From contig NZ_BDCO01000002.1 of assembly GCF_001613545.1 (NCBI RefSeq), forward strand, positions 3,658,001 to 3,722,000: 64,000 nt of DNA, read 5' to 3'. Shown piece after piece: positions 1 to 64,000 of this stretch; position 1 is the first letter of the stretch, and each line of letters starts with the position of its first letter. The notes under the pieces are model-generated. The model saw only the letters and a list, made by a program, of their open reading frames with translations. It was not told where the DNA came from and did no database searches. Made by a program: the position numbers and the translations under genes. This DNA is from Terrimicrobium sacchariphilum. Its GTDB lineage: Bacteria > Verrucomicrobiota > Verrucomicrobiia > Chthoniobacterales > Terrimicrobiaceae.

Positions 1-321
1 GAGCAGATTTCCGCGGAAACGCTAAAGGAACTCCCCCTGGAAGTACGCACGGCTTTGGATGAGGTGCCGATTTTCTTCGAGGCGCTTCCCTCCGAAAAAG
101 ATATCGACGAGGGAATCGCCCCCGACACACTCGGTCTCTTTGATCCGGGTCCGGATTCCGCACCCATGGCGTGTATCCGGCTCTGGTTGGAGAATATCTG
201 GGATGAGGCGGAAGAGGCTGGCACCACGTTTGAGGAGGAAGTGCGAATCACCCTGCTTCACGAGATCGGCCACCTTCTGGGCTGGGATGAGGATGAGGTG
301 GAGGATCGCGGCCTCGCCTAG
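1..321 (+). CDS. Zincin-like metallopeptidase family protein, 5' partial
   Basis: The reading frame is open from the first base of the window, so the start lies outside; 106 residues are visible. Near the C-terminus there is an HEIGH motif (visible residues 87-91) followed by LGWDEDE, the arrangement of small single-domain zincins (PF06262-type, minimal metallopeptidases). The two His bind zinc and the Glu is the catalytic base; an acidic residue of the DEDE stretch would be the third ligand. The protein is acidic and has no visible membrane segment. Physiological substrate unknown. It ends 52 bases before the kinase gene, so it may share a transcript with it. Confidence 0.8.
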   Translation, partial: EQISAETLKELPLEVRTALDEVPIFFEALPSEKDIDEGIAPDTLGLFDPGPDSAPMACIRLWLENIWDEAEEAGTTFEEEVRITLLHEIGHLLGWDEDEVEDRGLA

Positions 322-373
322 CATGCAACGGAGGATTGCGTATTCAGCCTCAGGCAGTTAAGAAAGCAACTTG

Positions 374-3300
374 ATGGAAACCTCCCCTAGGGCGCCGCTG
401 AGGGCGATGCTGGCCAGGGTGTCGCCGGATGACCTGGTGATCTACGCGAATGCTTCGCTATGCCAATATCTCGGAGTTTCCAAGCGCGACCTCGTAGGCA
501 CCCCCCTCGACGTGCTGGCCGCTCGATGCCAGGGCGAAATCTCCACCTGCTTCGTCCGCGACGTCAGTCACCGCACCAGCAACCACCTCGTCACCGATGC
601 CGAGGGGCGGGTGTTTGAAGCAAAGGTCTACAGCGAGGGCGGTGTGCTCGATATCGTGCTCGACGAGGTTTCCAGCACGGAATTTGTCGGCAGTGATCTG
701 CGCTATGTCAGCGGCACGCCTTTTGAATCGCTCGAAGAGGATGAATTGCGCACCGCTCGCCTCCCGGAGCGCCGTTACATCACCATCGGTCACACCCAGC
801 TCCGCGGTCTTTCCGAGGTGAGCGAACGCAGCTCGGCCATGGACGTTCGCCTCCTGGTCAATTGCTTCATCGAGGAGGCCGGAGATGCCATTTGGGAGTC
901 CGGCTGCACCGTGGGCGAGATCCAGGGCGGCTCAATCCTCGGCATCTACGGAGCACCGCGCTATTTCGCCGACCACCCGCTGCGCGCCATCCGGGCGGCC
1001 TGTGAGCAGATGGCCAAGATGTCACGCATTCACGGAGAGTTCCTCCGCCAGGGCAAGGAGCTTCCTCCATGTTCCTGCGGACTCTGGACCGGAGATACCC
1101 TCGTCGGGTCCGTCGGCAACTCGTACACCCAGCACTACACCGCTCTCGGGAAGCCTGTGGAGCTCGCTCGCCGGCTCTCCGACCTTGCCCGGCCGGGCGA
1201 AACCATCCTTCCCGAGCATACTCTCACACATCTCCTACGGGTATTGCCTCCTGGATGGCAGCACGTCCGCGCGGAGAACTCTACGGAACCTGATCTCAGT
1301 GATTTCCAGTGGGTCGGCGATGAGGTGGCTCCCCTACCGGAAAACCTGAAGCGTATCGTCTATCTCGTCGGTCCGGACGTGCAAAACAATGCTTCCAACG
1401 CCGAATACTACTTCGATTATCTCTGGTCATTCCGCGTGCCAGGTCGCGACCAGACCGTTCCCATCCTGCGCGTCGTGCGACCGCAGGAGGTTGGCGACTC
1501 CCTTGAGCTGCGCGACGACAACGTCATCTCCCAGTCCGTCCAGACCGTCGGAAAATATAAACTCATCGAGGTTGTCGGCACCGGCGGCATGGGCAAGGTC
1601 TGGCGAGGTATCGATCGATTCGGCAACTCCGTCGCGATCAAGGTCCTTCACACCGCGGAATCCGTCACCGAGGCGCAGCTGAAGCGCTTTCGTCGCGAAG
1701 CTGAGGTGATGGCCCGTCTGCCTCATCGCAATATCTGCCGTGTGTATGAGATGAACGAATTCGAGGGAATCCACTACCTCGCCATGGAGTTCGTCAATGG
1801 TCTTCCGCTCTACGATCTGCTGTACGAGAGCACACCGACCGATTCCGAAAAGACGCCCAGCCGTGAGCACGTCGATCTGCCCGCGCTCATTTCGTCCATT
1901 CGGTCTGCCAAGTCGCTGCGCGACAGCCTGCCACCGCCAGAAGGGGAGAATGGGCCCGAAGTCAGCCGCCCCAAGGACACCCGCATCCTCCCTGTCGAGC
2001 AGACTCTCAACATATTCCTCAAGGTTTGCGACGCCGTGCAGTTTGCCCACGAGCATGGCGTGCTCCATCGGGACCTGAAACCCGGCAACATCCTGCTGCG
2101 CGAGGATGGCGAGCCATTGGTGGCAGACTTCGGCCTCGCCAAACTCAGCGCTGATGGCACTCACTCGCTCTCCGTCACCGGGCATGTGGTCGGCACATTG
2201 GAAAACATGGCCCCCGAGCAGGCCGAATCGAGCAAGGATGTCGACGAGCGCGCCGACGTATACAGCCTGGGCACGATCCTGTACCAGATGCTGACGGGGC
2301 GCCGACACTTCGAGGCTACAGGCAACATCATCGGCGACGCGCAGGCTCTCCAGTCCCACGAGCCTCCCAAGCTCCGCTCGATCAATCCCAACATCGATCC
2401 CGACCTCGAGATCATCACACTAAAGGCATTGCGCAATGACCCCGCCGAACGCTATCGCAATGTCGCCGCGCTCAGCGCCGATATCGGGCGTTTTCGCAAG
2501 GGCGAGGTCATCTCGGCCAAGCCAGTGCAGGCCATCGACCTCGTCAAGAAGCTCATCCAGCGCAATCGCGCCGTCGCCGCCGTCACGGCCGCCTCCATCC
2601 TGGTCTTTATCACCGGCACGCTCGTCGCCATCGTCATTCTCTCTCGTCAGCTCAAGCGCGCGCAGGATGCCTCGGATTTCGCCCATCAGCAGCAGGCCTT
2701 CGCCGAGGAGCAGCGCGCGCTCGCTGAAATGCGCCGCCGCGCAGCGGAGGATCAGGAAACCAAAGCCCGCGCCGCCCAGGTACGCGCGGAAGAGCAGGAA
2801 AAAATCGCCCGGGATGCCCTGGACGAGGCCCGGCGAGCGAAGGAACTCGGCGCAGAAGCCACCGCCCTCACCGAAACCGAGCGAAAACGCCGTGAGGAGG
2901 CCGAGAAAAACGCCCAGGCCAACGAACAGCTGCTGCGCGAAACTCGCGAACGCATGGAAAACCTGCGCATCGCCGCGGAGAACTCACAGGAAACCCATCG
3001 CGCGGCTCCTGCCGACGCCTCTCCCGATCCCTCCTTCGAAGAGCAGATGAAGGAGGCCATTCGTATCTCGCGCTGGGATCTCGCTCCTCTCGAGGTTCAG
3101 CGTCTCGCACGCACGCCCTCGGAGATCATTCGCCGCGTCAGCAGCGCCATCGATCAGTCCTCAATGGTCCTTCTGGCCAATCCCACCTTTGCCCCGGCCT
3201 GGCTCCTCAAGGGTCGCATGCATCTCGCGCTGCTTGAGTGCGACCTTGCTGCCGACAGCTTTGCCCAGGCCGCGAAGTATGGAAAAAGCGAGATCGCCGA

Positions 3301-4120
3301 TGATGCCCTGCGTTTGCATTCCGTCGCCCAGGACGCCCTGAAATCCTTCGGAGATCGTCCGGAACGCGCTCTTTCGCTGCTCTCCGACGCCAATCTCCCG
3401 GGTAACGAATCCACAGTCGCGATCATCAAGACGCTCAGCGAAAAGAACTCCCGCCGCAGCGCGGCCGTCACCGAGACCCGGATTCCGTCTTCCAACGAAG
3501 TCGCGCTTTCCCTCCTGACGAGGAATCCCGGCATTTCCACACCCACACTATCCTCGGACTCCTCAGGACGCTTCACCGTGACGCTGAAGACCAGCGGAGA
3601 CCTGAATGATCTCTCGCCCCTCAAACCGCTCAATGTTTCCAGCCTCACGATCCAGGGGGCCACTGGCATAGACTGGAACTCCCTGCTCGGATTGCCGCTG
3701 GAAAAGCTCGCGCTCACAGACTGCCGCATCGACTCCCTCCCCATGTCCCGCACGCTCTTGCGGGTGAAGTCGATCGATCTCTCCGGGAGCCGGATTACAA
3801 GTATCGACGCTCTCCGGCTCGTCGCCGCCCTCGAGGATCTCTCTCTTGCCAACACCTACGTGGGCGACCTGTCCCCACTGGCCGGATCGCGCTACCTGCG
3901 TCGACTTGACATCTCCGGCCTCAATCCCGCCGGAATTCGCGTCCTTGCCGCCTTGCCGCTCGATTCCCTTACGCTCAGCCCGGAAATAATTACGGACCTC
4001 TCGTGGGTCGCGATCGTCCGTAATCACCGCTCCATCAAGATCCTCCGGACTCCCAACGACCCAGCCGACCAAAAAGCAGCGGATTTTTTCCAACGGATCG
4101 ATCATCAGGTTTCTCCCTGA
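374..4120 (+). CDS. PAS / degenerate cyclase / Ser-Thr protein kinase membrane protein with LRR-like tail
   Basis: About 1248 residues; ATG at 374 is preferred over an adjacent TTG. Domains in order: PAS-like (about 10-100); class III nucleotide-cyclase fold (about 133-290); Hanks-type kinase (about 394-690) with GTGGMG glycine loop, VAIK lysine K423, HRD at 565-567 and DFG at 585; one membrane helix (about 732-758); a long charged coiled coil to about 880; a helical TPR-like region; and leucine-rich repeats (about 1070-1210). The kinase has a roughly 60-residue insert between the hinge and the catalytic helix. The cyclase domain lacks both metal-binding Asp: H140 and G185 stand at their places, so it is probably a sensor. 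The kinase side is cytoplasmic, the tail probably periplasmic. Partner and signal unknown. Confidence 0.85.
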   Translation: METSPRAPLRAMLARVSPDDLVIYANASLCQYLGVSKRDLVGTPLDVLAARCQGEISTCFVRDVSHRTSNHLVTDAEGRVFEAKVYSEGGVLDIVLDEVSSTEFVGSDLRYVSGTPFESLEEDELRTARLPERRYITIGHTQLRGLSEVSERSSAMDVRLLVNCFIEEAGDAIWESGCTVGEIQGGSILGIYGAPRYFADHPLRAIRAACEQMAKMSRIHGEFLRQGKELPPCSCGLWTGDTLVGSVGNSYTQHYTALGKPVELARRLSDLARPGETILPEHTLTHLLRVLPPGWQHVRAENSTEPDLSDFQWVGDEVAPLPENLKRIVYLVGPDVQNNASNAEYYFDYLWSFRVPGRDQTVPILRVVRPQEVGDSLELRDDNVISQSVQTVGKYKLIEVVGTGGMGKVWRGIDRFGNSVAIKVLHTAESVTEAQLKRFRREAEVMARLPHRNICRVYEMNEFEGIHYLAMEFVNGLPLYDLLYESTPTDSEKTPSREHVDLPALISSIRSAKSLRDSLPPPEGENGPEVSRPKDTRILPVEQTLNIFLKVCDAVQFAHEHGVLHRDLKPGNILLREDGEPLVADFGLAKLSADGTHSLSVTGHVVGTLENMAPEQAESSKDVDERADVYSLGTILYQMLTGRRHFEATGNIIGDAQALQSHEPPKLRSINPNIDPDLEIITLKALRNDPAERYRNVAALSADIGRFRKGEVISAKPVQAIDLVKKLIQRNRAVAAVTAASILVFITGTLVAIVILSRQLKRAQDASDFAHQQQAFAEEQRALAEMRRRAAEDQETKARAAQVRAEEQEKIARDALDEARRAKELGAEATALTETERKRREEAEKNAQANEQLLRETRERMENLRIAAENSQETHRAAPADASPDPSFEEQMKEAIRISRWDLAPLEVQRLARTPSEIIRRVSSAIDQSSMVLLANPTFAPAWLLKGRMHLALLECDLAADSFAQAAKYGKSEIADDALRLHSVAQDALKSFGDRPERALSLLSDANLPGNESTVAIIKTLSEKNSRRSAAVTETRIPSSNEVALSLLTRNPGISTPTLSSDSSGRFTVTLKTSGDLNDLSPLKPLNVSSLTIQGATGIDWNSLLGLPLEKLALTDCRIDSLPMSRTLLRVKSIDLSGSRITSIDALRLVAALEDLSLANTYVGDLSPLAGSRYLRRLDISGLNPAGIRVLAALPLDSLTLSPEIITDLSWVAIVRNHRSIKILRTPNDPADQKAADFFQRIDHQVSP

Positions 4121-4146
4121 TCGTAGCGGTAATCGGGTGTTTTTTT
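4116..4146 (+). terminator. Rho-independent terminator after the kinase gene
   Basis: A 6-bp stem CCTGAT/ATCGGG (one G-T wobble), with a 10-base loop, overlaps the stop codon and is followed by TG and eight T. The stem is short, but the T run is convincing. Confidence 0.5.
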
Positions 4147-4205
4147 TGAACGGGGACAACCAAGCCCCCGTCTAACCCGTAAATCCTTTAAAAGAGGAAG
4201 TTCCT

Positions 4206-4388
4206 ATGAAAAACCGCTACCGCAAAATCAATCGCAAGCACTACTCACTCGGAGAACTGGTCGAGATCGTCTCCTCTTGCGCCCGCGACAGCCGTGAAAC
4301 TCTTGCTGCCATCGTTGATCTTTTCGAAACCGGACGCGTCCGCGTCGAAAGCAACGGCAAGCTCAAGAGGGTTCGCATTGCCGCGTAA
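4206..4388 (+). CDS. Small conserved-looking protein of unknown function, 60 aa
   Basis: A short basic protein, MKNRYRKINRKHYSL..., with a purine-rich ribosome site (AAAGAGGAAG) just upstream of the ATG, which supports real translation. The N-terminus is strongly positive; the middle is probably two short amphipathic helices (LGELVEIVSSCA, ETLAAIVDLFETG) and the end is again basic. It could bind nucleic acid, but I recognise no family. It stands alone between the kinase terminator and the OsmC gene. No membrane segment or signal peptide. Confidence 0.6.
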   Translation: MKNRYRKINRKHYSLGELVEIVSSCARDSRETLAAIVDLFETGRVRVESNGKLKRVRIAA

Positions 4389-4433
4389 CGCATTACGTCT
4401 TTCTTTGCCATGCCGCCCGGCTAGTCTGGGCGC

Positions 4434-4850
4434 ATGGTAGAGATCACTGTCCAGTACGAAGGAGAGCTGCATTGCTCTTCCGTCCACGGCCCTTCCAAGG
4501 CCACGCTTTCCACCGATGCGCCCGCTGATAATCTGGGGCGCGGTGCCGCCTTCAGCCCGACGGACCTTACCGCCACATCGTTAGGCACTTGCATGCTCAC
4601 CACGATGGGCATCATCGCCCAGAAAAAGGGCCTCGCGATCGAACTGTCAGGCTCTTCCGCCGTCATCCGCAAGCACATGACTCCGGCTCCGCCACGTCGC
4701 ATCGCGAAAATCGAGGTGGAAATCACCATCCCTCAGCCTGCCAACCACCCGGATCGCGCGGAAATCGAGAATGCCGCCCTTACCTGCCCGGTCGCCCTCA
4801 GCCTCCATCCCGAGACCGAGAAGGCCGTGACATTTCGCTGGCAGGGATAA
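4434..4850 (+). CDS. OsmC/Ohr family protein
   Basis: 138 residues, the usual length for the OsmC family of small dimeric thiol peroxidases that reduce organic hydroperoxides in the cytoplasm. Both conserved cysteines are present: C53 in LGTCMLTTM at the start of the central helix and C118 in ALTCPVALSLHP. The pattern GAAFSPTDLTATSLGTC is typical. It resembles the general OsmC/YhfA-like branch; the exact substrate cannot be read from sequence. It ends 54 bases before purB with no strong terminator between (only a CCCCCGGGG run followed by T). Confidence 0.88.
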   Translation: MVEITVQYEGELHCSSVHGPSKATLSTDAPADNLGRGAAFSPTDLTATSLGTCMLTTMGIIAQKKGLAIELSGSSAVIRKHMTPAPPRRIAKIEVEITIPQPANHPDRAEIENAALTCPVALSLHPETEKAVTFRWQG

Positions 4851-4882
4851 TCCCCCGGGGTTTTTTATTGGTAACACGACGT

Positions 4883-4908
4883 TCACCCGCTTACGCTCCA
4901 GCGGGTGA
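4883..4908 (+). promoter_or_regulatory. Hairpin covering the purB start codon
   Basis: A perfect 8-bp inverted repeat, TCACCCGC (4883-4890) and GCGGGTGA (4901-4908), with a 10-base loop. The GTG start of purB (4905-4907) is inside the right arm, and no clear Shine-Dalgarno site is free upstream. In mRNA this would hide the start codon. Function as a translational control is inference. Confidence 0.45.
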
Positions 4909-6203
4909 TTGATCGTTATTCATTGCCCGAGATGCGCTCGCTGTGGACCGAGCAGCGCAAACTCGAAATCTGGCTCGAAATCGAGACCCTCGCCTGCGAG
5001 GCGATGGCCGACCTCGGAGAAATCCCCAAGGAGGATGCCGTCACGATTCGCTCCAAGGCCACTTTTAACATTGAGAAGGTCCGCGAAATCGAAAAACGCA
5101 CGAACCACGACGTCATCGCCTTCCTCGAGGAAGTGGCGACGCACGTGGGCCCCGCCGCCCGCTGGGTGCACCAAGGGCTGACCTCCTCCGACCTGCTCGA
5201 CACAACGCTGGCCGTGCAGATGAACTCCGCCTGCGAGATCCTGGAGAAAGACCTCCTCTCGCTGCGCGAGGCCATCGCCAAGCGCGCCATCGAGCACAAG
5301 TTTACCCCGATGATCGGGCGGAGCCATGGCATCCACGCCGAGCCGATCACCTTCGGCCTCAAGATGGCCCTCATGTATGATGAGTTTGGCCGTGCCATCG
5401 ACCGCCTGCGCGAGATGCGCGAGCGCGTCCGTGTCGGCAAGATCAGCGGCGCCGTCGGCACCCACGCCCACCTCGACCCACGCGTCGAGAAGCATGTCTG
5501 CGAGAAGCTCGGCCTGAAGGCCTCCCCGCTCTCGACCCAGATCATCCAGCGCGATCGCCACGCTGAGTTCATGACTGTGCTGGCCCTCATCGCCAGCTCC
5601 ATCGACCGCTGGGCCACGGAGTTCCGCCACCTCCAGCGCACGGAAGTGCTCGAGGTTGAGGAATACTTCGCCGCCGGTCAGAAAGGCAGTTCCGCCATGC
5701 CGCACAAGCGCAACCCGATCACCGGTGAGCGCCTCAGCGGCCTCGCCCGCGTCATTCGCGGCAATGCCATGACGGCCCTTGAGAACGTCGCCCTCTGGCA
5801 CGAGCGCGACATCAGCCATAGTTCCGCCGAGCGCATCATCCTGCCCGACTCCTGCACGCTCATGGATTACATGCTCGTCCTCCTGCGCAAGCTCGTCGAC
5901 GGCCTCCAGGTTTATCCGGAGAACATGCAGCGCAACATGGACATCACCCGCGGCCTCTATGCCAGCCAGTCCGCGCTCCTCATGCTCACCGCCCGCGGCC
6001 TCGAGCGTAAGGACGCCTACGAAGCCGTGCAGCGCGCTGCCATGAAGACCTGGAAGGAAGGCGGTAACTTCGCCGACAACCTCGCCCAGGAGCCCACAGT
6101 TTCCCAGCACCTCGGCCCCGACGAAATCGCGCACGCCTGTGCTCCCGAGCGGCATTTCCGCTTCGTGGAGGACAAATTCCGCGCCGTCGGCATCGAGGGC
6201 TAG
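4905..6203 (+). CDS. purB: Adenylosuccinate lyase
   Basis: 432 residues, the usual length. Cleaves adenylosuccinate to AMP and SAICAR to AICAR, both with release of fumarate, in purine synthesis. The fumarase/aspartase superfamily signature GSSAMPHKRNP is present near residue 261, as are TSSDLLDT and the GRSHG box with its catalytic His. The N-terminus MIDRYSLPEMRSLW matches known PurB proteins, which fixes the GTG start at 4905 even though it lies in a hairpin. Cytoplasmic tetramer. The next gene starts 33 bases after its stop. Confidence 0.96.
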   Translation: MIDRYSLPEMRSLWTEQRKLEIWLEIETLACEAMADLGEIPKEDAVTIRSKATFNIEKVREIEKRTNHDVIAFLEEVATHVGPAARWVHQGLTSSDLLDTTLAVQMNSACEILEKDLLSLREAIAKRAIEHKFTPMIGRSHGIHAEPITFGLKMALMYDEFGRAIDRLREMRERVRVGKISGAVGTHAHLDPRVEKHVCEKLGLKASPLSTQIIQRDRHAEFMTVLALIASSIDRWATEFRHLQRTEVLEVEEYFAAGQKGSSAMPHKRNPITGERLSGLARVIRGNAMTALENVALWHERDISHSSAERIILPDSCTLMDYMLVLLRKLVDGLQVYPENMQRNMDITRGLYASQSALLMLTARGLERKDAYEAVQRAAMKTWKEGGNFADNLAQEPTVSQHLGPDEIAHACAPERHFRFVEDKFRAVGIEG

Positions 6204-6236
6204 TTGCACGAAACAAATCTGCTGCTATCGAATCCT

Positions 6237-7439
6237 ATGCGTAAATGTCTCCTCGCCGTGGCCATGGCCGCCCTCGCGCTCTCCGGCTGCAAGAAATCCG
6301 CTCCGGCCCCCGCGCCCGAGCCCACTCCGGCCCCTACCGCGACTCCGGCTCCCACCCCCGAGCCCACGCCCACTCCGGTCGTGATCGACAAAACCGCCCG
6401 CGTCATCGTGCTGTGCTACCATCGCTTCGACCAGAAGCCGAAGGACAGCCTCTCGATCTCGCCGCAGGACTTTGAGGCGCAGATGCAGGCTCTCAAGGAC
6501 CAGGGCATCGAAGTCATCCCGATGGAAGACTTCCTCGCCTGGCGCCGCGGAGAAAAGAACATCCCGTCCAAGGCTGCCGTCGTCACCATCGATGACGGCT
6601 ACCTCTCGGGCTACACCACCGCGTGGCCGATCCTGAGGAAGTTCAACTACCCCTTCACCATGTTCATCTATACGGACTACGTGAAGGGCGGCCCCAAGTC
6701 CGGCGGCCAGTCCATGACTTGGGAACAGCTCGCCGAAATGCGCGACGCCGGAGTCGACATCGGCAGCCACACGGTCTCTCACACTGCCCTCACCGGCAAA
6801 AAAGGCCGCACGCCCGAGCAGTACGAGGCCTGGGTGAAGGATGAACTTGAACGCTCCAAGCAGATCCTCGAGCAAAAACTCGGCATCCAGATCAAGACGC
6901 TCGCGTATCCGTACGGCATGCACAATGAGCTCGTGCGCAAGATCGCCACGGACGCAGGTTATGAAGCTGCCTTCACCGTATACGGTCAGCACCTGGGCTT
7001 CGGAGGCGACCCCGTCATGCAGGGTCGCTATGCCATCGAGTCGACCAAGCCGGATGTGTTCCAGAAGGCCATCGCCTTCAGTGCGGGTGCAGCCGCTCCC
7101 GCCGGAGTGGAAGGCATCACCGCGATCCCGGCCAGCGCCGCCATGGTGACCATTCCTGCCGAGGGAGAGACCATCTCCACCGCCGAGCCGGAGATCAAGG
7201 CCAACCTCGCCGCCCTTGGCAAGGTCGATCCGAAATCGGTCGTCATGCGCGTCAGCGGCCTCGGCGCCGTCCCGGCCACCTACGATCCAGCCACCAAGAC
7301 GGTCTCGTACAAGATGCAGCAGAAGATCCGCTCCAGCGAAGTCACCGTCATCATTTCGGCCACTGCCGACGGTCGCAAGATCGAGACTCGCTGGACCTTC
7401 AAATACGACCCGACCGCCGCCCCGGCTCCTCAGAGCTAA
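6237..7439 (+). CDS. Polysaccharide deacetylase family lipoprotein
   Basis: 400 residues from the ATG at 6237, chosen because it begins a lipoprotein signal (MRKCLLAVAMAALALSGC). A Pro/Ala/Thr-rich linker follows to about residue 45. The NodB-fold domain shows RVIVLCYHRFD, the metal-site motif TIDDGY (D119, D120), SHTVSH (H178, H182) and AYPYG. The C-terminal 100 residues look like a separate Ig-like beta domain. Likely removes acetyl groups from an envelope or extracellular polysaccharide (N- or O-linked not decided) while anchored to a membrane. Followed by a strong terminator shared with prmA. Confidence 0.88.
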   Translation: MRKCLLAVAMAALALSGCKKSAPAPAPEPTPAPTATPAPTPEPTPTPVVIDKTARVIVLCYHRFDQKPKDSLSISPQDFEAQMQALKDQGIEVIPMEDFLAWRRGEKNIPSKAAVVTIDDGYLSGYTTAWPILRKFNYPFTMFIYTDYVKGGPKSGGQSMTWEQLAEMRDAGVDIGSHTVSHTALTGKKGRTPEQYEAWVKDELERSKQILEQKLGIQIKTLAYPYGMHNELVRKIATDAGYEAAFTVYGQHLGFGGDPVMQGRYAIESTKPDVFQKAIAFSAGAAAPAGVEGITAIPASAAMVTIPAEGETISTAEPEIKANLAALGKVDPKSVVMRVSGLGAVPATYDPATKTVSYKMQQKIRSSEVTVIISATADGRKIETRWTFKYDPTAAPAPQS

Positions 7440-7464
7440 GAGCGGTCACTGGTTCCAATCACGC

Positions 7465-7497
7465 AAAAAGCCGGAGTTCAGAGAACTCCGGCTTTTT
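7465..7497. terminator. Bidirectional rho-independent terminator
   Basis: A near-perfect 15-bp inverted repeat, AAAAAGCCGGAGTTC (7465-7479) and GAACTCCGGCTTTTT (7483-7497), with T runs on both sides. It sits between the convergent deacetylase and prmA genes and can end both transcripts. Confidence 0.93.
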
Positions 7498-7533
7498 TGT
7501 GCCCTGAAATGGACTCTGGATTCTATTGGGGGT

Positions 7534-8385
7534 CTATTTTTGTCCTTTGAAACAAATGCCTGCGCACCACTTGCCGCGGGTGACAATGCGGGGTTTGGAA
7601 AGTCCCTTCGCCTCAAAGGCCGCCACGACCTCTTCCGCCTGCTTGCGCAGCACGCCGGAAAAAATCAGCACACCTTTGCGCTTCAGCGCCCGCACAATAC
7701 GCGGCGCAACGGAAATAAGCACTTCGCTAAAGAGGTTGGCCATCACGAGGTCATATTGCCCGCGCTCGTCGAATTCCAAGGCGTCGCCTTGGGCCGATTT
7801 CACGCGGCGGCAACCATTGACCTTTGCGTTCTGACGTGTGATACGCACCGCCGCAGGATCGTAGTCGATCGCACTGACTGCTCCCGCCCCCAGCGCCTCG
7901 GCGGCCACGGCAAGAATTCCGCTCCCCGCACCCAGATCGAGCGCGGTAAAATCCTCCGGCAGTTCCTCCGCCACGTCCGCCAGGAAGCGCAGGCAGGTCG
8001 CCGTCGTCGCGTGCTCGCCGGTGCCAAAGGCCATGCCGGCCGGGATCAGGATGCCCGGCGGCTTGCGACCCGAGTCCTTCCATTCCCGCCAGGACACCTC
8101 GTCCGAATACACCTTGAGCTTGCCCCGGATCGCCAGCGGCGCCCGCGGAGCGGACGGCGTGCCGCTAAATGCCTCTGGCGCCACCTTGGCCGCACGTCCG
8201 CCGAAACTCTTCACCAGCCGCTTCGCTGTTGGCTCGTCGCAGTACACCTCGATCTTCAGCGCCCGCGAGTTCGGCCACGTCAACATCACGACCCGCTCGG
8301 GATCGAGGAACCGCAGGCGTTCCGTCCAGGCATCTTCCCACTTCTGCGAGCTGAGGCGGGTCCATCGGTGGAGGTTCTTGATCAC
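7534..8385 (-). CDS. prmA: Ribosomal protein L11 methyltransferase
   Basis: About 283 residues from a GTG at 8385, which has AAGG eight bases upstream; a GTG at 8403 (six residues more) is possible. SAM-binding motif I, ALDLGAGSGILAVAA, lies near residues 147-161, preceded by PGMAFGTGEHATT and followed by DYDPAAV and VMANLF, the typical PrmA set (the NPPF-like motif is replaced by MANLF, as in PrmA). Methylates ribosomal protein L11 on lysines and the N-terminus. Divergent from the M24 peptidase gene with only 30 bases between starts. Confidence 0.9.
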   Translation of the reverse strand: MIKNLHRWTRLSSQKWEDAWTERLRFLDPERVVMLTWPNSRALKIEVYCDEPTAKRLVKSFGGRAAKVAPEAFSGTPSAPRAPLAIRGKLKVYSDEVSWREWKDSGRKPPGILIPAGMAFGTGEHATTATCLRFLADVAEELPEDFTALDLGAGSGILAVAAEALGAGAVSAIDYDPAAVRITRQNAKVNGCRRVKSAQGDALEFDERGQYDLVMANLFSEVLISVAPRIVRALKRKGVLIFSGVLRKQAEEVVAAFEAKGLSKPRIVTRGKWCAGICFKGQK

Positions 8386-8415
8386 GCGTGGTACCTTGAG
8401 CACAATTCCCTCATC

Positions 8416-9540
8416 GTGAAACGCGCAAAATTGATCATCGCTGCCAGCGAATCCAATGCCGACATCCTGTATGCCACCCGATTCCGCGCGCCCGATGCAT
8501 TCGTGCTGCTGGAGGCCGATGGCAGAAAAACGCTCCTCCTGAGCGACCTCGAGATCGACCGCGGCCGCCGCGACGCGAAGGTCGACGAGGTGCTTTCCTA
8601 CTCGGCACTGGAGAAGGAGATACAGGGCAAAAAGAAAATCCGCCCATCCATCGCGCAGGTCGTCGCGCGTTTCCTCAAGTCCCGTCGCATCACCCGCGTC
8701 GAGGTGCCGGCTGACTTTCCCCATCTCATCGCAACCAATCTTCAAAAGGAGGGCATCAAGACCGTTCCGGCCTCGTCGACGCTCTGGCCGGAGCGCGTCA
8801 TCAAGACGCCCGACGAAATCAAGGCTCTCACCGCGGCCAATCGTATCGCCGAGGCGGGACTCGCGCGTGCCGAGGAAATCCTCAAGGCCTCGGAAATCCG
8901 CAAAGATCACAAGCTCCTCTGGGGCGGAAAAGTCCTTACCTCCGAAATCCTGCGCACCGAGATGGAGATCGCCGTCATTCGCGCCGGAGGCGAGGCTCGG
9001 GGCGATACCATCGTGGCCTGCGGCGACGCGGCCTGCGACCCGCACGAGCGCGGGCATGGCCCGTTGCTCGCCCATCAGCTCATCATTCTGGACATCTTTC
9101 CGCGGGCCGCTGGATCAGGATACTATGGCGACATCACCCGCACTGTCTTGCGCGGCCGGGCCAGCGATGCTCAGCTCAGGATCTGGGAAACCTGCCTCGC
9201 CGCGCAGAAGTTCGCGCTCAAGGCCATCCGCCCCGGCGTCGCAGGCATTGAGATTCATAACGGCATCAAGACCTACTTCGCCGAGCAGGGCTACCCGACT
9301 GAGGTTCGCGACGGGCGCTGGCATGGTTTTTTCCACGGCACCGGCCACGGCCTGGGCTTGGAAATCCACGAGGAGCCGCGCTTCGCCGCCGCCACCTTCC
9401 AGCCCGGACAGGTCTTCACCGTGGAGCCCGGCATTTACTGGCCCGGCATCGGCGGCGTCCGCCACGAGGACGTGGTCGTCGTCACAGAAACCGGCTGCAA
9501 GCTCCTGACGAAATACCCGAAACCGTTCGAGATTGCGTAG
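8416..9540 (+). CDS. M24 family Xaa-Pro aminopeptidase-like metallopeptidase
   Basis: 374 residues from the GTG at 8416; the open frame runs further up but is then opposite prmA. An N-terminal creatinase-like domain (about 1-140) is followed by the pita-bread catalytic domain. All five dimetal ligands are visible: D226 (ILDIFPR), D239 (YGDITRT), H311 (HGTGHGLG), E337 (FTVEPG) and E351 (RHEDVV). Removes N-terminal residues before proline or cleaves X-Pro dipeptides; the sequence does not decide which. Cytoplasmic, no signal peptide. Confidence 0.92.
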   Translation: MKRAKLIIAASESNADILYATRFRAPDAFVLLEADGRKTLLLSDLEIDRGRRDAKVDEVLSYSALEKEIQGKKKIRPSIAQVVARFLKSRRITRVEVPADFPHLIATNLQKEGIKTVPASSTLWPERVIKTPDEIKALTAANRIAEAGLARAEEILKASEIRKDHKLLWGGKVLTSEILRTEMEIAVIRAGGEARGDTIVACGDAACDPHERGHGPLLAHQLIILDIFPRAAGSGYYGDITRTVLRGRASDAQLRIWETCLAAQKFALKAIRPGVAGIEIHNGIKTYFAEQGYPTEVRDGRWHGFFHGTGHGLGLEIHEEPRFAAATFQPGQVFTVEPGIYWPGIGGVRHEDVVVVTETGCKLLTKYPKPFEIA

Positions 9541-9661
9541 TCACGCCATCGGCCAAAGCCATTGAAGCCTGCCCCCGATCCGCCCATTGGGGAGCGACGG
9601 ATTTGATGAACGTCCGGTTTCGGTTGATTGTCTGAAGAACCGAGATAACTTTCCGACCGCT

Positions 9662-10354
9662 ATGATACTCTGGATATTACTTATTGGTGTACCGATCCTG
9701 CTCGGCCTCTGGGCTCAGATGCGGGTCAAAGGCGCATTCAATCGTTGGAGCCAGGTAGCCGCCTCGTCGGGCGTTACCGGCGCCCAGGCGGCGCGGGAAA
9801 TCCTGCGCGCGGCCAACATCAACGATGTCGAAGTCCTCGAGATCAACGACATGCTCGGTGATCACTATGACCCGACGCACAAGCGCCTTTGCCTGTCCAC
9901 GGACGTGTACAATACCCCGTCAGTCGCCGCCCTCGGCATCGCCGCCCACGAATGCGGTCACGCCATCCAGGACGCGAAACGTTACGCCCCGCTCCATTGG
10001 CGTATGGCCATCGTGCCGCTCACCATGGTGGTTTCAAACATCCTGCCTATCATCATCCTGGCAGGTCTGTTTGTCCCCGCCCTCGGCATGAAGGTCATCA
10101 TGATCGCTGCGGTCTGCTATGCGGTGCTCGCACTCTTCCAGCTCATCACCCTGCCGGTGGAGTTTGACGCTTCGCGCCGAGCCAAGGTGATCCTGCAGCA
10201 AATGGGCATGATCAGCCCCGGCACGGAGGCCGGGGGTGTCAACAAAGTGCTCGATGCCGCCGCGCTCACCTATGTCGCTGCGTTCGTCGCGGTACTCGGC
10301 CAGCTTCTGTATTACGTCCTCATCCTGACCGGCAACCGTGGCGAGGAACGCTAA
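9662..10354 (+). CDS. YugP-type membrane zinc metallopeptidase
   Basis: 230 residues from ATG 9662, where a hydrophobic helix (MILWILLIGVPILLGLW) begins; an upstream in-frame ATG at 9587 would add 25 unlikely residues. The active site is HECGH (H96, E97, H100) in AALGIAAHECGHAIQ. Further membrane helices follow (about 120-165 and 205-225). This is the layout of the PF04298 family, integral membrane zinc peptidases whose substrates are mostly unknown. Its last 17 bases overlap the start of thiD, which suggests coupled translation although the functions look unrelated. Confidence 0.88.
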   Translation: MILWILLIGVPILLGLWAQMRVKGAFNRWSQVAASSGVTGAQAAREILRAANINDVEVLEINDMLGDHYDPTHKRLCLSTDVYNTPSVAALGIAAHECGHAIQDAKRYAPLHWRMAIVPLTMVVSNILPIIILAGLFVPALGMKVIMIAAVCYAVLALFQLITLPVEFDASRRAKVILQQMGMISPGTEAGGVNKVLDAAALTYVAAFVAVLGQLLYYVLILTGNRGEER

Positions 10355-11135
10355 AAGCGCCACGCCGGTCGCCCTGACCATCGCCGGTTCCGACAACAGC
10401 GCCGGAGCCGGCATTCAGGCCGATCTCAAGTCGTTCTCCCACTTCGGCGTCTATGGCCTTACCGCCATCACCTGCGTGGTGGCGGAGATCCCGGGCAAAG
10501 TCACAGCGATCCAGCCAATCAAACCCGAGATCGTCGGCGAGCAGATCGCCCTGAGCCTGGAGGCGTTCCCGGTCGGCGCAGTCAAGACAGGCATGCTTTA
10601 CTCGACGGCCATCATTGAGGAGGTGGCCTCGAATCTCGATCTTTACGAGGGCGAAATCGTCGTCGACCCGGTCATGGTCGCAACGAGCGGCGATCCGCTG
10701 CTGAAGAAATCGGCTATCGCCGCCTACGAATCGCTCCTCCTGGGTCGTGCCACCTTGGTCACCCCAAACCTCGACGAACTCGCCATGCTCTCCGGACGCG
10801 AGACCAATTCGCTCGACAAAATGAAGGATGCTGGCCGTGCGCTAGTCGAACGCTACGGCACCGCCTTTCTCTTGAAAGGCGGCCACCTGCGCGGACGCAC
10901 CGCCATCGACTTCCTCGCCACGGAGGACGGATTCGAGGAATTCGCCGCACCCTTCGTACCCAACGTAGAAACCCACGGCACCGGCTGTACATATTCCTCC
11001 GCCATCGCCGCCAACCTGGCCAAAGGCCTCTCGCTTTCCAAAGCGGTCGCTGCAGCCAAGGAATACATCACCGCAGCCATCCGCCAGTCCCACCGCTGGG
11101 ACGGCGTGACCGCGCTACGGCATTTTCCAAGGTAG
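10338..11135 (+). CDS. thiD: Hydroxymethylpyrimidine/phosphomethylpyrimidine kinase
   Basis: 265 residues from GTG 10338, inside the end of the preceding gene. Ribokinase-fold enzyme phosphorylating HMP and HMP-P for thiamine synthesis. Visible signatures: TIAGSDNSAGAGIQADLK at the N-terminus (substrate loop), DPVMVATSGDPLL, TPNLDELAMLSG, LLKGGHL and the C-terminal anion-hole/catalytic stretch THGTGCTYSSAIAA with its Asp replaced by Thr-Tyr context as in ThiD. No other thiamine gene is nearby. A small CCCTCC-AAT-GGAGGG hairpin at 11153-11167 follows, without a T run. Confidence 0.93.
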   Translation: MARNAKSATPVALTIAGSDNSAGAGIQADLKSFSHFGVYGLTAITCVVAEIPGKVTAIQPIKPEIVGEQIALSLEAFPVGAVKTGMLYSTAIIEEVASNLDLYEGEIVVDPVMVATSGDPLLKKSAIAAYESLLLGRATLVTPNLDELAMLSGRETNSLDKMKDAGRALVERYGTAFLLKGGHLRGRTAIDFLATEDGFEEFAAPFVPNVETHGTGCTYSSAIAANLAKGLSLSKAVAAAKEYITAAIRQSHRWDGVTALRHFPR

Positions 11136-11233
11136 CCACTTCGCGCTTGCAGCCCTCCAATGGAGGGACTGTGACGATTTCACCTACACCAGGGGAAGGT
11201 GGACGAGAGCCCACCCGGCGGGGACTCGATGTC

Positions 11234-12427
11234 CTACCCCTTGTAGAACGTCGCGATCGCGTCGACGACTTCCTTGATCTCCTCGGGGCGAAGCTCCGCG
11301 AAAATCGGCAGGGCGATCGTCTCGCGCGCCGCCGCCTCGGCATGAGGCAGACTGCCTTCCTGGTAGCCGAGGTAGGCAAAGCACTCCTGAAGATGCAGTG
11401 GGACGGGGTAATATACCGCGCAGCCGATCTTGTTTGCCTGGAGATGAGCCATCAGTTCGTCGCGGCGATGAGCGCGCAGGACGTACTGGTGATAGATGTG
11501 GTGATTCTCCACCGCGCGGCCATACCATGGCTCGGCCGGCAGTGTGACAAAGTCGAGCAGCCCGGCGGCGGTGAAGCCATCCCGGTAGTCGGTCGCATTG
11601 CCGCGACGCTCGGAGTTCCACTCATGCACGAGCGGCATCTTGGCCAGCAGGACGGCGGCCTGGAGGGCGTCGAGACGGAAATTGCCTCCCACCACGCGGT
11701 GGTAGTACCGCTGCTCCATGCCGTGATTGCGCACGAGGCGGAGCTTGTTGGCGAAATCTGCGTCCTTGCAGACACTGATGCCAGCGTCTCCGGCGGCACC
11801 GAGGTTCTTCGTCGGGAAAAAGCTGAAGTAGGCGGAATCGCCAATGGCACCTGCTCGTGACATCTCGCCAGTGGCCCAGGAGCGAAACTCCGCTCCTACG
11901 GCCTGCGCCGCGTCCTCGACGATCGGGACCGAGTATTTTTCGCTCAGGTTTTGCAGCGCGTCCGCCGCCACACAGACGCCGAAAAGATGCACCGGGATGA
12001 TAGCCCGAATGCGTGCGCCTTTATCAGTGAGAAGGTATCCTTCGTCGTCCCGCTGGCGGGACTCCAGGTACTGCTCAAGGAGCGTGAGGTCGATGAGATA
12101 CGTCGCGGGGTCGATGTCGATGAACACCGTCTCCGCGCCTACGCGATGAATGCAGCCAGCCGTGGCAAAGAAGGTGTACGGGGTCGTGATGACCGCGTCT
12201 CCCTCTCCGATGCCCATTGCCATGAGGATGGCGAGTTGGGCATCCGTGCCGGACGACATGCCCACGGCATGCGGCACACCGATCAACTCGGCAAAGCTGT
12301 TTTCGAAATCCTCGACCGTCTTGCCGAGGATGAACTGCTGCGAGGCAAAAACTGCAGCGACTCCGTCAGCGACGGCGGTACGGACCCGCTCGTGCTGGCG
12401 CGGAAGATCAAGAAGGGGCACGCCCAC
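11234..12427 (-). CDS. DegT/DnrJ/EryC1/StrS family PLP aminotransferase
   Basis: 397 residues from GTG 12427. The family makes amino sugars from nucleotide-linked keto sugars. The PLP-binding lysine is K207 in SFFPTKNLGAAGDAG; other marks are MSSGTDAQLAILMAMG, VHLFGVCVAAD, VEDAAQAVGA and the C-terminal CAVYYPVPLHLQ. Closest in feel to the WecE/ArnB/PglE-like group, but the sugar cannot be fixed. It starts eight bases after the pal stop, so it is probably cotranscribed with pal, an odd pairing. It may feed the polysaccharide genes 35 kb away (inference). Confidence 0.92.
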   Translation of the reverse strand: MGVPLLDLPRQHERVRTAVADGVAAVFASQQFILGKTVEDFENSFAELIGVPHAVGMSSGTDAQLAILMAMGIGEGDAVITTPYTFFATAGCIHRVGAETVFIDIDPATYLIDLTLLEQYLESRQRDDEGYLLTDKGARIRAIIPVHLFGVCVAADALQNLSEKYSVPIVEDAAQAVGAEFRSWATGEMSRAGAIGDSAYFSFFPTKNLGAAGDAGISVCKDADFANKLRLVRNHGMEQRYYHRVVGGNFRLDALQAAVLLAKMPLVHEWNSERRGNATDYRDGFTAAGLLDFVTLPAEPWYGRAVENHHIYHQYVLRAHRRDELMAHLQANKIGCAVYYPVPLHLQECFAYLGYQEGSLPHAEAAARETIALPIFAELRPEEIKEVVDAIATFYKG

Positions 12428-12435
12428 GGCGCGCC

Positions 12436-12936
12436 TTACTTGACGACGCCGAACTCGGCGCGACGATTAAGAGCCCAGGCGGATTCGCCACTGCCGGGAT
12501 CGGCTGGCATTTCTTCTCCGAAACTGACGGTCTGGATCTTCGATCCGCTCACGCCCATCGAAATGAGAGCATCGCGCACGGCCCCGGCGCGTTTCTCACC
12601 AAGACCGCGGTTGTATTCCTCCGTACCACGCTCGTCGGTGAAACCGGCAATGATGAGAGTCTTGTTGATGCTCTTCATCGCGGTTGCCACCTTCTCAAGC
12701 TTGATCAGCTCGGAATCGGAGACCGAGAAGCTGTCGTAACCGAAGTAAACCGGAGCGAACTGGCCGCGCTGGACATTACTGCCGAAGAAATTCGAGCCCT
12801 CGATGCGGTCCGGCAGCGGAGTGCCCGTCACATAATCGCCATCAACACCGGCGAACTGATTGTTTTCCTTCTTTTTGCAGGAGTCGAAGCTCAGCACGAG
12901 CGCAAGTGCGGCAGCTACGGTTAACAGCTTTTTCAT
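12436..12936 (-). CDS. pal: Pal-like OmpA-domain peptidoglycan-associated lipoprotein
   Basis: 166 residues from ATG 12936, where a lipoprotein-type signal begins (MKKLLTVAAALALVLSFDSC); Asp before the -1 Ser is unusual for a lipobox. The C-terminal half is an OmpA-like peptidoglycan-binding domain: PVYFGYDSF, LIIAGFTDERGTEEYNRGLG and ALNRRAEFGV. Pal links outer membrane to cell wall and works with the Tol system, none of which is nearby. Lies 98 bases after recA behind a strong hairpin. Confidence 0.88.
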   Translation of the reverse strand: MKKLLTVAAALALVLSFDSCKKKENNQFAGVDGDYVTGTPLPDRIEGSNFFGSNVQRGQFAPVYFGYDSFSVSDSELIKLEKVATAMKSINKTLIIAGFTDERGTEEYNRGLGEKRAGAVRDALISMGVSGSKIQTVSFGEEMPADPGSGESAWALNRRAEFGVVK

Positions 12937-12977
12937 TGTGGTAATCGGAATAGGGATTTTGACGGAAAAGATCAATG

Positions 12978-13019
12978 CGCGACTGCACGGGGTGACCACC
13001 TGGCCGCCCGTGCGTCGCG
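12978..13019 (-). terminator. Strong hairpin between recA and pal
   Basis: A stem of about 13 bp with one bulged T: left arm 12978-12991, right arm 13007-13019 (CGCACGGG core), with a 15-base loop. Read on the - strand it follows recA and is trailed by only a weak T stretch (GATCTTTTCC). It could be a recA terminator, an mRNA-stabilising hairpin or a partial terminator before pal. Confidence 0.5.
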
Positions 13020-13034
13020 ACGATGTAAGGAAGC

Positions 13035-14075
13035 TTACTTCTTGTCTTTGTCCAGCGCTTCGCGCACCTCAGCTTCGATTTTAGCGTAAAGCTCGGGGTC
13101 ATTCTTGAGCGCCTCCTTGGCGGCATCGCGTCCCTGCGCAAGCTGTGTGCCCTTGTAGCTGAGCCAGGAACCACGTTTCTCGAGGACATTTTTCTCGATG
13201 GCGAGATCGAGAAGCGAGCCGGTGCTCGAGATGCCCTCGTTGTACATGATATCAAACTCCGCCTCGGCAAACGGCGGAGCCACCTTGTTCTTCACCACCT
13301 TCACCTTCGTGCGGTTGCCCGTCACGGTGCCGTCGCTGGTCTTGATCGCGCCGATGCGGCGGATGTCGATGCGAACGCTGGAATAAAACTTGAGCGCCTT
13401 ACCGCCCGGCGTCGTCTCGGGGTTGCCAAACATCACGCCGATTTTTTCGCGGATCTGGTTCGTGAACACGCAGACCGTCTGGGCTTTGGAGATAAAGGCC
13501 GTGAGCTTGCGCAGGGCATTGCTCATCAAGCGCGCCTGAGCACCGACGACGGCGTCGCCGATCTCGCCTTCCAGTTCCGATTTTGTCACCAGTGCGGCGA
13601 CGGAGTCGAGGACGATAACGTCGAGCGCATTGGAACGCACGAGCGTTTCACAGATGCGGAGAGCCTCTTCACCCGAGCTCGGCTGGGAAACGAGGAGATC
13701 GTCGAGGTTCACGCCTAGCTTGCGGGCATAGGACGGGTCGAGCGCGTGCTCGACGTCGATGAAGCCGGCCAGGCCGCCGCGCTTCTGCGCCTGGGCGATG
13801 GCGGTGAGAGTCAGAGTCGTTTTGCCAGAGCTTTCCGGTCCGTAGATTTCCACGATTCGGCCACGCGGAAAGCCTCCCACGCCGAGGGCGCGGTCGATCA
13901 AAATGTTTCCGGTGGGAATGACCTCCACCGCAGAGGTGCTGGCATCCCCGAGGCGACGGATCGCCTCGCTGCCGTAATCTTTTTCAATCTGCTGGATGGC
14001 AAGCTCCAGGTTTTTGTTGCGCAGCGCTGCGGCTTTGTCATCAGTCGGAGAGGAGACGTCGTCGGTCTTGGCCAT
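13035..14075 (-). CDS. recA: Recombinase A
   Basis: 346 residues from ATG 14075 (MAKTDD...), chosen over an in-frame TTG at 14114 that falls in the promoter region. RecA binds single-stranded DNA with ATP, drives strand exchange and activates LexA self-cleavage. Walker A GPESSGKT near residue 80, VLDSVAALV (Walker B), the [12 protein letters not shown] loop and the [28 protein letters not shown] stretch split across loop L2 are all intact. C-terminus is acidic/basic (ALDKDKK). Followed by pal and an aminotransferase; preceded by the rpsD terminator. Confidence 0.98.
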
Positions 14076-14086
14076 AGTGTCGCCCG

Positions 14087-14114
14087 ACTTTATCGGGATA
14101 TTTCCCGATATCAA
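14087..14114 (-). promoter_or_regulatory. Candidate recA promoter with overlapping palindromic operator
   Basis: A perfect 8-bp inverted repeat TATCGGGA-N4-TCCCGATA occupies 14091-14110, just upstream of recA. On the - strand it fills the 16-base space between a possible -35 TTGATA (14109-14114) and -10 TAAAGT (14087-14092). That is where an SOS repressor would sit. It does not match the CTGT-N8-ACAG or GAAC-N4-GTTC boxes. A start from this promoter would leave almost no leader, so the -10/-35 assignment is tentative. Confidence 0.45.
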
Positions 14115-14153
14115 GCTCCCATCCCGGAAAAATCCTTATGGCATCACTTTCCA

Positions 14154-14177
14154 CATTCAGCCCCTTTTCGCTGAATG
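14154..14177. repeat. Spaced palindrome CATTCAGC-N8-GCTGAATG upstream of recA
   Basis: Perfect 8-bp arms (14154-14161 and 14170-14177) with an 8-base pyrimidine-rich spacer, about 80 bases before the recA start. Could be a second regulator site or a hairpin; no T run follows, so it is not a terminator. Confidence 0.4.
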
Positions 14178-14253
14178 ATGATTCCGGGGTTTCAGGTACG
14201 ATCAAGAACCCTGCCTGGAGTCGCGTAAAGCTTCCCGGGTTCGCAAGAATACA

Positions 14254-14283
14254 AAAAAGCCCGCTGTTGCCAGCGGGCTTTTT
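14254..14283. terminator. Terminator of the ribosomal cluster, after rpsD
   Basis: AAAAAGCCCGCTG (14254-14266) and CAGCGGGCTTTTT (14271-14283) form a 13-bp stem with loop TTGC, with A/T runs on both sides. It lies 30 bases after the rpsD stop and separates the ribosomal cluster from recA. Confidence 0.92.
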
Positions 14284-14300
14284 CAAAGGAGAGGACTTTG

Positions 14301-14324
14301 ACTCCGCTAGAAACTAGCGGGAGT
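14301..14324 (-). repeat. Inverted repeat across the rpsD stop codon
   Basis: ACTCCGCTAG (14301-14310) and CTAGCGGGAGT (14314-14324) pair with one bulge and a loop of AAA; the rpsD TAG (14314-14316) lies in the stem. It may be part of the 3' end structure of the mRNA. Confidence 0.35.
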
Positions 14325-14925
14325 AAAGTTCGACAACGAGCTGCTCGTTGACGATCGGATTGATGTCGTCGCGGGTCGGGATGCGAACGACCGTGCCGAC
14401 GAGAGCGTCCTTGTCGACCTGGAGCCAGTCCGGAGTCGCGTGAGCGGAGGTCTGGTCGATAGCCTTGACGGCGAGGCGCTTGGAGCGCTCGGCCGGCTTC
14501 ACAGCCACCTTGTCACCCGGCTTGACGTTCATCGACGAAGCATTGGTCTTGCGGCCGTTGACGGTCACGTGCCCATGCGAAACGAGCTGACGCGCTGCGC
14601 GGAGTGTCTTGGCAAAGCCGAGCTTCTGCACCACGTTATCGAGGCGGGTCTCGAGGAGCTGGAGCAGGATCTCACCGGTGACGCCGCGCTTGCTGGAAGC
14701 CAGCGCGAAGTAACGGCGGAACTGGCGCTCGAGTACGCCGTACTGGAAGCGGAGCTTCTGCTTCTCGGCGAGAGCGAGTGCGTAGTCGGAGAGCTTGCGA
14801 CGCGAGCCCTTGGGGCCATGCTGTCCCGGCGGGTAGCTCTTGCGTTCAAATGCCTTCGGAGAACCGTGGATGAGCGTGCCGTAGCGGCGGCTGACCTTGG
14901 TCTTGGGTCCTGTATAACGAGCCAT
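14314..14925 (-). CDS. rpsD: 30S ribosomal protein S4
   Basis: 203 residues. Primary 16S rRNA-binding protein at the body of the small subunit. MARYTGPKTKVSRRYG at the start and the S4 RNA-binding domain ETRLDNVVQKLGFAKTLRAARQLVSHGHVTVNG in the middle are clear. No Cys4 zinc site, so it is the zinc-free type. It is the last gene of the cluster; rpoA and rplQ, which usually follow, are missing here and a terminator comes instead. Confidence 0.98.
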   Translation of the reverse strand: MARYTGPKTKVSRRYGTLIHGSPKAFERKSYPPGQHGPKGSRRKLSDYALALAEKQKLRFQYGVLERQFRRYFALASSKRGVTGEILLQLLETRLDNVVQKLGFAKTLRAARQLVSHGHVTVNGRKTNASSMNVKPGDKVAVKPAERSKRLAVKAIDQTSAHATPDWLQVDKDALVGTVVRIPTRDDINPIVNEQLVVELYSR

Positions 14926-14948
14926 AACTTTCCTTTCCTAAAATCTGA

Positions 14949-15638
14949 TCAGACGCGACGCTGTTTCGGCGGGCGGCAACCGTTGTGAGGCACCGGGGTC
15001 ACGTCACGGATGACAGTGATCTCGAGGCCGATGGCCTGCATGGCGCGGACGGCGGATTCACGACCGGCACCGGGGCCCTTGACGCGGACTTCCACTTCCT
15101 TGAGGCCGTGTCCCATCGCCTGCTTGCAGGCGTCCTGGGCGACCATCTGGGCGGCGTAGGCCGTGCTCTTGCGGGAGCCCTTGAAGCCACACTTGCCAGC
15201 GCTGGACCAGCCGATGACACCGCCACGGAGGTCCGTGATGCTGACGATCGTGTTGTTAAAGCTGGCCTGCACATGGGCGATGCCCTGGGTGACGTTCTTG
15301 CTTCCCTTGGCCTTGACGACCTTGATCGGCTCGATCGTGTCGTCGAGAGAGAGGCTCACGCTGACGGGAGCGGCGGCTTCCTTCTTCTCCTCCTTCTTGG
15401 CCTTCTTGGAAGCTTTGGGCTTGGCTTCCTTAGGGGCTGCAGCAGCGGGTGCGGCAGCCGGAGCCTCGGCGCCAGCGGCGGGCGCGACGGCTTCAGCAGG
15501 AGCAGCGGCCTCAACAGGCGCGGCGGCTTCCGTGGCGGGAGTTTCTTTTTTCTTGGGGGCCGCCTTCGGCTTCTTCTCGGCGGCGGGCTTTGCGTCTCCT
15601 TCAGGAGCCGCAGGCGTAGGGTTCAATTCGTCAGCCAT
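14949..15638 (-). CDS. rpsK: 30S ribosomal protein S11 with a long N-terminal Ala/Lys/Pro extension
   Basis: 229 residues against about 125-130 for normal S11. The S11 core runs from about residue 111 ([20 protein letters not shown]) to the end ([13 protein letters not shown]). Residues 1-108 are low-complexity: Ala/Pro-rich with Lys clusters and some Glu. The ATG at 15638 lies 11 bases after rpsM and no convincing start is seen close to the core, so the extension is probably translated. S11 sits at the platform of the 30S subunit near the mRNA exit. Confidence 0.95.
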
Positions 15639-15649
15639 GGTTCAATCAA

Positions 15650-16045
15650 TTACACTTTGCCGGCTTTGGCGTTCGGGTTGCGCTGCACGCCAACGGTCCG
15701 ACGCGGTCCCTTGCGGGTGCGGGCGTTGGTGGACGTGCGCTGTCCGCGGACAGGCAATCCACGCCGGTGGCGGATGCCGCGGTAGCAGTTAATGGCCTGG
15801 AGGCGCTTCAGATTGCTCTGCACCTCGCGGCGGAGATCGCCTTCGATCACGATCTTCAGCGAGTTGATCGCGTGGATGATCGCATTGAGCTGTTCAGGCG
15901 AAAGGTCTTTGGCGCGGGTGTTGGGATCGATGTTGGCGGTCTCCAACACACGCTTCGTGTTGCTCGGGCCGATGCCGTAGATGTACGGCAGCGAGGCCTC
16001 GATGCGTTTGTCACCGGGAATTTCTACTCCAAGAAGGCGGGGCAT
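15650..16045 (-). CDS. rpsM: 30S ribosomal protein S13
   Basis: 131 residues, normal length. Located in the head of the 30S subunit, contacting the P-site tRNA and the large subunit. Starts [19 protein letters not shown] and has the typical [13 protein letters not shown] helix-turn motif and the basic tail [19 protein letters not shown]. Separated from rpmJ by 41 bases, the widest gap in this half of the cluster. Confidence 0.98.
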
Positions 16046-16086
16046 ACTATTAGGTCGGTTAAGAGTTTGTACTTCAGGTCAGGCAA

Positions 16087-16200
16087 TTAGCCCTGCTTCT
16101 GCTTGTGGCGCGGATTCTTGCAGATCACGCGCACGACATTCTTACGGCGCACGATCTTGCAGCTTTCACACTGACGTTTAACGGAGGCTCGAACTTTCAT
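16087..16200 (-). CDS. rpmJ: 50S ribosomal protein L36
   Basis: 37 residues: starts [20 protein letters not shown] and ends NPRHKQKQG. The zinc ligands C11, C14, C27 and H32 of the CxxC-type L36 are all present. Its ATG overlaps the infA stop as ATGA, so translation is coupled. This is the zinc-binding form; no second, Cys-free copy is in the window. Confidence 0.97.
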
Positions 16201-16442
16201 TTTGCAGTTTGTGGTTTGGGCGTATCTTTATGCCGGAATGTTATGCGGCCTTTGGTGAGATCGTATGGGGACATCTCCACCATGACTCTGTCACCAGGAA
16301 GAATGCGAATGAAGTGCAGCCGCATCTTTCCGGAAATGTGTGCAAGTACGCGGTGCCCATTCGACAGTTCGACTCGGAACATGGTATTGGGCAGCAACTC
16401 GACGACCTTCCCTTCTACTTCAATAGCGTCTTTCTTGGCCAT
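16197..16442 (-). CDS. infA: Translation initiation factor IF-1
   Basis: 81 residues with the S1/OB fold: [53 protein letters not shown]. Binds the 30S A site during initiation. It overlaps map by 28 bases and rpmJ by 4. A second IF-1 gene with related sequence lies at 33392-33643. Confidence 0.97.
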
Positions 16443-17179
16443 GTCAAGACTTCGGGATCGCCGTCGGTTACGAGTACGGTGTGTTCAAAATGGGCAGACG
16501 GACGACCATCCTGGGTCACCACTGTCCACTTGTCGGAGAGGAGTTTAACGCGGGCCGTTCCCATGTTGACCATGGGTTCGATGGCGAGCGTCATGCCAGC
16601 GCGCAGGGTCGGCCCTGTGCCGCGGCGGCCAAAATTTGGGATCTGAGGTTCCTCGTGCAGGCTGCGGCCGACGCCATGGCCGACGAACTCGCGGACCACG
16701 GTGTAGCCGTACTTGGAAACATGTTCCTCCACCGAGGCACACACGTCTCCCAGATGCGTCCCGGCGCGAGCCAGCGAAACCGCGATGTTCAGCGACTGTT
16801 CAGAAACTGTCAAAAGCTGCTCGGCCTCGGGGCTGATGATGCCGACCGGAATGCTGGCTGCCGTGTCGCCGATCCATCCATCCTGCACGACACCGACATC
16901 GAGCTTAACGATATCGCCGTACTGGATCTTGCGGGGACCGCCGATGCCATGCACGACCTCTTCATTGAGGCTGATGCAGACGTAGCCCGGGAATTTCTTG
17001 TACCCGTGAAATGCGCTCTTCACCCCGGCCTCTGCCATGTACTGCGAGGCGGCATGATCGATCTCGCCGGTCGTCACGCCGGGCGCGATGAGGTCTGCAA
17101 GGCGATTGAGGATGTTCGCAGCCGTTTCACCAGCCTTGCGCATCTTCTGGATTTCGGGTCCACGCTTGATAGGAATCAT
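16415..17179 (-). CDS. map: Type I methionine aminopeptidase
   Basis: 254 residues. Removes the initiator Met from nascent proteins. The substrate His H77 (EEVVHGIGG) and the five metal ligands D94, D105, H168, E201 and E232 are all in place, with the motifs [26 protein letters not shown] and LAIEPM. No N-terminal zinc-finger extension. Its start overlaps the adk stop (ATGA) and its end overlaps infA. Confidence 0.98.
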
Positions 17180-17871
17180 GCGAGTGCCTCCAGGGCTGCG
17201 CGCACCTCTTGCGAGTTGGCGGGGAGTTCGGTGCCGGAAATGTCCCGGTAGAGAGTCTGGAAAATCGCGTCGCGACCCGGGCGGGCGTCGATCGTCTTGA
17301 GCAAGCCCGTTGCACGGTAATGCTCAACCACGGGCAGGGTATGCTCGCGGTACTGAGCCATTCGGCTATCGAGCGCCTCGTGAGTATCGTCAGCCCGGCG
17401 AGCCAGCGGCGAACCACAGGCAGGGCAAGGCGTTTCGGCAGTCACCTTGTGAAAGGTCTCGTTGTAGACCGCACTGCACCTGGTGCATGTCAGGCGGCTG
17501 CACATACGCTCACGGATGACCTCTTCAGGGAGATCGAGGAAATACACTACATCGAGATCGAGACCTCGATCCTTAAGGCCCGTGTCAAAAGTTTCCGCCT
17601 GGCCCTTGGTCCGGGGGAATCCGTCGAGGATAAAGCGATTGCGGCCATCGATCCATTGCCACACCACGCGCAGAGCGAGATCATCCGGAAAGAGCATCCC
17701 GCGGTCCGTCCACTTGGCGGCCTCGATGCCTGCGGCGCTGCCACGCGCCTTTTCCTCGCGGAGCATGGCTCCGGTCGAAGCTGCGGGAATTCCAAACGTC
17801 GCCGAGAGGAGTGCAGCTTGCGTGCCCTTGCCTGTAGCAGGCGGGCCGAGGAGTACGATCCGATTTTTCAT
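17176..17871 (-). CDS. adk: Adenylate kinase
   Basis: 231 residues. Interconverts ATP + AMP and 2 ADP. P-loop GPPATGKGT at 9-17, AMP-site motif DGFPRTKGQ at 83-91, and a zinc-binding LID with C129, C132, C149 and C152, as in many Gram-positive and some Gram-negative enzymes. The usual second residue after GPP is Gly; here it is Ala. Follows secY with a 4-base gap. Confidence 0.97.
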   Translation of the reverse strand: MKNRIVLLGPPATGKGTQAALLSATFGIPAASTGAMLREEKARGSAAGIEAAKWTDRGMLFPDDLALRVVWQWIDGRNRFILDGFPRTKGQAETFDTGLKDRGLDLDVVYFLDLPEEVIRERMCSRLTCTRCSAVYNETFHKVTAETPCPACGSPLARRADDTHEALDSRMAQYREHTLPVVEHYRATGLLKTIDARPGRDAIFQTLYRDISGTELPANSQEVRAALEALA

Positions 17872-17875
17872 GGCC

Positions 17876-19381
17876 TTACCGTCGGAAGGCGATGGAAATC
17901 GTAATACCAGCGATAACGAGCACTCCGATAGCAGCGTAGATCAGTACGAGCTTGCTGTCGTCGAGCACCTGGCCCGATCCCATGCGGGGGCGAGAATCGC
18001 GAGCCCCACGGATCTTGCCTTTGCGCAGGAATCCATCGTAATGGCGCTGCAGCAGGTGCGTTTCGATCTGGCGCATCGTATCAAGCACGACGCCAACGAT
18101 AATCAGTACACCTGTGCCGCCGAAGAATTGGGCGGTCATGTACGGCACGCGCAGCCACTGGGACAGGAGCTGCGGCAACACCGCAATGATCGTGAGGAAG
18201 ATGGCTCCGGCAAACGTCAACCGCGACATCGTGAAGTCGAGGAAGTCGGCTGTCGGCTTGCCCGGACGCACGCCCGGGATAAAACCACCATATTTCTTGA
18301 GGTCATCAGCGATCTGGACCGGCTGGAACTGCGTAGCCACCCAGAAATAGCTGAAGAAGAAAATCATCGCTCCGAAGAGCACGTAATGAAGCCATCCCAC
18401 AGCCAGCATGTTGGCGAGCCATTGCGCAGTCGGATTCTGCGGGAACGCCATGTTGATGATGGTCGACGGGAAGAGCAGGATGGCCTGCGCGAAGATGATC
18501 GGCATGACACCCGCGTAGTTGACCTTGAGCGGCATGTACTGCGTCTGGCCGCCGTAGACTTTGCGACCCACTACTCGCTTGGCGTACTGGATGCTGATCT
18601 TTCGCTGGGCTTGCGTCACCGCAATGACCGAGGCGATGACAAAGACGAGGAACAAACACAGGAGCACCAGTACGATTGGGCTCACATTGGCCTGCTGCGC
18701 CGCACCCGAGGGCACGAACGTACGCCAGGCAAACACGAGGCCGGCCGGGAGCTGCGCCAGGATGCCCACCGTGATGATAAGCGAGACGCCATTGCCGATG
18801 CCTCGCTCCGTGATCTGGTCACCCAGCCACATGAGGAACATCGTGCCTGCCGTAAGGGTCAGGATCGTAATGACCTGAAACTGCCAGCCCGGCACTGGAA
18901 CCAGCGCCATACCGAGGCGGTTCATCGTATCGACGATGCCAGGCAGGAAGGGATTGGCCTGGGGATTCTCCAGCGATTTCGCAAGGAGAAAGCCCTGAAA
19001 CACACAGAGCACGATCGTCGCATAACGCGTGTACTGCATGATTTTGCGGCGGCCGCCGTCCTCTCGAGACAACTTGCCGAGCTGCGGGATCACCGCAGTC
19101 AGGAGCTGCAACATGATGGACGCACTGATGTACGGCATCACACCGAGCGAGAAGATGGCGCAATGCGCCAGGGAACCACCGCTGAACAGGTTGAACAATG
19201 CCGCAATGCCGCCCGCGGGATTGGATCCCGCGTGCTCGAACCATTGCCGCAGCACCTCTGCATTCACACCGGGCGTCGTGATGGCGGAACCAGCACGAAT
19301 GATAATGATCATCGCCAGCGTGAAAAGAACACGCTGACGAAGTTCCGGAATCTTAAAGATGTTGGTGAAGGCAGAGATCAT
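17876..19381 (-). CDS. secY: Protein translocase subunit SecY
   Basis: 501 residues with about ten membrane helices; slightly long for SecY. Forms the protein-conducting channel with SecE and SecG. Starts MISAFTNIFKIPELRQRVLF; visible marks are GVMPYISASIMLQLL, RYATIVL, the KIRGARDSRPRMGSG loop near the end and a Lys/Arg-rich cytoplasmic loop with VVGRKVYGGQTQYMPLK. It follows rplO directly, as in most bacteria. Confidence 0.98.
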   Translation of the reverse strand: MISAFTNIFKIPELRQRVLFTLAMIIIIRAGSAITTPGVNAEVLRQWFEHAGSNPAGGIAALFNLFSGGSLAHCAIFSLGVMPYISASIMLQLLTAVIPQLGKLSREDGGRRKIMQYTRYATIVLCVFQGFLLAKSLENPQANPFLPGIVDTMNRLGMALVPVPGWQFQVITILTLTAGTMFLMWLGDQITERGIGNGVSLIITVGILAQLPAGLVFAWRTFVPSGAAQQANVSPIVLVLLCLFLVFVIASVIAVTQAQRKISIQYAKRVVGRKVYGGQTQYMPLKVNYAGVMPIIFAQAILLFPSTIINMAFPQNPTAQWLANMLAVGWLHYVLFGAMIFFFSYFWVATQFQPVQIADDLKKYGGFIPGVRPGKPTADFLDFTMSRLTFAGAIFLTIIAVLPQLLSQWLRVPYMTAQFFGGTGVLIIVGVVLDTMRQIETHLLQRHYDGFLRKGKIRGARDSRPRMGSGQVLDDSKLVLIYAAIGVLVIAGITISIAFRR

Positions 19382-19411
19382 CGGAAGAGAGACAGGTTAG
19401 CGGGAAAAAAA

Positions 19412-19885
19412 CTACTTCCCGCTAGCCGTTTCCGGCTTCCGAGTCAACGTCACCGAGCCGCCTGCCTTCTCAATCTTCTCTTTGGCAGAGGCGCTGATGC
19501 TGTCCACTTCGAGGTGGAATTTTTTCGTGGTCTCGCCACGGCCGAGGACTTTCACGCCGTCGAACGTGCCCTTGATGAGGCCCGAACCGCGGAGAAGCTT
19601 CTCGTTGATGGCGGCGCCGTCTTCAAAGCGCTTCTCGAGGTCGTCGATATTGACGACACCGTAGACCGTCTTGAAAGCGGTGTTGTTAAAGCCACGCTTG
19701 GCGAGCTGACGGTAGAGGGGCATCTGGCCGCCCTCGAAACCGAGGCGGATGCTGCCACCGGAACGGGCCTTCTGACCCTTGTGGCCCTTGCCGGATGTTT
19801 TACCTTTTCCGGAGCTTTCGCCGATACCAAGACGCTTGCGACGGTGCTTGGCACCAGGATTGGGTTTAAGATCGTGCAGTCTCAT
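19412..19885 (-). CDS. rplO: 50S ribosomal protein L15
   Basis: 157 residues. Begins MRLHDLKPNPGAKHRRKRLGIG, with the Gly/Lys-rich GKTSGKGHKGQKARSGG stretch that reaches into the 50S core. It directly follows rpsE with a 3-base gap; rpmD (L30), normally between them, is absent. Confidence 0.98.
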   Translation of the reverse strand: MRLHDLKPNPGAKHRRKRLGIGESSGKGKTSGKGHKGQKARSGGSIRLGFEGGQMPLYRQLAKRGFNNTAFKTVYGVVNIDDLEKRFEDGAAINEKLLRGSGLIKGTFDGVKVLGRGETTKKFHLEVDSISASAKEKIEKAGGSVTLTRKPETASGK

Positions 19886-19888
19886 GGA

Positions 19889-20440
19889 TTAAGCAGCGAC
19901 GGGTTGAGCAGCCTTGGGCTTGATCTCCTTGCCGCGGATTTTGAAGATGGCTTCTTTCGGACGAAGCGCGGTGAGCGCCTCGAGAGTGGCCTTGGAAACG
20001 TTGGACGGGTTGCTGGAGCCGAGGGACTTCGCGAGAACGTCGCGGATGCCTACGGCCTCGATGACCGCACGCACAGCGCCACCGGCGATGATGCCGGTAC
20101 CGGGCGAGGCGGGACGAAGCAGCACTCGACCGCCGCCGAATTCACCGATCACCTCATGCGGGATCGTGTTTTCGTGCACAGCGATGTCGAGCATGTGCTT
20201 CTTGGCCGACTCGGTCGCCTTGCGAATCGCTTCGCTGACCTCATTGGCCTTGCCGAAGCCGATACCCACGCGGCCCTTGTGGTTTCCAGAAACGATGAGC
20301 GCGCTGAAGCTGAAGCGGCGTCCGCCCTTCACGACCTTGGCGCAGCGGTTAATGAAAACCACCTTTTCTGTCGTCTCCTTGGGCTCCTTGTCGACGTTGT
20401 CGTTGGAGCGATGATTGTTGTGTTTTCTTGGAGGAGCCAT
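19889..20440 (-). CDS. rpsE: 30S ribosomal protein S5
   Basis: 183 residues, normal length. Helps decoding accuracy and has a double-stranded RNA-binding fold. [38 protein letters not shown] and [19 protein letters not shown] are typical. The N-terminus is rich in Asn, His and Lys. Six bases after rplR. Confidence 0.98.
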
Positions 20441-20446
20441 GGTGGT

Positions 20447-20809
20447 TTAGAATTCGAGTCCTGCTTCACGGGCGGCGTCGGCCAGAGCCTTCACCTTGCC
20501 GTGGTATTTGAAACCGCCGCGGTCGAATACGACCTTCTTCACGCTCTTGGAAGAAACGCGCTCGGCGATGAGTTTGCCCACCTTGACGGCGGTTTCCACG
20601 TTCGCACGGGTATTCTTGTCGGAACGAAGCTCGGATTCCGTGGTGTGCACGGAGGCGACCGTCTTGCCGATCGTGTCGTCGATGACCTGGGCGGTGATGT
20701 GACGCTCCGAGAAGTGAACTGCCAGGCGAGGACGCTCGGTGGTTCCAGCGACCTTCTTGCGAAGGCGCACGTGACGGAGTTGACGTTTGTTGGATTGCTT
20801 TGCGGCCAT
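20447..20809 (-). CDS. rplR: 50S ribosomal protein L18
   Basis: 120 residues. Binds 5S rRNA and brings it to the 50S subunit. [21 protein letters not shown] near the N-terminus and [26 protein letters not shown] at the end (split here into motif halves [14 protein letters not shown] and AAREAGLEF) are diagnostic. Three bases after rplF. Confidence 0.98.
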
Positions 20810-20812
20810 GGC

Positions 20813-21352
20813 TTACTGGACGGTTTTGCCTTCCTTGCGGCGGATTTGTTCTCCGGCGAAACGGATGCCCTTGCCCTTGTAAGGCTCAGGCGGGTAGTAC
20901 GCGCGGATGTCGGCAGCGGTCTGCCCGACGAGATGTTTGTCGATGCCTTCGATGGCGATCTTGGTGTTGTCTGCGACCGTGACCTTCACTTCCTTCGGAA
21001 TGCTGAAGAGGATGGGGTGCGACTTGCCGAGGCTCAGGTTGAGCTTGTCACCCTGGACAGCGGCCTTGAAGCCGACGCCCTGGATCTCAAGGTCCTTGCG
21101 GAAGCCCTGCTCGACGCCGACGATCATATTGGCGAGGAGTGCACGGCTCAGGCCGTGGAGAGCTTTCGACTGGCGAGTCTCATCCGCACGGTCCACCGTG
21201 AGGATATTGCCTTCGATGCGGGCGCTGACAGCCTTGGGAAGGGTCCAGGACAGCTTGCCCTTGGGACCTTCCACCGTCACGGCGCCTTCGTTGCCGACCG
21301 CCACTTTGACCTTGGCGGACACTTCAATGGGTTTTTTGCCGATACGTGACAT
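20813..21352 (-). CDS. rplF: 50S ribosomal protein L6
   Basis: 179 residues with two L6 repeats. MSRIGKKPIEV at the start and PEPYKGKGIRFAGEQIRRKEGK at the end (the PEPYKGKGI part is the family signature). Sits near the L7/L12 stalk base and the factor-binding site. Six bases after rpsH. Confidence 0.98.
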   Translation of the reverse strand: MSRIGKKPIEVSAKVKVAVGNEGAVTVEGPKGKLSWTLPKAVSARIEGNILTVDRADETRQSKALHGLSRALLANMIVGVEQGFRKDLEIQGVGFKAAVQGDKLNLSLGKSHPILFSIPKEVKVTVADNTKIAIEGIDKHLVGQTAADIRAYYPPEPYKGKGIRFAGEQIRRKEGKTVQ

Positions 21353-21358
21353 GGCTGA

Positions 21359-21751
21359 TTACCAGATGTAGGCGAGGAGCTCCCCACCGACGTTTTGTTT
21401 GCGAGCTTCCTGACCGGTGAGAATCCCACGCGAGGTCGAAAGGACGGCGATGCCCATACCGCCGAGGACGCGGGGCACTTCCGTGGCTCCGACATAACGG
21501 CGGAGACCCGGCTTGCTGACGCGCTTCAGGCCGGCGATGGCGGCCGTCTTGTTGACAAACTTGTTGCGAATGCGGAGCTGCGGACGGCCCTTCTCCGGGG
21601 TCTCGAGTTCAAAGCCCTCGATATATCCTTCCTTCTGGAGGATACGGGCGATCTCACTCTTGAGCTTGGAGTAAGGAACCAGGAATTCCGACTTGCGGGC
21701 GCTGGAAGCGTTGCGCAAGCGGGTGAGCATATCTGCGATGGGATCGGTCAT
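21359..21751 (-). CDS. rpsH: 30S ribosomal protein S8
   Basis: 130 residues, normal. MTDPIADMLTRLRNA and the C-terminal GGMGIAVLSTSRGILTGQEARKQNVGGELLAYIW pattern (core STSRGILTGQEA) identify it. A 16S central-domain binder and, in E. coli, the spc operon autoregulator. It directly follows rplE: rpsN is missing between them. Confidence 0.98.
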   Translation of the reverse strand: MTDPIADMLTRLRNASSARKSEFLVPYSKLKSEIARILQKEGYIEGFELETPEKGRPQLRIRNKFVNKTAAIAGLKRVSKPGLRRYVGATEVPRVLGGMGIAVLSTSRGILTGQEARKQNVGGELLAYIW

Positions 21752-21767
21752 TTATGTGTAGCAGTAG

Positions 21768-22382
21768 TTAGGCAGCCGTGGCTTCCTCTTGCTGCTCCTC
21801 GGTTTTGCGCACAGGAGCCGGTTTCTTCTTGTCGGAGAAGGGCATGCCCAGCTCCGTCAGAAGCGACTTGGCTTCCTCGTTCGTGCGCGCGGTTGTGACG
21901 ATGGTGATGTCAAAACCGATGTTGCGTTTGATTTTGTCGAGTTCGACTTCAGGGAAAATGGACTGGTCAGCGACGCCGAGCGTGTAGTTGCCATTGCCGT
22001 CGAAGGCTTTGGTCGACACACCACGAAAGTCACGGATGCGCGGGAGCGACATCTTGATGAGACGCTCGAGGAACTCGTACATGGTGCGGCCGCGAAGAGT
22101 CACCTTCGCTCCGATCGCCTGACCCTGGCGCAGCTTGAAGTTCGCAATGCTCTTTTTGGAGAGCGTGGCGACCGGGCGCTGGCCGGTGATGAGGGCGATT
22201 TCGGACTTGGCGATTTCCAGCGCCTCTTTGCTGTCGGCGCCTGCGCCCACGGAACTGTTGACCACCACCTTCTCGATCTTGGGGATCTGGTGAATGTTCT
22301 TGTAACCGTGCTTCTCGCGCAAAGCGGGCACGACGCGCGTCTTGTATTCTGTGTAAAGCTCGGGATCGAGTTGGGTAGCCAT
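21768..22382 (-). CDS. rplE: 50S ribosomal protein L5
   Basis: 204 residues, about 25 more than usual because of a C-terminal Lys/Pro then Gln/Glu-rich tail (KKPAPVRKTEEQQEEATAA). The core has KIEKVVVNSSVGAG, GQRPVATLSKKSIANFKLR and RDFRGVSTKAFDGNGNY. Binds 5S rRNA in the central protuberance. Confidence 0.98.
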   Translation of the reverse strand: MATQLDPELYTEYKTRVVPALREKHGYKNIHQIPKIEKVVVNSSVGAGADSKEALEIAKSEIALITGQRPVATLSKKSIANFKLRQGQAIGAKVTLRGRTMYEFLERLIKMSLPRIRDFRGVSTKAFDGNGNYTLGVADQSIFPEVELDKIKRNIGFDITIVTTARTNEEAKSLLTELGMPFSDKKKPAPVRKTEEQQEEATAA

Positions 22383-22392
22383 GGTGGTTTAT

Positions 22393-22665
22393 TTAGGCGG
22401 CTTTCTTCTTCGCCTTCTTCTCGGTGGTGGCGCGCTCGACGACCTTCACATTCGAGATGTGAATCGGGCCTTCGCGTTCAATGATGGCGCCGTTGGGGTT
22501 GTCCTGGGTCTTGCGCTGATGCTTTTTGATCATGCGCACGCCCTCGATGATGACCTGCGACTTGGTCGGGTTGACCTGGAGAATCTTGCCGGCCGAACCA
22601 CGGTGGTTGCCGGAGATCACCTGGACGGTGTCGCCGCGACGGACATGGGTTTTCACAGTGCTCAT
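22393..22665 (-). CDS. rplX: 50S ribosomal protein L24
   Basis: 90 residues with a KOW motif ([20 protein letters not shown]). Early assembly protein near the exit tunnel. Ends in a Lys/Ala tail (EKKAKKKAA). Its ATG overlaps the rplN stop by 4 bases. Confidence 0.98.
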
Positions 22666-23027
22666 AGGACTTCAGGCGCCAGGGAAATGATCTTCATGAA
22701 GTTCTTCTCGCGGAGCTCGCGGGCCACAGGGCCGAAGATACGAGTGCCGCGGGGGTTCGAGTCCTTGTCGATGATGACAATGGCGTTGTTGTCAAAACGA
22801 AGGTACGAACCGTCTTCGCGCTTAACGGGTTGCTTGGAACGCACGATCACCGCGCGGACCACATCACCCTTTTTCACGGTGCCGCCAGAGGAGGCTTCCT
22901 TCACGTTTGCGGTGATGATGTCACCGACGTGGGCCGTGCGGGTGGGCTTGCCGATCACGCCGATCATCGTGGCCATGCGGGCGCCGGTGTTATCGGCAAC
23001 GTCGAGGCGGGAGCGAATCTGAATCAT
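22662..23027 (-). CDS. rplN: 50S ribosomal protein L14
   Basis: 121 residues. Starts [18 protein letters not shown] and contains [21 protein letters not shown] and [20 protein letters not shown] (family signature region). Forms an intersubunit bridge and is the docking point for RsfS. Fifteen bases after rpsQ. Confidence 0.98.
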
Positions 23028-23042
23028 AGCGGAGTCGGAAAG

Positions 23043-23330
23043 TTAGTGTTTAAGGATTTCGACGAGGCGCCAGCGCTTGAGGCGCGAGAGCGGGCGGGTC
23101 TCCGCGATGCTCACGCGATCGCCGACCTTGGCTTCATTCTTTTCGTCGTGGACGTAGAACTTCTTCACCATCTTCGTGATCTTGCCGAACTTTGGGTGCG
23201 GCACCCGGGTGACGGTGCGGACAACGATGGTCTTGTCCATCGCGCTGGAAACGACTTCGCCGACGCGGGTCTTGCGCAGGTTGCGCTCGCGCTCCGGGGC
23301 GGTCGTTGTGTTGGAAACTTCTTCGCTCAT
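23043..23330 (-). CDS. rpsQ: 30S ribosomal protein S17
   Basis: 95 residues with an OB fold: [58 protein letters not shown]. An early 16S binder. A short acidic N-terminal stretch ([13 protein letters not shown]) precedes the core. Two bases after rpmC. Confidence 0.98.
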
Positions 23331-23332
23331 GG

Positions 23333-23542
23333 TTACTTGGCGGATTTGGCCGCGTTGCGCTTCTCGGCTAGCACGGTCTCGATGCGGGCGGCATCGCGAC
23401 GAATGCTACGAAGCAGATGGGGTTTCTCGAGCTGGCCACCCTGCTGCTGGATGCGCAGGTTGAACGCCTCGTGGCGCAGTTCGCTCTTGCGAGCTTCGAG
23501 CTCCTTGATGGTGAGCTCCTTGAAATCAGCGATCTTGCTCAT
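23333..23542 (-). CDS. rpmC: 50S ribosomal protein L29
   Basis: 69 residues, a two-helix protein at the tunnel exit near the SRP and trigger factor sites. [19 protein letters not shown] and [20 protein letters not shown] show the family pattern. Nine bases after rplP. Confidence 0.97.
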
Positions 23543-23551
23543 GGCTCAGGA

Positions 23552-23974
23552 TTATTTGACAGCGTGGTGGCGGGCGACGAAGCGCGTACGCACGGGCAGC
23601 TTGTTGGCGGCGAGACGCAGGGACTCGCGGGCGACGGATTCCGGCACGCCGTCAAGTTCAAACAGCACGTTGCCGGGACGGACAACGGCCACCCAGTACT
23701 CGGGCTGGCCCTTACCTTTACCCATTCGGGTTTCCGGCGGGCGGGCGGTGACGGACTTGTCGGGGAAAATACGGATCCAGAGCTTTCCTTTACGCTTCAT
23801 GTTGCGGGTCATGGCAACACGGGCGGCTTCGATCTGGGTGTTCGTGATCCAGGCGCGCTCGAGGGTTTGCAACCCGAATTCGCCGAAGTCGATCTTGAGC
23901 GTGCGTGAGGCGTTCCCCGAGCGGCTTCCGCGCTGGGTTTTGCGATACTTCACGCGTTTGGGCATCAATGGCAT
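23552..23974 (-). CDS. rplP: 50S ribosomal protein L16
   Basis: 140 residues. Contacts the A-site tRNA elbow. [17 protein letters not shown] and [26 protein letters not shown] (core [18 protein letters not shown]) are diagnostic. ATG 23974 has AGGAGG upstream; an ATG three codons later is the only alternative. Confidence 0.98.
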
Positions 23975-23994
23975 GGCTCTCTATCCTCCTAAAA

Positions 23995-24759
23995 TTAAGC
24001 GTTGGCGGGTGCGTTCTGAGCAGGAGCCGATGCGGCGGGCGCTGCGTCGGCGTTATTACGACGACCGCGGGGTCCGCGTTCGCGGCGAGGAGCCGGCTGC
24101 TCGGCCTGGCCGTCCTGCTGCTGGTCTTCTGGGCGTTCCTGCTTTTTGCAGACCCAGCACTTGATGCCGATCTTGCCGGCGACGGTGTTGGCTTCCGTGA
24201 AGCCGTAGTCGATCGGCTGGCGCAAGGTATGAAGCGGGATCTTGCCTTCGCGGTACCATTCGGTACGTGCGATTTCCGCACCGCCAAGGCGGCCGGAGCA
24301 GCGAATCTTGATGCCGAGCGCGCCCTGTTCCATGGCGAGCTGCACAGCGCGCTTCATGGCGCGGCGGAAAGAGATACGGCGCTCGAGCTGCGAGGCGACG
24401 TTTTCCGCGACGAGCTGGGCGTCGGTGTCAGGTGTCTTGATCTCAACGATGTCGATCTTCACCTGCTTGCCACCGGCGAGACGGGAAATCTCCTCCGTCA
24501 TCTTCTCAATCTCGGAACCCTTGCGGCCGATGACCACACCCGGGCGAGCCGTGTGGATGGTCACGCGCAGGCTGTTCCAGGCGCGTTCGATGACGATGCG
24601 GGCCACAGCGGCCTGACGGAGCTTCTTCTTAAGAAACTCACGGATCTTGCCGTCCGCAAAGAGGTAGTCGGCGAAATCCTTGCGCGAGGCGTACCAGCGC
24701 GACGACCAGTCGCGGCTGATCGGAAGGCGGAAGCCGATTGGATTGACTTTCTGTCCCAT
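23995..24759 (-). CDS. rpsC: 30S ribosomal protein S3
   Basis: 254 residues. [20 protein letters not shown] at the start, the KH domain with [13 protein letters not shown] (GXXG loop) and [24 protein letters not shown] later. Forms the mRNA entry pore. The last 45 residues or so are a low-complexity tail rich in Gln, Pro, Arg and Ala, longer than in most S3. Two bases after rplV. Confidence 0.98.
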
Positions 24760-24761
24760 GG

Positions 24762-25247
24762 TTATTCCTTGGTTTCGGTTGCCGTCGTCTCAGGAGCGAC
24801 GGTCTCGGTAGCAGCCGATTTTGCGGCGGCGGTGGTCTTCTTCTTGGCGCCGGCCTTCTTGGCGGCGGGTTTCTTGGATTTTTTCGCGGCCTTGTCCTCG
24901 CGGCGCTTGATCTCCACCTCGTCGGTCAGGACGATGCGGATGTGGCTCGTACGCTTGCGGATCGGGCCTGCGCTGCCGCGGGCCTTCGGCTGGAAACGCT
25001 TGAAGGTCGGTCCTTCGCCCACAACGGCTTCCTGGACGACCAGATTGGCAACATTGAGGTTGTTATTGTTCTCGGCGTTCGCAACCGCGCTCGAGAGCGT
25101 CTTGAAGATAAGCTCAGCGGCCTTCTTGGGCACAAAGCGGAGCAAGTCCAGAGCGTCCGTGGCCGGAAGACCCTGAATTTCCCGCGTGACCTCGCGAGCC
25201 TTGAAGGCCGAGATCCGCGCATTGCGGTAGATCGATTTAACCTGCAT
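24762..25247 (-). CDS. rplV: 50S ribosomal protein L22 with Lys/Ala-rich tail
   Basis: 161 residues against about 110 usual. Core to about residue 118: [59 protein letters not shown] (beta-hairpin that lines the exit tunnel). From about 120 on the protein is Lys/Ala then Thr/Glu-rich. Its start is 30 bases after the inserted exported-protein gene rather than after rpsS. Confidence 0.97.
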
Positions 25248-25277
25248 TGTTGTCTTTGTTATTTGGTTTCTCGCCGT

Positions 25278-26087
25278 CTACTGCCGGGCGTCCACCTTGA
25301 GGCGGTCGCCGGTTTTGATCGGCTCTTTCTCCGATGCGAGACTCTGAATGATGGCTCCACTGATGCGATCGCGTACGTCGATGACGCGCACTTCGCCGAT
25401 TACCTTGTTGTCCCTCCAGATCTGGAAGGGCATTCCGATTTTCACCCCCTGCTTTTCGCCGATGTTGGCGACGACGAGAGAAAGGTCCTCTTTCACATCC
25501 AGGACCATTCCATCATTGAGGGTGGCTTCGACCGCACTGGCTTTTACCGCCGCCGGAGTGCCGAGCACTTCGTTGGTCTTCCGCAATTCGGTTTCAACCG
25601 TCATGCGGATCTGCGGATCGATTTGTTCGGTGCTCTTCAGGAGCACCTGTACGGCTTCGGTCAGTCTTACCAGCTGGTTGACCGCGTTTTCGTTTTGCTG
25701 CTTGAGCAAGCGAAGGTCGCGGACAGCGGAAAGCAGGCGCTGCTCGACTTTGCTTTGATCCTTTTCGGCACCCGGGACACCCAGGGCCTCGAGTTTCATT
25801 GCGAGGTCGGCAGACTGGCGCTTGAACATCTCGGCCTCCGCGTTTGCGATGGCCAGGCTGTCCGTCAGCGATTTGACGCTCGATCGCAGCAGGATCACTT
25901 TCTCCTGCAGGCTTTCGTCGCCACTATCACTGGAGCTGTTCTCTTCGCTCGTGGGCACGGTTATCGTGACCCCCTGCGCGAGGAGAATACCACTATCAGA
26001 GTCTGTCAAAGATCGGCTGCTCTGTGCCTCCAGCCATGCGGCCGGGAGGAGAGCGATAAGTCCCGCCGCTATCGCAGCGAGTCTCAT
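25278..26087 (-). CDS. Exported coiled-coil protein of unknown function inside the S10 operon
   Basis: 269 residues. A clean Sec signal peptide (residues 1-21, ending WLEA before QS) is followed by a Ser/Asp/Glu-rich linker, a long coiled coil (about 60-175) and a C-terminal all-beta looking domain (about 186-266) with NDGMVLDVKEDLSLVV, IGMPFQIWRDNKVIGE and PIKTGDRL. The layout recalls MreC-type or other periplasmic coiled-coil/beta proteins, but I cannot assign a family. It starts two bases after rpsS and precedes rplV by 30 bases, so it must be transcribed with ribosomal genes. Not a ribosomal protein. Confidence 0.82.
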   Translation of the reverse strand: MRLAAIAAGLIALLPAAWLEAQSSRSLTDSDSGILLAQGVTITVPTSEENSSSDSGDESLQEKVILLRSSVKSLTDSLAIANAEAEMFKRQSADLAMKLEALGVPGAEKDQSKVEQRLLSAVRDLRLLKQQNENAVNQLVRLTEAVQVLLKSTEQIDPQIRMTVETELRKTNEVLGTPAAVKASAVEATLNDGMVLDVKEDLSLVVANIGEKQGVKIGMPFQIWRDNKVIGEVRVIDVRDRISGAIIQSLASEKEPIKTGDRLKVDARQ

Positions 26088-26089
26088 TG

Positions 26090-26368
26090 TTACTTGGTCA
26101 CTTTGGCGGTGTGAGAACCGTGTTTCTTAAAGATTCGAGTCGGGGAAAACTCACCCAACTTGTGCCCGACCATGTTTTCGGTGACGAACACAGGGATGAA
26201 GGTCTTGCCGTTGTGCACGTTGAAGGTGTGGCCCACGAAGTCGGGGGTCACCGTGCTGCGACGCGACCAGGTCTTGATCGGCTTCTTGGCGCCGGAGTCA
26301 TTCATCCGGTCGATTTTATCGAGGAGCTTCCACTCCACGTAGGGGCCTTTTTTGAGCGAACGTGCCAT
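26090..26368 (-). CDS. rpsS: 30S ribosomal protein S19
   Basis: 92 residues, normal. [19 protein letters not shown] and the signature [31 protein letters not shown] (core [18 protein letters not shown]). Sits in the head of the 30S with S13. Two bases after rplB. Confidence 0.98.
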
Positions 26369-26370
26369 GG

Positions 26371-27216
26371 TTACTTAGCTTTTGCTTTGCGCCGCTGGAC
26401 GATGAAGCGGTCGGAGTTCTTGTGCTTGCGACGGGTCTTGAAGCCCTTGGCCAGCTGGCCCCAGGGGCTGACAGGATGGTGACGTCCGCCACCGCCCTTG
26501 CTCTTGCCCTGGCCACCACCCATGGGGTGATCGACGGGGTTCATGACCATACCGCGGACATGCGGACGGCGGCCGAGCCAACGGGAGCGACCGGCCTTGC
26601 CGCTCGACACGTTCATGTGGTCGGTGTTGCCGACCTGTCCGATCGTGGCGTAGCAGTCTTCGTTGATCTTGCGGATCTCACCGGAAGCCAGCTTGATGAG
26701 GGCGAAGCCTGCCTCGCGGTTGGCGAGGATGGCCTGGGCGCCTGCGCTGCGGATCATCTGAGCGCCGCGACCCGGAGTGAGCTCAACATTGTGAATGGCC
26801 GTACCGAGCGGGATCACACGCAGAGGGAGCGCATTGCCGACCGCCGGATCTGCCTTTTCACCAGCGCTCACCTTGGCGCCAACCAAGAGGCCGGCAGGAG
26901 CGAGGATGTAGGCCTTCTCGCCATCCGTATACTGAAGAAGGGCGATGCGGGCGGAGCGGTTGGGATCGTACTCGATCGCGATGACATCAGCGATGATGTC
27001 GCGCTTCTTGCGCTTGAAATCGATAACGCGGTACTTGCGCTTGTGGCCACCGCCGCGGTGACGCGAGGTCATGCGGCCGTTGTTGTTGCGTCCGCCGGAC
27101 TTCTTCAGGGGTTCCAGGAGAGACTTCTCCGGGGTATCCTTCGTGATCTCGGCGAAGTCCGGGAGCGCCTTGAAGCGGCTCGCGGGCGTAAGGGGTCGAA
27201 AGGTCTTGAGTGCCAT
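26371..27216 (-). CDS. rplB: 50S ribosomal protein L2
   Basis: 281 residues. Needed for subunit joining and peptidyl transfer. [25 protein letters not shown] (core [18 protein letters not shown]) and the C-terminal [23 protein letters not shown] stretch with the conserved His are present. Fourteen bases after rplW. Confidence 0.98.
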
Positions 27217-27230
27217 GGCTGTGTGTCTCC

Positions 27231-27515
27231 TTAGACGAGGTCGAGCTTCTCGCCCTCCTTGAGGGTTACGATCGCCTTCTTCCAGTTGGCACGACGGCCG
27301 AAGCTGGCAGTGCGCTCGCGCTTCTTCTTACCGGCGAAGTTCGCGGTATTGACGTTGACAACCGTCTTTTTGAAGAGGACTTCCACCGCTCGCTTGATCT
27401 CGAGCTTGTTGGCCCGGGGAGCGACGCGGAACACGTACTGGTTCTCCTTTTCGGAAAGCAGGGTCGCCTTCTCGGTCAGGAGGACCGTTTGCAGATGGTC
27501 AAAGGGTTCGTTCAT
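27231..27515 (-). CDS. rplW: 50S ribosomal protein L23
   Basis: 94 residues. Tunnel-exit docking site for trigger factor and [44 protein letters not shown] and the extended basic loop [21 protein letters not shown]. Overlaps the rplD stop by one base. Confidence 0.97.
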
Positions 27516-28129
27516 TACGCGAGCCTTTCGGAGAGGGTGGTGAGCGCTTCCTTCGTCACGATGATCTTGTCGAACGCGAGGAGCTGCTCGGTATTGACGT
27601 CCAGGGCGCGAACCAGCTGGGCGGTGCGGACGTTGCGGGCCGCGAGGAAGGTGTTTTCGTCGAAGCCATTGCCAATGACGAGCGTCTTGCGGGCGTCTTT
27701 GGCGCTTTCAGCCACGAGGGCGAGGAACTTCTTGGTCTTCGGCTCGGCGACAACGAAGGCGTCGGTCACCAGCACGTCGCCGGCGAGGATGCGCTCGCTG
27801 AGAGCCTTGCGGAAGGCGAGGACCTTCACCTTCTTGGGAGTCTTCTTCGAGTAGTCGCGGGGATGCGGACCGAAGGCAACACCGCCGCCCACCCACACGG
27901 GGGAGGACTTGTAACCGGCGCGGGCGCGTCCGGTTCCCTTCTGGCGCCAGGGCTTCGCGCCGCTCAGGGCGACGTCGGCCTTGGTCTTGGTGCTGGCAGT
28001 ACCGCGGCGGCGGTTGGCACGCATGGCGACCACGACATCGTGGACAGCCTGGCGGCCCTTTGCCTCTTCGGTGATGAGCTCGATATTGGCCTTCTTGGCC
28101 TCTTCAGCAGTAAATACAGTGGCGCTCAT
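27515..28129 (-). CDS. rplD: 50S ribosomal protein L4
   Basis: 204 residues. [38 protein letters not shown]-type loop (here [19 protein letters not shown]) and [14 protein letters not shown] are typical. Lines the exit tunnel; in E. coli it also represses the S10 operon by binding its leader, relevant to the long leader here. Three bases after rplC. Confidence 0.98.
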
Positions 28130-28132
28130 GGC

Positions 28133-28780
28133 TTAGCTCTTGGCTGGGGCTTTCTTTTTCTTGGCCGGGCGCACGATGACATTCGTGCCCTTGGCTCCGG
28201 GAATCGCGCCGCTCACGAGGATGACACCGTCTTCCTCGCGGACCTGCAGGACTCGCAGGTTCTGAACCGTGACACGCTCGTCACCCATGTGACCAGGCAT
28301 GCCCATGTTCTTCCAAACACGACCGGGAGTGGAGCGGTTACCGATGGCACCGTTACGACGATGCATCATGGAACCGTGGCTCGCGGGCTGTCCGGCGAAA
28401 TTGTGCTTCTTGACGACGCCCTGGAAGCCTTTGCCCTTGGACTGGCCGATGACGTCGACCCACTGTCCAACCTCAAAGGTGCCGAGGCCGAGATCCACGC
28501 TCTCCGGAGCGGTCTCACCTTCAGCGAGGCGAAATTCGCGAATGAACTTCTTCGCGGTCGAGGAGGATTTGGCGAAGTGCCCGGTCTGCGCCTTGCTGAC
28601 GCGATGGGCTTTCTGGTCGCCGAAACCGACCTGAATGGCGTTGTAGCCGTCTTTCTCCGCGGTCTTGACCTGGAGAATGCGGTTGCCACCAGCTTCGATG
28701 ACGGTGGCGGTGGTGATGCGGCCCTTGTCGTCATAGACGCGGGTCATCCCAAGTTTTTTTCCTAAAAGTCCGATGCTCAT
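28133..28780 (-). CDS. rplC: 50S ribosomal protein L3
   Basis: 215 residues. [20 protein letters not shown] at the start and the signature [18 protein letters not shown]...[27 protein letters not shown]. One of the first 50S assembly proteins, near the peptidyl-transferase centre. Eight bases after rpsJ. Confidence 0.98.
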
Positions 28781-28788
28781 GGCGACGA

Positions 28789-29106
28789 TCAGATTTTGAT
28801 GGTGATATCAACGCCGGCCGGGAGATTGAGCTTACGCAGCTCGTCTACGGTCTTGGCGGTGGGTTCGACGATATCCAGCAGGCGCTTGTGCGTGCGGATC
28901 TCAAATTGATCCATGGACTTCTTGTCCACGTGGGGGGAGCGGTTGACAGTGAATTTCTCGATCCGGGTCGGGAGCGGAATAGGGCCTGTCACCTTCGAGC
29001 CCGTGCGCTTGGCTGTCTCGACGATTTCGGCCGCCGAGGCGTCCAGGATTCGATAATCAAACGCCTTGAGGCGGATGCGGATGCGTTGACCGGCAGGAGC
29101 TGACAT
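28789..29106 (-). CDS. rpsJ: 30S ribosomal protein S10
   Basis: 105 residues. [20 protein letters not shown] and [24 protein letters not shown] (core [19 protein letters not shown]) identify it; also the NusE subunit of antitermination complexes. First gene of the cluster; tuf and fusA do not precede it. Confidence 0.98.
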
Positions 29107-30042
29107 AATCTGATAAAGAACAGTTGAGGGCGGTCCCCTTGGTTAGGTGGTTAGGAAATTCGTTTTCGTCGATGCACGCGCGATCCGGCCCAGCAGGACA
29201 TCATCTTTTCGATATGGACGCGCGTTTGCATTGCTTGGTTAGGCCTGCACACCCTCGGAAAGGCGTCAGGGGACAAAAAAAGCACTCTGAGGTGCTCTAC
29301 TCATTCCCCCGTCTGTGTGCGGGAGGGAAGAAACTATTGATACGCCCAAGGTAAGCAAGCCTTATTTTGGAATTTCTTGGGGAATTTTTAAGGGGGAATG
29401 GGGGAGAAATGAGAAAACTCTGGTTTTGCGCTTCCCGCTCGCTGCCTTCACCGCGGATGAGCGATAGGCAAAACGATCTCGACTCCATAGGTTTACAACC
29501 CTCAGAGGGGACGCGACGCGAAGTCGCAGCCGGGATTCCAATATCCTTGAGATACTGAACAACGCGGAGCCATTCCCACCGGAACAATCGAGCTTCTCGT
29601 GACACGATATCGTGCTCGGAACCTGCTAGAATTTCCCACGATCACGGATTCCTTACGCGTTTCTGTCGCAGGACCACTCAAGCAGGAAGAGGATTTCTCT
29701 CCACATCGCGCAAGCCGACAGCGGTCGGGTTTCTCGATACGAACGTCTTTCGGGGCTCCTATGACAAAGCTATTCGCAAACCAGCCCGACCAATTCCTCC
29801 CCCTGGCGGGACATGCACTGGGCAGCAGTTGACCGCGAGGCTGCGCCTGCTTACGGGAGAGACTCTCTGGTTCCAGGTCCCGACGGCCGAAGAGGCGATT
29901 CTCACCCTGCCTCGAGATCGGAGGACACGGTTCGAATCGCACTGGCAGATGGCATAAACGCTATCACCAGCCAAGGCCTCGCGGCCGTCGCCTCGCGTAC
30001 TATCCCGGGGGATCGCAGGCGAGCACCGACCGCTGCCAATGC
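29107..30042. other. Gene-poor stretch upstream of rpsJ
   Basis: About 0.94 kb without a gene I can support. The part next to rpsJ should hold the promoter and leader of the ribosomal cluster; it has repeated TTGGTTAGG words (about 29138 and 29234) and a weak terminator-like hairpin. The half next to the desaturase has only ORFs of odd composition. One + strand frame ending at 29957 reads LRLLTGETLWFQVP and PRDRRTRFESHW, which looks protein-like but has no start codon. Confidence 0.6.
29274..29296 (-). terminator. Possible attenuator or terminator in the rpsJ leader
   Basis: On the - strand AGCAC-CTCAGA-GTGCT (5-bp stem) is followed by seven T. It lies about 170 bases before rpsJ and points towards it. 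The stem is short. It could be an attenuator of the S10 leader or the end of an upstream transcript from the desaturase side. Confidence 0.35.
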
Positions 30043-31197
30043 TTAAGCCGCAGCCGTGCCGCCAAAAACGATGCGGTGCGCACTCATCCACTCGCCCAAG
30101 GCCTCGCGGAGCTCGGAGGACGCCTGTGCGAGTTCACGCTTGAGCTGGCGGCGCTGGCGACGGGAGATCTCGTGACGGCGCTCCTTGGCAGCACGGTACT
30201 CCGTGAGGCGCTGTTCCCACTGGGCCAGAGCGTCATGCATCTGCTGCTGGGCGGAGTGCAGCATCGTCTGCAAGGACTCGGAAAGGGGAGCCGGGTGACT
30301 CTCAAGAGCCGCCGCGATACGGCGCTGCTGCTCGGCGATCTGGGCTTTGAGAATCTTTTCTTCCGGTACGGTGCGCAGATTGCGCACGAGACCGAGCTTG
30401 TGCAGCAACCAGATCGACCATTTCGTCGGGTCAAACTGCCACGGCTTTACGCCATTGCGGTAGTCGTACTGAAACTCGTGGTGAAAATTATGGTAGCCCT
30501 CGCCAAAGGTGAAGAGAGCCATGAGGAAACTGTCGCGCGCGGTGCAGTTCGTCGAGTACGGACGATCACCGATCCAATGGCACAACGAGTTGATGCAAAA
30601 GGTCATGTGATGAACGAAAACCACACGTGCCACACCCGCCATGAGAAAGGCCCCGAGAGCCGCCGTGGGACCGCCCCAGAGGTAGCCAATGAGGGCCGGA
30701 AGACCGAAGCCCACTCCGAATGCCAGCGGCACGTAGTACTGGTGCTGCCACCAGGCGAGCTTGTCCTTCTGAAGGTCGCGCACCCAGGTCAGCGGCGTAT
30801 CCGGGCCGGTGCGAAAGAGAAGCCAGCCGATATGGGCGTGAAAGAAGCCCTTGGAAATATCGTACGGATCGTCATCGTGATCGACGAACTTGTGATGGCG
30901 GCGGTGGTCCGCCGACCAGCCGAGGGCGGAACCCTCGAAAGCGGCTGCGCCAAAGAGCAGGGTGAAGACCTTCACCGGCCACGAAGCGTTGAACGTGAGG
31001 TGCGAAAAAAGTCGATGATAGCCGAGCGTAATGCTCAAGCCGGTAGCAATGAAGAAGAAGAGGAACAACCCAAGCTGGAAGGCATCCACACCATGGCGCA
31101 TGATGTAAAGCGGCACGGCTGTGACGGTTGTGACAAAAGTCGAGATGAGAAACAGGCTGTTTGCCCACCGTACTTTTTCCCAGGGGATTCGTAGCAT
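30043..31197 (-). CDS. Membrane fatty acid (acyl-CoA type) desaturase
   Basis: 384 residues. Delta-9-type desaturase that puts a double bond into acyl chains using a di-iron centre, oxygen and electrons from a reductase. The three His boxes are intact: HRLFSH (61-66), HRRHH (98-102) and HNFHH (236-240). Hydrophobic segments at about 14-32, 41-59, 75-90 and 155-200 place it in the inner membrane. The last 110 residues or so are a charged coiled coil with no catalytic motif, an unusual addition. Head to head with the luxE-like gene. Confidence 0.92.
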   Translation of the reverse strand: MLRIPWEKVRWANSLFLISTFVTTVTAVPLYIMRHGVDAFQLGLFLFFFIATGLSITLGYHRLFSHLTFNASWPVKVFTLLFGAAAFEGSALGWSADHRRHHKFVDHDDDPYDISKGFFHAHIGWLLFRTGPDTPLTWVRDLQKDKLAWWQHQYYVPLAFGVGFGLPALIGYLWGGPTAALGAFLMAGVARVVFVHHMTFCINSLCHWIGDRPYSTNCTARDSFLMALFTFGEGYHNFHHEFQYDYRNGVKPWQFDPTKWSIWLLHKLGLVRNLRTVPEEKILKAQIAEQQRRIAAALESHPAPLSESLQTMLHSAQQQMHDALAQWEQRLTEYRAAKERRHEISRRQRRQLKRELAQASSELREALGEWMSAHRIVFGGTAAA

Positions 31198-31315
31198 AAG
31201 GCCGGGAACCTACACGCGTTCTGTGGGCTGGCGACTTAAATTTTTGGCAAAAGGCAATTCGCACCCTCCTTGCGGCGCGACGGCTTCCTGTGAGAAACTA
31301 TGCCTTTCGCACGCC

Positions 31316-32299
31316 TTGGAATCCAACCTCCATCACCAGATCATCCGCTACATCGAGCATGGCGAGGGGAACTTTGCCGATCTGCTCGTGAAGGCACATC
31401 GTCGTCAGCGCGAGCTTTGCCCTCCATATCACGAGTACTGCAAGGGGTTTCCCGCCCCGTCCGTCTGGCGCGAAATTCCTCCCCTGCCGCTAGGCGCATT
31501 CCGCTGGAGCCGCATCGCCACCTTTCCGGAACCTGAGGCGGTGCGCACCTTTCGCACCAGCGGCACCACAGGTGAGGGCTACGGCCAGCATCATTTTGCA
31601 ACGCTGGAGGTCTATCAGGCTGCCGCACTGGCGGGATGGCGGCATTCCGGGATTCCGGGCCATCGGGTTATCGGCTTGGTCCCACCACCCACGGAAGCTC
31701 CGCACTCCTCGCTCAGCACGATGGCCGGGTGGCTCGTGCAGCCGGAGGATTTCTTCTGGAATCAATGGGAGCGCCTCACTGAGTTCCTGGCTTCGGCGAA
31801 GGAACCGGTGGTCCTCTTTGGCACCGCGCTGGGCTTCCTCGACTTCTTTGAATTCCTCGGGGACCGCACATGGACTCTTCCCGCCGGTTCCGCCGCGATG
31901 GAAACCGGAGGCTACAAGGGCACACGGCGCAATCTCCCCAAGGAGGAGCTCTATGCCTTCTTCCAGAAACACCTTGGCCTCGCTGCCGATGACGTCTGGA
32001 ACGAATACGGCATGACCGAGCTATCGTCGCAATTCTATACCCGCGGCCTGGGAACACCGCACCGCGGCGGATCGTGGGTGCGGGGCCTCGTGATCGATCC
32101 CTCGACGGGCCGAGAGGTTGCCGTCGGCGAAACCGGGGTGCTCGTCATTTTTGACCTGGCAAATATTGACTCCTCCTGCGTGCTGCAAACGCAGGATCTC
32201 GCCGTTCGCCATGAGGAGGGATTCCTCCTTGTCGGTCGCGACCCCGCCGCGCTGCCTCGCGGCTGCTCCCGCGCGGCCGACGACCTGTTAAGCCGATGA
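31316..32299 (+). CDS. LuxE-like acyl-protein synthetase
   Basis: 327 residues if the TTG at 31316 is the start; GTG 31223 or TTG 31244 are also in frame, and no ATG fits, so the start is uncertain. Adenylate-forming enzyme that activates a fatty acid with ATP and passes it to a partner reductase. Shows the AMP-binding loop FRTSGTTGEGYGQHHF, WNEYGMTELSSQFY and a C-terminal RGCS cysteine, the likely acyl acceptor as in LuxE. It overlaps the LuxC-like gene by 4 bases (ATGA), which strongly links the two. Confidence 0.85.
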   Translation: MESNLHHQIIRYIEHGEGNFADLLVKAHRRQRELCPPYHEYCKGFPAPSVWREIPPLPLGAFRWSRIATFPEPEAVRTFRTSGTTGEGYGQHHFATLEVYQAAALAGWRHSGIPGHRVIGLVPPPTEAPHSSLSTMAGWLVQPEDFFWNQWERLTEFLASAKEPVVLFGTALGFLDFFEFLGDRTWTLPAGSAAMETGGYKGTRRNLPKEELYAFFQKHLGLAADDVWNEYGMTELSSQFYTRGLGTPHRGGSWVRGLVIDPSTGREVAVGETGVLVIFDLANIDSSCVLQTQDLAVRHEEGFLLVGRDPAALPRGCSRAADDLLSR

Positions 32300-33372
32300 A
32301 TACAGCCTCCCGAGCCGAAGCCCTCGCCCGCGCCGCGTCGCATTTCCCGATCCTCGGTCCCTGCTCCGCCGACGACCTCCTGGACGTCGTGCGCCTGGAG
32401 CTGGGCCACGCGGAGATCCTCGATGGTTTCCGCCCATATGGAGCGAATTTCGCCCGGGCGTATTGCCTCTCCCCGCTACTTCACATCGTGAGCGGTAACA
32501 CGCCGCATGCGGCCCTCCAGAGTCTCATTCGCGGCCTGCTGCTGGGAGCGGAGAACCGGATCAAGCTCCCTTCCGAGGGTCTGCCGGAGGTCGGGGAGTT
32601 TCTCTCCCTGCTCCCTGCCGGTCTCCGCGAATGCGTCACAGTCTCCACCACGCTGCCGGATGAGTGGCAGCGCGAGGCGGCAGCCTGGGTCGTCTTCGGC
32701 TCGGATGAAACCATCGCGCACTTCCGCTCGCAGGCGCGGCCCGGCGTTCGTTTCGAGCCGCACGGGCATCTCTTCAGCTTCGGTCTCGTCGCATCGCCCA
32801 CACCCGGAGCAGCCGATGCCGCCGCCCGGGACATCTCGCTTTTCAACCAGAAGGGCTGCCTTTCCCCGCATGACATTTATGTGCGAGGCGATGCAGCCGC
32901 CTTTGCGGCCGAACTGGCCGGCGCCATGGCCGATTTTGCCGCGGCGGAGCGACCGTTGCCCGTCACCGTGGCCGAGGCGGCGGAGATACACAATGTGCGG
33001 GCGAATTACCGATTCCGCTCCGCCAGTGACACTCGTGTGAAGCTTTATGAAAGCGAGGGTTCGCTCGACTGGACGGTGATCTATGAGAACGACCCGTGGT
33101 TTGCGAGTTCCTGCCTGAACCGTGTCGTCTATGTGAAGCCCTGGCCGGAAAGCGATGCCGCCACTGCCCTCGGCCCGGTGCTCGGGTGGCTCGGTGCAGT
33201 GGGCATCTGGCCGGCCCTTCCGGAAGTCGCGGAACTCGTCGCTCCGCTCGCCCCATCGCGCATCTGCCCGCTCGGTCGCATGCAGCTGCCACCCTGGTCC
33301 TGGCACCAGGAAGGCCGACAAAATCTCGCCGGACTCGTGCGATGGGTTGATTTTGAAGCCGATATCGGGTAA
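32296..33372 (+). CDS. LuxC-like acyl reductase
   Basis: 358 residues, shorter than the roughly 480 of Vibrio LuxC. NADPH-dependent reductase of acyl thioesters to aldehydes. The catalytic cysteine is C188 in [33 protein letters not shown] near residues 66-84 is the usual N-terminal pattern. With the coupled LuxE-like enzyme it would form a fatty acid reductase. No luxD thioesterase and no luxAB luciferase are in the window, so light production is not implied. C-terminal part carries [22 protein letters not shown]-type motifs of the family. Confidence 0.86.
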
Positions 33373-33391
33373 AAGGCCGCCATCTTCTCCT

Positions 33392-33643
33392 GTGGCTAAA
33401 GACGATTCGATTAACGCAGATGGGGTTGTGGTGGACGTTCTACCGGGAACGATGTTCCGGGTAAAACTTCCCAATGGCCATGTCGTCCTCGCCCACATTT
33501 CTGGCAAGATGCGGAAAAACTTCATTCGCATCGTCCCGGGCGACCGCGTGAGTCTCGAAATCTCCCCCTACGACCTGACGAAGGCTCGCATTACGTTTCG
33601 CGAGTCCGATTATTCCCCGAATTCCCCCAACCGCCGCCGCTAA
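33392..33643 (+). CDS. Second translation initiation factor IF-1 (paralogue)
   Basis: 83 residues from GTG 33392. Nearly the whole OB fold matches the infA of the ribosomal cluster: [39 protein letters not shown] and [17 protein letters not shown]. Differences lie in the N-terminus and in a Ser/Pro/Asn/Arg C-terminal tail. It sits 20 bases after the LuxC-like gene and 21 before the acyl-CoA ligase, so it looks cotranscribed with lipid genes. Intact, not a pseudogene as far as sequence shows. Confidence 0.93.
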
Positions 33644-33663
33644 GCGGCCCGTATTTCCCACTG

Positions 33664-35577
33664 ATGGCACGTCTCCAAGTCTCCACCTTGGCCGAGTTGT
33701 ATCGCAACGCCGCCGAGGCGTATGAGAACCGCCCGGCTTTCGCTTCAAAAAACGCCGAAGGCCAGTACCGGCCCACCAGTTACCGCTCGCTCTACGAGCA
33801 GGGTCTCGCACTCGCCACCGCGCTGATCGATCTCGGCGTGCAGCCGAGGGAGCACGTTGGCCTCCTGGCGGACAATCGCCTCGAGTGGATCATCTGCGAC
33901 GCGGGCGTGCAGCTCGCCGGATGCGCCGACGTTCCGCGCGGCACGGACATCACGGAAGGCGAGATCGCCTACATCCTCGACCACGCGGACATCCGGGTCA
34001 CCTTTGTGGAAAATCTCGCCACGCTGGAAAAGCTTGGGCGTGTCCAGGGGCAGTTGAACCAACTCGAGACCATCATCCTGATGGATCCCAAGGCCGCGGC
34101 CCGCGATGGCGTGTTGAGATTGCAGGACCTGCTCGCCCGTGGCGCGGAGCTTCGCGCTGCCGGCGATCGCCGCGCGGAGGATCGCAGCGCCGCCATCCAG
34201 CCCGAGGATCTTTTCACCATCATTTACACCTCAGGCACGACCGGCACTCCCAAGGGCGTCCAGCTTACTCATGCCAATATGGCGTCGCAGGTGCGCAACC
34301 TGCCCTTTGACCTCGTTCCCGGCGAACGTACGCTGTCCATTCTCCCCATCTGGCACAGCTACGAGCGTGTCTTTGAAATGGTCGCCATCAGCATGGGCGC
34401 GTGCACGTACTACACCTCGATCCGCTCGATTGCGGAGGATCTGAAGACCGTGAAGCCCAACGTGATGTGCTCCGCTCCGCGCCTTTGGGAGAATCTCTAC
34501 CAAAAGCTCATGCACCGCGTAGAGGAGGGCGCGCCGTTCAAGCGACGGCTCTTTCACATGGCCCAGCATAGCACCTGCGCCGTCAAACGCGCCGAGCGAT
34601 TCTTCCGCGGCCAGCAGCTCGATCTGACCGGTCGTTCCACGAAGGAAAATCTCCATCTCGGCATCAGCCATGCGGCCAACTGGCTGTTGTATTACCTCCC
34701 CCACCGCATCCTCGACAAGGTGGTCCTGTCCAAAATCCGCGAAGCCGTCGGCTGCTCGGAATTCCGCGGCACCATTTCCGGGGGCGGAGCGCTCCAGCCG
34801 CACGTCGATGAGTTTTTCAACTTCATCGGCATTCCCGTGCTGGAGGGGTACGGTCTGACCGAGTCCTCGCCTGTTCTCGCCGTCCGAACCTGGGACAATC
34901 TCGTCATTGGCACGGTCGGACCGCTTTATCCACAGACGGAGATACGAATCGTCGATCTCAACACCGGAGATATCCTGTATCCGAACAAATCCCGACGGGG
35001 ACACGGTCGCGGGCTGCGCGGAGAGATTCACGTCAAGGGTCCGCAAGTGATGAAGGGCTACTATAAGAACCCGGCTGGCACCGCCAGCGTGCTGCACGAC
35101 GGATGGCTCAATACCGGCGACATCGGGATGATAACCTTCAACGACTGCCTGAAGATCCTCGGCCGGTCGAAGGATACCATCGTTCTGCTCAGCGGCGAAA
35201 ATGTCGAACCCGTGCCGATCGAGTGCCGCCTCGTCCACTCACCACTGATCGACAACTGCATGGTCGTCGGCCAGGACCAGAAAGCCCTTGCAGCCCTCAT
35301 CGTGCCGAGTCTGCTCGGCTTTCGCTCCTCTGGTATCCAGACCTCCAGCCTGGAGGAGATCGCCAAAGACCCCGAGGCTCGGGACCTGATGGATCAGGAA
35401 TTGCGCGGTCTGATCAGCAAGGCCACGGGATTCAAGAACTTCGAGCGCATCACGGATTTTCGGTTCGTGACGCGCCCCTTCGAGGTCGGTCGGGAGCTGA
35501 CGGGCACCTACAAGCTGAAGCGCCACATCATCACCGAGATGTACGGTGACTTGATCAAGGATTTGTACCCGGAGTAG
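33664..35577 (+). CDS. Long-chain fatty-acid-CoA ligase (AMP-forming)
   Basis: 637 residues. Activates fatty acids to acyl-CoA through acyl-AMP. The P-loop IYTSGTTGTPKGVQLTH, the LEGYGLTESSPV box, the DGWLNTGDIG hinge and the GTYKLKRH lysine region near the C-terminus are present. The group is that of larger FadD15-like ligases (with the LYQKLMHRVEEG insert). Follows the LuxE/LuxC/IF-1 genes in the same direction. Its last 23 bases overlap the convergent gene on the other strand. Confidence 0.93.
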   Translation: MARLQVSTLAELYRNAAEAYENRPAFASKNAEGQYRPTSYRSLYEQGLALATALIDLGVQPREHVGLLADNRLEWIICDAGVQLAGCADVPRGTDITEGEIAYILDHADIRVTFVENLATLEKLGRVQGQLNQLETIILMDPKAAARDGVLRLQDLLARGAELRAAGDRRAEDRSAAIQPEDLFTIIYTSGTTGTPKGVQLTHANMASQVRNLPFDLVPGERTLSILPIWHSYERVFEMVAISMGACTYYTSIRSIAEDLKTVKPNVMCSAPRLWENLYQKLMHRVEEGAPFKRRLFHMAQHSTCAVKRAERFFRGQQLDLTGRSTKENLHLGISHAANWLLYYLPHRILDKVVLSKIREAVGCSEFRGTISGGGALQPHVDEFFNFIGIPVLEGYGLTESSPVLAVRTWDNLVIGTVGPLYPQTEIRIVDLNTGDILYPNKSRRGHGRGLRGEIHVKGPQVMKGYYKNPAGTASVLHDGWLNTGDIGMITFNDCLKILGRSKDTIVLLSGENVEPVPIECRLVHSPLIDNCMVVGQDQKALAALIVPSLLGFRSSGIQTSSLEEIAKDPEARDLMDQELRGLISKATGFKNFERITDFRFVTRPFEVGRELTGTYKLKRHIITEMYGDLIKDLYPE

Positions 35578-36595
35578 GCGCAGGCTGCGGCGTTGCCGCC
35601 TCTGCGGGAGCGGCTTCCGTCGACGCAGCGGGGGCTGGCTTGAGGATTTCCCGCAACTTGATGACCCACTTCGAGAAATCCGGGTGCTGCGGATACGTCT
35701 TCACCAGGATGTAGATATCATTCGCAGCCCGGTTCGTTTGTCCGAGCAGGATCATGTCATTGGCACGCGAAAAAATCATCTTCGGCCGCACCATGGTATT
35801 GAAATCGGCTGCCAGGAAATCGAGCCGTCCCGAGGTCGCGCGATCGGCCAGCACCTTCATCTCAAGATCCCAGGTTTGGATGAGGGCCGGATCTTTCACG
35901 GTACGCATGACCGAGCGAACGTTCTTTTCCAGGATTCCCGCGAGGTTCCCCGGTGTAAGCTCCCAGCCATCGCTCTTGGGTAGCCACTGCTGGAGACGAA
36001 GCCAGCGGGTGAAGACTCCATCGGAGATGGACTTGTCGAGGAGATCCTTCTTGGCGTTGAGGGTCTTTTGGGCAATGTCCCGGTCGCGCTGGGCGCGTTC
36101 GTTTGCCGGTTTGTCAGCCTGTTTCTTCTTCAAGTCCTGAAAACTGTCCTCTGTCGGGACCAGATCATTCGCATAGGCCAGCGAGGGAGCGATAAAGAGC
36201 TCTGGCTTGTCCGAGGCGCCACGCTCCAACGACATCACGAGATAGCGCAGGTGGAGAAGGATAACGTTTTGAAAGTCGGTCGAACGCAAAGCATCGCCCA
36301 TACCGGATTTCCACTCCGCGAAAGCGGCTCCCTTGTTGGGTTTGCCCTCAAACTCCACCGCCTCGACGGCATCGGCATAAAGGGCTGCCGCGGCCGAGGG
36401 CGACACAGCGGCCGAACGCAGTTGGGAGATCGCCATTTGTCGCGCAGAGGCCAGCGTCTGCTTCTGCCGCTGCTCGATCATGTCGAGTTCACGGAGGATT
36501 ACATCGGCATTAACCGGAGGAGCATCCTGGGCTCGCGCGACGGGAGTGAGCATCAAACCGGCCGCGAGAAAGCCGGGGAGGAACAGGGGTTTCAT
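35555..36595 (-). CDS. Exported protein of unknown function
   Basis: 346 residues with a Sec signal peptide (MKPLFLPGFLAAGLMLTPVARA before QD). The mature part is mainly helical with charged stretches; motifs such as ARQMAISQLRSAAVSPSAAA, FAEWKSGMG and FLAADFNTMVRPKMIFSRAND do not point to a known family. The C-terminus is Ala/Pro/Thr-rich. Convergent overlap with the acyl-CoA ligase. Probably periplasmic. Confidence 0.7.
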   Translation of the reverse strand: MKPLFLPGFLAAGLMLTPVARAQDAPPVNADVILRELDMIEQRQKQTLASARQMAISQLRSAAVSPSAAAALYADAVEAVEFEGKPNKGAAFAEWKSGMGDALRSTDFQNVILLHLRYLVMSLERGASDKPELFIAPSLAYANDLVPTEDSFQDLKKKQADKPANERAQRDRDIAQKTLNAKKDLLDKSISDGVFTRWLRLQQWLPKSDGWELTPGNLAGILEKNVRSVMRTVKDPALIQTWDLEMKVLADRATSGRLDFLAADFNTMVRPKMIFSRANDMILLGQTNRAANDIYILVKTYPQHPDFSKWVIKLREILKPAPAASTEAAPAEAATPQPAPTPGTNP

Positions 36596-36656
36596 CGAGG
36601 GAAATATTCGCGCCGTCGGGCTTTCGGTCGAGCATTATTGCGCCCTCCCCCGGGGC

Positions 36657-37637
36657 CTACGACCTGCGGAGAGTATGTACCGTAATCTCTGGCCGGCAAT
36701 TATACCGCGCTGCGACGCCACAACTCCCCGTGCCGCGCGATGTATAGCCTTGCAGTCTCCCACAGATCCAGCCACCAGCGACGAGCCAGCGCGGACCGGG
36801 GTAATTGTGCAGAACGGCCCTCCCGCCCGGCAGGCAGATCTGCCCGCCATGGGTGTGTCCGCAAAGCATCAGATCATATCCTGCCGCAGCGGCCTCCCGG
36901 TATGGCTCAGGGCTGTGACTGAGCAGAATGGACGTCTCTCCTACCGGTACGTCTTCACGAGCTTTGCGAAGATCGTGCGTTTGAAAAAAGCTGGGATCAT
37001 CAACCCCGCAAAACCAGATTCTCTGGCCGTGCCGCTCAATCGGGACCGACTCATTAAGCAGCATTGGCAGACCGGCAGACTCGAGAAACGATACCTTCTC
37101 GATAAAATCGTGATTTCCGAGTGTGCCGTATAACGGTCCCTGCAAGGCGCGGATCAATCGCGCCATCAAATCGAGTGAAATATCGTAATCATCCCCGATT
37201 TGATTATGATAATCGCCCGTCAGCACAACGGCATCATACTGGACATCGGCCAGTAGCTCGATGAGCACATCGATCAGCTCGGGCTGAAGATCGCAATGCA
37301 GGTCCGTAAGGTGCAAGAGCCGGAAGCCATCGAAAGCCTCTGGAAGGGAGGTGAGAACCACGTCGCGCTCGACCAATTCGACATCCAGACAATTGCGCCG
37401 CCCACGCTCCTCGGCGCAAAAGAGCCAGAGCACCGAGCGGACGATGGCATTAACGGGAATCACGCTCTCGATACGGAAAATGCCCTTCCCCTGGTGATTT
37501 TTCCGCGCCCAGATGCCTGCCTGGGCAGAGATGCGTTTGCGCAGCATGTCGTGTCCCAAGCGCTGCGAGAGCAAACGGTAGTCCGTATGCCCCGCGGCTT
37601 CCTGCGACGACACCCTTCTCACAAGCCTCATCGACAT
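36657..37637 (-). CDS. Metallophosphoesterase family protein
   Basis: 326 residues from ATG 37637; the frame is open further up but would run opposite the histidine kinase gene. Calcineurin-like dimetal site motifs in order: LLHLTDLHCD, VLTGDYHNQIG, GTLGNHD, ILLSHSPEPY and LCGHTHGGQI. This order fits the YkuE/LpxG-like branch, some members of which act on lipid-linked phosphates. No clear N-terminal anchor (one weak hydrophobic stretch, VRSVLWLF). Divergent from the kinase gene with 99 bases between. Confidence 0.88.
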   Translation of the reverse strand: MSMRLVRRVSSQEAAGHTDYRLLSQRLGHDMLRKRISAQAGIWARKNHQGKGIFRIESVIPVNAIVRSVLWLFCAEERGRRNCLDVELVERDVVLTSLPEAFDGFRLLHLTDLHCDLQPELIDVLIELLADVQYDAVVLTGDYHNQIGDDYDISLDLMARLIRALQGPLYGTLGNHDFIEKVSFLESAGLPMLLNESVPIERHGQRIWFCGVDDPSFFQTHDLRKAREDVPVGETSILLSHSPEPYREAAAAGYDLMLCGHTHGGQICLPGGRAVLHNYPGPRWLVAGGWICGRLQGYTSRGTGSCGVAARYNCRPEITVHTLRRS

Positions 37638-37736
37638 CCCAAACCCTCTCGTTTCACAAGTCCAAACTGAGCACCCGCCGAGCGATTTCCCGCCCGATGT
37701 CTTGCACAACCTCTCCCCGACGGCGAAATAGGGTTC

Positions 37737-39917
37737 ATGCCGTCGGAGAATTCCACCCCTTCCGCAAACGCTGCACCGACAGGGGAGGACTACCACGCCT
37801 CGGACTTGCGAGAGCTGAATCGCCAGTTGGTGGACAGCGAGCAGCGCCTGCGCCTGGCGCTCGAGACCGGCCGCATCGGACTCTGGGTATGGAACTCCTC
37901 GGACGTGGCCAACGCCGGAGACTGGTCGCCGCGACTGCGAGAGATATTCGGCATCCCGCTCACGGCCGAGGTGACACATGATGTGTTTTTGAACTGCGTG
38001 CATCCCGATGACCGCGAGAAAGTCGATGCCGCCGTGATGAACGCCCTCGGCGGCGCCAATGATGGCGAGTACCGCATGGAGTACCGCTCGATCCACCCGC
38101 GGGATGGATCTCTGCACTGGGTCACCGCGCATGGTCAGGCTTTTTTCGACGATCAGAAGCGCCCGATCCGTTTCATCGGCACGGTGATGGATATTACCGA
38201 CCGCAAGGAGGCTGAAGTCGAGCTATCCAGTCTCAACCGCGAGCTGGAGTCGCGCATCGCGGAGCGAACCCGCGAGCTGGAGCTCGCGAATGCCGCTTTG
38301 CTGCGGAGTGAGGATCGGCTGCGACGGGTCATCGACACGATCCCCGGGCTCGTCTTCACCAGTTCGCCGGAAGGCTCTTTTGATTACCTGAACAAGCGCT
38401 GGCTCGACTATACCGGCATGTCGCTCGAGGACTCCACCGGCTGGGGCTGGCAGGTCGCCATCCACCCGGACGACCTTCCCGGCCTGACGCGATACTGGAA
38501 AGCACTGCTCCAGGCCGGGGTGCCGGGAAAATACGAGTCTCGCATGCGCGGGGCCGACGGCCAGTATCGCTGGTTTCTTTCCCGCGCGGTTCCCTATCGG
38601 AATGAGACAGGCGAGATCGTCAAGTGGTACGGCACCAAGGTGGATATCGAAGGGCACCGCGCATCAATGCGCCTCCTTCGCAATCAGTTCGACGCGATCA
38701 CAGACCTGCTGGACTCCCTTTCCACCGAAGGGGATTCGGAAAAGCTCGTTGAGCACGTAGCCCGGGTTATTCGGGACCAGACTGCTTCCGACGTGCTGAC
38801 CTTCTGGATTCGTAATGACGCCGGAGTGATCGACCGCATGGGGATATTCAGCGACAACCGCCTTCAGTTTCCCGCGGAGTCCGCCTCGGCAGACCAGATC
38901 GCCGCACTCCGTGCGTTGGGACATCCGGTGTGGAATCGCTTTTTTGAAACCTGCGTCGATTGCGTCGAACTCGACTTCGCCAGTGATCCGCCCATGGTGC
39001 GGATCGCAGGGAGCCCGGGGACAAACTGGATGCCTGCACTCGGATGTCCGCCAACACCCGCCCTACTGGAAGATTATCTGCGAAAGGTAAAAGAATCCGG
39101 CACCCTGACCGCCGTGACGGTACCCATGCCGATCAGCGGAAGCTTCGGCGGCATGGTCAGCGCACGGTTCCGCACACACCGCACCTTCCGCGATGAGGAA
39201 CTCGAGCTTTTGAAGACGCTCGCCCAGCAGGCCATGCTCACCATCGAGATGATGCGACTGGCTCGTATCGGTCGGCAATCCGCCGTCATCTCGGAGCGCA
39301 ACCGACTCGCCCGCGAGATCCACGATACGCTCGCTCAAGGGTTGACGGGCGTCATCGTTCAACTGGAAGCCGCCGAGGACGCCCGTTCGCAAGAACTGGA
39401 TGCGGAAGCCGGAGCCCACATTGCCCGCGCCCGGGAGTTGGCGGCGGAAAGCCTCAAGGAAGCGCGCCGCTCCGTCCACGCCATCCGCCCCGAGGCTCTC
39501 AGCCGGATGGATCTCTGTGCAGCCCTGGCCGACCTCATCGAAAAGGCCACATCACGAACCTCGGTACGCGGTTCCGTATCCGTGGAAGGCGACTCCCGCC
39601 CGCTCCCAAAAAGCTGGGAGGACAATCTCCTCCGCATCGCCCAGGAAGCCCTCACCAATGTCCTGCGCCATTCGCGAGCCACCGAGTTTCACGCGAAACT
39701 CGCGTTCGCCAGCGGTTCACTGCAACTCGCACTCTCCGACAACGGCCAGGGTTTCGACCCGACTCAGAAACCGGATGGCTTCGGCCTGCGCGGAATGCGC
39801 GAACGCGTCGAGGCCATGGACGGCTCATTGACAGTCGAAAGCCATCCCGGCACAGGAACCCGTATCGCCGTAGTGCTCACCCTACCCTCTCCCACTGATG
39901 AAAACCGAATCGCCTGA
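37737..39917 (+). CDS. PAS-PAS-GAF sensor histidine kinase (NarL-type partner)
   Basis: 726 residues. Two PAS domains with PAC motifs (about 40-160 and 195-325; PIRFIGTVMDITDRKEAE ends the first), a GAF-like domain (about 335-515), HisKA_3 with the phosphorylated His at about 529 (AREIHDTLAQGL) and a HATPase domain (ALTNVLRHSRA, LSDNGQGFDP, FGLRGMRERV). No membrane segment, so it senses a cytoplasmic signal. The response-regulator gene overlaps its 3' end by 20 bases, making a cognate pair almost certain. Confidence 0.95.
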   Translation: MPSENSTPSANAAPTGEDYHASDLRELNRQLVDSEQRLRLALETGRIGLWVWNSSDVANAGDWSPRLREIFGIPLTAEVTHDVFLNCVHPDDREKVDAAVMNALGGANDGEYRMEYRSIHPRDGSLHWVTAHGQAFFDDQKRPIRFIGTVMDITDRKEAEVELSSLNRELESRIAERTRELELANAALLRSEDRLRRVIDTIPGLVFTSSPEGSFDYLNKRWLDYTGMSLEDSTGWGWQVAIHPDDLPGLTRYWKALLQAGVPGKYESRMRGADGQYRWFLSRAVPYRNETGEIVKWYGTKVDIEGHRASMRLLRNQFDAITDLLDSLSTEGDSEKLVEHVARVIRDQTASDVLTFWIRNDAGVIDRMGIFSDNRLQFPAESASADQIAALRALGHPVWNRFFETCVDCVELDFASDPPMVRIAGSPGTNWMPALGCPPTPALLEDYLRKVKESGTLTAVTVPMPISGSFGGMVSARFRTHRTFRDEELELLKTLAQQAMLTIEMMRLARIGRQSAVISERNRLAREIHDTLAQGLTGVIVQLEAAEDARSQELDAEAGAHIARARELAAESLKEARRSVHAIRPEALSRMDLCAALADLIEKATSRTSVRGSVSVEGDSRPLPKSWEDNLLRIAQEALTNVLRHSRATEFHAKLAFASGSLQLALSDNGQGFDPTQKPDGFGLRGMRERVEAMDGSLTVESHPGTGTRIAVVLTLPSPTDENRIA

Positions 39918-40533
39918 GCGCATCCACATCCTGATCGCCGACGATCATTTTACCGTACTCGAAGGGCTGGCCGCCATCATCGCCCGACAGCCCGATATGC
40001 AGGTCACCGGACAGGCGGGCGACGGCGAAGAAGCGCTCGCCCTTTGGAAGACGACGCAGCCCGACATCTGCCTGCTGGACCTGCGCATGCCGAAGCTCGA
40101 CGGCGTGACGGTCACCGAGTCCATCCGCGCCCTCGATCACTCGGCCCGGGTCATCGTTCTCACCACCTACGACACCGACAACGACATCCTCCGCGCGATC
40201 CGTGCCGGAGCCAAGGCCTACCTGCTCAAGGATTCCCGGCGCGAGGATCTCCTCGACTGCATCCGGCGGGTCTATCGCGGCGAAACGTTCATCACCCCCA
40301 CGCTGGTCGAGAAACTCGCCAGCGGCCTGAGCGTGGAACCGCTCACCGGGCGCGAACTGGACGTCCTCACCCTCCTCGCCTCCGGCCTGAGCAACAAGGA
40401 AATCGGCACCCGGCTTTGCATTACGGAGACGACAGTGAAATCCCACCTCCGGGCCATCTTCAGCAAGCTGAACGTCCTGAGCCGCACCGAGGCGGTCACC
40501 GCCGCCAACAAGCGTGGGCTCATTCAGATTTAG
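39898..40533 (+). CDS. NarL/FixJ-type response regulator
   Basis: 211 residues. Receiver domain with acidic pocket (IADDHF) and phosphoacceptor D61 in CLLDLRMPKLDG, plus the conserved Thr and Lys (VLTTYD, AYLLKD). C-terminal LuxR-type helix-turn-helix: LTGRELDVLTLLASGLSNKEIG and TVKSHLRAIFSKLNV. Activated by the kinase gene it overlaps. Likely controls nearby genes; the hydrolase set that starts 124 bases downstream is a candidate target (inference). Confidence 0.96.
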   Translation: MKTESPERIHILIADDHFTVLEGLAAIIARQPDMQVTGQAGDGEEALALWKTTQPDICLLDLRMPKLDGVTVTESIRALDHSARVIVLTTYDTDNDILRAIRAGAKAYLLKDSRREDLLDCIRRVYRGETFITPTLVEKLASGLSVEPLTGRELDVLTLLASGLSNKEIGTRLCITETTVKSHLRAIFSKLNVLSRTEAVTAANKRGLIQI

Positions 40534-40576
40534 GCAGGCGGAACGACGGGAGCTCATCCGGGAGGTTGGGCGGCAT

Positions 40577-40594
40577 CTCCTTCTTCCGAAGGAG
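40577..40594. repeat. Small perfect hairpin in front of the isochorismatase-type gene
   Basis: CTCCTTC (40577-40583) and GAAGGAG (40588-40594) with loop TTCC. It contains an AAGGAGG string, but the next start codon is over 30 bases away, so it is not that gene's ribosome site. No T run follows. Confidence 0.35.
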
Positions 40595-40656
40595 GAAAAG
40601 TTCACCGGCTCGGGCAATAGAAATACATGGCTGTCAGGGACTACGGTTCCCGGACC

Positions 40657-41334
40657 ATGAGCCATTATCACAAGCTTTATACTGCTGAAGACAGCGCCGT
40701 CGTCTTCATCGATCATCAACCCCAGATGACCTTCGGTGTGTCCAATATCGACCGTGCTACGCTGATCAACAACGTCACCCTCCTCGCCAAGGTCGCGAAG
40801 GAATTCAACGTCCCCGCCGTGATCACGGCAGTGGAGACCGAGTCTTTCAGCGGCTACGTCTGGCCTCAGCTCCTGGATGTGTTTCCGGGACAGCAAGTGG
40901 TCGAACGCACATCGATGAACTCGTGGGATGACGAGGGCTTCCGCGCCGCGATCAAAGCCACGGGCCGCAAAAACATCATCATGACCGGCCTCTGGACGGA
41001 AGTTTGCGTGACCTGGCCGACCATCGAGATGCTTGGGGAAGGCTATAACATTTATGTCGTCGAGGATTGTTGCGGAGCCACGTCATCCGCAGCTCAGGAA
41101 GCCGCTCTTTCCCGCATGGTGCAGGCGGGCGCGGTGCGCGTCACCACCATGCCCGCTCTGCTCGAGTGGCAGCGCGACTGGGCGCGTCGCGATCATTACA
41201 ACAACCTGATGGGCATCATCAAAAACCAGGGCGGCGCGTATGGCGTCGGCGTCGAGTACGCCTACACCATGGTGCATCACGCCCCGCAGTCGGCGATCCA
41301 GCCGCAAGTCGTCGCTCCGAAGGCTGCCCACTAG
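40657..41334 (+). CDS. Isochorismatase-family hydrolase, YcaC-like
   Basis: 225 residues from ATG 40657, where the YcaC-type N-terminus MSHYHKLYTAEDSAVVFID begins; ATG 40627 would add ten residues. Catalytic Asp D19 (FIDHQ) and nucleophilic cysteine C117 (GLWTEVCVTW) are present. Members form large octameric rings; their natural substrates are mostly unknown. First gene of a + strand set with an ABM protein, an amidohydrolase and a haloperoxidase-like hydrolase. Confidence 0.9.
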   Translation: MSHYHKLYTAEDSAVVFIDHQPQMTFGVSNIDRATLINNVTLLAKVAKEFNVPAVITAVETESFSGYVWPQLLDVFPGQQVVERTSMNSWDDEGFRAAIKATGRKNIIMTGLWTEVCVTWPTIEMLGEGYNIYVVEDCCGATSSAAQEAALSRMVQAGAVRVTTMPALLEWQRDWARRDHYNNLMGIIKNQGGAYGVGVEYAYTMVHHAPQSAIQPQVVAPKAAH

Positions 41335-41346
41335 GTTCGCCACCTC

Positions 41347-41898
41347 ATGGGTGAGACGATCCATATCGCAATCACCCGGCGCGTTCGAAGGTCGCATCTC
41401 GCCGACTTCGAACGCGCCCTGGCGGACTTTGCCAGCCGCTCCCTCGCGGAGCAGGGGATGACCGGGGTGCACATCCTGCACCCTGCGCCGGACTCCGGCT
41501 CGACCGAGTACGGCATCCTGCGTTCCTTCCAGAGCGCGCGGGATCTGGAGACCTTTTACCATTCGACGCTCTATCGCGATTGGGTCGAGCGCATCCAGCC
41601 GATGGTGGAGGGCGAGCCTCAAATCCGGCATCTCTCCGGGCTTGAGGCATGGTTCCGCGAAGGCCACCACATGCCGCCGCGATGGAAGATGGCGGTCCTC
41701 ACCTTCCTGGCGGTCTGGCCGGTCAGCATCATCGTCCCCGCACTGCTTCGGCCCTTCATTCTCTCCCTCCACTTCATCCTTCAGGCCGGGCTGGTCTCAG
41801 CCGGGATCGTGATCGTCCTCACCTGGGTCGCCATGCCGCTCCTCGTGAAGCTCTCCCACCCCTGGCTGCACCCCGCCTCCAACAAACCCACGCCATGA
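41347..41898 (+). CDS. ABM-domain protein with two membrane helices
   Basis: 183 residues. The first 100 or so form an antibiotic-biosynthesis-monooxygenase-like ferredoxin fold (ITRRVRRSHLADFERAL, GTE-like STEYGILRSFQS, FYHSTLYRDWVERI). Two hydrophobic helices follow (about 115-135 and 145-168), giving the layout of small membrane ABM proteins. Activity unproven for this type. Its stop overlaps the amidohydrolase start. Confidence 0.82.
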   Translation: MGETIHIAITRRVRRSHLADFERALADFASRSLAEQGMTGVHILHPAPDSGSTEYGILRSFQSARDLETFYHSTLYRDWVERIQPMVEGEPQIRHLSGLEAWFREGHHMPPRWKMAVLTFLAVWPVSIIVPALLRPFILSLHFILQAGLVSAGIVIVLTWVAMPLLVKLSHPWLHPASNKPTP

Positions 41899-43736
41899 CT
41901 ATCCAACCTGACCTCATTCTCGAAAACGGACGCATCTCCACCCTAGATCCCGCCCGACCCGAGGCCACCAGCGTCGCTGTGGCAGGCGGAAGGATCGTCG
42001 GTGTGGGCGACGGCTCCGACTTTCCCCGCGACGCATCCACACAGGTGATCGACCTGCGCGGTCGCCGCGTGATTCCTGGGCTCTACGACTCCCACCTCCA
42101 CGTCATCCGAGGCGGACTGAATTACAACATGGAGCTCCGCTGGGAGGGCGTTCCCTCGGTGTCCATCGCCCTTGCCATGCTCCGCGACCAGGCCGAGCGC
42201 ACTCCGGCTCCGCAATGGGTGCGCGTCGTGGGTGGGTGGACCGAGTTTCAATTCGCCGAGCGCCGCATGCCGACGCTGGAGGAAATCAACGCCGCTGCAC
42301 CCGATACGCCGGTCTTCATCCTCCACCTCTACTGCCGTGCCATGCTCAACCAGGCCGCCCTTCGAGCCTGCGGCTATACGAAGGACACGCCGAACCCGCC
42401 TGGGGGAGAAATCGTCCGTGACAAGGCCGGTAATCCCACCGGCATGCTCATCGCGCGGCCCAACGCCATGATCCTGTACGCCACCCTGGCAAAGGGTCCC
42501 AAGCTCCCGGCCGAGTACCAGTACAACTCGACCCGCCACTTCATGCGCGAGCTGAACCGCCTCGGACTCACCGGAGTCTGTGATGCCGGCGGGGGTTTTC
42601 AGAATTACCCGGAGGATTACGAGATCATCCAGCAACTCCACCAGCGGGGAGAGATGACGCTGCGCATCGCGTACAATCTCTTCACCCAAAAACCCGGAGG
42701 CGAACTAGAGGACTTTGTCCGCTGGTCCAACATCATCAAGCCCGACCAGGGCGACGACATGTTCCGCTGCAATGGCGCGGGCGAGATGCTGGTCTTCTCC
42801 GCCGCCGATTTCGAGGACTTTCTGGAGCCCCGTCCCGACCTGGACGGAAAGCTGGAGGAACAACTCGAGAAGGTCGTCTCCTTCCTGGCGGAAAACCGCT
42901 GGCCCTTCCGGCTGCACGCCACCTATGAGGAATCCATCAGCCGGTTTCTCAATGTCTTCGAGCGGGTCAACCGGCATGCGCCCCTGGAGGGGCTGCACTG
43001 GTTTTTCGATCACTGCGAAACGATCTCCGACCGCAACATCGAGCGGGTCAAGGCGCTCGGCGGTGGCATCGCGATCCAGCATCGCATGGCCTTCCAGGGC
43101 GAGTATTTCGTCGACCGCTACGGTGCCAAGGCCGCGGAGCGCACCCCGCCGGTCCGACGCATGCTGGAAATGGGCGTACCCGTGGGCGCAGGCACCGATG
43201 CGACCCGCGTGGCGAGCTACAATCCTTTCGTCTCGCTCTACTGGCTAACGACCGGTCGGACCCTCGGCGGGTTCTCGCTTTACCCGGAAAAGGCGCTCCT
43301 TTCCCGCGAGGAGGCCCTGCGCCTTTACACCAGCGGAAGCGCCTGGATGTCTCGGCAGGAAACAGATCGGGGTACCATCGCACCGGGTCAGCTGGCGGAC
43401 TTTGCCGTGCTCTCCGACGACTATTTCTCCATCCCGGACGAGGAAATCAAATCCCTGGAATCCGTGCTCACCATTCTCGGCGGCAAGCCGGTCTACGGGG
43501 CGGAGGAATTCACCCCCCTCGATCCCGGCGTGCCGCCTGCCATGCCGGACTGGTCGCCCGTCAGCCGCTACCCCGGGTGCTGGAAGGCCGAAAACACCAG
43601 CCACCTGCATCACGCCTCCTGCGGATGCAGCCATCACGTCACCGCCAAACCGCAGCCCAACCCGTTCAACATCCCCCGGTGGATGCTTGGCCCTCGCGGC
43701 CTGATGGACGGCGGATGCGAATGCTTCGCCTTTTAA
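41895..43736 (+). CDS. Amidohydrolase family protein (YtcJ-like)
   Basis: 613 residues from ATG 41895, overlapping the preceding stop. Amidohydrolase-3 type TIM barrel: [10 protein letters not shown] and GGRIVGVG (N-terminal beta part), the metal motif [10 protein letters not shown] near residue 62, [13 protein letters not shown] and the late Asp in [15 protein letters not shown]. The C-terminal 80 residues are unusual: Cys/His-rich ([14 protein letters not shown]) and preceded by Trp/Pro-rich sequence. Substrate not predictable. Confidence 0.9.
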
Positions 43737-43746
43737 TCATAAACCC

Positions 43747-44592
43747 ATGAGCACACATAAAATCACCGTCGGTCAGGAAGGATCGTCACCGATTGAAATC
43801 TTTTACAAGGACTGGGGCTCAAGCTCCGGCCGCCCCATCGTCTTTTCCCATGGCTGGCCGCTGAATTCCGACGCCTGGGATGAACAGCTTCTCTTCTTCG
43901 GCGAAAAGGGCTTTCGCGCCGTCGCCCATGATCGCCGTGGCCATGGCCGATCCAGCCAGACCTGGACCGGCAATGATATGGACACCTACGCCGACGATCT
44001 CGCCAAGGTGCTCGATACGCTCGACCTGAAGGACGTCGTCCTCATCGGACACTCCACCGGCGGAGGCGAGGTAACCCGCTATGTCGCCCGGCACGGAACC
44101 TCCCGCGTCTCGAAGCTCGTCCTCGTGGGGGCCGTCACGCCCTGCATGTTGCAGAGCGACACCAATCCCCAAGGCCTGCCTATGGAGGTTTTTGACAGCA
44201 CCCGCGACGGAGTGCGGGCAGATCGGTCCAAGTTCTTTCTGGACCTCACGATGCCCTTCTACAACTACAACCGCCCCGGCGCGAATGTGTCCGAAGGTGT
44301 CCGTCAGGCCTTCTGGGTGCAAGGCATGCACGCCGGGCTGAAATCCGCCCTCGACTGCATCAAGGCGTTCTCGGAAACCGACTTCACAGACGACCTCAAG
44401 AAAATCGACATCCCGGTGCTCATCTGCCACGGCGAGGATGATCAGATCGTCCCGGTCGATATTTCCGCCAAGGCCGCCGCCAAGGTGCTGAAGCATCCCA
44501 CCCTCAAACTTTATCCCGGGGGTTCACATGGCCTAGCTGTCACGGAACGCGATGCCTTCCATCGCGACCTCCTGGAGTTCATCCAAAGCTGA
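43747..44592 (+). CDS. Alpha/beta hydrolase, cofactor-free haloperoxidase-like
   Basis: 281 residues. Catalytic triad S103 ([10 protein letters not shown] nucleophile elbow), D232 ([10 protein letters not shown]) and H261 (GGSHGLAVT). The oxyanion motif SHGWPLN and RRGHGRSS fit the non-heme chloroperoxidase group, enzymes that form peracids from acetate and peroxide or act as esterases. Cytoplasmic. Eleven bases after the amidohydrolase, so same operon. Confidence 0.92.
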
Positions 44593-46058
44593 AGGCCCTC
44601 GTCCGCCTGCCTCTGGTCGGCCTGATTCTCTGTTGCGCCTTCCCCGCGAGGGCGCAACAGCCGCCATCCGGCCAGCCTCCTGACCCGCCGCCGATCAAAC
44701 CCATGCGGCAGTTGGAGGATTACCGCTATCTCGGCGATCCGCAACAGCGCTCCGGGGAGTGGTGGGAGCATCTGAAGTACATCCGCCTTTGGCCATCGCC
44801 GTCCGCGCCGTTTCTTACACTCGGCGGCGAGATTCGCGTGCGCTATGAGTGGATCGACAATACCGATTTCGGCTCGGGGCCGCAGGATAACGGCGGCTAT
44901 CTGCTCACCCGCTATCTCCCCTACGCCTCCCTGACGATCCCTGGACTGCCGGGAGGGTGGGATTTTCTCGCCTTTGGCCAGTTGGTTATCGCCAGCAATG
45001 ACTACGACCAGCGGGGCGCCGGACCCATCGATGAAGATGGAATCGATATGCTGCAGGCCTTCGCCCGCGTCCGATTTCCCCTTGGGGATGGTCAGCTTTC
45101 CGTACAGGGCGGTCGTCAGGTCATCTCCTTCGGATCTGAACGCGTCATCGGTACCCGTTATGGGCCAAATGTTCCCCTGAGTTTCGATGGCGGGATCATC
45201 GAATGGAAAGACACCCGATGGGACATCCACGTCTTTTTCCTCCAGCCGGTGCAAGTCGCACCCGATCCGCTCGATAACGAGAGTAGCGGCAATCAGCAGT
45301 TCTGGGGCGTCTACTCAACGCGCCGCCTCGACAACGTCCTCTCCACCGGGTTCAGCACCGGGTTGGACGCCTACTATCTCGGCTACTACGACAACGACGC
45401 GGTTTACAACTCCGGCTCCGGCACCGAGCTGCGGCATACCCTCGGCGTGAGACTCTACGGGGACAAGGCCATCGGCCGCGGTACGGTCGACTGGAACTAT
45501 GAGGGCATCGTGCAGTTCGGCCGTTTCGACAGCAATCTCGGCACGGGATCGATCTTCGCTTGGAGCGTGGGCACGGAAAGTGGCTACACCTTCGATGCTC
45601 CCTGGAAGCCACGCGCGTCCCTTCGGGCCAACATTGTCAGCGGCGACAACGACGCGAGCTCGCCCAATCTCCAGACCTTCAACCCCATGTTTCCAAAGGG
45701 GAAATACTTCGGCGAGCTCACGCCCATCGGGCCATACAATCTGATCAACCTCCTCGGCGCGATCGGCTTGCGCTTCACGGACTCCCTCACGCTCACGCTT
45801 CAGGGCGGCCCGTACTGGCGTTACAGCACACAGGACGCGGTCTACGGCGTGGGCGGGAATATCGTGCGGGCGTCGGATGGATCGAGCAATGCGCGGTTCA
45901 TCGGCACACAGTTCGAGTGCGTGGCCGAGTGGAGCCCCCGCCGCGAACTATCCTTTCTCGTGAGCTACTCGCAATTCGTTCCAGGGACATTTATCGAGGA
46001 AACCGGACCGGCGGAAACCATTCATTTCGTCGCGGTGGAGGCGGTTTTTCAGTTTTAG
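44589..46058 (+). CDS. Alginate-export-type outer membrane porin, probable CTG start
   Basis: The conserved part begins at about 44703, but the same frame runs upstream through a good signal peptide, [21 protein letters not shown] before QQ. The only start-like codon in front is CTG 44589, overlapping the preceding TGA as CTGA; that gives 489 residues. A GGAG lies 11 bases upstream. The body is a beta-barrel of Alginate_exp type ([33 protein letters not shown]) and ends in the C-terminal Phe typical of outer membrane proteins (AVFQF). Likely lets a small anionic compound cross the outer membrane. Confidence 0.82.
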
Positions 46059-46123
46059 CGAGCTCCCGGTGGCAAAGGGGAAAAAAGTTGCCAAGTTATC
46101 CCCGTCCCGAAAACATCCCTGCC

Positions 46124-46894
46124 GTGCGTTCCTCCCTAGCCCTCCTCCTCTGCCTGTCCCTTACGGCCTGCCCTGCGAAGAAGGCTGGCGACGCCGCGAC
46201 GCCCTCTCCTGCCCCCGAACCATCCGCCACCCCGGCACAATCTCCCGTCTCCACGCCAGCGCCTGTCGCAGTCATCAAAGACCCGGAGCTGAAATCTGAC
46301 GCCACGGAATTTATAGGAGCATGGTCGACCATTGACGAACAGGGTCAGCTTTTCGATCTGCTCATTTTCCCTGACGGGCAGGTCGTTACCACCTGGACCA
46401 AGGGGAAACATGGCGCCCGGGGCGAACTCGGTTTTTGGCGTCTCGAGAACAATCGTATCCTCATTTTTCTTGAGGATGGCTGGACGGATTCCTTGGAAAA
46501 AACGGCCGAGGGCATCGTCCACCATGGATATCCGCCCGGATCATCCCTGGACAAACCTCCGGCCACGACCGAGCCCGCACAGAAACTCTCTGCGGACATC
46601 GCGGGCACGGTGGGAGTCTGGCGGCTTAACAAGGAGCCGGACGGCGACTACCAATACCTGGCCATTCAGTCGAACGGGCGCGCCTTTAGTTCTGTCAATG
46701 GCGGCACGGAAGGCACCTGGAAACAAAAAGGCAAGACGATCGAGTGCACGTGGCCCGATGGATGGACGGACATCCTTGAGGCGACGCCGGAAGGCTTTCA
46801 AAAGCGCTCCTTTATCGGGGCGAATCAAGACCCGCCCGCGGATGTCTCACCGGCTGCCCGCATCGGAGAGAAGCCGTTCGCGATCGAGCCCTGA
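46124..46894 (+). CDS. Lipoprotein of unknown function
   Basis: 256 residues from GTG 46124, which begins a lipoprotein signal (VRSSLALLLCLSLTAC). A Pro/Ala/Ser/Thr linker leads to two similar halves, each with a WTD/WPDGWTD-type motif (LEDGWTDSLEKTAEG and WPDGWTDILEATPEG) and a GxW-strand pattern (FIGAWST, VGVWRL). This looks like an internal duplication of a small beta domain. No family recognised. Stands between the porin and a convergent lipoprotein gene. Confidence 0.75.
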   Translation: MRSSLALLLCLSLTACPAKKAGDAATPSPAPEPSATPAQSPVSTPAPVAVIKDPELKSDATEFIGAWSTIDEQGQLFDLLIFPDGQVVTTWTKGKHGARGELGFWRLENNRILIFLEDGWTDSLEKTAEGIVHHGYPPGSSLDKPPATTEPAQKLSADIAGTVGVWRLNKEPDGDYQYLAIQSNGRAFSSVNGGTEGTWKQKGKTIECTWPDGWTDILEATPEGFQKRSFIGANQDPPADVSPAARIGEKPFAIEP

Positions 46895-46915
46895 CGCTCT
46901 GCCGCCAGAGATCAG

Positions 46916-47581
46916 CTACTGCGATACAGCAGGTGGAGGAGCATCCCCCTTGGCCACGGCCTGAATGGCCCGGAGCTTCGTGGTGGCGGCTTGCACCAGC
47001 GCAATTACGATTTCGTCCTGCGAACGGCCATTCGTCGAGGTTACCGCGATAACCCGCCAGACTCGTTCGACATTGCGGGTCTTGTCGGTGTCGAACCAAT
47101 CCTTTTTGGTCACTGCAGTTATCCGTAAACCACACTTTTGTGGCGCCATGGAGGGAGCAGGAGTCCGGACTTCATCCAGTGAAGAAAACGAAAACGTGCT
47201 GTAGGTCATGCCCGACTGATTTCCCACGGTCGCGGGTTGAAAACCCTCGCGCGAGAATCTGGTCATCTCCGCTGCATCCACGGTCGGTGTCGAGTAGGCT
47301 AGAGAGGGTATCACGATCACATCGGCTTCGTCGGGTGAGGATTTCACGCGGAACCCGGCATCTTTCAGCGCCTGGGAGACCAAGGCAACGAGGTGATTTG
47401 CCTCCGCCGCGTCCGGCATGCTTACGTCAGGAACCACTGCGACCGAACCACGTGCGATCTTCGCATCTCCGATCTCCGCCTTCGCGTTGATCCCTGGCTC
47501 CATGCTCGCACACCCCGCCAAGGCTGCCAGCGCTCCGACACACAAAATTCCAGCTACCCTCCAAACTCGCATTTTATACAT
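46916..47581 (-). CDS. Lipoprotein of unknown function
   Basis: 221 residues from ATG 47581 (MYKMRVWRVAGILC), with lipobox LAALAGC; ATG 47572 is possible. The mature part has GSVAVVPDVSMPDAAEANHL, SQALKDAGFRVKSSPDEADVIVIPSLAYST and CGLRITAVTKKDW, a pattern of small envelope proteins that read like a DUF4136-type fold, but I am not sure. Last gene of the - strand cluster; the convergent neighbour ends 21 bases away. Confidence 0.72.
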   Translation of the reverse strand: MYKMRVWRVAGILCVGALAALAGCASMEPGINAKAEIGDAKIARGSVAVVPDVSMPDAAEANHLVALVSQALKDAGFRVKSSPDEADVIVIPSLAYSTPTVDAAEMTRFSREGFQPATVGNQSGMTYSTFSFSSLDEVRTPAPSMAPQKCGLRITAVTKKDWFDTDKTRNVERVWRVIAVTSTNGRSQDEIVIALVQAATTKLRAIQAVAKGDAPPPAVSQ

Positions 47582-47629
47582 ATATGCCCCACTGAGCCGC
47601 TCTCCAGCGCTCCATGGGAAAACAGCCAT

Positions 47630-47935
47630 TTAGTTGGAAACCCGACCGATCGGTCCGGCCTGCCTGCGCGAGGCCGCCACCTCCGACGAAACTGGTGTGA
47701 TCACGTCCGGCGTAGCCTGTAGATCTGGCTGCGGAAGATAGTAATCCGGCAGCCGAGCCAGCCGAGCCTCCTGCTCAGCCAGTACCTGCGGGATGCGCTT
47801 GTTGAGCGCCTGCTGCTCCAGACCGAGAAGCTGGGCCTCAAAGGGATCCTGGCGGGATACCTTTGCGGAAGTCGATGCGCATCCCGCAAAAATCGAAATC
47901 CCCAAGCCCGCAATCCCTAGCTGAAACCACCGCAT
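47630..47935 (-). CDS. Small lipoprotein
   Basis: 101 residues from ATG 47935 (MRWFQLGIAGLGISIFAGC; lipobox IFAGC); an upstream in-frame ATG at 47965 would add ten residues. The mature part has a helix rich in Gln, Leu and Glu (FEAQLLGLEQQALNKRIPQVLAEQEARLARL) split by conserved-looking DYYLPQPD. Its start is 140 bases from the end of the O-antigen-ligase-family gene. Could be part of an export apparatus; unproven. Confidence 0.65.
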   Translation of the reverse strand: MRWFQLGIAGLGISIFAGCASTSAKVSRQDPFEAQLLGLEQQALNKRIPQVLAEQEARLARLPDYYLPQPDLQATPDVITPVSSEVAASRRQAGPIGRVSN

Positions 47936-48075
47936 CGCGCAGCGGTTTACCCGCTTTGCGCCCATCGTCAAAGAGACATCTCCTAAATTTTTCGTTCCCA
48001 TTCCCTGTCGTCCCTCCTCCTGGAGAAAGTCAGTAGCACTTTCCGGGCCACGTGTAGTGACAATTCCCCGCGCGA

Positions 48076-49545
48076 TCAAGCGGGTTCTTCCCTTTCCCGA
48101 GGCATTGATCTGCGTCGCCGCCTCCTCACAGGCATATTGCCATCCTCGTTTCCAACGGTCCAGGCGACCGCACAGGAAATCGCTGCAAAAAGCTGAAGCG
48201 ACGCGATTTGGAGGGGAAAATCGACCAGCGCATGCAAGAGAACTCCCAGCAATGCCAGGCATCCCGCGAGCAGAAAATAACGAGTCTCGGAACGCCACTG
48301 GCCGCTGCGTTTGGTGAGGCGCCAGATGCCAACTCCTAGGCCGCCCAGCAGCAGTCCAGCCCATAGGATACCTCCGATCACCCCCCACTCGGTAAGGACC
48401 TGAAGGTAATCCTGATGAGCATTCACCCAATACCACCGCCCGACCGCATCGTTGCCCGACTCCTTGACGGAGAGAGGAAACACCATCTCGAATGTCCCCG
48501 GCCCGCTGCCGCCCCAACCGACAAAAGGCAGGGTCTTCTTCCAGATGATGTCATAGACCTGGTAACGCAGATTATTCGACAATTCGTTCCCGTCCTTTGG
48601 TTTCAGCCACCGCTTAACCGAACGGTCGGCTCCAAAAGCATACGCCAGCAGTCCCGCGACCAGGATTATCACGATCGCCCCACCCCATGCCGCAGGGCGA
48701 CTGATCACCGTGCGCCTCTCGAAGAACAGCCACCAGCCCCCGAGAACCAGCAGCAGCATGAGGGCAATAGTCATCGCGGCTCGCGAGACATTGATGAATG
48801 CAGAAGCCACGACTATGGAACTCGCAACGATCCAAAAGGCCTTCTGCCACTGTGGCGATTCTCGGCGAAAAATCAAAAGCGTGCGCGCCAGGACAAATGG
48901 CATCACGAGATTGATGAACGCTCCAGCATTGGCGTGATAGCGAAAGGTCGCAAAAAAGGTGTTGCCCGTCTTTTCCCCGACAGCCCAGAAAATCGTCCTG
49001 GCTCCACTGAGCCTTTGAAAGATCCCGAATGCTATCAGGCTGAAGCCCACGAGAGCCACCACGAGCCAAAGCCGATCTCTCCATCTCGGATCTCCAGCCA
49101 TCTCTACAGCAACACAAAAGGCTCCCAGCATCCCGGTCACCAGCAGCATACTGGCAACACTGCGAGACTGATCCATCGTGCCGGGCAACCAAGGCATCCA
49201 GGCGGAGATCATATGGAATGCCGGTCCAACGGGATCAAATACCGCCCGAGCATTGAAGGTCGTCCACCAGCCGATTACCAGCAAACTGACGACGAGAAAC
49301 CCCGACCACACGGGCAGCCTGGGGCGGCGCCTTTCCATGACGAGCGCCATGGCGAACAAACCGCTCAATCCCAGCAACAGGCATCGCAAGACCTCAACCG
49401 TCCAGGGCCGGGTACTCCCATATGCCCATGGCGCCCATACCAGAATGACCAGGAGAAGCCAACGGGGCATCTCTCCAGCCCAGCTGCCGAGCCGGAAAGC
49501 CGCGGGGGAACGGACTTGGGATGAGTCCGGAGCCGCGCTACTCAC
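48076..49545 (-). CDS. O-antigen ligase / Wzy_C family membrane protein
   Basis: 489 residues with about twelve membrane helices. The periplasmic loop carries the family mark NAHQDYLQVLTEWGVIGG with the key His, and an Arg-rich region near FATFRYHANAGAFINLVMP. Family members either ligate a glycan to lipid A core or a carrier, or polymerise repeat units. Ends in a very basic tail (RRRRRRSMPRER). Overlaps the beta-helix gene by 8 bases, so it belongs to the same unit. Confidence 0.88.
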   Translation of the reverse strand: MSSAAPDSSQVRSPAAFRLGSWAGEMPRWLLLVILVWAPWAYGSTRPWTVEVLRCLLLGLSGLFAMALVMERRRPRLPVWSGFLVVSLLVIGWWTTFNARAVFDPVGPAFHMISAWMPWLPGTMDQSRSVASMLLVTGMLGAFCVAVEMAGDPRWRDRLWLVVALVGFSLIAFGIFQRLSGARTIFWAVGEKTGNTFFATFRYHANAGAFINLVMPFVLARTLLIFRRESPQWQKAFWIVASSIVVASAFINVSRAAMTIALMLLLVLGGWWLFFERRTVISRPAAWGGAIVIILVAGLLAYAFGADRSVKRWLKPKDGNELSNNLRYQVYDIIWKKTLPFVGWGGSGPGTFEMVFPLSVKESGNDAVGRWYWVNAHQDYLQVLTEWGVIGGILWAGLLLGGLGVGIWRLTKRSGQWRSETRYFLLAGCLALLGVLLHALVDFPLQIASLQLFAAISCAVAWTVGNEDGNMPVRRRRRRSMPREREEPA

Positions 49546-51292
49546 GACCTGTCCTCCAGCTATTACCCTGTTCCTCCAGATGATAGCTTTCCTTCGCGGC
49601 GCGATTCACCAACGGTTTGCGACCAGGCGAAAGTTCCGCCACGGAATTCTGGATGAAGATTCCCGAGCCTTTCACAGATTCCGCGATGTAAATGGCGTCC
49701 TGGCCGGGAGCCACAATACGGTTTGACCGGAAAACAATCTCCTGAATCTCAGAGCCGGCGCAGTGAATCCCCCGATAAAGGGAACTCCGTATCACATTTC
49801 CAGTCAGGAAAGTCCCCCGAATGGAGGTTGATCCAGGATAGATCCAGATCGCGCCACGCTGCTGTCCCCCGAGATTGTTTCCGCACCGGATCAACTCGTT
49901 GTTTCGGACGATGGCTGAGCTGAGCGGTTTCATGGGAAAAGATGGCGGGAGGTTGATGACGAACCCTGGTCCATCGGAAAAGAGATTATTTTCGACGATG
50001 TGCTCGCTCCCACCCGCCAGGTCGCAATTCGCCCCCCACCATGGCGCTACTGCGGTATTATTTCGCATCACGACCTTCGTGGTGGAAGCCGGATTCCCTT
50101 TATTGTCATTGCACAAAATCGCCAGACCATCGTCTCCTGTGCCTCGTACGTGGTTGTTCTCGACCCGCACGTTGCTTGTCGTGTTTCCCTGCCCATTATT
50201 GATATTGATGCCATCCGCATAGGTGTTGCGGATACGGCAATCCGCCACCACGCCGTCAGTACCGGCGATCCAGATGGCCGCCCCGGTGTGGCTGATCCAA
50301 ACGCGGCGGATTTCCCAGCCTTCGGCCTGCCCGACGAGGGCGATCCAATTTTTCTTCCGTGAGGTACAGGTCAGGCTGTCCATGGAAATATCCCTCACCG
50401 AAGCTCCCTTGCCTCGCAGGGTAAAGCCGGCCATGCCTCCCCAGTTCGTCGCGATGCCGGACATCGTATCGCAAACCGTTGTATGCCACATGCCCGCTCC
50501 CTGCACACCCACCCCGTCCAGGCGAATTCGTTTGTTCAACAGGTATCTTCCCGGAGGCAGCCAGATCATTTTCCCCTCAGCTTTCGCCGCTGCCGCGCAA
50601 GCTTGTATTCCCTGAGTCGTCGTCTCCGCATCCTCGCTGTCGGGCTGGACACCAAAATCGAGCACGGAGAGCGAACCGGGCGGCTGAGAAAGAGGTCGGC
50701 CCACATTTTCGAGGTCTATGAGGTCTATGCGGCAGTAGGCCGCTGTATCGCCCGGGTCCTTTTGCAATCGAATGACCTCACCCGCACGAATGCCCCCGGG
50801 AATAAAAAACCGGGCCTCGTCCCAATAGGCATGGGAGTATTCCGTAGGCGTATTGCCTTGCCCGTTCTCCCATGGTGATCCGTCACCATAGAGCCAGCTG
50901 TATTTTGAAGTGAGCTGGATGTCCTGGCGGTATGCTCCATTCACGGAGAGACGCAACCGGGCGATGGCACCTCCACCATCCGGGCTGTCCGGTACACAAT
51001 GGCGAATAACGATCGCATTGGCGGAAATCGGCGAGACAAAATCGACGGAATCTTTTGCTGTCTTCAGTTCGACGTATGCTCTTCCGGAGGCTTCAGCAGC
51101 AGGAGTCGGTGGCCAGCGATCCGGATCCGTCATAAAAACCCTCTCCGCATTGGTGCGGCTCTTCTCTGCCTCCAGGGTCACAAAAGGCACACGCGCTCCA
51201 GCCTGCTCCGCGCCGATCGCAGGGCCGGAAGCCAGCAGAGTGACAATCACGAGAAAACCTGCCGCCCATTTCCAGATGCACGTCAGCCTCAT
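49538..51292 (-). CDS. Secreted parallel beta-helix (pectate-lyase-like) protein
   Basis: 584 residues with an N-terminal signal (LVIVTLLASGPAIGA). Residues about 30-210 are a beta-sandwich/carbohydrate-binding-like part; from about 215 a pectin-lyase-fold start (SVLDFGVQPDSEDAETTTQGIQAC) leads into right-handed beta-helix repeats with many Asn (VRVENNHVRGTGDDGLAI, VMRNNTAV, IVRNNELIRCGNN). Such proteins are polysaccharide lyases, hydrolases or epimerases. Its start overlaps the stop of the glycosidase gene by 4 bases (ATGA). Confidence 0.86.
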   Translation of the reverse strand: MRLTCIWKWAAGFLVIVTLLASGPAIGAEQAGARVPFVTLEAEKSRTNAERVFMTDPDRWPPTPAAEASGRAYVELKTAKDSVDFVSPISANAIVIRHCVPDSPDGGGAIARLRLSVNGAYRQDIQLTSKYSWLYGDGSPWENGQGNTPTEYSHAYWDEARFFIPGGIRAGEVIRLQKDPGDTAAYCRIDLIDLENVGRPLSQPPGSLSVLDFGVQPDSEDAETTTQGIQACAAAAKAEGKMIWLPPGRYLLNKRIRLDGVGVQGAGMWHTTVCDTMSGIATNWGGMAGFTLRGKGASVRDISMDSLTCTSRKKNWIALVGQAEGWEIRRVWISHTGAAIWIAGTDGVVADCRIRNTYADGININNGQGNTTSNVRVENNHVRGTGDDGLAILCNDNKGNPASTTKVVMRNNTAVAPWWGANCDLAGGSEHIVENNLFSDGPGFVINLPPSFPMKPLSSAIVRNNELIRCGNNLGGQQRGAIWIYPGSTSIRGTFLTGNVIRSSLYRGIHCAGSEIQEIVFRSNRIVAPGQDAIYIAESVKGSGIFIQNSVAELSPGRKPLVNRAAKESYHLEEQGNSWRTGRE

Positions 51293-52650
51293 TGATGAAC
51301 CTCCACGGCATCGATACCCCCATCGCCAGCCCGGCTGCTGCGCAAGAAAAACGGCTCGTTCCCGACAACAAACCTCGACGTAAGGCTGTTAATCCCCACA
51401 TCCCGCGATCCAGAGAGGGAGAACGGCACAGGGATCATTCGCCCGCCTTTATTCTCCATCACCCATTCCTCTCCCGGGAAGACACTCCATACAGCCCAGA
51501 TGTCGGCGCCATCTTTCATAGTCAATACCATCGTAACAACCCGGTCTTTTGCGCTATTGGCAACTCGGCGCAGACTCCGCGCATCACGGAGCAGCGGAAT
51601 GAGTGATCGCAAGGCATGGAATGCCGGCTTGGGCGTCCCGTCGGCTTTGACGACTCCAAAATGGTGCTCCCGGTCCTTGGGATCGGTTCCTCCATCCCGA
51701 AACTCATAGAGCCATACTCCCTTCACCTGGGGTTCGCAGGCAAATAGAAGAATCGAGCGAACCATGAAGCATGCCTGCTCCTCATAGGAAACGCCATGCG
51801 GCTCTCCGTAGGTGGGCCAGCCGAGTTCGGTAACATAAAGAGGCACATCCCCATGGACTGAGTCGGCCCGGAGCCAATCATGCAACTGCCCCAGGCGGGT
51901 CGCGATGGCAATCTCCGGCAATCGCTTCTCCCCATCGGCGCCATAAAAATACGGATGTATCGACAGTCCATCCAGCCACTGCAACATCCCGAGATTCACG
52001 GCCTTGACCATGTATCCCTCATCCGCGCCGATGCCGCCGGTGGCGCCTCCGAGGATGAAGAGGTCCGGAAACTGTTTCTTGAGCGCAGTATAGGTTTCCC
52101 TGAGCAGAGTCACATAGTCTTCCACCCTGCCAGTCCCTTCTTCCAGCGGTGTACGCCCCATGCCCGGGACATTCCATTCATTCCAAACCTCGAAAAATCT
52201 CGTGCGTTCATGCAGCCGGCCGACCCCTGCTAGCGCATAGTCGACGAAGGCGCGGCGGGATTCCGGGGTGCTCGGCCGCCCGGAATTTTGGAATGCACGA
52301 TGGCCGTAGCCAAGAATGACGAGGGGCTGATGATACGCCTCCGGGGTGTTCGCGATCGCTGGAAAGACCGGATGCTCGGTATTGACCGCTCCATGATCAT
52401 CGCTGACAGGGTTACGATAAAGATCGACTCGCAGGCTCCATATCCCCACACCCTCGAGCAGAGGCTGATCGTTTGCCAGCACCTTGTGAGTGTTGAACCC
52501 AAGGACAAAATCCCCCAAGTTTCGCGATTTATCCTCGGCTCGGCAAGACGCTGCGACGCAGAGCATGAAGAGGACGGCCGCAAGTCCGCCGATATCCCAC
52601 CGCAGGAGGGTGCCTAAAGTCCGCCGCGATGTATCAGGCGGTGATCCCAT
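51289..52650 (-). CDS. GH39-like glycoside hydrolase, exported
   Basis: 453 residues from ATG 52650; N-terminal hydrophobic segment (IGGLAAVLFMLCVAASC) is a signal or anchor. The GH-A clan barrel has the acid/base E158 in FFEVWNEWNVPG and the nucleophile E275 in LYVTELGWPTYG, as in xylosidase/iduronidase-type family 39 enzymes. Overlaps the GT4 gene by 17 bases at its start and the beta-helix gene by 4 at its end. Likely trims or modifies the cluster's own polysaccharide. Confidence 0.86.
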   Translation of the reverse strand: MGSPPDTSRRTLGTLLRWDIGGLAAVLFMLCVAASCRAEDKSRNLGDFVLGFNTHKVLANDQPLLEGVGIWSLRVDLYRNPVSDDHGAVNTEHPVFPAIANTPEAYHQPLVILGYGHRAFQNSGRPSTPESRRAFVDYALAGVGRLHERTRFFEVWNEWNVPGMGRTPLEEGTGRVEDYVTLLRETYTALKKQFPDLFILGGATGGIGADEGYMVKAVNLGMLQWLDGLSIHPYFYGADGEKRLPEIAIATRLGQLHDWLRADSVHGDVPLYVTELGWPTYGEPHGVSYEEQACFMVRSILLFACEPQVKGVWLYEFRDGGTDPKDREHHFGVVKADGTPKPAFHALRSLIPLLRDARSLRRVANSAKDRVVTMVLTMKDGADIWAVWSVFPGEEWVMENKGGRMIPVPFSLSGSRDVGINSLTSRFVVGNEPFFLRSSRAGDGGIDAVEVHQ

Positions 52651-53836
52651 ACTCCTGCAGGATGTGACCATAGGAAGAGTCCAGGCTGAAATCGTGATCG
52701 GCGATCGCCCGATGGTTGGACGCCCGATTGGCTGCATGATCGGCCAACCAGCCTTCGATGGCCGCCTCGAGGCCCGCCACGTCACATGCAGCGGCACCCC
52801 ACGCATGCGTCAATCCCTTGTGAAGAAATGTCCTGTTTCCCGGAACATCCGTGAGGATGATCGGCAATCCTGCCGACAACGCCTCAAGGACGGCGATGGA
52901 AAGCCCCTCGTATCGTGAAGCCAGGGCAAAGCCATCGATCGCACCGTAGAACGGAGCGGTGTCGGAGAGATAATCGATTCGGTGAAACCTGTCTGCCACA
53001 GAACTCGTACGGACCATCTGCTCACAAACTTCCACAAGCTCCCCCGTGCCCACGGCGAAAAAGTGCAGTCGTGGATGGCGAGGCAATACATTCAGTACAG
53101 CGCGCACCAAGGTTTCGGGATTCTTCTGAAAGCTAAACCTTCCCACAGTTCCGAGCACCACCGCATCCTCGGGCATCTTTCGCTCCAGGCGCCACGCGAC
53201 CTTCTCCGCAGCCGTGAATGAGCGGAACCTTCGCGTATCGACACCGTTGGGGATCACCCGTAACCGACGCTCGCTCACACCAAGAGTACCTGTGGCGAAA
53301 TCCGCCTCCTCCTGCGAGACATTGATCGTCAGGGCCTTCCGCCACAACAGGCGTTCCACTTGGTTGAAGACCTGCGCCTTGATCCCGGCTGTGTTCCTCA
53401 TTCCAAAGTAAGCGTGAGGAGTGTAGAAAGTGCGCTGCGCAAGCAGCAGCCTCGGGAGCATACGCATCAGCGCACCCGCCTTGGAGCTGTGCGCGTGGAT
53501 GACCGCAGGCTTTCGGCGACGAGTCATTCTGACCAGGGTGAGGATGGCAGGCACATCCGTCGGCTCTGGCGTATTCCCCACCCGTAAGTCCAGAGCCTCT
53601 CCACCGCGCTCACGCACCCGCTCGACCAGGGCCAACAGCCGGTCCGAACCTCTCCGCGATGAAAAGGCGAGATCCACGGGAATGTTGCGCTCGTGGAGAT
53701 AATCCACCAGCCCCTCGACATGACGGAACACTCCATCGATACCCGGCTCCACGATTTGCAGGACCCGGTTCACCGTGGCGGGGTGATCAGTCATGATCGG
53801 CATCGTATCGGCAGCAGGCGAAATGATTCTAGACAC
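52634..53836 (-). CDS. Family 4 glycosyltransferase
   Basis: 400 residues from GTG 53836; ATG 53803 or 53794 are possible starts. GT-B fold with retaining mechanism: N-terminal acceptor part (VLQIVEPGIDGVFRHVEGL), AHSSKAGALMR, and the C-terminal donor site VLGTVGRFSFQKNPETLV and ASRYEGLSIAVLEALSAGLPII with the two Glu of the EX7E motif. Close to capsular GT4 enzymes. The start overlaps the next GT4 gene's end. Confidence 0.93.
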   Translation of the reverse strand: MSRIISPAADTMPIMTDHPATVNRVLQIVEPGIDGVFRHVEGLVDYLHERNIPVDLAFSSRRGSDRLLALVERVRERGGEALDLRVGNTPEPTDVPAILTLVRMTRRRKPAVIHAHSSKAGALMRMLPRLLLAQRTFYTPHAYFGMRNTAGIKAQVFNQVERLLWRKALTINVSQEEADFATGTLGVSERRLRVIPNGVDTRRFRSFTAAEKVAWRLERKMPEDAVVLGTVGRFSFQKNPETLVRAVLNVLPRHPRLHFFAVGTGELVEVCEQMVRTSSVADRFHRIDYLSDTAPFYGAIDGFALASRYEGLSIAVLEALSAGLPIILTDVPGNRTFLHKGLTHAWGAAACDVAGLEAAIEGWLADHAANRASNHRAIADHDFSLDSSYGHILQEYGITA

Positions 53837-54917
53837 TGCGCAGGATCTCCGCCATGTGCCGGCCTGCGACCGACCAGTCGTAAAGCTCCGCGCGTTGCCT
53901 TCCTTTTTCTTTCAGCTGCTGCCGCAGTTCGCCACTCTGCACCAAATCGATCATCGCAGCTTCGATGGCGCCAGCATCGGTCGGCTCGACGAATAGTGCG
54001 GCGTCCCCTGCGACCTCTGGAAGACAGGAGCGATTCGACGTAACCACTGGGCAACTGCAGTAAAAGGCCTCAACTACCGGGAGTCCGAATCCCTCCTCGC
54101 TCGAGGGATAGACAAACCCCGTCGCGCCCTTGTACAGCGCGATCAAGGCGGCATCATCCACATATCCGGTGAACTCCACGCCCGGCAGATCCTGGTTCAT
54201 GTTCACATTCAGATGCGAAAACCCCGCCTGTTTACGCCCGACCACCTTGAGCTGGAAATACGGGTATCGCTCACGAAACCGATCCCAAGCCTCCAGCATC
54301 ACTGCAAGATTCTTATGTGGCTGCATGCTGCCGACACAGAGAAAATAGGGTTGCTCTTCGGCTGGGCGCATGACGGTATCTGCATTGGCTATTCCATCCA
54401 GCCCGGGACCCTGCGAGATGACCCGGATGCGATCTCCGGAAATATGCAACCGGTCAATCAGCGACTGCCTGACGTACTCGGTGAAGCATACCACCACGTC
54501 CGCGCGTTTCCCGGCCTCCGCACAAGCCATCCAATACCAAGAGCGAAATGCTGCCGAGAAGAGGCCTGGCAGGAGGAGAAAATTAATGTCGTGAATGACC
54601 ATGACGTGCTTCTTCCCAGGGTGCAGGACCGGGCCGCTGCCCATCAAAGTCCACAAGACGTCGGTCTCCGCGATATAAGGAAAAGCTACCTGCTCCCAGA
54701 GATGATCGAAGCGTCCGGTCGAACCGGGCAGCGTCCTCGCCTCCATGTTATCCACGCCGGAACGGTTTATGGTACCCGCCGGAGCATGCACCGTGGCAAC
54801 TCCATCCTCCGGCGACCAATACGCCATCGTCGCATGGAGGAAATTGCGAGAGCTCCGCTGTGTGCCGGTAGGTTTTTCAACCCGGAAAAAGCGTCCTGAA
54901 ACTGACACCCCCTTCAT
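53829..54917 (-). CDS. Family 4 glycosyltransferase (mannosyltransferase-like)
   Basis: 362 residues from ATG 54917; a TTG at 54926 is the other choice. GT-B retaining enzyme with VMVIHDINFLLLPGLFS, ADVVVCFTEYVRQSLIDRL, FLCVGSMQPHKNLAVMLEAW and YPSSEEGFGLPVVEAFYCSCPVV (donor EX7E). Transfers a sugar from a nucleotide donor to the growing repeat unit on its lipid carrier. Overlaps the following GT4 by 8 bases. Confidence 0.93.
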   Translation of the reverse strand: MKGVSVSGRFFRVEKPTGTQRSSRNFLHATMAYWSPEDGVATVHAPAGTINRSGVDNMEARTLPGSTGRFDHLWEQVAFPYIAETDVLWTLMGSGPVLHPGKKHVMVIHDINFLLLPGLFSAAFRSWYWMACAEAGKRADVVVCFTEYVRQSLIDRLHISGDRIRVISQGPGLDGIANADTVMRPAEEQPYFLCVGSMQPHKNLAVMLEAWDRFRERYPYFQLKVVGRKQAGFSHLNVNMNQDLPGVEFTGYVDDAALIALYKGATGFVYPSSEEGFGLPVVEAFYCSCPVVTSNRSCLPEVAGDAALFVEPTDAGAIEAAMIDLVQSGELRQQLKEKGRQRAELYDWSVAGRHMAEILRSV

Positions 54918-54982
54918 GATTGCCAAAAGTGTGCCTCTGCGTGCTCAATCGTTCCCACAAGATATCTCGCTTTGTGTTCCGC

Positions 54983-55945
54983 CTAGAGAAGGGTGAATTT
55001 CAGCCACGTGTTGCGCACCGCGAAATAGTATAGCGAACATATTAGGATCGCTACGCTCGCTGCCCCGAGCACACCCGCCACCTGCAACTGCCAGACGGGA
55101 ATCAACGACACCCCGATGAGCAACCCCTGAAGGAGGAATGGCTGATGATAGATGTAAACCGTCCCGGAAGCCTCTCCCAGGGGATGCAGAAACTTCCAGC
55201 GGTCGAGTTTCAGCCAATACATCGCCCCAAGCAAAATAACAGGCAGCACCTTTGCCCAGCCCGCCCAACCAGCCCGGATGAAGACCGCCAGAGCAAGGAC
55301 TCCCACGCAGGTCCAAAGCAGGCGAGAGCTTTTGTTTGTCCGGATGAGGAACCCGGCACCATAGCAGAAGCTTCCCCACGCCCACACCCCGGGAAGGAAT
55401 CCCATGTTGGGTGAGGTCGGGAAAAAAGTCAGCCCCAGTACCAAGGCAATGCCCGTGGCGAAAGTTATGAATCGCCAGCCTCCGATGCACACCAGCCCAT
55501 GCGCTCCGACGGAAATCACACACAGCATCGGTAAAAAGTATAACTGATCAGCGACCGTCTGATTGAGCGGCCAGAGCGAATAGAAGATTTTTTGTAGAAA
55601 GCCGCTCGGCACACGTGCCTCCGGCTGAAAAATCCCCGTCACCTGCATCACCTGCCAGAGGATCGAGTAGAGAATGACCACCGCGACAAAGGGCACCGCC
55701 AGCCGCTGGGCACGCACTGCCAGGAATTGCCCGAATGTCCGTCCTCGCTTCTCCTGAGACAACGCGTGCAGCCAACCCGAAATCGCAAAGAACAGCAACA
55801 CCGCCCAGGAGAAGTAGGGATAAATCTCCAACCACTCGTTTGCTTGAGGATCGATCCTTCGGTTGAGAATGTGATGTGTAACCACACCCACAATCGCTAC
55901 AGCCTTCAGGGAGAGGATCGCCGTGTCCTTGACGGAGGCAGGCAT
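54983..55945 (-). CDS. Acyltransferase 3 family membrane protein
   Basis: 320 residues from ATG 55945, chosen because AAGGAGG stands five bases upstream; earlier in-frame starts (55987, 56035) lack this. About ten membrane helices, the catalytic-type His in GVVTHHILNRRID near residue 19, and ALLFFAISGWLHAL-type helices (SWAVLLFFAISGW). The family adds acetyl or other acyl groups to surface sugars. No SGNH domain fused. Ends 66 bases before the GT4 gene. Confidence 0.9.
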   Translation of the reverse strand: MPASVKDTAILSLKAVAIVGVVTHHILNRRIDPQANEWLEIYPYFSWAVLLFFAISGWLHALSQEKRGRTFGQFLAVRAQRLAVPFVAVVILYSILWQVMQVTGIFQPEARVPSGFLQKIFYSLWPLNQTVADQLYFLPMLCVISVGAHGLVCIGGWRFITFATGIALVLGLTFFPTSPNMGFLPGVWAWGSFCYGAGFLIRTNKSSRLLWTCVGVLALAVFIRAGWAGWAKVLPVILLGAMYWLKLDRWKFLHPLGEASGTVYIYHQPFLLQGLLIGVSLIPVWQLQVAGVLGAASVAILICSLYYFAVRNTWLKFTLL

Positions 55946-56047
55946 CGCTCCTCCTTCTTGTTGAGCTTTTACGGGTATCATCGGCATTTTTTTCGTTGGG
56001 TTGTCAGACGAATAAACGGCGATTTGCCGAGGCATGAGCTGGAGACG

Positions 56048-57349
56048 TCATTCATTGGATTCCCTCCAGCTCGCTTCCTCAGGGGCAGAAACCCTTGCCG
56101 CGCTACCGGTATTTCGCAACCGACGTCCGTTTCGATTCCTGAGGAATAACAGATATACCAAGGGAACCAGGCAATGCACAGCACCAAGCACCAGCACCCG
56201 ACTGGAGTCAAACAGAGCGACCGCAACGATCGCATACGGCGCGATATCCAAGGGCGAATCTGAACCACACATCCGGCGGTAAAGCCAGGTGGAGATAGCT
56301 CCCCACAATACCCAGAAGGAGGCTCCCACCAGGTGGCCTTCGCTCCATGGCGTCGAGAAACCCCATGTGTTGGTAAACTCGGCCAGACGGTATTGCTCCT
56401 CGATAAGTGCCTTGGTCCTTCCCGGAGAAGGTTTACCCTCGATGGACATCTGCACGCCCATGATCCCCAAGACCTGAGACAAGGGATTGAGCGTATTATC
56501 AAAGACCGGAGTCGCCAGACCCTTATCAAGGAGCAGGCGATACTCCGCAATTCCTCCATTAACCGCGGTTACGTAATAAAGGAGAAGGCGCGCCGAAGTA
56601 TACTCCCAGACATTTTCTTCCAATTTCCCACCTGCGGATTTCACCTGAAAGCTGCGGATGGACTCGGATGCGATAAAGTAAAGAGCAAGAAAGAGTGGAA
56701 ATACGATGGAAATGGTTAGGATGCGTCGCACCACATTGCGACGAAGCATGGCTGCAACGACGATGATCGACGCCAGCACGGGCACCAGTAGCGAAATCCT
56801 CTCCGCTGTCAGATAGGCGCGGAGCCCTCCGACCATCAATGAAGCCAGCCCAATCAATAGGAAGGACCGGCTCCATCTACGATGGCCGGACCTCCATAAC
56901 AGAATGGCCATACCAATGCCAAGGGGAGGCAGGGCCGTCCCGATATGAACGAGCGTGGTCACGCCCGGCACTGTAGCTCCCTTGAGCTTTCCTGCAATGG
57001 ACTCTGCGATCGCGCCAGCTCCACCATTGGCGACCAGCATCGCCACCAGGATCGCGAGAAACCCGATCGTCGCGACTAATCCCATCATGCAATCGCGGCG
57101 CAACGGAACGACCTCCACGGTCAAGTCGGATTGGGATTTTCTGAAAAAGACCCGTTGAATGAAACAGCCCGCCACGAAGCATCCGCTGGACATCAGCGCC
57201 ACGAGAGCCCCTGTCGCCGGATCCGCCTTGATCATGCCTTCCGCTTCAAGAAAGGAGGCGGACGTGAGCAGCCAGATCAAATAGGACCCCCAGCACGCCA
57301 GGACCATTAGCACGATCGGGTGGAGCAGAAATCGTTGCAGTCTATTCAT
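56048..57349 (-). CDS. Wzy-like oligosaccharide repeat-unit polymerase
   Basis: 433 residues from ATG 57349, 16 bases after the GT2 stop. About eleven membrane helices. The long periplasmic stretch around residues 250-330 with SEGHLVGASFWVLWGA and NTWGFSTPWSEG resembles O-antigen polymerases of the oligosaccharide-repeat type (WzyE/exosortase-free kind), but these proteins share little sequence. Together with the flippase it supports a Wzx/Wzy pathway. Confidence 0.78.
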   Translation of the reverse strand: MNRLQRFLLHPIVLMVLACWGSYLIWLLTSASFLEAEGMIKADPATGALVALMSSGCFVAGCFIQRVFFRKSQSDLTVEVVPLRRDCMMGLVATIGFLAILVAMLVANGGAGAIAESIAGKLKGATVPGVTTLVHIGTALPPLGIGMAILLWRSGHRRWSRSFLLIGLASLMVGGLRAYLTAERISLLVPVLASIIVVAAMLRRNVVRRILTISIVFPLFLALYFIASESIRSFQVKSAGGKLEENVWEYTSARLLLYYVTAVNGGIAEYRLLLDKGLATPVFDNTLNPLSQVLGIMGVQMSIEGKPSPGRTKALIEEQYRLAEFTNTWGFSTPWSEGHLVGASFWVLWGAISTWLYRRMCGSDSPLDIAPYAIVAVALFDSSRVLVLGAVHCLVPLVYLLFLRNRNGRRLRNTGSAARVSAPEEASWRESNE

Positions 57350-57365
57350 CTTTGATTTCTCCGAG

Positions 57366-58274
57366 CTATTTGCCACATGGTTTTTCCAAAGGCGCGAGAT
57401 CCACCCCTGCGTCCGGAGCTCCCGAAACACGAAACATTCCGCCCCAAACGCCCCTTACGCGGCCAGCAAACTCGTACCCGTGATGAATGCACTCCACGAC
57501 GCGCAGACAGAGCAGCGAACGAAGGAATCTCACCAGCGGGCCAACCAGCATTTTTCCTATCGCCAACGCTCCAAGGCGATCTTTCACATATACAAAGCCG
57601 GTTCCACATCCGTAAGCCCATCGTTTCCTTGCGTGAGCCAGAGTTTGCTGTTCCTCGGGATGGAGGACGCCCATATCCCGAACATGCCACCCGCGGTATC
57701 CTGCTCTGAGAAGCTGTAACACGAAATCCGTCTCTTCTCCGGACTTGTAAGGGCCGGGGGATCCCACCCCAAGATCCGTATCGAAGCGGATGCCGCCTTG
57801 CAAACACCGGCTCCGCACGAAAAACGTATAGGAAATCACACACCTCCAGACATTGGACGGCGTGATTTCCGTATCTGTTGTCTCCTGCCGGGGACCCGAA
57901 AGTCCTCCGTTCAAACCAGCCGAGGCAAATGAGAAAAAATCCTCCGACCGGAGATTTGCCAGCTCGAGTAATCTCCGGAGCAATCCGGGAGGATAAACGC
58001 AATCGTCGTCAGGAAACCCGACAATAGCGGCCCGGACACGCTTCAACGCTTCGTTGCGCCCCAACGAAAGCCCGGTTGCCGTCCGAATGTGCACAAGGGA
58101 AACCTTGTCCTGGAAATCATTCAATACCGGCATCAGGCGATCGTCATCGTTCTGATCCACGATGATGACCTGAACCTCAGTCATTCGCTGCGCGACGAGT
58201 GACTCCAGAAAGCGTGCAAGCTCGGCAACGCGACCTTTCGTGCAAAGCACCAGTGAGAAAATGGGATCAGTCAT
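57366..58274 (-). CDS. Family 2 glycosyltransferase
   Basis: 302 residues. GT-A fold inverting enzyme: FSLVLCTKGRVAELARFLESL, VQVIIVDQNDDDRL (nucleotide site), ATGLSLGRNEAL and metal site FPDDDCVYPP. The middle has KSGEETDFVLQLLRAGY, the usual ED catalytic motif. Differs from the two neighbouring GT2 genes, so it adds another sugar. Ends 16 bases before the polymerase. Confidence 0.92.
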   Translation of the reverse strand: MTDPIFSLVLCTKGRVAELARFLESLVAQRMTEVQVIIVDQNDDDRLMPVLNDFQDKVSLVHIRTATGLSLGRNEALKRVRAAIVGFPDDDCVYPPGLLRRLLELANLRSEDFFSFASAGLNGGLSGPRQETTDTEITPSNVWRCVISYTFFVRSRCLQGGIRFDTDLGVGSPGPYKSGEETDFVLQLLRAGYRGWHVRDMGVLHPEEQQTLAHARKRWAYGCGTGFVYVKDRLGALAIGKMLVGPLVRFLRSLLCLRVVECIHHGYEFAGRVRGVWGGMFRVSGAPDAGVDLAPLEKPCGK

Positions 58275-58311
58275 TGCCAGGGATAGGTCAACGGAAAGTT
58301 CACTGGCCTCG

Positions 58312-59292
58312 TCATGGCCGCGCCCCCTTGCGCCGTGTCAGGCGGTACGGAAGGTAAATGGTGCAGTAACACTTGAAAACCGCCAGCTTGACCAGCCAGA
58401 CAAAGAGCCAGGTTTTTAGCTTTTCCACCGCGGAGAAGCCAAATTCCCGTGTCCTTGTTGCTGGCAATGGCTTCGGAGGAATGATGAGTTTCCAAGCCAG
58501 CGCGATGTTGGGGCTGAAAATCCTGGCGTGCTGCGGATACATGGAAAACAAGGTCAGCTGTCCGTAGAAGATTCTCTTTAGGGAATGAAACAGCTGATGA
58601 GCATTCCGGGCCGGGTGAGTGCAGAGCATCTTTGGATTGTAGAGAAGCGAGCACCCATGGATCTCGGAGGCTCGCAGGGTGAACTCGATGTCCCCTCCAG
58701 ATCTCAGCCGGCCATCAAACCATCCGCATTTTTCAAACACGCTGCGTCGGACAAAGAGATTTACGGTTTGCGCCACCTTTTGATTCTGCTGATAGGATTC
58801 CGCCCAGAAGGCATAGCAGGCCTGGTACAACTCCGCGATGGTCCGTCGGGAAGAGACTTCGATCTTCGTCTTCCCGGATGCCATGTCAGCACCCTGCAAG
58901 GTCAGGACCGCCTCTTTGCACCATGCGCTGTCTACCGTGACATCAGCGTCGGTAAAACCGATGTACTCACCGCGCGACTCTGCCAGCGCGCGGTTTCTCG
59001 CCACATAAGCGCCCTGATTTGGCACCACCAGGATTTCTTTCACAGGAAACATCCGGCACACCGCAGAGATCTCCTCTGCCCCGCCATCGTTCGCGACCAG
59101 GATTTCCAGTCGTTCCTTGGGAAGATCCTGAGCAGCGAGAGATGCCAGAGTGCAGCGAAGTCCATCGACATCCTGATAAACCGGGATGATCAATGAAACC
59201 ATTCCCCGCTCTATCGCATGGCGGAACACGACAGCGTCGCCCGTTTGCGTCGTCGCGCCGATTAAAAAAGCGTTTGTTTCGTCGTTAATCAT
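58312..59292 (-). CDS. Family 2 glycosyltransferase
   Basis: 326 residues from ATG 59292 (GGGGGAG in front); ATG 59202 (MVSLIIPVYQD) is possible. GT-A fold with ILVANDGGAEE, the metal-binding D115-A-D117 (GFTDADVTV) and GGDIEFTLRA. The C-terminus has a hydrophobic segment (WLFVWLVKLAVF) that may hold it to the membrane. It is similar to the neighbouring gene at 59406-60383 (shared VANDGG and FDGRLRSGGDIEF/FDGRLRSSGDLEF), so the two look like an old duplication. Confidence 0.92.
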   Translation of the reverse strand: MINDETNAFLIGATTQTGDAVVFRHAIERGMVSLIIPVYQDVDGLRCTLASLAAQDLPKERLEILVANDGGAEEISAVCRMFPVKEILVVPNQGAYVARNRALAESRGEYIGFTDADVTVDSAWCKEAVLTLQGADMASGKTKIEVSSRRTIAELYQACYAFWAESYQQNQKVAQTVNLFVRRSVFEKCGWFDGRLRSGGDIEFTLRASEIHGCSLLYNPKMLCTHPARNAHQLFHSLKRIFYGQLTLFSMYPQHARIFSPNIALAWKLIIPPKPLPATRTREFGFSAVEKLKTWLFVWLVKLAVFKCYCTIYLPYRLTRRKGARP

Positions 59293-59405
59293 CTCCCCCT
59301 ACGCTCCGGACTCCAACCGGCGCATTGAGACACCGCCCAAAGACGGCCAGCGATTTTGCCGGAACTTCTCGATGATGTTTTTCCTTCGTCCGCCATGACA
59401 GTCCT

Positions 59406-60383
59406 TTAGCTACGGATGCCTGCAGGCGCCGAGGCGGGCGCTTCACTGGAAAGAGCCGGCTCCACCTTCCATTCAAAGGCATCGGGATTCTTGAGGGGGC
59501 TGGCATATCCGACCCATGTCGCCAGTTTCACGGCATAGGCGACGAGATACACCCCAACGCGCGTCGTCAGCGAAGCCTCCCGGAGCCGTGCAACTTCCGA
59601 TGGCCCTATACCCCGACCGCTCCGCCCTGGGCACAGAAGCCAGAAATGCGCGGGAGGCAGTAACAGCTTGAAGCGAGCCCCACGACCGATCAACCGTGAT
59701 GAAAACCGCTCCGGGTGCAGACGTGCAAGATGGCGCGTGCCCATCACCAATCGCATCTGCTTTTTTAGGATCCCCTCCAAACTACGATACGGGTGCACGA
59801 CGTATCTCTCCACATCAAAGCACTGGCGATAGCTCCCCGCAGACGCCAGCCGGCTGCCGAATTCAAGGTCACCCGAGGATCTCAAGCGGCCATCGAATTT
59901 TCCCGCTTTCACAAAGACGTCCTTGCGCACCACCACATTCGCCGTGGGTCCAAATTTTGCTTCGGAAAACAGCCTCTCGATCTTGAAGGAAAACAGATCC
60001 TGATAAATGGCCACAGCGCCGTCATGTTCGAGAGGTCCATGCCGGATGTCTCCCGCTATATAGTCCGCGCTCACGGCTGCCTGTCTCGCCATCGCACACC
60101 AGCCCGGACATACCGTGATGCCTGCATCGATAAACCCAAGGACTTCACCCAGCGCCACGTCGGCTCCCTCATTGCGGGCATTATAGGATCCTCGATTGGG
60201 CCGGATGGAAAGGCACTTCACTTCCCGGTCACGGCATATCTTCTCCACCCCGGCATGCCCGCCGTCGTTTGCCACGATCACCTCTATATCGTACTGCGAT
60301 CGCACCTCCGGCAGCAGAGAGTCCAGAGTCTGGGCCAGTCCATCGGGATCGTCTCCGACAGGTATGATTATGGACAAATGCAT
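59406..60383 (-). CDS. Family 2 glycosyltransferase with altered DxD motif
   Basis: 325 residues from ATG 60383 (MHLSIIIPVGDDPDG); a GTG at 60431 would overlap the pyruvyl transferase. Parallel to the neighbouring GT2, but the metal motif reads D86-A-G88 (FIDAGITV) instead of DAD. The catalytic region SSGDLEFGSRL is kept. The last part has a hydrophobic helix (VGVYLVAYAVKLATWVGY). Could still work with a different metal arrangement. Confidence 0.9.
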   Translation of the reverse strand: MHLSIIIPVGDDPDGLAQTLDSLLPEVRSQYDIEVIVANDGGHAGVEKICRDREVKCLSIRPNRGSYNARNEGADVALGEVLGFIDAGITVCPGWCAMARQAAVSADYIAGDIRHGPLEHDGAVAIYQDLFSFKIERLFSEAKFGPTANVVVRKDVFVKAGKFDGRLRSSGDLEFGSRLASAGSYRQCFDVERYVVHPYRSLEGILKKQMRLVMGTRHLARLHPERFSSRLIGRGARFKLLLPPAHFWLLCPGRSGRGIGPSEVARLREASLTTRVGVYLVAYAVKLATWVGYASPLKNPDAFEWKVEPALSSEAPASAPAGIRS

Positions 60384-60400
60384 GCGATAGTGCTCGGGTC

Positions 60401-61555
60401 TCAGTGGAGAAGTTGCCCGACCTCCGTCCACATTCTGCGACAGGCCTCTTTCTGTTCCATCGCAGCAGCAGTGATCTTGCGACGGGTCTCCGCGGCGTCG
60501 TCGCCCTCCAAAACTGCCAGCAGGCGTCTCGCAACATCAGCGCCGTCTGCGTCTTTGATGACGAATTCCGGGTATCCGAATGACGCGGCGAATTCCTCAT
60601 ACTTGTGACTCCAGGAGGTGGAGAAGGCCGGAACACCCTGAAACAAGCTGCTCGCAAATCCGTGAAACCGGGAGGTTACCACCCCGGCGCAACGACCGAT
60701 CGCCGCCTTGATCTCTCGCGGGTCCGAGCGCTCGACCAAGAGGGCAGGTTCACTCAGTCTCTCCATGATCTCCTTGCAGAGCGCCAGGTCTTTTTGTCCC
60801 TCGTGCAGGATCAGGGACACCTTCCGGCCTCGCGCCTGAATCTCCCGGGCAATGGCCACGAAAAAGTCAAAATACCGATCCTTCGAAAGGCCTTTGCCCA
60901 TCTCATACATTTTGTGATTCGGAATGAGTCCGATCGTTTCGGAAAGCTGATCGACTCCCTCGAAAGCGCGTGCCTGGACGAGGCAGGAAAAATCCACACT
61001 CATCGTAAGATTCTTCCGCTCACCGGTGATCTCCTGCAAAGCGCCAAAAGAAATCGAGTCGCGCGCATAGACGTGGTCGGCGTGGTCCACGATGTGTTTC
61101 ATCGTTGCCCGCAATGCGGGATCCTGAAACGGACCAAAGGCCTGCGGGAGCATCACGACTTTCTTCCCCTGTCGCTTCCATCCTGTAATGACTTCCCCCA
61201 ACCGATGCTCCGCCTTTCGCGCTCCCCATGGATCACCGTAGGCGTAGCCCGACGCATCCAGGACGAGATCGACATCCTTGTCGGCGACCACCCCGAGCTT
61301 TTCCGTCCATTCCTTCTTAAGGAAATCGACAGCGCGTCCATATGGCACGCGCATCCTGGCATCCATGGGATGCCATATTTTTGCCCAAAGGCCATAATAC
61401 GCCCGTTTCTGGTAGGGACTCTGCCAGTTTACTACGATGCGCGTTTCCCTTCCCAGTTGGGCGGCCCAATCCTGGATGGCGCACAGCATCAACTCTGCGC
61501 CCTTGTTGGGAAAACCAATCCCGAGAACCTCGATATTCAACCTCTTGTCCTTCAT
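60401..61555 (-). CDS. Polysaccharide pyruvyl transferase family protein
   Basis: 384 residues from ATG 61555, selected because AAGGGAG stands five bases upstream. Transfers pyruvate from PEP to a sugar to form a ketal on exopolysaccharides (CsaB/WcaK group). LGIGFPNKGAELMLCAIQDW at the start, VLDASGYAYGDPWGARK, VVMLPQAFGPFQDP, HVYARDSIS and the C-terminal VTSRFHGFASSLFQGVP with its conserved His are visible. Starts 17 bases after the nitroreductase stop. Confidence 0.9.
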   Translation of the reverse strand: MKDKRLNIEVLGIGFPNKGAELMLCAIQDWAAQLGRETRIVVNWQSPYQKRAYYGLWAKIWHPMDARMRVPYGRAVDFLKKEWTEKLGVVADKDVDLVLDASGYAYGDPWGARKAEHRLGEVITGWKRQGKKVVMLPQAFGPFQDPALRATMKHIVDHADHVYARDSISFGALQEITGERKNLTMSVDFSCLVQARAFEGVDQLSETIGLIPNHKMYEMGKGLSKDRYFDFFVAIAREIQARGRKVSLILHEGQKDLALCKEIMERLSEPALLVERSDPREIKAAIGRCAGVVTSRFHGFASSLFQGVPAFSTSWSHKYEEFAASFGYPEFVIKDADGADVARRLLAVLEGDDAAETRRKITAAAMEQKEACRRMWTEVGQLLH

Positions 61556-61572
61556 GAACTCTCCCTTGCTCT

Positions 61573-62712
61573 TCATTGATACCGCCGCATGCAGGAGAGA
61601 GGGGCCTTCTCGGAATAGGGTATACCCCCCGTCGGATCCGGCTTGCCCACTGCCATGAGCATGATCGGCCTTTCCCACGGCTTGAGATCGAGGGCTTTGT
61701 CCATCGCTCGCTCGCGCTCCTCGATATCGGGCCAGTTGATCGGGCAGGAAGCCAGACCGAGGGTTTCCAGCGCCAGCATGAAACTCATGGAAGCCAGTGC
61801 TCCGTCCACATAGATAACGTGACGATCCCGCTCGTCGAAGTAGGCATCGAGGCTGCCGACCACGGCCACGATCACAGGGATGTTACCCGAGTACCCGGAG
61901 GTTCCCATCGGGATGGAGGCGATCTGCTTCACCTCAGGTCCGTCGATGATGCGAAACTGGAACGGCTGTCTATTGCAAGCGCTCGGAGATTGCAGAGCCG
62001 CCAGTACCGCCTTGTCCAGCACGTCCCGGGGCACCGGCTCATCCAGAAACCACCGCGTCGAACGGCGCTGCCTAAACAGGCCCAGCAACTGGTCGTACGA
62101 AACCTCACTACGTTGTATGGAGGATCGCAAGTATGGCACGGATCCTTCGAGATTAATGAACCTGGAGCTTCCTGCTTCCTCAAACTGCTTTTTCAGGGCG
62201 TTGGTTTTGTCATTGCCCTCGATCGTTTGAAAATAAAGCGCAAGCACGCTTGTACACCACTTTAGCTCGTCAGCACGCTCAGGGTCCTTCCCGTCTTCTC
62301 CCACCACCACAAGATACGCAGAGATCGTTTGCCCTATGTAGTCGGTCGCAAAAAGACTCCGGCGCGGTCTCATTATCAGAGCCTTCTCTAGGCGATGAAT
62401 ATTCCTACGGAGTGTAAATCGTTCCGGATCTATCCGGTCACCTCCCTTCAAATGTGCGACCTTCCCGGCAAATACAGCAGCCTGTTCGCGTCGAAAGGAC
62501 TCATTGAAGAAAAGATAGTAGATGGTAGCAAAAAGGGAACCCGAGGGCACAGCCCTCAAAAATGCACGATCCAACCGGACCCTTATCCGCTTCCAAATAG
62601 AAGATAACTTACCCGGTCTCTGTTGATTTCCCTTCGCTGCATGTTGCTCTTTGCAGCTTATCGGGCCTACAAGGGAATCCCTATCCACAGATTTTGCAGT
62701 CATCTCATTCAT
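61573..62712 (-). CDS. Nitroreductase-family protein with long N-terminal part
   Basis: 379 residues from ATG 62712, where it overlaps the flippase stop region by a few bases. The FMN-binding nitroreductase core is only the last 170 residues or so (FRQRRSTRWFLDEPVP to the end, with ALQSPSACNRQPFQF and the late VGKPD pattern). Residues 1-205 hold a basic helix, a hydrophobic stretch and LRRNIHRLEKALIMRPRRSLFATDYI. Proteins of this type occur beside pyruvyl transferases in glycan clusters; their reaction is not known to me. Confidence 0.85.
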   Translation of the reverse strand: MNEMTAKSVDRDSLVGPISCKEQHAAKGNQQRPGKLSSIWKRIRVRLDRAFLRAVPSGSLFATIYYLFFNESFRREQAAVFAGKVAHLKGGDRIDPERFTLRRNIHRLEKALIMRPRRSLFATDYIGQTISAYLVVVGEDGKDPERADELKWCTSVLALYFQTIEGNDKTNALKKQFEEAGSSRFINLEGSVPYLRSSIQRSEVSYDQLLGLFRQRRSTRWFLDEPVPRDVLDKAVLAALQSPSACNRQPFQFRIIDGPEVKQIASIPMGTSGYSGNIPVIVAVVGSLDAYFDERDRHVIYVDGALASMSFMLALETLGLASCPINWPDIEERERAMDKALDLKPWERPIMLMAVGKPDPTGGIPYSEKAPLSCMRRYQ

Positions 62713-62714
62713 CG

Positions 62715-64000
62715 CTATTTCTTCAGAAAACTCGAGCTGAGGTTTCCCAAAAGGGATGCCAGTTCCTTGCGTCCTCCAGGTAAAAGACAAAACGCGAAAA
62801 GGTACGCCACCCCTCCACTAACTGCCTGGGCGATCAAGATCACTATATGCGGCTGACCTTTGAGCCATTGCCCCGATATCCAGGCAGCTCCGATCAGGAT
62901 AAATGAAGCCACGGCAGGCCGCCATACAGCATGATGAAAATCAGCGATGCGTACTTCCGTGTTTCCAAACAGTAGCGCCATGGAAGGATAAAGGATCAGG
63001 TAATTTTGTACGGCATAGGCGCTCGCAACACCCACAGCACCCCATGGAATGCCAATAAGGAACGCCAATGCGCAACAAACCGCGTTGATCAGCCCCCATC
63101 GAAAATACAAACGAGTCTGCCCCGATGCGACCAGCACTAGTCCGCGCAAACTCGCCACGGGTTGAATGAATCCGGCAATCGCCATCCACTGAAAGATGGT
63201 CGCTGTTTCACTCCAATTCGGCCCAAGAAGAACATTCACCACATGCTCTGAGGAAACAGCCAGAAGCGCAACCAGCGGCATTGTCACCATGGCCAGCACA
63301 GCCGAAATCCTGCGATAATACTGCCGAAAAGGTTCCGGCTGTCCCTGCAGCCGACTCAACCCCGGCATGGCCGCTGCATTCAGCGGATCGCGAATTCGCG
63401 AGATCGGAAGCATCAGCAACTGGTATGCCCTGCTATAGAGACCCAATGCGTGCGATCCATAGAACTTGCCGATGAGAAGGCTGTCCAGATTGCGTGCAAA
63501 ATAGTTCACGACATTGAATCCCGCGAGATGTGCACCGAATTTCATCAAGTCTCGCACATTCACCCAAGGGAAGGGGTGTCCAGGCATCCATCCACTTCCA
63601 AGAATAAGCAAGGTACTACTGATCATGTTATTGACCAGGGTTCCAATAACGAGGCTCCAAAAACCTGCTCCCATCAGGGCGCTTCCGATCGCAGAGGCAA
63701 CCGCCACGACATTGGCGGTGATGTTGATCCAGGTTAACCGGAAGAACAGCATCTGCCGTCGCAAGAGTGCTCGATGCTGACTCGACATTCCGGCTAGCAG
63801 GAATGTCAGCGATAACGTCAAGAGAATCGGCTGCAGCTCTGAACGATGGTAGAACCACGCAACCGGGAAGCCGGCAAGTGCTGTCAGGACACTCACCCCC
63901 AGCCCAATTCCAGAGTTCACCCAAAACAGCGAAGTTACCTGCCCATGGGTGATGTGCTCTCTTTGAATGATGGCGGCAGACAACCCGAAATCGGAAAACG
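62715..64000 (-). CDS. Wzx-type polysaccharide flippase, 5' partial
   Basis: About 428 residues visible; the frame continues past the window edge (FSDFGLSAAIIQREHITHGQ at the visible start lies within the domain). A MOP-superfamily exporter with about ten to twelve membrane helices that flips lipid-linked repeat units across the inner membrane. Marks of the Polysacc_synt_3/WzxC group: FGLSAAIIQRE, FGAHLAGFNVVNYFARNLDSLLIGKF and YSRAYQLLMLPISRI. Its stop is at 62715-62717, next to the nitroreductase start. Confidence 0.9.
   Translation of the reverse strand, partial: FSDFGLSAAIIQREHITHGQVTSLFWVNSGIGLGVSVLTALAGFPVAWFYHRSELQPILLTLSLTFLLAGMSSQHRALLRRQMLFFRLTWINITANVVAVASAIGSALMGAGFWSLVIGTLVNNMISSTLLILGSGWMPGHPFPWVNVRDLMKFGAHLAGFNVVNYFARNLDSLLIGKFYGSHALGLYSRAYQLLMLPISRIRDPLNAAAMPGLSRLQGQPEPFRQYYRRISAVLAMVTMPLVALLAVSSEHVVNVLLGPNWSETATIFQWMAIAGFIQPVASLRGLVLVASGQTRLYFRWGLINAVCCALAFLIGIPWGAVGVASAYAVQNYLILYPSMALLFGNTEVRIADFHHAVWRPAVASFILIGAAWISGQWLKGQPHIVILIAQAVSGGVAYLFAFCLLPGGRKELASLLGNLSSSFLKK

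Follow-up and report, generated by a model that had tools for sequence, protein, structure and literature searches.

A gene for an exported-looking protein, referred to here as X, is located between the ribosomal protein genes rpsS and rplV of Terrimicrobium sacchariphilum. X is most readily interpreted as an inherited, Sec-exported envelope protein of the periplasm, probably structural, that would be made together with the ribosomal proteins and occurs in many lineages of the phylum; we give this reading a probability of roughly one half. A periplasmic structural role is proposed because the C-terminal domain of the protein leans towards those of FlgT and TsaP and because its N terminus is export-like. 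The initial annotation of this DNA had described a gene inserted at the rpsS-rplV junction and had named restriction to this strain as a finding that would refute it. The position proved to be real, but the gene is rather an old resident of the junction: a junction survey finds it in many lineages of the phylum, so that an observation made in a single genome now describes an arrangement that recurs within the phylum.

Within the window (the whole 64,000-nucleotide stretch of DNA analysed), X is an intact ORF with an ATG start codon on the minus strand (positions 25278-26087; 269 aa), and its identification draws on the ORF itself, its junctions, selection and orthologues. The start codon lies 2 nt past the stop codon of the upstream neighbour rpsS (26090-26368, minus strand), and the stop codon lies 30 nt ahead of the downstream neighbour rplV (24762-25247, minus strand), which is often kept beside X where rpsS is elsewhere. 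An intact gene two bases from rpsS, as originally described, is therefore borne out. In Escherichia coli, rpsS and rplV are adjacent. The genes around X, named by eye, are minus-strand ribosomal genes that begin with rpsJ (29106) and continue across the S10 and spc regions. Several other features of this part of the window, also named by eye, were recorded. In the spc region, the rplE-rpsH interval (21751-21768) is too small for rpsN, and the rpsE-rplO interval (19885-19889) is too small for rpmD. In the interval 13035-14925, recA (13035-14114) follows rpsD, and rpoA-rplQ, which come after rpsD in many bacteria, are absent from this place. The product of rpsK (14949-15638; 229 aa) has a long Ala/Lys/Pro-rich N-terminal extension, and those of rplV and rpsC carry charged or Ala-rich C-terminal extensions.

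X is 95-96% identical in two congeners, with dN/dS values of 0.07 and 0.14; the values against two more distant members of the family are 0.21 and 0.19, and the same comparisons give values between 0 and 0.15 for the flanking ribosomal genes. Judged by these ratios, X is a real protein gene under purifying selection and not a chance ORF; it is this selection that bears on whether the protein is made, the other refuting condition named at the outset. Its CAI, on a scale representing ribosomal gene usage, is 0.48, the lowest among the 31 genes measured; 19 ribosomal genes, the same ones that define the scale, have values of 0.60-0.79, and 11 other genes of the window have values of 0.50-0.63. 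From this codon usage, unlike that of the neighbours, it is probable that X is translated less per message than they are. A consensus scan of the region 24600-29700 detected no sigma-70-type promoter. Of terminator-like sites on the minus strand it detected two, one inside rpsC and the other upstream of rpsJ, and none in the rpsS-rplV interval. Rfam matched nothing in 24000-30100 at E values up to 0.5. Since no internal promoter was found and the gene has been kept in the operon, X is likely to be co-transcribed with the ribosomal genes.

The protein had been described as bearing a signal peptide, a coiled coil and a beta domain, and this is supported to the extent that it looks exported and combines a hydrophobic N-terminal segment with helices seen in prediction and a C-terminal domain that is conserved. 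Hydrophobicity at the N terminus is strong (Kyte-Doolittle mean of 2.7 for the best 12 residues, compared with 0.2-1.2 for the four flanking ribosomal proteins tried). Residues 1-22 (26022-26087, minus strand; residue 22 as the end was guessed by eye) resemble a Sec signal peptide, as judged by hydrophobicity alone. An AlphaFold2 model of the whole protein, for which the input consisted of three near-identical sequences only, predicted with low confidence (mean pLDDT of 47) helices at residues 56-102, 111-152 and 158-175. These delimit a helical, probably coiled-coil region (residues 56-175; 25563-25922, minus strand), and profile searches of X family members gave weak matches of the middle region to coiled-coil profiles. 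The C-terminal beta domain (residues 190-269; 25281-25520, minus strand) is common to long and short forms of the protein and, on sequence comparison, is the domain that defines the X family. Modelled alone, it reached a mean pLDDT of 65. Fold searches returned weak general barrels only (F1-ATPase and pyruvate kinase), with nothing above Z 3.8 or below E 0.17; the rows displayed include no entry for FlgT, TsaP or MreC, which carries no weight either way. We claim no fold for X, because the models are poor and the fold matches are weak and limited to general barrels.

The protein encoded in the window reaches no Pfam or NCBIfam cut-off. FlgT_C (PF16538) matches it weakly at residues 205-230 (18.4 bits; curated cut-off of 27), and matches of this profile were also detected in 18 of 24 members of alignment A1 (E up to 1) and in 13 of 29 members of alignment A3 (E up to 0.1), the best of those among family members having an E value of 1.1e-4. 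Up to an E value of 1, FlgT_C matches none of the 12 short forms scanned. The window protein gave no match to any further FlgT domain, and the gene of X, unlike that of FlgT, is in a ribosomal operon. A profile search of the PDB pointed to TsaP (PDB 3jc8), the LysM protein of the type IV pilus secretin, the C-terminal part of which can be aligned, in separate pieces, with the beta domain of X (whole-sequence E of 0.029; best piece alone, E of 1.8); most other rows of this search were coiled coils. Pfam gave no LysM match for the window protein up to an E value of 10. Both FlgT and TsaP belong to ring structures that surround envelope machines.

The initial annotation had likened the C-terminal domain to that of MreC, and a place for X in the cell-elongation machine would follow the same line. 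X has the same general layout as MreC (PF04085), i.e. a hydrophobic N terminus, a coiled coil and a beta domain, and weak MreC matches occur in a few members of the family (3 of 24 members of A1 in Pfam, best E of 0.055; best E in NCBIfam, 0.0091). PF04085 does not match the window protein at E up to 10. The genome also has its own MreC (L174), which scores above the Pfam cut-off and follows an ORF resembling MreB by eye; hhalign gives a probability of only 0.8% between it and the X family. This value led us to reject X as a relative of MreC. X is located in the S10 operon and not in an mre cluster, and the coiled coil is missing, judged by length, from the short forms. We therefore regard an MreC-like role as improbable. 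By sequence comparison, the C-terminal domain leans weakly to FlgT_C and TsaP and is closer to them than to MreC; the proposed check by remote homology and structure prediction thus provided this slight lean, while it spoke against MreC and yielded poor models.

One paralogue of X, a weak relative, is present in the same genome (G000:C2:2874637; L002:1405-2187). It has a hydrophobic, anchor-like N terminus, a middle part that is coiled-coil-like by eye and the same C-terminal domain (hhalign to that of X, 96.5%, E of 9.8e-10). It is located outside the ribosomal operon, with neither rpsS nor rplV in its 3.7-kb locus. Downstream of the paralogue come a small ORF that resembles a lipoprotein and a gene of glycosyltransferase type (both by eye), and weak second matches to X were seen in other genomes of the family (L029-L033).

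Among 138 mechanically chosen ORFs, a set that also contains some non-X ORFs and a small number that are duplicated, truncated by contig ends or mis-started, 121 have a hydrophobic N terminus (12-mer mean of 1.6 or more), and one member (L138) has, by eye, a lipobox-like cysteine there. Its position among ribosomal genes is all that would suggest that X is not exported but, despite its hydrophobic N terminus, binds the ribosome or serves in assembly. The signal-like or anchor-like N termini across the forms, the cysteine of L138 and the anchor-like N terminus of the paralogue encoded outside the operon argue against this, and we consider it the least probable of the readings discussed.

X matches were obtained in 25 of the 26 genomes of the family. 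In all 25 best-match loci X follows rpsS, and rplV comes next in 22, the contig ending first in the other three; two of these loci lie on the named contigs returned by a search for related loci, one from a Verrucomicrobia MAG and the other from Spartobacteria bacterium LR76. In the order, a search with the X sequence alone gave matches, paralogues among them, in 166 of the 197 genomes at E 0.01, and of the 17 loci checked (L034-L050) 16 have both flanks and one is cut by a contig end. Viral contigs gave no relative. Two 0.9-Mb single-contig genomes of the same order (L112 and L113) are without X. Their rpsS-rplV spacers (148 and 313 nt) are partly alike, and we rejected the possibility that they contain decayed copies of X, since they hold nothing recognisable as such.

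At the level of the class, 184 of the 286 genomes match alignment A1 at E 0.001, the weak matches including paralogues. X was located between rpsS and rplV in all 40 class stretches around strong matches, 10 of them belonging to the same order and the other 30 to 16 further families of the class; in one (L098) it was recognised by its ORF and not by tblastn. The matched loci of the family, the class and the other classes were picked by match, and hence show the place of X, not its frequency.

A separate pool of 133 genomes was considered on its own terms, composed of the 102 class genomes without a match and 31 weakly matching ones (E above about 1e-9) from outside the order; it excludes G049, G069, G078 and G085, which match weakly but belong to the order. 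The search for rpsS and rplV covered 80 of the 133 (49 of the 102 without a match and all 31 weak ones), and revealed rpsS in 77 and rplV in 76, with a measurable distance between the two matches in 76. This distance is below 400 nt in 58 genomes and 400 nt or more in 18. Twenty loci of this survey, mostly those with wide gaps, were read. In 15 of them (L116-L130, five of which are from genomes with gaps of 358-387 nt, among the 58) there is a short form of X: the ORFs span 108-185 aa, begin with a hydrophobic segment and retain the C-terminal domain, but in most cases leave no room for the helices. L115 carries a divergent form with a shorter middle part, and L114 and L131, read at the junction, have no clear X-like ORF; the remaining two are L112 and L113, with the spacers described above. 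When 12 of the 15 short forms were aligned, the resulting profile matched the long forms over residues 190-269 (hhalign 98.7%, E of 1.6e-16). As far as can be judged from these ORFs, the short forms show that the rod (the helical part) is dispensable. In many genomes, e.g. in f20 and f35, rpsS and rplV nearly touch, with no room for X; the gene is absent from the junction in many genomes, and hence is not universally needed.

In the phylum, 202 of the 288 genomes match alignment A3 at E 0.001, paralogues included. All 20 good-match stretches from other classes contain an X-like ORF directly before rplV, with rpsS upstream in 19; in the remaining one (L139) rpsS is elsewhere in the genome. The spacing between the ORF and rplV is 1-12 nt in 19 of the 20, the exception being L147, which was left out of this range as the scripted measurement used a wrong-frame ORF. 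The set from these stretches matched A3 with an hhalign value of 99.6% (E of 1.2e-24).

We also drew a match-independent sample of the outer classes (every second genome from G427 to G585, n=80), in which both rpsS and rplV were found in 72 genomes. The two genes are near each other in 24. Seven of these have 532-1131 nt between them, and in all seven an X match lies 19-115 nt before rplV; the other 17 have only 15-234 nt. In the remaining 48 of the 72 genomes the genes are apart (on different contigs or far along one), and the S10 operon looks broken at this junction, although part of these cases may reflect contig breakage in drafts; in G457, G481, G507 and G555 the two genes are far apart on one long contig. 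Among the matches listed, X is located 34-228 nt before rplV in at least 10 of the 48 split genomes. Reading of 19 split loci (L154-L172; four picked with a match already listed and 15 without one) revealed an X-like gene directly before rplV in 13, and in nine of the 15 picked without a listed match. The alignment of these loci, which included two ORFs that are probably not X (L165 and L169), matched A3 with an hhalign value of 98.9% (E of 2e-17) over 203 columns. From the split loci, which were read upstream of rplV, X seems to be tied to rplV more firmly than to rpsS.

A gene tree built from 92 X sequences, selected from 36 families, required 36 changes of family label, the minimum being 35, while 500 shuffles gave at least 66. 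When the sequences were grouped as the order, the rest of the class and those from outside the class, three changes were needed (minimum of two). A single branch separates 43 of the 44 order sequences, the exception being L027, and 13 of the 17 multi-member families are monophyletic (f1, f6, f38 and f71 are not). In the rooting used, the class is monophyletic (support of 0.73), and the order and the outer classes are not strictly so. The tree follows taxonomy and is most simply explained by vertical descent in which X was repeatedly lost or reduced.

The strongest rival to our interpretation is that X is an ordinary envelope protein gene that landed before rplV once and has stayed there, its co-expression with ribosomal genes having no role. 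The premise of this explanation is that gene order within the operon is hard to change, which would keep X in place; it also agrees with the absence of X from the junction in many families and in the two 0.9-Mb genomes, and with codon usage unlike that of the neighbours. The selection acting on the reading frame speaks against it, as does the persistence of X directly before rplV in 13 of the 19 split loci read, where rpsS is elsewhere. We regard it as possible, but doubtful.

A different role for the position is suggested by SecM, which reports export to secA. The synthesis and export of X on the polysome might gate rplV and the later genes, or tether the S10 message to the membrane; in the former case, export of the nascent chain from the S10 polysome would set the output of rplV and the genes downstream, and ribosomal-protein synthesis would sense the state of export or of the envelope. 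The export-like, hydrophobic N terminus and the place before rplV are constant in short and long forms, and X immediately precedes rplV in the 13 split loci mentioned above. Inspection nevertheless revealed no arrest-like sequence conserved at the C terminus; the final residues differ from class to class, the whole domain being conserved instead of an arrest motif, and X is missing in many genomes. Such sensing, in both its general form and as regulation of rplV output by the nascent chain, is in our judgement improbable. If true, it would constitute a built-in link from envelope capacity to ribosome production in many lineages of a phylum.

Under the preferred reading, of an inherited envelope protein, X would share the S10 operon transcript, and its translation would be coupled to that of rpsS and proceed, per message, more slowly than that of the neighbouring genes. 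The signal peptide would be removed, and the helices may form a rod or an oligomer in the periplasm. By analogy with rings around trans-envelope machines, the FlgT_C-like domain might dock onto another envelope component. Owing to the operon position, the dose of X would follow ribosome production, and hence the growth rate.

The spc ribosomal-protein operon carries secY (here the ORF 17876-19381, by eye), which, like X, is a membrane or envelope gene within an operon of ribosomal protein genes. SecY is a near-universal translocon subunit, whereas the distribution of X is patchy. Another lineage-specific conserved protein is the PVC signature protein CT421.2, of about 53 to over 80 aa (PMC3444138); it differs from X in length, and on length alone was set apart. 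In titles and abstract openings, with most subscription journals outside the scope of the search, we found no description of a verrucomicrobial gene located between rpsS and rplV. For Verrucomicrobium spinosum, a transposon screen counted 100 essential proteins of unknown function (PMC12283558). X provides a concrete gene with which to ask how bacteria match the growth of their envelope to the production of ribosomes.
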